Source: a virus
Length of the DNA: 20,743 nt
IMG/VR virus record: IMGVR_UViG_3300032238_000901
Location: 1 to 20,743 of that record
Reading direction: 5' to 3' (one strand)
A model generated the notes under the pieces. That model was not told the origin of the DNA, did not search any database, and was given only the letters and a program-made list of their open reading frames with translations. Below, piece by piece: positions 1 through 20,743 of this stretch. How positions within the stretch are numbered: the first letter of the stretch is position 1; each line of letters starts with the position of its first letter. Both the position numbers and the translations under genes were made by a program.

Positions 1-510
1 CAACGATGCAATTTGTAGAAGTGTATCGACAGAATCGGATGTTACTGTTTCTGCTGTTATATTTTTATTGTTTAATTTATAAAAATCAGAAAATGATGGA
101 TATTTAAATTGAACTGCTAATTTAGAGTTTAATTTGATCTTTACTGGTTTTTTATTAATATTAGAAACTTGAATTTTTTCTAAATTTAATTCAGTTTCAA
201 ATACTTGTTTTGTTTGGGGATCGGTTACCCGAATTTGTACCGATTCTCCCATAGATTTACATCTTAAATAGATAAACAATTGTTGAATATCAAAATACGA
301 CAATTTATCAGCATCAAAATCTTTTGGTTCTGTTACGCAATTTTGTATTACACTTTTAATGCAATTATAAATTTGTTCAGAATCTTTAGATTCTTTTGCT
401 ATCAATAGTACTTTTTCTTCTTTTACCACAAACGGACGATATTTAACTTTCTTTCCAGAAGGGAGAGTACATGTATATTCTGGGACGGATAAAACATTCT
501 TTAAACTCAT
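1..510 (-). CDS. gp26: T4 gp26-like baseplate hub/assembly protein (3' end cut by window)
   Basis: The 170 codons visible are open to the window edge, so the C-terminus is missing; T4 gp26 is about 208 residues. The N-terminus reads MSLKNVLSVPEYTCTLPSGK and continues KVKYRPFVVKEEKVLLIA, the hallmark opening of the T4 gp26-type baseplate family. A second family-like stretch, FDIQQLFIYLRCKSMGES, lies at about residues 63-80. In T4 this protein is a minor baseplate hub or assembly factor. The start is supported by an AAGGTG ribosome-binding site four bases upstream (515-520, minus strand). It is the last visible gene of a three-gene minus-strand set, 12 bases after the tube-fold gene. The family call is from remembered motifs, not from a search. 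Confidence 0.75.
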   Translation of the reverse strand, partial: MSLKNVLSVPEYTCTLPSGKKVKYRPFVVKEEKVLLIAKESKDSEQIYNCIKSVIQNCVTEPKDFDADKLSYFDIQQLFIYLRCKSMGESVQIRVTDPQTKQVFETELNLEKIQVSNINKKPVKIKLNSKLAVQFKYPSFSDFYKLNNKNITAETVTSDSVDTLLQIASL

Positions 511-522
511 AATTCACCTTTA

Positions 523-1152
523 TTAAAATCTAAATAAACGGTTCAGGTTGTATAGTTCCTGCATTGCACCATTAATCATCTTCATATTATCTATACCACT
601 AGTTGGAGTAGATACGGATGTTTCCATAGAAAAGAAAGTAAAAGTTACTTCTTGATTCATTTTTTCACTGTTGCCCCAATTATACGACATATCCAGTACC
701 GCAGAAGGAAAGCAATTTCTAAAAATAAAATGCTGTACTACTTCATTTGAATAATCTAATGCCTTTACAATAATTGTTCCAACATAATCATTGTAGTATC
801 CAAATCCTTGTCTAAGTCCACCTAGTGGTTTATATACTAAATTTTGCCATAACAATAATAAATTGCGTTCTCTGTAATCTTGCGATAGATTAAAGGTCAT
901 ATTTAATTGATTACCATACGAGAATTGATATGGCATTGGTATTACGGGTAAACCATTTACCTTAGATTCTGTTGTAGCTACTGTTTGAGAAGGAATCTGA
1001 ACTGATTCTGTCACAAATGTCAGATGTCGTAATAAAGTATAATCTATTCCTAGTTTTGCAGGCGGAGTAATTTCTACTTCAAAGCGATTTGCTCTTGCAA
1101 TATTAGCAGCATATGTGTTTGATAGGAAATTATTGAATTTATCGGATATCAT
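523..1152 (-). CDS. Tail-tube-fold protein (gp19/gp54 family, possible tube initiator)
   Basis: A 209-residue protein. The opening (residues 18-28, IARANRFEVEI) and the later pattern of a short hydrophobic strand, a 'LLLLWQNLVY' helix, then FRNCFPSAVLDMSYNW and EVTFTFFSME resemble the beta-barrel of T4-like tail tube proteins and their relatives gp54 and gp48. T4 gp19 is 163 residues; this protein has a helical tail of about 30 residues after the barrel, which argues for a tube-initiator (gp54-like) role rather than the bulk tube subunit. Its ATG shares one base with the stop of gp4 (TAATG), so translation is probably coupled; the nearest ribosome-binding site (AAGG) is weak and distant. The fold is fairly secure; the exact T4 counterpart is not. 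Confidence 0.65.
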   Translation of the reverse strand: MISDKFNNFLSNTYAANIARANRFEVEITPPAKLGIDYTLLRHLTFVTESVQIPSQTVATTESKVNGLPVIPMPYQFSYGNQLNMTFNLSQDYRERNLLLLWQNLVYKPLGGLRQGFGYYNDYVGTIIVKALDYSNEVVQHFIFRNCFPSAVLDMSYNWGNSEKMNQEVTFTFFSMETSVSTPTSGIDNMKMINGAMQELYNLNRLFRF

Positions 1153-1592
1153 TATAGGTTTAGTGCCTTTTCTGTTAAAATCTTAAATTCCCATTTATGT
1201 CTATCTGCAAACTTTTTTGCCGCTTCCCACTTTTTATTATTTATCACCCATTGTGACATTTCCTGTAGATAAGTTTTGTCACTTTTTTTCTTTTTCTCTG
1301 GTTCCCTGCACTGTTTCTCTGGTTTGATTTCGATCAAGTAAGTTTTGATTTCGTTGTTTTTGTCTCTTACTTTGAGTATGAAATCTGGATAATATTGATG
1401 ATATTCATTATCTATAGGGGAAAAGTAGGGAATTGATAGTTCTTCGCTTCCCCATCGAAGTACGCTTTTGTTCTCGTCACAGAACACCATGAATTTACGC
1501 TCCCAGAGCGAGCGATAAATAATCTTATCGGGATCTCCTGCGTACTTCTGTGGATTTTTTGGTTTATATTTACCTTTATAAGATGTACCCAT
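1152..1592 (-). CDS. gp4: Head completion protein gp4, PD-(D/E)XK nuclease fold
   Basis: A 146-residue protein, close to T4 gp4 (about 150). It begins MGTSYKGKYKPKNPQKYAGD and contains SLWERKFM (about residues 28-35), YYPDFILKV (67-75) and YLIEIKPEKQ (85-94). The P69-D70 pair, the ExK at 88-90 and the upstream E31 make a textbook PD-(D/E)XK nuclease site. T4-like gp4 is known to be needed to finish heads before tail joining, and its family is nuclease-like. The start at 1592 is preferred over an upstream in-frame ATG at 1703: the family N-terminus begins here, an AGAGG ribosome-binding site lies at 1606-1610, and the longer version would overlap gp48. It is first in the minus-strand set and divergent from gp48. 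Confidence 0.88.
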   Translation of the reverse strand: MGTSYKGKYKPKNPQKYAGDPDKIIYRSLWERKFMVFCDENKSVLRWGSEELSIPYFSPIDNEYHQYYPDFILKVRDKNNEIKTYLIEIKPEKQCREPEKKKKSDKTYLQEMSQWVINNKKWEAAKKFADRHKWEFKILTEKALNL

Positions 1593-1627
1593 ATATAATA
1601 AAGAACCTCTAATTTTATTTAGCAACA
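1593..1627. promoter_or_regulatory. Divergent gp4/gp48 intergenic region with candidate promoters
   Basis: This 35-base AT-rich gap is the only place where transcription to both sides could begin. On the plus strand TATAATAA (1594-1601) resembles a sigma70 -10 box or a degenerate T4 late box. On the minus strand GCTAAATA (1623 to 1616) matches six of eight bases of the T4 late box TATAAATA and would place a start near the gp4 ribosome-binding site AGAGG (1606-1610). gp48 has no clear Shine-Dalgarno sequence. Position and composition are seen; promoter activity is inferred. Confidence 0.35.
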
Positions 1628-3139
1628 ATGTCAATACTACCATCAATTCTACTACCATTATTATCTCGCTCTTTATCTGGTAATACGACTCCCCCAACCA
1701 CATGGAATAACCGTGCGCCTGCGGAGTTGCCTACTTACGATCAGATGCAAGCGTACATTAATAGACAAGAAACAAGTCAGGTTCAAAAAAATCAAGAAAC
1801 TGAAAAATTAATTGCCAATAGTCCAGATTTGAGTTCCGCGGTAGATTCTATTATTCAGCAAAATATATTTACTGGTATCAGTAATAATGGTGCAGGGGAT
1901 TTTTATGATATTAATTTGATGTATCATGTGGATCCAAATTCTCAGGATAATTATGATTCTGGAATGCCAGAACCCGATGGGTTTAGACTTTTCTTGATTA
2001 AACCAAATACCCTAAATGTTGAAGGATTATTAAAAGCAACTGGTAAGTTTGTTGAAACGGGCGCGGACTATCTCGGTAAAGGTGCAGATGCGGTTGCTGG
2101 ATTTGTAAAACCAGTTACCGATGCAACATCAATAACAACACCATTTGGTAATTCTTCTGATATGATTAATAATCTTGGTGCCGGAACCAAACAATTAGGA
2201 AAAAGTATAAATTCTTATTTGGCAAATGAGGGTGAACAATTTACCGAATCGGTAAATCAATATACAAGAAATGCATACGATCAACATGCAGGAACTGCAA
2301 ATGCATATTATTCTGCAATACTTCCTATGCCAAAAAATTTGACCGATCAGCATTCACATGAAGTGGATCAATTAATGTTGGGTGTGATGCCAAGAGTTCT
2401 TACTGCTCTGGGTGCTGGATTTTCGGGAGACAGTAAAGGATTTAAAAATGCTGGCGCCAGACGCTCTGGGGGTGGGGTAGTACCAGAATTGGCATCTGCG
2501 GTTGGTGGTGGTATAGGAAAAGCACTGGCAACTGGTGCATTGGAGTTTGGTGCATATGCATATCAAACAGCTAAAGCAAGAGCAAAAGTTGGATTAAATC
2601 CAAATGTTGAAGCAATATATTCTGCTCCAAGAATGAGAAATTGGACATTTAATTTTGAACTGTATCCAAAGAGTGCAACAGAAGTTGGTAATGTACGAGA
2701 TTTTATACAAAGACTAAAACAACACTCGTATCCAATTTCTGTTCTGGGTATTGCTGGACAAAACCAATTATATGCCTATCCAGGCGAAGTATATTTTGAA
2801 TTTAGCGGAAGATATAAAGATAAACTATTTAAGAGTTTGCGTCCTTGTATTATAACAAATATACAAGTGGATTATTCTAATGGTGATCAATATCAACATT
2901 TCCAAGACGGTTCTTCTATTGTGTATACAATAACTTTAGAACTACAAGAAACTCGTCTTCTTGATAGAAATATATTGGTTGATGATGCAAAACAACCAGG
3001 CAAATCATTTGCAAATGAAGATTATAGAAATACAATTAAAAATAACAATACTTTCGCACAAGAAGAAATAACTAAATTCTTGACGAGAGAAAATACTCCA
3101 GAAGAAAATAACAGAACTCCTCCTTTTTTGAGACCATAA
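1628..3139 (+). CDS. gp48: Baseplate tail-tube cap protein gp48
   Basis: A 503-residue protein, longer than T4 gp48 (about 364). The C-terminal half carries the family pattern: NPNVEAIY (324-331), RNWTFNFELYPKS (337-349), then 'YAYPGEVYFEFSG' and a final beta-rich block ending near ELQETRLLDR. ILPMPKNL (231-238) is another typical stretch. In T4, gp48 sits on the central hub with gp54 and forms the platform on which the tail tube polymerises. The extra length lies mostly in residues 125-320, which are rich in Gly, Ala and Ser and include a hydrophobic glycine-rich segment (about 283-310). The start is the first in-frame ATG after the divergent gap; no strong ribosome-binding site is visible, so it is slightly uncertain. 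Confidence 0.82.
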   Translation: MSILPSILLPLLSRSLSGNTTPPTTWNNRAPAELPTYDQMQAYINRQETSQVQKNQETEKLIANSPDLSSAVDSIIQQNIFTGISNNGAGDFYDINLMYHVDPNSQDNYDSGMPEPDGFRLFLIKPNTLNVEGLLKATGKFVETGADYLGKGADAVAGFVKPVTDATSITTPFGNSSDMINNLGAGTKQLGKSINSYLANEGEQFTESVNQYTRNAYDQHAGTANAYYSAILPMPKNLTDQHSHEVDQLMLGVMPRVLTALGAGFSGDSKGFKNAGARRSGGGVVPELASAVGGGIGKALATGALEFGAYAYQTAKARAKVGLNPNVEAIYSAPRMRNWTFNFELYPKSATEVGNVRDFIQRLKQHSYPISVLGIAGQNQLYAYPGEVYFEFSGRYKDKLFKSLRPCIITNIQVDYSNGDQYQHFQDGSSIVYTITLELQETRLLDRNILVDDAKQPGKSFANEDYRNTIKNNNTFAQEEITKFLTRENTPEENNRTPPFLRP

Positions 3140-3149
3140 AGGATAATAT

Positions 3150-3908
3150 ATGCTAACTGCTTACATACCTTATATTATTTCTTCACTTGACGAAAAGACT
3201 GCAATTTATAGAGATATATTTGCATTTAGAAACACATTTACAACTGTTAGCGAAAATCCAGAAGCAACTCTTCGTTATCAGATCAAAGACGGAGATACAC
3301 CCAGATCTCTTGCGAATTTGTTGTATGGATCGGAAAGATATGAATGGGTATTTTATTGTATGAATAGCATAGTCAATCCATACTATGATTGGCCTCTTTC
3401 TGAAGATTCTTTCTATGAAATGATAGAAACAAAATATTTAAATAAACAATGTTTGTTTTTAGAGATAGATTCCTTTACTAATAATTTCACAGTAGGTGAA
3501 ACAATAACTCAAGGAAACACTTCTGCTGTTGTTGATGCTTGGGATAGAACATTGTGCAAGATTACCATCAAAGATGTAGATGGTACATTTGAAGTATCTC
3601 AGCAAGTTGTATCAAATAGTTCTTCTGGTACTGTTGCAAGAATTGTAGAACTAGCAGAAGAAGCACTCCATCACTTTGAAACACCAACTGGAGCAAAACT
3701 AGATCCGTATGCTGGTTTTCTGCAACAATACTTGGATGGTACTTCCGATCTTTATGCAATAATAAACAAAGATTATGAGTTGCAAATCAATGATAGCAAG
3801 CGTAACATATATGTTGTAAAACCAGAATTTGTGAGAATAATGGAAGCAAATCTGTCAAAAAATCTAAATCAGATTGCAACCTTTGAAGCAGAAAATACAT
3901 TGAGATAA
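3150..3908 (+). CDS. gp53: Baseplate wedge protein gp53 (LysM-like)
   Basis: A 252-residue protein; T4 gp53 is 196. Residues 39-97 match the gp53 core, which has a LysM-like fold: YQIKDGDTPRSLANLLYG, then WVFYCMNSIVNPYYDWPLS. In T4, gp53 locks neighbouring wedges together around the hub. Residues 113-166 form an extra beta-rich module (FTVGETITQGNTSAVV ... WDRTL ... GTFEVSQQVV ... SGTVARI) that explains most of the added length and resembles modules in the gp8 and DUF4815 proteins downstream. A good ribosome-binding site (AAGGA) overlaps the 10-base gap after gp48. The C-terminal part, around NDSKRNIYVVKPEFVRIME, is also as expected for the family. Confidence 0.8.
   Translation: MLTAYIPYIISSLDEKTAIYRDIFAFRNTFTTVSENPEATLRYQIKDGDTPRSLANLLYGSERYEWVFYCMNSIVNPYYDWPLSEDSFYEMIETKYLNKQCLFLEIDSFTNNFTVGETITQGNTSAVVDAWDRTLCKITIKDVDGTFEVSQQVVSNSSSGTVARIVELAEEALHHFETPTGAKLDPYAGFLQQYLDGTSDLYAIINKDYELQINDSKRNIYVVKPEFVRIMEANLSKNLNQIATFEAENTLR
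3486..3647 (+). other. Beta-module inserted in gp53, shared with gp8 and the DUF4815 protein
   Basis: Codons 113-166 of gp53 encode a two-part pattern: 'F-VGE-I---TSA-V--W' followed by a strand pair, then 'G-F-V---V---SSG-VA'. Similar patterns occur in gp8 at residues about 526-572 (TFTVGDYVLGTTSASSATIT ... GSF) and 648-708, and in the large protein near 17770-17890 (GRIVSWD ... GRFEV ... ASGTSGQVKYGG). The likeness is judged by eye. Confidence 0.45.
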
Positions 3909-3911
3909 TTC

Positions 3912-5315
3912 ATGGATACACTAAATTGGATAGGTTCTATTGTATTGGAAAATGACACAATATCTTTGGATATTTCACAAGCAGTTGTCAAGATAGAAAT
4001 AACAGAAGATATATTTTCTCCTTATGTGATGGGAGAACTTGTGTTTCAGGAAATGCCATCCAATAACATTATTTCTTCCTTTAAACCAGATGGACTTATT
4101 GGTAAAGGTGAGAATTTAAAACTATCCTTTATTACTAAAATAGGAAACTATCTGCAAGAACTTGATGGTTATCATGTTTATAAGGTGGAACCTGTAGCAC
4201 CAGATGATGCATTGTATGTCAGACAGAAAATGATATATCGTGTGTTTTTCTGTTCGCAAATCATGTTCACTAACGAATTGATTCGTATCAATCGCTACTA
4301 TGAAGGCAAATTCTCAGAAATAGTAAAGCAAATTGCAAAGAACCAATTGCAAATTACTTTGGAAACAGTAGAATCAACCGATAAGAAACAAGCAATTCAT
4401 TTTCCTCGCTTGACTCCTATCGAAGCAATAAACATGTGTGCTTCCAGAAGTACATCTAGTGAGAATGAACATGAGAGCAACTATGTGTTTTACGGTGATA
4501 TTGATCACAAATATCATTTTGTGACTCTTGGTAAATTGATGAAATCAAAACCAATTGTAGGTACAAATGATCTGGATGGTATCACAGTAACAACCCCATT
4601 TGGAATGAACTACACTGAAGAAGGAAACATTGATCAAGGTCCAACCAAATACTTTGCAATGAGATATCAGATCAAATCCATCGCACCATTGATGAATCTT
4701 GTAAATGGAATGTATTCCGCATCAATGATTGAATTTGATGTACTGAAGAGAAAATACAAGAAAATAATATACAACTATTCAGATGAATTTCCAAAGTGCC
4801 GTCACTTGGTAGACAAACCAATTTTAAGTAAAGGTGCAGATTTCATCAGTCTGTCTTATATCAATCCAGATTGTGTTCCATTCTATAACAGTTCTGCACA
4901 GTGGTTGCAAAATGAAAATGAATCTGCGTTGCTTCCTTTCAGCGTTGTAAATGCTACAAAAGAGTATTATCTTCGTCATCGTTCTCAGATGCAGCAGATC
5001 AATCAGATGGGATTGGAAATAGAACTGCCAGGAAATCCTCTGATTAAGATAGGACAAACTATCTACTTTGGTAGACCTCAGTTGGATTTCTCAGGTAAAG
5101 ACGCAGATACAAATAAGAGAAATCCATTCGTAAATGGTAAGTTTTTGATCACCAGAAAGACATCAAAGATAGAAAACAGTAAATCGGAAAACACTTTGGG
5201 TTTTACCCTAAGTACTGTGTTCTCATTGAGAAAAGATTCTGATGTTGGTGTTGATAACATCGGTTCCGAACCAGATAGTTCCACACCACCATTACTAGCA
5301 AAACCAAAGGATTGA
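3912..5315 (+). CDS. gp27-like baseplate hub protein
   Basis: A 467-residue protein; T4 gp27 is 391. The N-terminus (LDISQAVVKIEITEDIFSPY, then 'VMGELVFQEMP') has the pattern common to gp27, Mu gp44 and P2 gpD hub proteins, where a first tube-like beta-barrel opens with a strand followed by an 'EDI-sPy--G-l-f-d' motif. A second barrel region follows, with GLEIELPGNPLIKIGQTIYF near residues 363-382. The gene lies directly before the gp5-like gene, with one base between them; hub and spike are normally adjacent and bind each other as trimers. Sequence likeness to T4 gp27 is weak, so the call rests mainly on motif and position. Its ribosome-binding site is weak (GAGA). It could also be another tube-like hub component, but the gp5 adjacency favours this reading. 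Confidence 0.65.
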   Translation: MDTLNWIGSIVLENDTISLDISQAVVKIEITEDIFSPYVMGELVFQEMPSNNIISSFKPDGLIGKGENLKLSFITKIGNYLQELDGYHVYKVEPVAPDDALYVRQKMIYRVFFCSQIMFTNELIRINRYYEGKFSEIVKQIAKNQLQITLETVESTDKKQAIHFPRLTPIEAINMCASRSTSSENEHESNYVFYGDIDHKYHFVTLGKLMKSKPIVGTNDLDGITVTTPFGMNYTEEGNIDQGPTKYFAMRYQIKSIAPLMNLVNGMYSASMIEFDVLKRKYKKIIYNYSDEFPKCRHLVDKPILSKGADFISLSYINPDCVPFYNSSAQWLQNENESALLPFSVVNATKEYYLRHRSQMQQINQMGLEIELPGNPLIKIGQTIYFGRPQLDFSGKDADTNKRNPFVNGKFLITRKTSKIENSKSENTLGFTLSTVFSLRKDSDVGVDNIGSEPDSSTPPLLAKPKD

Positions 5316-5316
5316 T

Positions 5317-6219
5317 ATGTTTACAGGAAAAGATAATTATGTATTTTGGTTTGGTGTAGTAGAGGACAGATTGGATCCTCTGGAACTCGGAAGAGTCCGT
5401 GTTCGCATATTAGGGTTTCATCCAGAAACTAGAAAAGATTACCCAACAAACAAATTACCTTGGGCAAGCGTAATCAACTCAGCAACATCCGCATCTCTTA
5501 GCGGAAAGGGAACAGCACCACTAGGACTAGTTGATGGATCGTGGGTTGTTGGTTTCTTCGTGGATGGAGAAGCAGGACAGGTTCCCATCGTCATCGGTAG
5601 CGTTACTGGAATGAACGAGACTATTGCCAGTGATGAAAACTATGGTGATGGATTGAAGGATATTCGTGATGCAAATCTTCTTAAGTATTTTCCAATTGAT
5701 GAATTCTTAAAGAGAGAATATCCAAATGGAAAAAATAAATTCGGTGATGCACACGGAGCGCAGTTGCAAAATGCAGATGCGTCACAGAAATACCCAAGAG
5801 AAAATTATGCTCCAGATTCGTCTGGTAGAGAACGAGGAACACCTGATCTAAATATACTAGCAATTAATGATCCTATTCGTCTTGATAAGACTATTGTTGA
5901 TATCAAGAGAAAACCAATAGGAACTGGTTTGCGCGATACTGGTATTGATGTGGCAGATTGCAATACTGCATCCTTTTCGTGTGGAGTTACCAATGAAAGC
6001 GGAGCAAATATAGGAACAATCAAAGGATTGGGAATCGGTTCTAATAAACAAGAATCTTCTTCCGTTCCATCTCGCAAAAATAAATCAAAGCAATTTATAG
6101 ACAAACCAACAAACAACAATGGTATTCGTGTCGATTCGCTACAGACAATGACTTTGAATACATCCAATCTAATCGACACAGCAATAACAACAATTTCCAA
6201 CGCAACAGGTTTGGCATGA
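5317..6219 (+). CDS. gp5: gp5 N-terminal part: OB-fold hub-spike connector without lysozyme domain
   Basis: A 300-residue protein. Residues 10-98 match the OB-fold of T4 gp5: FWFGVVEDRLDPLELGRVRV, then ILGFHP, KLPWASVINSATSASLSGKG and GSWVVGFFVDGEAGQVPIVI. In T4 this domain binds gp27 and is followed by a lysozyme domain (about 174-342) and then a beta-helix needle. Here no lysozyme-like block is seen: residues 100-300 are polar and low in hydrophobics, with a stretch DPIRLDKTIVDIKRKPIGTG typical of lysozyme-free gp5 proteins. The polypeptide then stops, and the needle is a separate gene. The stop is real in frame, and the next gene has its own ribosome-binding site, so this is a two-gene arrangement rather than a sequencing break. 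A clear AAAGGA site precedes the ATG. Confidence 0.82.
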   Translation: MFTGKDNYVFWFGVVEDRLDPLELGRVRVRILGFHPETRKDYPTNKLPWASVINSATSASLSGKGTAPLGLVDGSWVVGFFVDGEAGQVPIVIGSVTGMNETIASDENYGDGLKDIRDANLLKYFPIDEFLKREYPNGKNKFGDAHGAQLQNADASQKYPRENYAPDSSGRERGTPDLNILAINDPIRLDKTIVDIKRKPIGTGLRDTGIDVADCNTASFSCGVTNESGANIGTIKGLGIGSNKQESSSVPSRKNKSKQFIDKPTNNNGIRVDSLQTMTLNTSNLIDTAITTISNATGLA

Positions 6220-6229
6220 GGTTAATATA

Positions 6230-8257
6230 ATGGCAGGTTCACAAGCAAATACAGGACAATGGTTCGAACCAGAGACTCCCTACGGAACCGTAAAGGGACA
6301 AAATATACCTCCAAGAGACAATGCTTCCTCCAGCACAGTCTATCCATTCAATAAAGTAACAGAAACAGAATCTGGTCATGTGGTGGAGTTCGATGATACG
6401 CCTGGATCAGAAAGAATCAATATATTCCACAGAAGCGGAACCTTTGAGGAAATTCACCCAAATGGTGATAAAGTTGAAAAGGTCGTAAGAGATCAGTATG
6501 TTTCTGTTCTGAGAGATAGCAATGTCCATATTGATGGTTATTCAAATATAACTGTAGATAAGGGAATGAAGATATATGTCAATCGTGATAATATCGACAA
6601 TTCTGAAAATTCAGCAGTAAATTTTGATGTACATGTTGGAATAAACTCAAATTTAAATTTATATCTGGAAAAAGGAAATTGTAATGTCCGTTTGATTGAT
6701 GGTGATGTCAATCTCCAATTAGACCGCGGAGATATGAATCTGCGTCAGGATCATGGTAATTTCAATCATTTTATAAATGGTGATTATAATCTTGAATGCA
6801 CAGGTCACATGCACACCGTTGTTGGTGGAAACCAAGTAACTGAAATCCGCGGCGCGCGTGATACCAGAGTTGACGGTATGTTTGACAATCTTCATGTCAC
6901 AACTGGTTATAAAGAAACATTAGTTCAAGTCGGAGATCATCGTCTTGAAGTGGGTGGTGGTGTTTATGATCTATTCCATACAAATCATGAAACCAGAGTG
7001 ATGCTTGATCGCATCACTAGTGTATTTGGAAACAGTGATGAAAAAATTATAGGAAACGACACACATCAAGTTACTGGAAATCAAAACGATACTGTAACTG
7101 GATCTCGTTCCACTACAACCGTTGGTAATGTCGAAGTACTGACATCTGGTACAACGAGAGAGACTACCACTGGAACTTTGGATGTTTTAGTCGGCGGAAA
7201 AGCAACAATGAGTTCTTCTACCATGCATTTAAATGGTGGTAGTTCTATCATAGGTTCAGCAGGAGTAATACACTTTAATGGTCCACCCGCATCGGTTGCA
7301 GCACCAGCAGGAGCGGCAATACCTTCGACAGCGGAACCAATTTATGTTCCTGGTCCTCCCGCAGTATGGAAACCATCAACTCCAACCCACCCAAGAAGTC
7401 CACTTGGTCAATTACAAATTGCAAGCGCACAACTCACACAGCAACTTGCAGTTGTAAACGGATTGCAACAAGCAAATACTGCTTTGGGTCAAACATTAAA
7501 TGATTTGAATAATAATGTGTCACAATTTCCTGGCATAGGTCCAGCAGTTAAAACCAACATAGGTACTTCTTTAAGTTTGGCACAATCCGCAACTCAACAA
7601 GCAAATAATTTGGCAAATGGTGCTTCTGGAGTCGTATCGTCTTCCATAGGTGCATCTTCAAGTGCATTGAGTGCAACAAATGCAGCAACAACAGGATTGG
7701 TTGGTGGTTCTGGTGCATCTTCTGGATTAGGTGCTGCTGCCGCAGGAGCAGGAGGAATCGCGGGAGCAATCGGTGGTTCTGCATCCACAATCAGCAGCGG
7801 ATCTTCTTCCCTTGGTGGAATAGGTTCTGTATTTACTGGTATAGGATCTGTAATTGGGGATGTAATTGATGCCATCGTAGAAATTGGTTGTGCGATTGGT
7901 GATTTTATTAATGGATTGATCAATGCTATTCTGAAACCAATTTTAGATGTTGTGAATGGCATATTCTCTAAAATTGCCGAAGTTCTTGGAGCAGTATCCA
8001 AGTTCATAGGTGATATTTTATCTGCAATAGGACAAATCATCAGTTCAATCTTGGGTGCTATCAATGATATCATCAGTAAGATCGTTGATGCTGCTGGTAA
8101 GTTCATTGGTGGTATCTTGGAAGCAATCAACGGATTGCTAAACAATCTATTCAGTGGATTTGGCAACATCGGTTGCGGTGACGGAATCAGAGCAGGACAA
8201 GCACCTGATCTTGGTACTTCCGCCCTTCCAACATCGGTTCCTGGCGGTACTCCATGA
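6230..8257 (+). CDS. Central spike protein: gp5 C-terminal beta-helix with long hydrophobic C-terminal extension
   Basis: A 675-residue protein. Residues 36-82 give the gp5 needle entry pattern (TVYPFNKVTETESGHVVEFD, then DTPGSERINIFHRSG, TFEEIHPNGD). Residues about 88-348 are beta-strand repeats of roughly eight residues with regular Gly/Asn/Asp (GDVNLQLDRGDMNLRQDHGN), as expected for a trimeric beta-helix. Beyond the needle lie a Pro/Ala linker (351-390), a Gln/Asn-rich probable helix (392-460), a Ser/Gly/Ala low-complexity run (465-530) and nine tandem hydrophobic 11-residue repeats (541-639), then a polar tail. T4 gp5C ends with the needle, so about 327 residues are additional. GAGG at 6218-6221, overlapping the previous stop, serves the ATG. 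The gene ends in an ATGA overlap with the PAAR gene. The needle identity is strong; the role of the extension is unknown. Confidence 0.85.
   Translation: MAGSQANTGQWFEPETPYGTVKGQNIPPRDNASSSTVYPFNKVTETESGHVVEFDDTPGSERINIFHRSGTFEEIHPNGDKVEKVVRDQYVSVLRDSNVHIDGYSNITVDKGMKIYVNRDNIDNSENSAVNFDVHVGINSNLNLYLEKGNCNVRLIDGDVNLQLDRGDMNLRQDHGNFNHFINGDYNLECTGHMHTVVGGNQVTEIRGARDTRVDGMFDNLHVTTGYKETLVQVGDHRLEVGGGVYDLFHTNHETRVMLDRITSVFGNSDEKIIGNDTHQVTGNQNDTVTGSRSTTTVGNVEVLTSGTTRETTTGTLDVLVGGKATMSSSTMHLNGGSSIIGSAGVIHFNGPPASVAAPAGAAIPSTAEPIYVPGPPAVWKPSTPTHPRSPLGQLQIASAQLTQQLAVVNGLQQANTALGQTLNDLNNNVSQFPGIGPAVKTNIGTSLSLAQSATQQANNLANGASGVVSSSIGASSSALSATNAATTGLVGGSGASSGLGAAAAGAGGIAGAIGGSASTISSGSSSLGGIGSVFTGIGSVIGDVIDAIVEIGCAIGDFINGLINAILKPILDVVNGIFSKIAEVLGAVSKFIGDILSAIGQIISSILGAINDIISKIVDAAGKFIGGILEAINGLLNNLFSGFGNIGCGDGIRAGQAPDLGTSALPTSVPGGTP
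7850..8173 (+). repeat. Nine-plus tandem 11-residue (hendecad) hydrophobic repeats in spike protein
   Basis: From V541 the protein divides exactly into 11-residue units: VIGDVIDAIVE, IGCAIGDFING, LINAILKPILD, VVNGIFSKIAE, VLGAVSKFIGD, ILSAIGQIISS, ILGAINDIISK, IVDAAGKFIGG, ILEAINGLLNN, then a partial LFSGFGNIG. Positions 1, 2, 5 and 9 are mostly Ile/Val/Leu, position 4 is mostly Ala or Gly, and positions 3, 10 and 11 are mostly small or polar. The DNA copies have diverged, so this is a protein-level repeat. An 11-residue period suits a long straight amphipathic helix, about 99 residues here. Confidence 0.85.
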
Positions 8258-8535
8258 GAAGAGCAATTCGTCAAGGTGTTGATATTTCTTTAGGACATTG
8301 TTACAGTCCCAGACCTTGCAGCACTGGTAGCGAGAATGTTTTTATAAATGCAATTCCAGTTTGCCGAGCGGGGGATTATTATCCAACACACTGCTGTTCT
8401 GGCCACTGCCATGATGGTTTTGCAACCAGTACTTCTAATGTATTTGTAAACAATCGTCCAGTTCATAGATCTGGGGATGAAATTTCATGTGGTGATATTG
8501 CAGGTCACGGTTCTTTGAATGTTTTTATAAATTAA
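8254..8535 (+). CDS. PAAR-repeat spike tip protein (gp5.4-like), Cys-rich
   Basis: A 93-residue protein that should cap the spike with a sharp, metal-stabilised cone, as T4 gp5.4 does. Three copies of a 'GS-NVFIN' strand are visible (25-32, 59-66 as STSNVFVN, 86-93), two of them followed by a PAAR-type turn (AIPVCRAGD and NRPVHRSGD). The likely metal ligands are H15, H46 or H51/H53, and C79 in SCGD. The protein has seven cysteines (16, 22, 37, 47, 48, 52, 79), more than a single PAAR site needs. The ATG overlaps the spike stop (ATGA), implying coupled translation with the protein it caps. The upstream ribosome-binding site is weak, consistent with coupling. Confidence 0.88.
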   Translation: MRRAIRQGVDISLGHCYSPRPCSTGSENVFINAIPVCRAGDYYPTHCCSGHCHDGFATSTSNVFVNNRPVHRSGDEISCGDIAGHGSLNVFIN

Positions 8536-8538
8536 TTG

Positions 8539-8546
8539 TATAAATA
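8539..8546 (+). promoter_or_regulatory. T4-type late promoter box TATAAATA upstream of gp25
   Basis: An exact eight-base match to the T4 late promoter consensus lies in the 18-base gap between the PAAR and gp25 genes, the largest gap in the plus-strand run. It was the only perfect plus-strand copy I found by eye. In T4, transcription starts a few bases after this box, here at or just before the gp25 ATG at 8554. No ribosome-binding site is visible between the box and the ATG. A chance match in AT-rich DNA is possible. Confidence 0.55.
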
Positions 8547-8553
8547 ACAAAGT

Positions 8554-8946
8554 ATGGCAACCGAAAAAATATACAAAGATCTAGACTTAGAATTTTCTCC
8601 AAATCCCTTAACAGGAGATGTTCCTAAAAAAACGGGATCAGATGCTATTAAACAGTCTCTGAAAAACATTTTACTTTATAATATTTACGAAAAACCATAT
8701 AATACTAGATTTGATGTAGGTGTTCGCTATTTGCTATTTGAGAATAAAGGATCTGGTTTTGCTGAGTTTTTAAAAGTAAGAATCAAAGTCTTACTAGAAA
8801 CATATGAACCAAGAATCATATTAAATGATGTTATAGTAAAAGGCAATATGGATAATAATTCTTTGACTATTACAATTTATTTTACGCCAAAAGAAACACA
8901 AACCACCGATACACTAGAACTCTTTTTAGGTAAGTACAATGGCTGA
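8554..8946 (+). CDS. gp25: Baseplate wedge protein gp25 (TssE-like)
   Basis: A 130-residue protein, the same size as T4 gp25 (132). It shows the gp25/TssE core: DAIKQSLKNILLYNIYEKPY (30-49), FDVGVRYLLFEN (53-64) and the conserved EPR triad in YEPRI (84-88), followed by a strand pair ending near LELFLGKYNG. In contractile systems gp25 bridges the inner wedge ring to the first sheath ring and the EPR motif is essential to the fold. The last eight bases overlap gp6, so both are translated together. The ATG lacks an obvious ribosome-binding site and lies seven bases after a late promoter box. Confidence 0.9.
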   Translation: MATEKIYKDLDLEFSPNPLTGDVPKKTGSDAIKQSLKNILLYNIYEKPYNTRFDVGVRYLLFENKGSGFAEFLKVRIKVLLETYEPRIILNDVIVKGNMDNNSLTITIYFTPKETQTTDTLELFLGKYNG

Positions 8947-10852
8947 AGACAAAAACTTTACAAATATTGCTGGTCTTAACTTTTACGATATCAAATATAA
9001 TCTTATTAATTATTTGAGAACTCGTCCAGAGTTTAGCGATTACAACCTAGAGGGATCCAATCTTACAATATTGCTAGATCTTTTGTCATATAATACATCC
9101 CAACAAGGGTTTTATAATGCAATGGTTGCTAATGAAATGTTCATCGACAGAGCAACCAAGAGATCTTCAATCGTTTCAATGGCAAAACTTCTTGGATATA
9201 CTCCAAATACAAAAAAAGCAGCAAAGGCACAAGTTTTAGTCATTGCAAAAGCAGCAGATTTACCAGACTCGGGTGTTCTTCCTGCTGGAACTTTATTTTC
9301 TGGTTATTCTGATGCAGCAGACAAATATCCATTTACAAATCCACAATCCTATGTTTTCTATCCATACCAAACTGAAGTAACTGAAGATCCAGATGCAAGT
9401 GAAAATGGAAATATTATTTCATATGCGTGTGGTCCCGTAGAACTTCGTCAAGGTGTTTATAACACTATTAGTTACAATGTAGCATCATATGATGAACAAT
9501 TTTTAATAACTGACAAAGATGCAGATAAGAATTCCATCCGTGTATATGTTATGAATTCTGTTTCGGATATTGCTGGATTTGATCAACCTTGGTCTTTATC
9601 TACAGATCTTACCACTTTGAATGAAAACACTAGAGCATTCTTCTTGGAAGAAAATGCATTTGGTCAATTAACATTATCATTTGGAGATGGAGTTCTTGGA
9701 AAGAAAGTAGAAACGGGAAATGTAGTCATCATACAATTCCTTTCTACATCGGGTGCTGGTGGAAACAATGTTGGTATTGCAGATACAGCAACTTCTAGTT
9801 CTTTTCATATAGATGATGGAAATTATACACTACTGACCATAGAACCATCAAACAGTGGTGCGGATAGAGAAACATCTACAAGCATAAAGAAAAATGCAGT
9901 AAGAAATTACACTGCAAGAGAACGCGCAGTTACTATCAATGATTATGAAGGAATAATACTTGGTTCTTATAATGAAAATGTAGCAGTGAGATGCTGGGGC
10001 GGCGAAGACAATGATCCACCGTTCTATGGCAGAGTATTTGCTTCTGTTCGTCCAATTGGTTCTACAATACTCAGCACAGAAGAAAAAAACAATCTAGTAA
10101 ACAATATACTTAAGCAAAAGAATATTGTTGGTGTAGATGTGTCTATAGTGGATCCAGAAATATTGTATGTCAATGTAAATGCAAATGTTTATTATGACAG
10201 AACCACTACAAATATTGCACCCACAACAATATCGCAAAAAATAAAACAAGCACTAAACATCTACTTCACTCAGAATCTGGTCGAATTCGGTGACTCAGTT
10301 TTTGCACAGGATGTAGAAACACAAATAAGAAATACAAGTCCTGCGATCAAAGCAGCAGATACCGAATTTGTAATTGAAAAAAGAGCAACACCAACACTAA
10401 ATGTAAAACAACGCATCATGTTGGATTTTCAAAATGAATTATACCATCCATATGATGGTTATCAATCTATCGTAACAACCAATACATTTAAGATTCTTGT
10501 TGGATCTTCTTATGTAAATCATTTCATACAAGATGATGGTAATGGTAATTTAAAGTTAATTAAACGAGTAAACAATGTAGAAACCGTGGCAAACAGTAAA
10601 TATGGAACAATAGACTATACAACGGGTAAATTAGAAATTCCAAGTTTATTGGTAAATAAGTTTGAAGATAGCAGATCCTATATCAGATTTAAAGTAGTAC
10701 CATCAACAAATAATATATTTACAAAGAGAAATTCTATTCTTTCGTTTGAAACTAACAGTAATGATGCATTAACTATAACTTTAACCGAAGTAAAACCACA
10801 AATTGTCGTTGGTGGTTCTGGTTCCGTGATAACAAAGCCTGGTAACTATTAA
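8939..10852 (+). CDS. gp6: Baseplate wedge protein gp6 (J-like core)
   Basis: A 637-residue protein, close to T4 gp6 (660). The N-terminus has the family pattern YDIKYNLINYLRTRPEFSDY (16-35), LLDLLSYNT (45-53) and NAMVANEMFIDRATKRSSIV (60-79), followed by LLGYTP. A baseplate-J-like region follows, with LSFGDGVLGKKVETGN near residues 246-262 and GAGGNNVG after it, then TARERAVTINDYEGI. gp6 dimers build the iris-like inner ring linking the wedges, and gp6 is the most conserved wedge component. The gene overlaps gp25 by eight bases and its stop overlaps the next ATG by one base (TAATG). A modest AGGT ribosome-binding site sits inside the gp25 end. Confidence 0.9.
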   Translation: MAEDKNFTNIAGLNFYDIKYNLINYLRTRPEFSDYNLEGSNLTILLDLLSYNTSQQGFYNAMVANEMFIDRATKRSSIVSMAKLLGYTPNTKKAAKAQVLVIAKAADLPDSGVLPAGTLFSGYSDAADKYPFTNPQSYVFYPYQTEVTEDPDASENGNIISYACGPVELRQGVYNTISYNVASYDEQFLITDKDADKNSIRVYVMNSVSDIAGFDQPWSLSTDLTTLNENTRAFFLEENAFGQLTLSFGDGVLGKKVETGNVVIIQFLSTSGAGGNNVGIADTATSSSFHIDDGNYTLLTIEPSNSGADRETSTSIKKNAVRNYTARERAVTINDYEGIILGSYNENVAVRCWGGEDNDPPFYGRVFASVRPIGSTILSTEEKNNLVNNILKQKNIVGVDVSIVDPEILYVNVNANVYYDRTTTNIAPTTISQKIKQALNIYFTQNLVEFGDSVFAQDVETQIRNTSPAIKAADTEFVIEKRATPTLNVKQRIMLDFQNELYHPYDGYQSIVTTNTFKILVGSSYVNHFIQDDGNGNLKLIKRVNNVETVANSKYGTIDYTTGKLEIPSLLVNKFEDSRSYIRFKVVPSTNNIFTKRNSILSFETNSNDALTITLTEVKPQIVVGGSGSVITKPGNY

Positions 10853-12639
10853 TGAAAACATCGCCTCCAGTAATTAACTATCCCGTAGAAGGAACAGTAT
10901 TATTCAACACTGTTCTTGATATAAACTATAAATTCCAAGGTACAAATCTAGAAGTATACAGTATAGTTTTTAGTTTAGATGCAGGAGAACCGCAATACGA
11001 TTCTGCTTTTACAGGAGTATATCGTTTTACTGGACTGTCGGAAGGATCTCATACTTTAACTGGATACCTTGCAAGAAAAGACAATAGTAAGATATCTGGT
11101 ACAGATTTTTCCATAACATTTGATACATTTGAAACAACACTTGATGTTGAGAATAAGATTACAAATGTATTGAAAAGTACTATTCCTTCTTTCGTAAAAG
11201 AAGATTATGGTAATTTCATAACATTTATACAAGCATATTATGAGTGGTTATATTCATCCAACAATCCATTTTATGCTCCACTAATATCGGAAGATTATAA
11301 GGATGTAGACAGAACTCCAGATGAGTTCATCAAATATTTTAGAAAACAATATTTGAAGGACTTCCCAGAAAGTTTGACTACAGACAGACAAACAGGAACA
11401 CCATTAAACATAAAGACTTTACTCAAGAACATTGTTGATTTTTATTCCTCAAAGGGAACCGAAAAATCCATTAAATTCTTGTTGAAGATTCTTTATGATT
11501 CATATTCCGAGATATATTATCCAAAGAAAGATCTATTCAAACCATCCGATAGTACATGGGTTGCAAAGAAATCTATTAAGTTTACATGCAGTTCTGAATA
11601 TGTTTATAAAATAAAAGATAAAGAGTTAGTACAAAAAATTGGTGATACTGTTTTATGGAAATCCAAAATTGATTCCATGCAGGTTTATAGAACTGCAAAT
11701 AAACAAATAGTTGAAGTGTTTTATACTAATGAAGAAGGCACTTTAGATTTTAATTATGGTTTTGAAGTTCAAACTGATTATGGAATTGTTCCTTTGTCTG
11801 CTGTACTTGTAGTATCAGATTTAGAAATAACCGATGGTGGTCTTAATTATAAAATAAATGACTCAATCAAAATCAGTAAATCTAACCAAGATGTTGCATT
11901 TGCAACCGTACAAGAAGTAAGTGAACAGGGTACTATTACAAAGATAGCAATAGTAAATTTTGGTGCAACTCAAGATATATCTGGGAGTTATACCGTTACA
12001 GTAACTTCCGATTTTGGATCGGATGCAACTTTTGATATAACAGAAGGATATGTTTGTGTTTATACTGGGTATTGGGTGAATAAAAATTCACATCCAGATA
12101 CTATAAAAGCACTATCAGATAATTACCGTTATCAAAATATGTCTTATGTTATTCGTACAGATAGATCTCTGGATCGTTATATTGCTCCGCTCAAAAAACT
12201 AGCGCATCCTGCTGGTATAGCAGTAATTGGTGATATATTAATTCAACAAAAATTAATAGAACCAACTGAAATACAAGATGTATTTGCTGTTGTATATACA
12301 CCACTAATTGGAAATTATGCAGCATACAGAATACAAACATCAACGGATGTAAGAAAATCTTCTAAAGATTTATTTCCTCATGGATTTGATCCTAATAGAC
12401 CAATTCCAGCAGAAAATGGATCTGGATCGGATTTTATTCATACACCGATCTCTCCGATTAGTGCATCCGTCAGCAGTACGGTATTCAGTGCAAATTTTAT
12501 TCCTAATGTCAGTGATGCATCATCTATTAATACTTATTGGGTAGTTTATCCCCATCCAAATACAGAAATAAATACAAGTACAGACAGTCAGCGTTTTATG
12601 GACATAAAATTACTGGATTTCTTAAAACAAGTAAACTAA
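10852..12639 (+). CDS. Baseplate wedge-associated structural protein in gp7 position, with N-terminal Ig-like domain
   Basis: A 595-residue protein. Residues about 1-92 are beta-rich and look Ig-like (PVEGTVLFNTVLDINYKF, then FSLDAGEP and GVYRFTGLSEGSHTLTGYLA). Residues 100-240 resemble a conserved protein of environmental T4-like phages found between gp6 and gp8: IPSFVKEDYGNFITFIQAYY, EWL, DVDRTPDEFIKYFRKQYLKD, FYSSKGTEKSIKFLLKILYD, EIYYPKKDLF. A later conserved stretch is SYVIRTDRSLDRYIAPLKKL with AHPAG. Position suggests a counterpart of T4 gp7, which is much larger (1032 residues), but direct homology is not clear to me. Overlaps of one base with gp6 and a one-base gap to gp8 imply stoichiometric production with the wedge. 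Confidence 0.65.
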   Translation: MKTSPPVINYPVEGTVLFNTVLDINYKFQGTNLEVYSIVFSLDAGEPQYDSAFTGVYRFTGLSEGSHTLTGYLARKDNSKISGTDFSITFDTFETTLDVENKITNVLKSTIPSFVKEDYGNFITFIQAYYEWLYSSNNPFYAPLISEDYKDVDRTPDEFIKYFRKQYLKDFPESLTTDRQTGTPLNIKTLLKNIVDFYSSKGTEKSIKFLLKILYDSYSEIYYPKKDLFKPSDSTWVAKKSIKFTCSSEYVYKIKDKELVQKIGDTVLWKSKIDSMQVYRTANKQIVEVFYTNEEGTLDFNYGFEVQTDYGIVPLSAVLVVSDLEITDGGLNYKINDSIKISKSNQDVAFATVQEVSEQGTITKIAIVNFGATQDISGSYTVTVTSDFGSDATFDITEGYVCVYTGYWVNKNSHPDTIKALSDNYRYQNMSYVIRTDRSLDRYIAPLKKLAHPAGIAVIGDILIQQKLIEPTEIQDVFAVVYTPLIGNYAAYRIQTSTDVRKSSKDLFPHGFDPNRPIPAENGSGSDFIHTPISPISASVSSTVFSANFIPNVSDASSINTYWVVYPHPNTEINTSTDSQRFMDIKLLDFLKQVN

Positions 12640-12640
12640 C

Positions 12641-14881
12641 ATGACAGACTATTTAAAACAAAACCTAAAAACAGATCTAGCACTATCTTTTGCACAATCA
12701 TTTGCAGCAGATAGTAATGATAATTATTTTCTATTTTTAGGCAGAATTACCGAATGGCCAGATGACAATAATCCACCAACTATAGTTGATAGTTTGTCTG
12801 AAGAATTGCAAGCATGGAGAGATATGATGGCACTTGCAAAAATTAATAAAAGTAATGTGATGGTTGGTGCTGCTCGTTATGATTGGGAATACAATAAAGT
12901 ATTTGATCAATTTGACGATACAGTAGATTTATATGTTGAAGGTTCTGAGAAACAGTTCTATTGCATAACCGAAGATTATAATGTCTATAAGTGCATAAGT
13001 AATAATTACGGTGCTGCTTCTTTGTATAAACCAACCGCAGTGACTTCTGAAGAACAAATTACGGAAGACGGATATGTCTGGAAGTTCATGTTCAAGGTAA
13101 GAGAAGAATTGTATGAATTTTTGACCGATGAATTCATTCCTATTGAGAAACTTGAATCCATTCTATACAATGACGAAAGAACGCTACAGAACAATGTAAA
13201 AATTGCAGCAGTTCCTAGTTCTATAGAAAATGTTATCTTGGTGCAAGCGGGTGGTGCATATCCATTAGCAATCACCAAAGATCCAACCGATACTGATCAA
13301 AGACACAGATTAACGGAAATAATCAGTTCTACTCAATTTATAATTGCACCAGTTAGCGATGTTGAAAAAACATCTGGTATATACAATGATTATTATGAGT
13401 TGTATATTGCAGAAGGTACTGGTGCGGGTCAAAAAGCAGTAATTACCGACTTTGATGTAACCGATGGTGTTATAACAGTAACCGTCGATACCAACATGAA
13501 TGTAAATACTGATAGTGTTTATAGAATATATCCAAGAATTAAAATTACAGGTGATGGCGAAAATGCAAGTGTCATTCCTGTAATGAATGATAGTAAAGTA
13601 ATAACTGATATTTCTATTGTCAACTCTGGTAAGAATTATCATTATGCTGATATGGAAGTTTATCGCAAGAATGCAACTTATGCTAATAAAACTCTAGTAC
13701 GCGCAATATTGTCACCAGTTAGCGGTCATGGTTATGATGCGATCCGCGAACTTGGTGCAAACATGGTTCTGATTCATATTCCTCTTCGTAATGCAGAAAA
13801 AATAAACGAACAAGATGCTATCAATATTCTTAATAATGATTATCGTCAAGTTGGTATAGTTAAAAATGCATATAACTATGATCTAACACCAATTACGGTC
13901 GAAGATAATCTTAAGACATATATTGAAATTGAGAATATAAACTCAAAGAGTTACATTTATTTTGAAACAAATGATAATATGATCATTGGTGAAGGTGATA
14001 TTATCAAGCAAGGTTCTGAAAACAATAATTATCAGGCCAGAGGAATTGTAGATTCCGTAGAGGAAACCTCTGCAAATAATTACACAATAACAGTAAGCAA
14101 CACAAATGGTAGATTCCTTCCATCTACTTCCTCTTCTTATCCAATTATTCTGGAAAGAACCACCGAAACTATATTCAGCGGAACCATCACAGGAGTAGTT
14201 GTAACAAATCTATACGACAACGATACCTTTACTGTTGGTGACTATGTTCTTGGTACTACCAGTGCCAGTAGTGCAACAATAACAAAATGGGAATGTAACC
14301 CATACGGATTATCTGGCAAACTCTATATTGACAATATTAAAGGTTCATTTGTTAATTCATATTACAATAAAACAACCGATGGTGTTGTTCTTGTTCGCGG
14401 AGAGCATCTTGTAAGTTATGCCAGTATTAATAGTTCTACTGGACAACTTGAAGGAACATCTCCTTCTACCGTTGGTATTATAAAGAGCGTATCTACAGTA
14501 GAATCTGAAAACAAAGTTTTCTATAAAGTCTCAACTACCTTGAATATTATACCAACAACTGGTGTATTGACATCAAGTATGTTTAGTGCAGACGATATCA
14601 TAGTAAATTCTGACGGAGTACAGGGTAAAGTTATATCATTTAGTCTAACCAACTCTACTCACGGAATACTGGAAGTCAACGGATTGACAGGTAGTTTTGC
14701 AGTAGATGATGTTCTTTCCATTTTAACAGAAACAGAATCTACAACTAACTCTAAAATATCAAGTATTGTAGCACCAGAAGTACTGCCATATTACGGAGAT
14801 ATGATATACATACAAAATGTAATACCAGTTACTGCTGCAAATGATGCAGAAGAGCATATAAAAGTACTAATTAAATTCTAA
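12641..14881 (+). CDS. gp8: Baseplate wedge protein gp8, enlarged
   Basis: A 746-residue protein, over twice T4 gp8 (334). Family marks are FLFLGRITEWPDDNNPPTIV (30-49, start of motif), ITEDYNVYKCISNNYG (109-124), TEDGYVWKFMFKV (141-153), SGHGYDAIRELGANMVLIHI (361-380) and a C-terminus around GDMIYIQNVIPVTAANDAEE, where homologues end with a similar acidic motif and K-V-x-I-K-F. gp8 dimers sit on the wedge periphery next to gp7 and gp10. Residues about 430-712 are additional: three or more beta-modules with 'VGD--LG--S--A' and 'G-F' patterns, lying between two conserved blocks, so the enlargement is an internal insertion. Only one base separates it from the preceding gene; the ribosome-binding site is weak. 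Confidence 0.85.
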   Translation: MTDYLKQNLKTDLALSFAQSFAADSNDNYFLFLGRITEWPDDNNPPTIVDSLSEELQAWRDMMALAKINKSNVMVGAARYDWEYNKVFDQFDDTVDLYVEGSEKQFYCITEDYNVYKCISNNYGAASLYKPTAVTSEEQITEDGYVWKFMFKVREELYEFLTDEFIPIEKLESILYNDERTLQNNVKIAAVPSSIENVILVQAGGAYPLAITKDPTDTDQRHRLTEIISSTQFIIAPVSDVEKTSGIYNDYYELYIAEGTGAGQKAVITDFDVTDGVITVTVDTNMNVNTDSVYRIYPRIKITGDGENASVIPVMNDSKVITDISIVNSGKNYHYADMEVYRKNATYANKTLVRAILSPVSGHGYDAIRELGANMVLIHIPLRNAEKINEQDAINILNNDYRQVGIVKNAYNYDLTPITVEDNLKTYIEIENINSKSYIYFETNDNMIIGEGDIIKQGSENNNYQARGIVDSVEETSANNYTITVSNTNGRFLPSTSSSYPIILERTTETIFSGTITGVVVTNLYDNDTFTVGDYVLGTTSASSATITKWECNPYGLSGKLYIDNIKGSFVNSYYNKTTDGVVLVRGEHLVSYASINSSTGQLEGTSPSTVGIIKSVSTVESENKVFYKVSTTLNIIPTTGVLTSSMFSADDIIVNSDGVQGKVISFSLTNSTHGILEVNGLTGSFAVDDVLSILTETESTTNSKISSIVAPEVLPYYGDMIYIQNVIPVTAANDAEEHIKVLIKF

Positions 14882-14882
14882 C

Positions 14883-14888
14883 GGAGAG
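14883..14888 (+). promoter_or_regulatory. Ribosome-binding site of the DUF4815-type gene
   Basis: GGAGAG eight bases before the ATG at 14897 is among the best Shine-Dalgarno matches in the window. It fixes the start of the large open frame and lies just after the gp8 stop (14879-14881). Confidence 0.7.
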
Positions 14889-14896
14889 TCTTAGCA

Positions 14897-17800
14897 ATGG
14901 GTTATAATCACCCCGAAATTCTAGAATCAAATCCTTATTATGATGATTTTAGCGATACCAAGAAGTTCTTGCGTGTTCTGTTTAAGCCTGGCTATGCAGT
15001 ACAAGCAAGAGAACTGACTCAACTACAAACTCTTCTCCAAAATCAAATTGCAAAGTTTGGTACTCACATCTTTAAAGATGGAAGTCAAGTTTTTGGCGGT
15101 GGTATTACTCTATCTGATGCAAATTTCATCAGAACTACAGTATCTTTGATTTCCTCAACTGGTGACTCCGTAGCAGATTTAAAAGGTAAAATACTAACCC
15201 AAGGTAGTTCTGATACTTTGGTTCGTGCAAAGGTACTTGATATAATCACCAGTACATCTGCCGATCCTTATACTATTTTAGTATTACAATATTTCACAGG
15301 AAATCAGTTTGTTTCCAGTGCAACTTCTGAAATTAGCATAGAAGATTATAGCGGATCTATTACCGTATCTTATTCCACCACAGTAACAGATGCAACTGGT
15401 GTATGCCAATATGTTACTGTAGAGTCTGGTATATTCTATGTTGATGGATTCTTTGTGTCAAATGATGCTCAATCTGTTGTTCTCAAGAGAATGGAAGATG
15501 GAGTAAATAAATTCAGAGATGCAATTCTAACGACAGAAGGTATAACAAATAGAATTGGATTTGAAGTAGAACGAACAACAGTCGATGCAGTTGCAGACAC
15601 AACACTAAATGATCCTGCTCGCGGTTTCTACAACTACAACGCACCAGGCGCAGATCGCTATGTCATCAATCTCAATCTGGTAGCACAAGAGTTTGATCCT
15701 GCTTCAGTTGAGCCTGGTGAATTCGTAACTCAAGATTTTGTTGAATTGGCAAGAACAGTAAAGGGTTCTCTTGATTATGTCAAGAAAGTCCCAACCTACG
15801 GTGAGTTGGTAGACACATTAGCAAGAAGAACATACGACGAATCTGGAAACTATACAGTAAAACCATTTGAACTTGAAGTAAAGAATCACTTCAGAAACGA
15901 TGTATATTCATTGTACATTCGTTTTACCGATACCACCTATGCAAACAGCATGTATGCTGGCGACTATATCGTAAATCTTTTAAATGGTGAAGCAGTAAAA
16001 ATTGGATTGATTACATCCATCTCCACCTACACTCCAACCACAGACGAATCAAATGCCACTGCATTGGCATCAGAGTTACCAACTCATGTAATTACGGTTA
16101 CCAGAGAAAAGGTATCTGATTCATATGACTATACTTTCTTTGCAAGCAACGATGCTGTTTGCCATAGAAATGCAAATCAAACAACAGATACCGTAATTGG
16201 TACTGCAAAGAGAGTAATTGCAAGTCGTGATCCAAATGGTGTGTATTCCCCAGAGGGAGAAGGTGGTACAGATGAAAAGTATGTACTATCCGTCAAGCCT
16301 GGAAAAGCATATGTGTTTGGTTACGAATTTGAAACAATCAACAATAGTAATATTGTAGTAGATAAGGCAAGAGAAGATAGCATTGTATCCGTGAATGGTT
16401 ATAATCTAGGATCTGATATCGGAAACTACTTCATTGTTTCCGCAGATGAAGTAAATGGCAATTATGCGTTCAATAATTGGTATTCTACTTTCAATCTTGA
16501 AGATATGCCATACATGAAATTTGGTGGCAGATACATCCGTATTACCCTACCATATCAAGAAGAAAACAAGAGATCCTTTACTTGCAAATATTGGTCTGCT
16601 CTCCCAACAGATCAAGCATCGGCATTCAGAAGCGTTGCATTCGTCACAACAGATGCTGCACTTACAACAGAATCTATCGCAGGACATGCGGACAAGAACG
16701 ATACTACAAACTATCTTGATCTGATTGACTTTAGCGGCGAAGCAGCATCTACTGATGGTCTGCACGATGTTGGTTATGTTCGTCCACAAAATACAGTAAG
16801 AACACAATCCAAGTATATTGGTGGTGGTACTTCTCTCTCATCCTACGAAATGGTAAACATGAGTAATGATGTTGAGATTGATATTTCCAGAATGGTATTC
16901 ACCGATCCTTGGCACGGCGATATAACTGTTGCATATAATTCTAATTCTGAAGAAAACAGTACAGATAGTACATATTCTGCTACAACTTATGCAATCAAGC
17001 AAATTAAATGCTTGGATACTGCAAATCCAACAGCAATTCAGGTAACAACAGGTAATGCACTTCGTTGGGTTCCTGCTTCTGCATCTGGTGCAAGTTCTAG
17101 TGCAGGAAGCACATTGTTCGTAAAGGTAACTGGTTCTGTTGATTATAACGGAAGTACTGCATCTGGAACTGCTCACTTTAGCATAGATGATGGTGTTGTA
17201 TTCACAGATCCAGCAACAACAACTAGTCCAATTTCATATGGTTCAAGTGTTGCTTATGTTGTTCGTGAAACAACAGCAAAGAAAATAATTGTAAGAAGTG
17301 CAAACGATCTAGGATGCATCTCTACTGCTGCTTGCACAGACGAAGGACAGGGTGGATTCTATTCTGTCGGTGATATTGTAACACAAAACTACACAAAGAA
17401 TGGCGTAGAAGTTCAAGCAACTGGTGAAATTCTTGCTATCGGTGGAGATTTCAATACACCAAACACAAACATCGAATTATACATTCAAACATCTGGTGTA
17501 AATCAAATATACGGTGTAAACGATACAGAACTTGGTACAGATGGTATCACTGATCTTGGATGCTTGATTGGTCCATGTGCAGTATACAAACCAAGATCTA
17601 GTCTCATGCTCAACAACCCAACATGCGGTGAACTTGTAAGAATTGGTTTTAGAGACTCCGAGAATGTTGGCGGTTATACTGCAAACGAAACCGCATTCCA
17701 ATACAACTATCTTGCATTGGAAGAAACCGCAGGAGTTCCAAAATACCTAGACATCAATCTGGTAAAGGGAAGAATCGTATCATGGGACGAAAAGAGCAAG

Positions 17801-20743
17801 GAACTTATTGTTCTTGAAACTCAAGGTAGATTTGAAGTTGCAAATGGAACAGTATATCAACTTGCTTCTGGTACATCTGGACAAGTAAAATACGGTGGTA
17901 GAGGATGGGATAAGTTTAAAACAAAATATGCAAAGACTACCGCTGGATCTGCAACAATATATGATATTGAAAAGGTAAGTGGTGTATTCATCGACATCCA
18001 AGATTCTGCTACAAAGAATTTTGTAGAAACTTCATATTCTGTATTTGATAATACATCATATGGTAAGGGTGAATTGCTAACACAAGTTGCAGTACCATCT
18101 CTGAACAATTATGTTGAGGGTAAAGACTTCAGCGTAAATGAAGAAATTTTACAACATGTTTCTTCTAGTCAAACTGCCAGAGGTATTATTCTTTCTTGGA
18201 CACACAAAGATTCAACAAATCCAGCAGATACGAGTGATACAGTAATGATCATTCAACCAACCAATGAAGTATCCTTTGTTGTTGGTAATCCAGATGCAGT
18301 AAACAAACCAATAATGAGTGCGGTTTCTTCTTCTGTATCTTATGATGTATCTGCTATCACCGCAACAAAAACAAAAGAAATCATAGGATGCGGTAGAATT
18401 CGTGTTCTAAGAAGACAAGAGCAGGATGCATATCAGGCATTCTTCTTTGACATCAAGATGGATTATTTGCCAGATTTGTCAAGAAGATACAACTTGAACG
18501 AAGTATCAGAATTTTACTATGAAGATTCTTTTAAGAATGAATTGATTAGTGATTTTGAAGATCAAGATATTCAACTTTCTGCTGGTGTTTCCCAGACAGA
18601 TTATATGTTTAGTGTGCATCCAACACTAGGAATTGATACATCCGCAAGCACAGATACCTTTGTATACAGTAAGGTATATGATACTGACATAAATTCTCTT
18701 ATCTTTAGATTACCAGGCAGCGATGCTGTAAAGAATGTCGGTGAAATGGATTATAGAATCCAAAGACAATTCAAGTTGTCTTCAACTTCCGACTTTACCA
18801 CAACTTCACTAGTATTCTCTACTCAAGATCCATATGTACGCTTTATTGGTGGAGAATCGTCTACTGTCGGTAAAGTAGATTCAAATGATCTAATAGAACA
18901 TTATGCTTTAGTTTTGACTTTTGCATCTGGTGCAGAATATATTGAAGATTTGACTTCTGGTGATTATACAATTACAACTAATAATTATTCATCACCAACA
19001 TCAAATTCTACATTTAGCATCACTAGAAAAGATAGTGCAATCTGGAGAAACACAGGTATTCTCACTGCACAACTTATTGCAAATTTAAATGTAAATCCAA
19101 GTCCAAATCCAGTAAGAACCAAGACAATCAAGAGAAACACAGAAACAGTAACTCTAAAGAAAACAAAAGATGGATTCTGGAAAGCATTATTGTCATTCTC
19201 TGATATCGTAGGATTGGATAAAGTTACGGCAATTTCTTCCAACACAAATGTAAAAGAACAATTTGAATTGTTCAACGGACAAACCGATAATCTATACGAT
19301 CTAGGACAAATCACACTCAAGAGTGAATATCTTGAAGATAATATTCCTGCGTTTACAAATTATCAAGTCGTTGTATCTTATCGTTATTTCTATCATTCTG
19401 GTGTAGGTCCAATTACTAAGAATTCATATGCAAATATTGATTACAAGAATATTCCATATTATACAAGTCCATCTACGGGACAGACCTATAAGTTGGATTC
19501 CGTAATTGATCTTCGTCCATTGAAGGCATCTTCTGGTGGATTGGAACACAAGTGGATTCCTGCTCCCGCATCTTCCTTCAATGTAGATTATGAATACTAC
19601 CTTGGAAGAGCATATAAACTCGCAATCACAAGAGATCTGAAGTTCAAGTTGATTGGTGGAATTCCAGCATTTAATCCAGAACTACCACCAGATGATGAAA
19701 ATGCAATGACAATATATGATATTGTTGCAGAACCATACATCTATGATAGAAATGGTATCAATGCCACAATGATAAACAATCGTCGCTACACCATGAAAGA
19801 CATCATGGGATTGGACGAAAGAATTCAATCTCTTGAGAAATTCACAGCACTGAATTCATTAGAAAGACAAGCAGAAGCAAGTCAAATTATTGATCCTACC
19901 ACACAACTACCAAGAGTCGTAAGTTCTATTTTGGTTGACAATTTCGGTAGTCATGCAAAGGGAGATACCGTACATACTCAATACAATGTAAGTGTTGATC
20001 CTGAAGCAAATCTAATCCGTCCACCATTCAAGATGCATTCTGTCGAATTAACTTCTGATTATGGAACTGCACTATCTGATGTTGTAAAGACTGAAGATAA
20101 TGTTGTCATGTTGAATTATTCTTCAACACCAATGGTATCACAACTTTCCTCCAGTGGTGTGCAAAAGATCAATTCGTTCAATGATATTTCTTGGATCGGT
20201 ACTCTAAAGATGACTCCATCCACAGATTCGTGGTTTGATACAACAGTACAACCAGATGTTCGTGCAAATGAAAATAATTCTAACGATGCAATTATAAGCG
20301 TAGAACCATCTGCTGCCAATAATAACAATAATGGTACTGGAATGGAATTTGGATTCTGGAACAGAAAATGGCACTCAAATAGAAAGAAAAAGAAGAATCC
20401 AACCAGAACTGCTGAGATTTTCCGCAAGCATGCCTTTAAAAGAAAAACAATTAAAGGTATTACTCAAAACGAAAAACCAGTATCTGCTGATACCTCCTCT
20501 GCAAATAAAGTAAACATTGGAGAAAACAAAATTGCAGATAGATCCGTTGTTCCTTACATCAGAGAAAAGACAATTACCGCAGTTGCAGAAGGACTCAGAC
20601 CATATTCTGTGGTATATGTATTTTTTGATGATGTAGATAGTCACTTCATCCCATTACTTCAGAAAGGTGAACGAGCCGATATTAGTGTTTTCTTCATAAA
20701 ATGCTCTTTTTTTCTTAAAGAGAGTAAGGCCCGTAAACCAATA
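14897..20743 (+). CDS. Giant DUF4815-type baseplate/tail structural protein (3' end cut by window)
   Basis: The frame is open for 1949 codons to the right edge with no stop, so the protein is longer. The N-terminus (MGYNHPEILESNPYYDDFSD, then FLRVLFKPGYAVQARELTQL and QNQIAKFGTHIFKDGSQVFG) and the motifs APGADRY (249-255) and VKPGKAYVFGYEFE (466-479) are the hallmarks of the DUF4815 family of environmental T4-like phages. Further family-like stretches are IGCGRIRVLRRQEQDAYQAF, NNRRYTMKDIMGLDERIQSL, SWIGTLKMTPSTDSWFDT (about 1765-1782) and VVPYIREKTITAV (from 1884). Between them lie beta-rich modules. Residues 1808-1860 include an Asn run and a strongly basic patch (NRKKKKN at 1828-1834). The role is not known in detail; the position after gp8 suggests a peripheral baseplate or fibre-network component, perhaps taking the place of T4 gp9/gp10. 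Very few cysteines are present. Confidence 0.8.
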   Translation, partial: MGYNHPEILESNPYYDDFSDTKKFLRVLFKPGYAVQARELTQLQTLLQNQIAKFGTHIFKDGSQVFGGGITLSDANFIRTTVSLISSTGDSVADLKGKILTQGSSDTLVRAKVLDIITSTSADPYTILVLQYFTGNQFVSSATSEISIEDYSGSITVSYSTTVTDATGVCQYVTVESGIFYVDGFFVSNDAQSVVLKRMEDGVNKFRDAILTTEGITNRIGFEVERTTVDAVADTTLNDPARGFYNYNAPGADRYVINLNLVAQEFDPASVEPGEFVTQDFVELARTVKGSLDYVKKVPTYGELVDTLARRTYDESGNYTVKPFELEVKNHFRNDVYSLYIRFTDTTYANSMYAGDYIVNLLNGEAVKIGLITSISTYTPTTDESNATALASELPTHVITVTREKVSDSYDYTFFASNDAVCHRNANQTTDTVIGTAKRVIASRDPNGVYSPEGEGGTDEKYVLSVKPGKAYVFGYEFETINNSNIVVDKAREDSIVSVNGYNLGSDIGNYFIVSADEVNGNYAFNNWYSTFNLEDMPYMKFGGRYIRITLPYQEENKRSFTCKYWSALPTDQASAFRSVAFVTTDAALTTESIAGHADKNDTTNYLDLIDFSGEAASTDGLHDVGYVRPQNTVRTQSKYIGGGTSLSSYEMVNMSNDVEIDISRMVFTDPWHGDITVAYNSNSEENSTDSTYSATTYAIKQIKCLDTANPTAIQVTTGNALRWVPASASGASSSAGSTLFVKVTGSVDYNGSTASGTAHFSIDDGVVFTDPATTTSPISYGSSVAYVVRETTAKKIIVRSANDLGCISTAACTDEGQGGFYSVGDIVTQNYTKNGVEVQATGEILAIGGDFNTPNTNIELYIQTSGVNQIYGVNDTELGTDGITDLGCLIGPCAVYKPRSSLMLNNPTCGELVRIGFRDSENVGGYTANETAFQYNYLALEETAGVPKYLDINLVKGRIVSWDEKSKELIVLETQGRFEVANGTVYQLASGTSGQVKYGGRGWDKFKTKYAKTTAGSATIYDIEKVSGVFIDIQDSATKNFVETSYSVFDNTSYGKGELLTQVAVPSLNNYVEGKDFSVNEEILQHVSSSQTARGIILSWTHKDSTNPADTSDTVMIIQPTNEVSFVVGNPDAVNKPIMSAVSSSVSYDVSAITATKTKEIIGCGRIRVLRRQEQDAYQAFFFDIKMDYLPDLSRRYNLNEVSEFYYEDSFKNELISDFEDQDIQLSAGVSQTDYMFSVHPTLGIDTSASTDTFVYSKVYDTDINSLIFRLPGSDAVKNVGEMDYRIQRQFKLSSTSDFTTTSLVFSTQDPYVRFIGGESSTVGKVDSNDLIEHYALVLTFASGAEYIEDLTSGDYTITTNNYSSPTSNSTFSITRKDSAIWRNTGILTAQLIANLNVNPSPNPVRTKTIKRNTETVTLKKTKDGFWKALLSFSDIVGLDKVTAISSNTNVKEQFELFNGQTDNLYDLGQITLKSEYLEDNIPAFTNYQVVVSYRYFYHSGVGPITKNSYANIDYKNIPYYTSPSTGQTYKLDSVIDLRPLKASSGGLEHKWIPAPASSFNVDYEYYLGRAYKLAITRDLKFKLIGGIPAFNPELPPDDENAMTIYDIVAEPYIYDRNGINATMINNRRYTMKDIMGLDERIQSLEKFTALNSLERQAEASQIIDPTTQLPRVVSSILVDNFGSHAKGDTVHTQYNVSVDPEANLIRPPFKMHSVELTSDYGTALSDVVKTEDNVVMLNYSSTPMVSQLSSSGVQKINSFNDISWIGTLKMTPSTDSWFDTTVQPDVRANENNSNDAIISVEPSAANNNNNGTGMEFGFWNRKWHSNRKKKKNPTRTAEIFRKHAFKRKTIKGITQNEKPVSADTSSANKVNIGENKIADRSVVPYIREKTITAVAEGLRPYSVVYVFFDDVDSHFIPLLQKGERADISVFFIKCSFFLKESKARKPI

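Follow-up and report, generated by a model that had tools for sequence, protein, structure and literature searches.

A probable amphipathic helical passenger, bounded by two cysteines, on a T4-type phage spike that lacks a lysozyme domain

The baseplate locus and its split gp5

The window analyzed here comprises the 20,743 nucleotides of the IMG/VR virus record IMGVR_UViG_3300032238_000901. It carries a T4-like baseplate cluster that encodes the tail tube cap, gp53, a hub protein, an OB protein, the spike, a PAAR protein, gp25 and more wedge genes (Table 1). The trimerization domain and the beta-helix needle of a gp5-type protein are present in the spike, and the OB fold is present as well, but in a separate upstream protein. 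Matches of the latter to PHROG 430/694 are confined to residues 1-106, and its 300 residues show no recognizable lysozyme or peptidase domain and no lysis family in Pfam or PHROG. Similarly, no lysozyme domain lies between OB fold and needle, and neither the OB protein nor the spike has a credible lysis family in the two collections. A lone PHROG "endolysin" match of the spike (phrog_971, E 0.002) falls on the hendecad segment itself and was rejected as pattern-driven. T4 gp5 with its gp5.4 PAAR tip resembles the window in OB fold, trimerization domain, beta-helix, PAAR gene and gp25 as the next gene. The window differs from T4 in the division of gp5 over two genes, the lack of a lysozyme domain and a 325-residue C-terminal extension containing the hendecad domain.

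Table 1. Features of the hub-spike region (window coordinates; the last column gives the basis of each assignment).
Feature	Position	Strand	Basis
OB-fold hub protein, N-terminal part of split gp5, 300 aa	5317..6219	+	Pfam Gp5_OB 1.7e-14
Central spike, gp5 C-terminal half plus C-terminal extension, 675 aa	6230..8257	+	Pfam Gp5_trimer_C 1.5e-7, PHROG 430 1.8e-42
Spike residues 1-352, conserved N-terminal segment and trimeric beta-helix needle	6230..7285	+	Gp5_trimer_C match, homolog alignment
Spike residues 353-391, Pro-rich linker with conserved YVPG....W motif	7286..7402	+	sequence and alignment
Spike residues 392-488, Gln/Asn/Ala-rich region	7403..7693	+	low-confidence model (helical), periodicity
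Spike residues 489-525, Gly/Ala/Ser-rich, length varies among homologs	7694..7804	+	alignment
Spike residues 526-641, periodic amphipathic helix (nine-unit core 7850-8146)	7805..8152	+	periodicity tests, homolog alignment, dN/dS 0.02-0.25
Cys554, N-terminal bounding cysteine, GCAI motif	7889..7891	+	invariant in 22/22 aligned homologs
Cys649, C-terminal bounding cysteine, GCG motif	8174..8176	+	invariant in 22/22 aligned homologs
PAAR tip protein	8254..8535	+	Pfam PAAR_motif 9.4e-9, PHROG 281 7.8e-23
Baseplate wedge gp25, gene after PAAR	8554..8946	+	Pfam GPW_gp25 7.2e-8

The end of the needle at residue 352 was judged from the homolog alignment. Residues 353-488 behind it have no relative in the phage collection searched, and within this stretch residues 392-488 show a weak periodicity near 3.5 and are helical in a low-confidence model. 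The PAAR start codon overlaps the spike stop codon (ATGA). Opposite the repeat region, the minus strand has an open frame of 226 aa (7594-8274), probably a by-product of codon composition. A very large baseplate-type ORF (14897-20743) is cut by the window end; its start resembles proteins of 2,400-2,500 aa found at the same place in L192 and L194.

The 11-residue repeat and its conservation

Spike residues 541-639 form nine ungapped 11-residue units. Ile, Val or Leu occupies positions 1 and 9 in 9/9 units and positions 2 and 5 in 8/9, and Ala or Gly occupies position 4 in 8/9. This pattern, first noted in a first-pass annotation of the DNA, is confirmed: 42 of the 45 named positions fit, whereas 20,000 shuffles averaged 17 and never exceeded 28. 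The repeats had also been called exact and placed at 7850-8173. The phase is indeed exact and the start holds, but the nine units end at 8146, the last nine residues not making up a full unit, and the sequence is not exact. Only about 3 of 11 residues are shared between units (mean 3.1/11 identical), DNA identity is 43%, and Tandem Repeats Finder detected no DNA-level tandem repeats in the region. Hence, the repeat is either old or a pattern kept by selection.

Across residues 531-655, the period-11 hydropathy signal lies 14.9 SD above that of shuffled sequences, none of 5,000 shuffles reaches the observed power at 11/3, and the best period is 3.65 residues. The periodic stretch (about residues 526-641) is somewhat longer than the nine-unit core; its bounding cysteines are Cys554 and Cys649, and the segment contains no Trp.

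IMG/VR relatives at 61-67% identity align over the full length, and their repeat block is free of gaps. In a wider survey by needle motif (79 loci), the spikes form two groups, one with a score above 21 and a long C-terminal extension, the other scoring below 5.5 and either lacking the extension or cut by the contig end. Complete carriers have spikes of 628-766 aa. In 22 distinct sequences (the window and 21 relatives), the helix has a cysteine at either end, at a spacing of 88-96 residues, and the two are kept even where the helix is only 25-40% identical. Varying copy number among relatives had been named as possible support, but the segment does not drift freely in length: the spacing between the cysteines is mostly 95-96 or 88-90, and the close pair L107/L111 differs by exactly 7 residues. 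Judging from a dN/dS of 0.02-0.25 where dS could be estimated (nine gap-free close homologs), the repeat region is under purifying selection. Parts of two long related contigs were sampled, and of the roughly 75 ORFs of at least 150 aa in them, the spike alone scored above 10.

On a tree of the needle region, carriers form two groups with non-carriers between them; thus, there was more than one gain or loss of the domain, although the printed number of changes is inflated because L110 (carrier) and L115 (truncated) were unlabelled. A PAAR gene follows the spike in all carriers with downstream sequence except the L131/L132 lineage, whereas in the sisters that lack the domain (L038, L040) the gene directly after the spike is gp25, and PAAR is absent. 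As carriers and sisters differ by clade, this link between domain and PAAR may be inheritance alone. The L038 and L040 spike ORFs (1947-3635 and 2862-4556) have about 100 residues of Gly-rich low complexity at the N-terminus. In the carrier lineage that lacks PAAR, the PAAR position is taken by a protein of 208 aa (L132:4468-5091) that has a hydrophobic stretch at its N-terminus.

Similar modules in cyanophage gp5 and tape measure proteins

The first-pass annotation knew of no such repeats in a gp5-type spike, but most of the sampled cyanophage gp5 proteins carry a similar module in the hub protein. This Cys-containing hydrophobic helical module occurs in gp5 of S-CAM3, S-RIM2, S-H9-2, S-RIM44 and others (PHROG 1922 and 694). 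It sits after the OB fold, either upstream of the needle or in a separate hub protein, whereas the module of the window is at the spike C-terminus. A profile of the window family, run against whole cyanophage genomes, matched gp5 in 7/8, and gp5 was the sole gene matched in those seven (E 2.4e-11 to 3.4e-5). Among the control T4-like genomes, IME08, Melnitz, Mosig, phiM9 and a Variovorax phage gave no profile match; the single match, a weak one outside gp5, came from Rhizobium phage P10VF. The profile also matches siphophage tape measure proteins (E 2e-12), so that a match alone cannot separate common descent from a shared pattern. The gp5 of P-RSM3 was rejected as a carrier: it is only weakly periodic, and the profile weakly matched another gene. 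In this phage a profile match lies in a 1076-aa open frame that is not gp5 (HQ634176.1, 75100-75348, minus strand; locus L207).

The S-CAM3 module has GCAI at its start and GITC at its end, 87 residues apart, and those of S-H9-2 and S-RIM44 begin with GCSI and end with GITC. This clear two-cysteine layout is found in these three phages and not in every cyanophage. Alignment with hhalign against three cyanophage gp5 proteins gave a probability of 95.5 (E 1.5e-8), with both cysteines co-aligned in some window-cyanophage pairs only. Pairwise scores against shuffles that keep residue classes reached z = 5.9 for the window and S-CAM3, many other pairs giving 1-3. Homology of the window module with the S-CAM3-type gp5 module is likely, and with other cyanophage gp5 modules it is unproven. 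The module is widespread in cyanophage gp5 and, as far as found, apparently undescribed; no paper on it was found in the literature searched, which included few subscription journals.

The segment matches tape measure PHROG 5493 (E 3.9e-11) and has an 11-residue hydrophobic repeat like these proteins, but it belongs to the spike and is not a long separate protein that sets tail length. Siphophage tape measure proteins with 11-residue repeats share the period, a similar hydropathy and a low charge with the window; their repeats have W/F marker residues and variable copy number (PMC3271669). The window segment differs in having no Trp, a narrow length range, two bounding cysteines and a location on the spike. 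The earlier reading of a conserved amphipathic helical repeat behind a gp5-type beta-helix, resembling tape measure repeats, is thus supported, and the resemblance itself may be convergence of amphipathic 11-residue patterns.

The window helix has a mean hydropathy of +1.06 with 14% charged residues, compared with +0.96 to +1.38 and 5-8% for siphophage tape measure repeats, and -1.14 and 30% computed for the soluble hendecads of phiX174 H (sequence from PMC7354561). Compared with ordinary soluble coiled coils, the window helix has a far higher hydrophobicity and a lower charge. The H protein forms a DNA-conducting tube of ten polar copies, in which hendecads are mixed with heptads and a long helix crosses the cell wall (PMC7354561). 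For the window helix, which is hydrophobic, three copies are expected, and no homology is claimed. On a helical wheel, positions 8-1-5-9-2 together with Ala at 4 make one continuous wide hydrophobic face, which fits a buried bundle or a bundle opening onto a surface such as a membrane.

Searches for known families gave no assignment of the segment. Pfam Baculo_PEP_C, DUF7217, apolipophorin, perilipin and similar matches were below the cut-off and composition-driven (for DUF7217, PF23854, 20.6 bits against a gathering cut-off of 29), and NCBIfam gave weak, mixed matches only.

Possible roles of the segment

The hub-spike complex offers two positions for passengers, one separating the OB fold from the needle and one behind the needle. 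Like the window, Methylophilales phage Melnitz has a split gp5 with a Pro-rich linker and a C-terminal passenger, followed by a PAAR-like gene. It differs in that its passenger is an endolysin-like peptidase domain (PHROG 894, 7.9e-13), whereas that of the window is the hendecad helix; the Melnitz OB protein has a VanY-like domain. Endolysin-like domains behind the needle were found in Melnitz and three IMG/VR spikes (PHROG 894, 8e-13 to 8e-8); the domains before the needle are GH19-type or VanY-like, GH19-type in the three IMG/VR spikes tested. Further sampled spikes show peptidase-like signatures, by pattern only. Elsewhere in the contigs of the longer relatives, which are fragments, no hydrolase of the Melnitz type (PHROG 894) was found. 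In cyanophages, the module lies at the site of the T4 gp5 lysozyme, suggesting a non-enzymatic role in envelope passage; no lysis family was detected in the stretch after the OB fold of the two cyanophage gp5 proteins tested (S-CAM3 and S-RIM2).

We consider it very probable that the segment, bounded by its two cysteines, is a conserved amphipathic helical passenger on a T4-type spike without lysozyme, and that it is similar to the cyanophage gp5 module. In this layout, the beta-helix needle would be followed by the Pro-rich linker and then by a bundle of amphipathic helices that has a defined length and is closed off by the two cysteines. The passenger would take a hub-spike position that holds peptidoglycan hydrolases elsewhere and act physically rather than enzymatically.

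Our best guess for its role, put forward tentatively, is an amphipathic bundle, stored at first, that comes into contact with a membrane once puncture has occurred. The three copies might be kept next to the needle as a tethered bundle of helices and set free in the periplasm as the needle crosses the outer membrane. The freed I/V/L/A face could then contact the membrane or join a conduit from the tail tube to the inner membrane. A job of this kind has been proposed for hydrophobic parts of tape measure proteins, e.g., a membrane channel formed by the hydrophobic part of T5 pb2 (PMC10038345). The repeat, phase and two cysteines kept in 22 homologs, the continuous hydrophobic face with its tape-measure-like hydropathy, the hydrolases in the same positions and the similar module in cyanophage gp5 would be consistent with membrane contact. 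A membrane-active or pore-forming element had been proposed before; plain transmembrane insertion is disfavored by composition, and of that proposal membrane contact is retained as the tentative part. No transmembrane segment was detected, the lowest 21-residue insertion estimate being +4.3 to +9.2 (a sum of published scale values), nor is the segment cationic-lytic in character, with a net charge of -12 to +1, mostly -4 to -12. Moreover, the conserved length and the indels that keep the phase fit a rigid structural bundle equally well.

Such a bundle is almost as likely as membrane contact. Here, a coiled coil or a trimer of helical hairpins would stiffen the needle, seat PAAR or dock the spike and play no membrane role. 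The hydrophobic positions 1, 2, 5 and 9 correspond to d, e, h and a of the canonical hendecad coiled coil, all four of which are expected to be hydrophobic. The narrow set of cysteine spacings, the difference of exactly 7 residues between L107 and L111, the PAAR linkage in all but one lineage and PDB profile matches that include designed bundles and coronavirus S2 point in the same direction. AlphaFold2 monomers reached a pLDDT of 33 for the full spike and 45 for a 124-residue segment with 22 homologs; the latter model shows two helices and a turn, at this low confidence a hint at most. However, soluble coiled coils usually have a narrower hydrophobic face and more charge, and the same positions elsewhere hold enzymes, not struts.

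A contact with, or replacement for, the tape measure protein in the tube lumen is improbable. The profile matches tape measure proteins as well as cyanophage gp5, but the extension begins behind the needle and is followed by the PAAR gene, and the C-terminus of T4 gp5 is at the tip, away from the tube. The lumenal bundle or tape measure contact suggested in the first-pass annotation fits this expected distal C-terminus poorly. An intramolecular chaperone for needle trimerization that is later cut off, for which the C-terminal position and the cleavage of T4 gp5 during assembly offer a precedent, is highly improbable: the closest non-carrying sister spikes fold without the segment, and the cyanophage module either precedes the needle or belongs to another protein. 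The low-complexity residues 489-525 next to the repeat might suggest that the pattern arose by chance or by drift of low-complexity sequence, a reading refuted by homologs that keep the 11-residue period and are not of low complexity, as well as by the distance from shuffles, the dN/dS values and the invariant cysteines.

The favored membrane-contact reading bears on how contractile-tailed phages move DNA past the inner membrane once the needle has pierced the outer one. If the module acts on membranes, the hub-spike would carry its own penetration element, which is testable in cultured cyanophages. A broader proposal, which we regard as unlikely, is that cyanophages and relatives have replaced the gp5 tail lysozyme with a membrane-acting amphipathic helical module that can flank the needle on either side; contacting or opening the inner membrane would then fall to the hub-spike instead of the tape measure protein. 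Cyanophage gp5 is routinely annotated as "tail lysozyme". The two cyanophage gp5 proteins checked in full (S-CAM3 and S-RIM2) have a hydrophobic helical module and no lysozyme domain, suggesting that many gp5 proteins of cyanophages carry a misleading annotation. In S-SM2, an annotated transglycosylase-domain protein (L178:714-3251), a candidate displaced cell wall hydrolase, is encoded a few genes upstream of gp5, and S-H9-2 has an annotated peptidase in a similar place.
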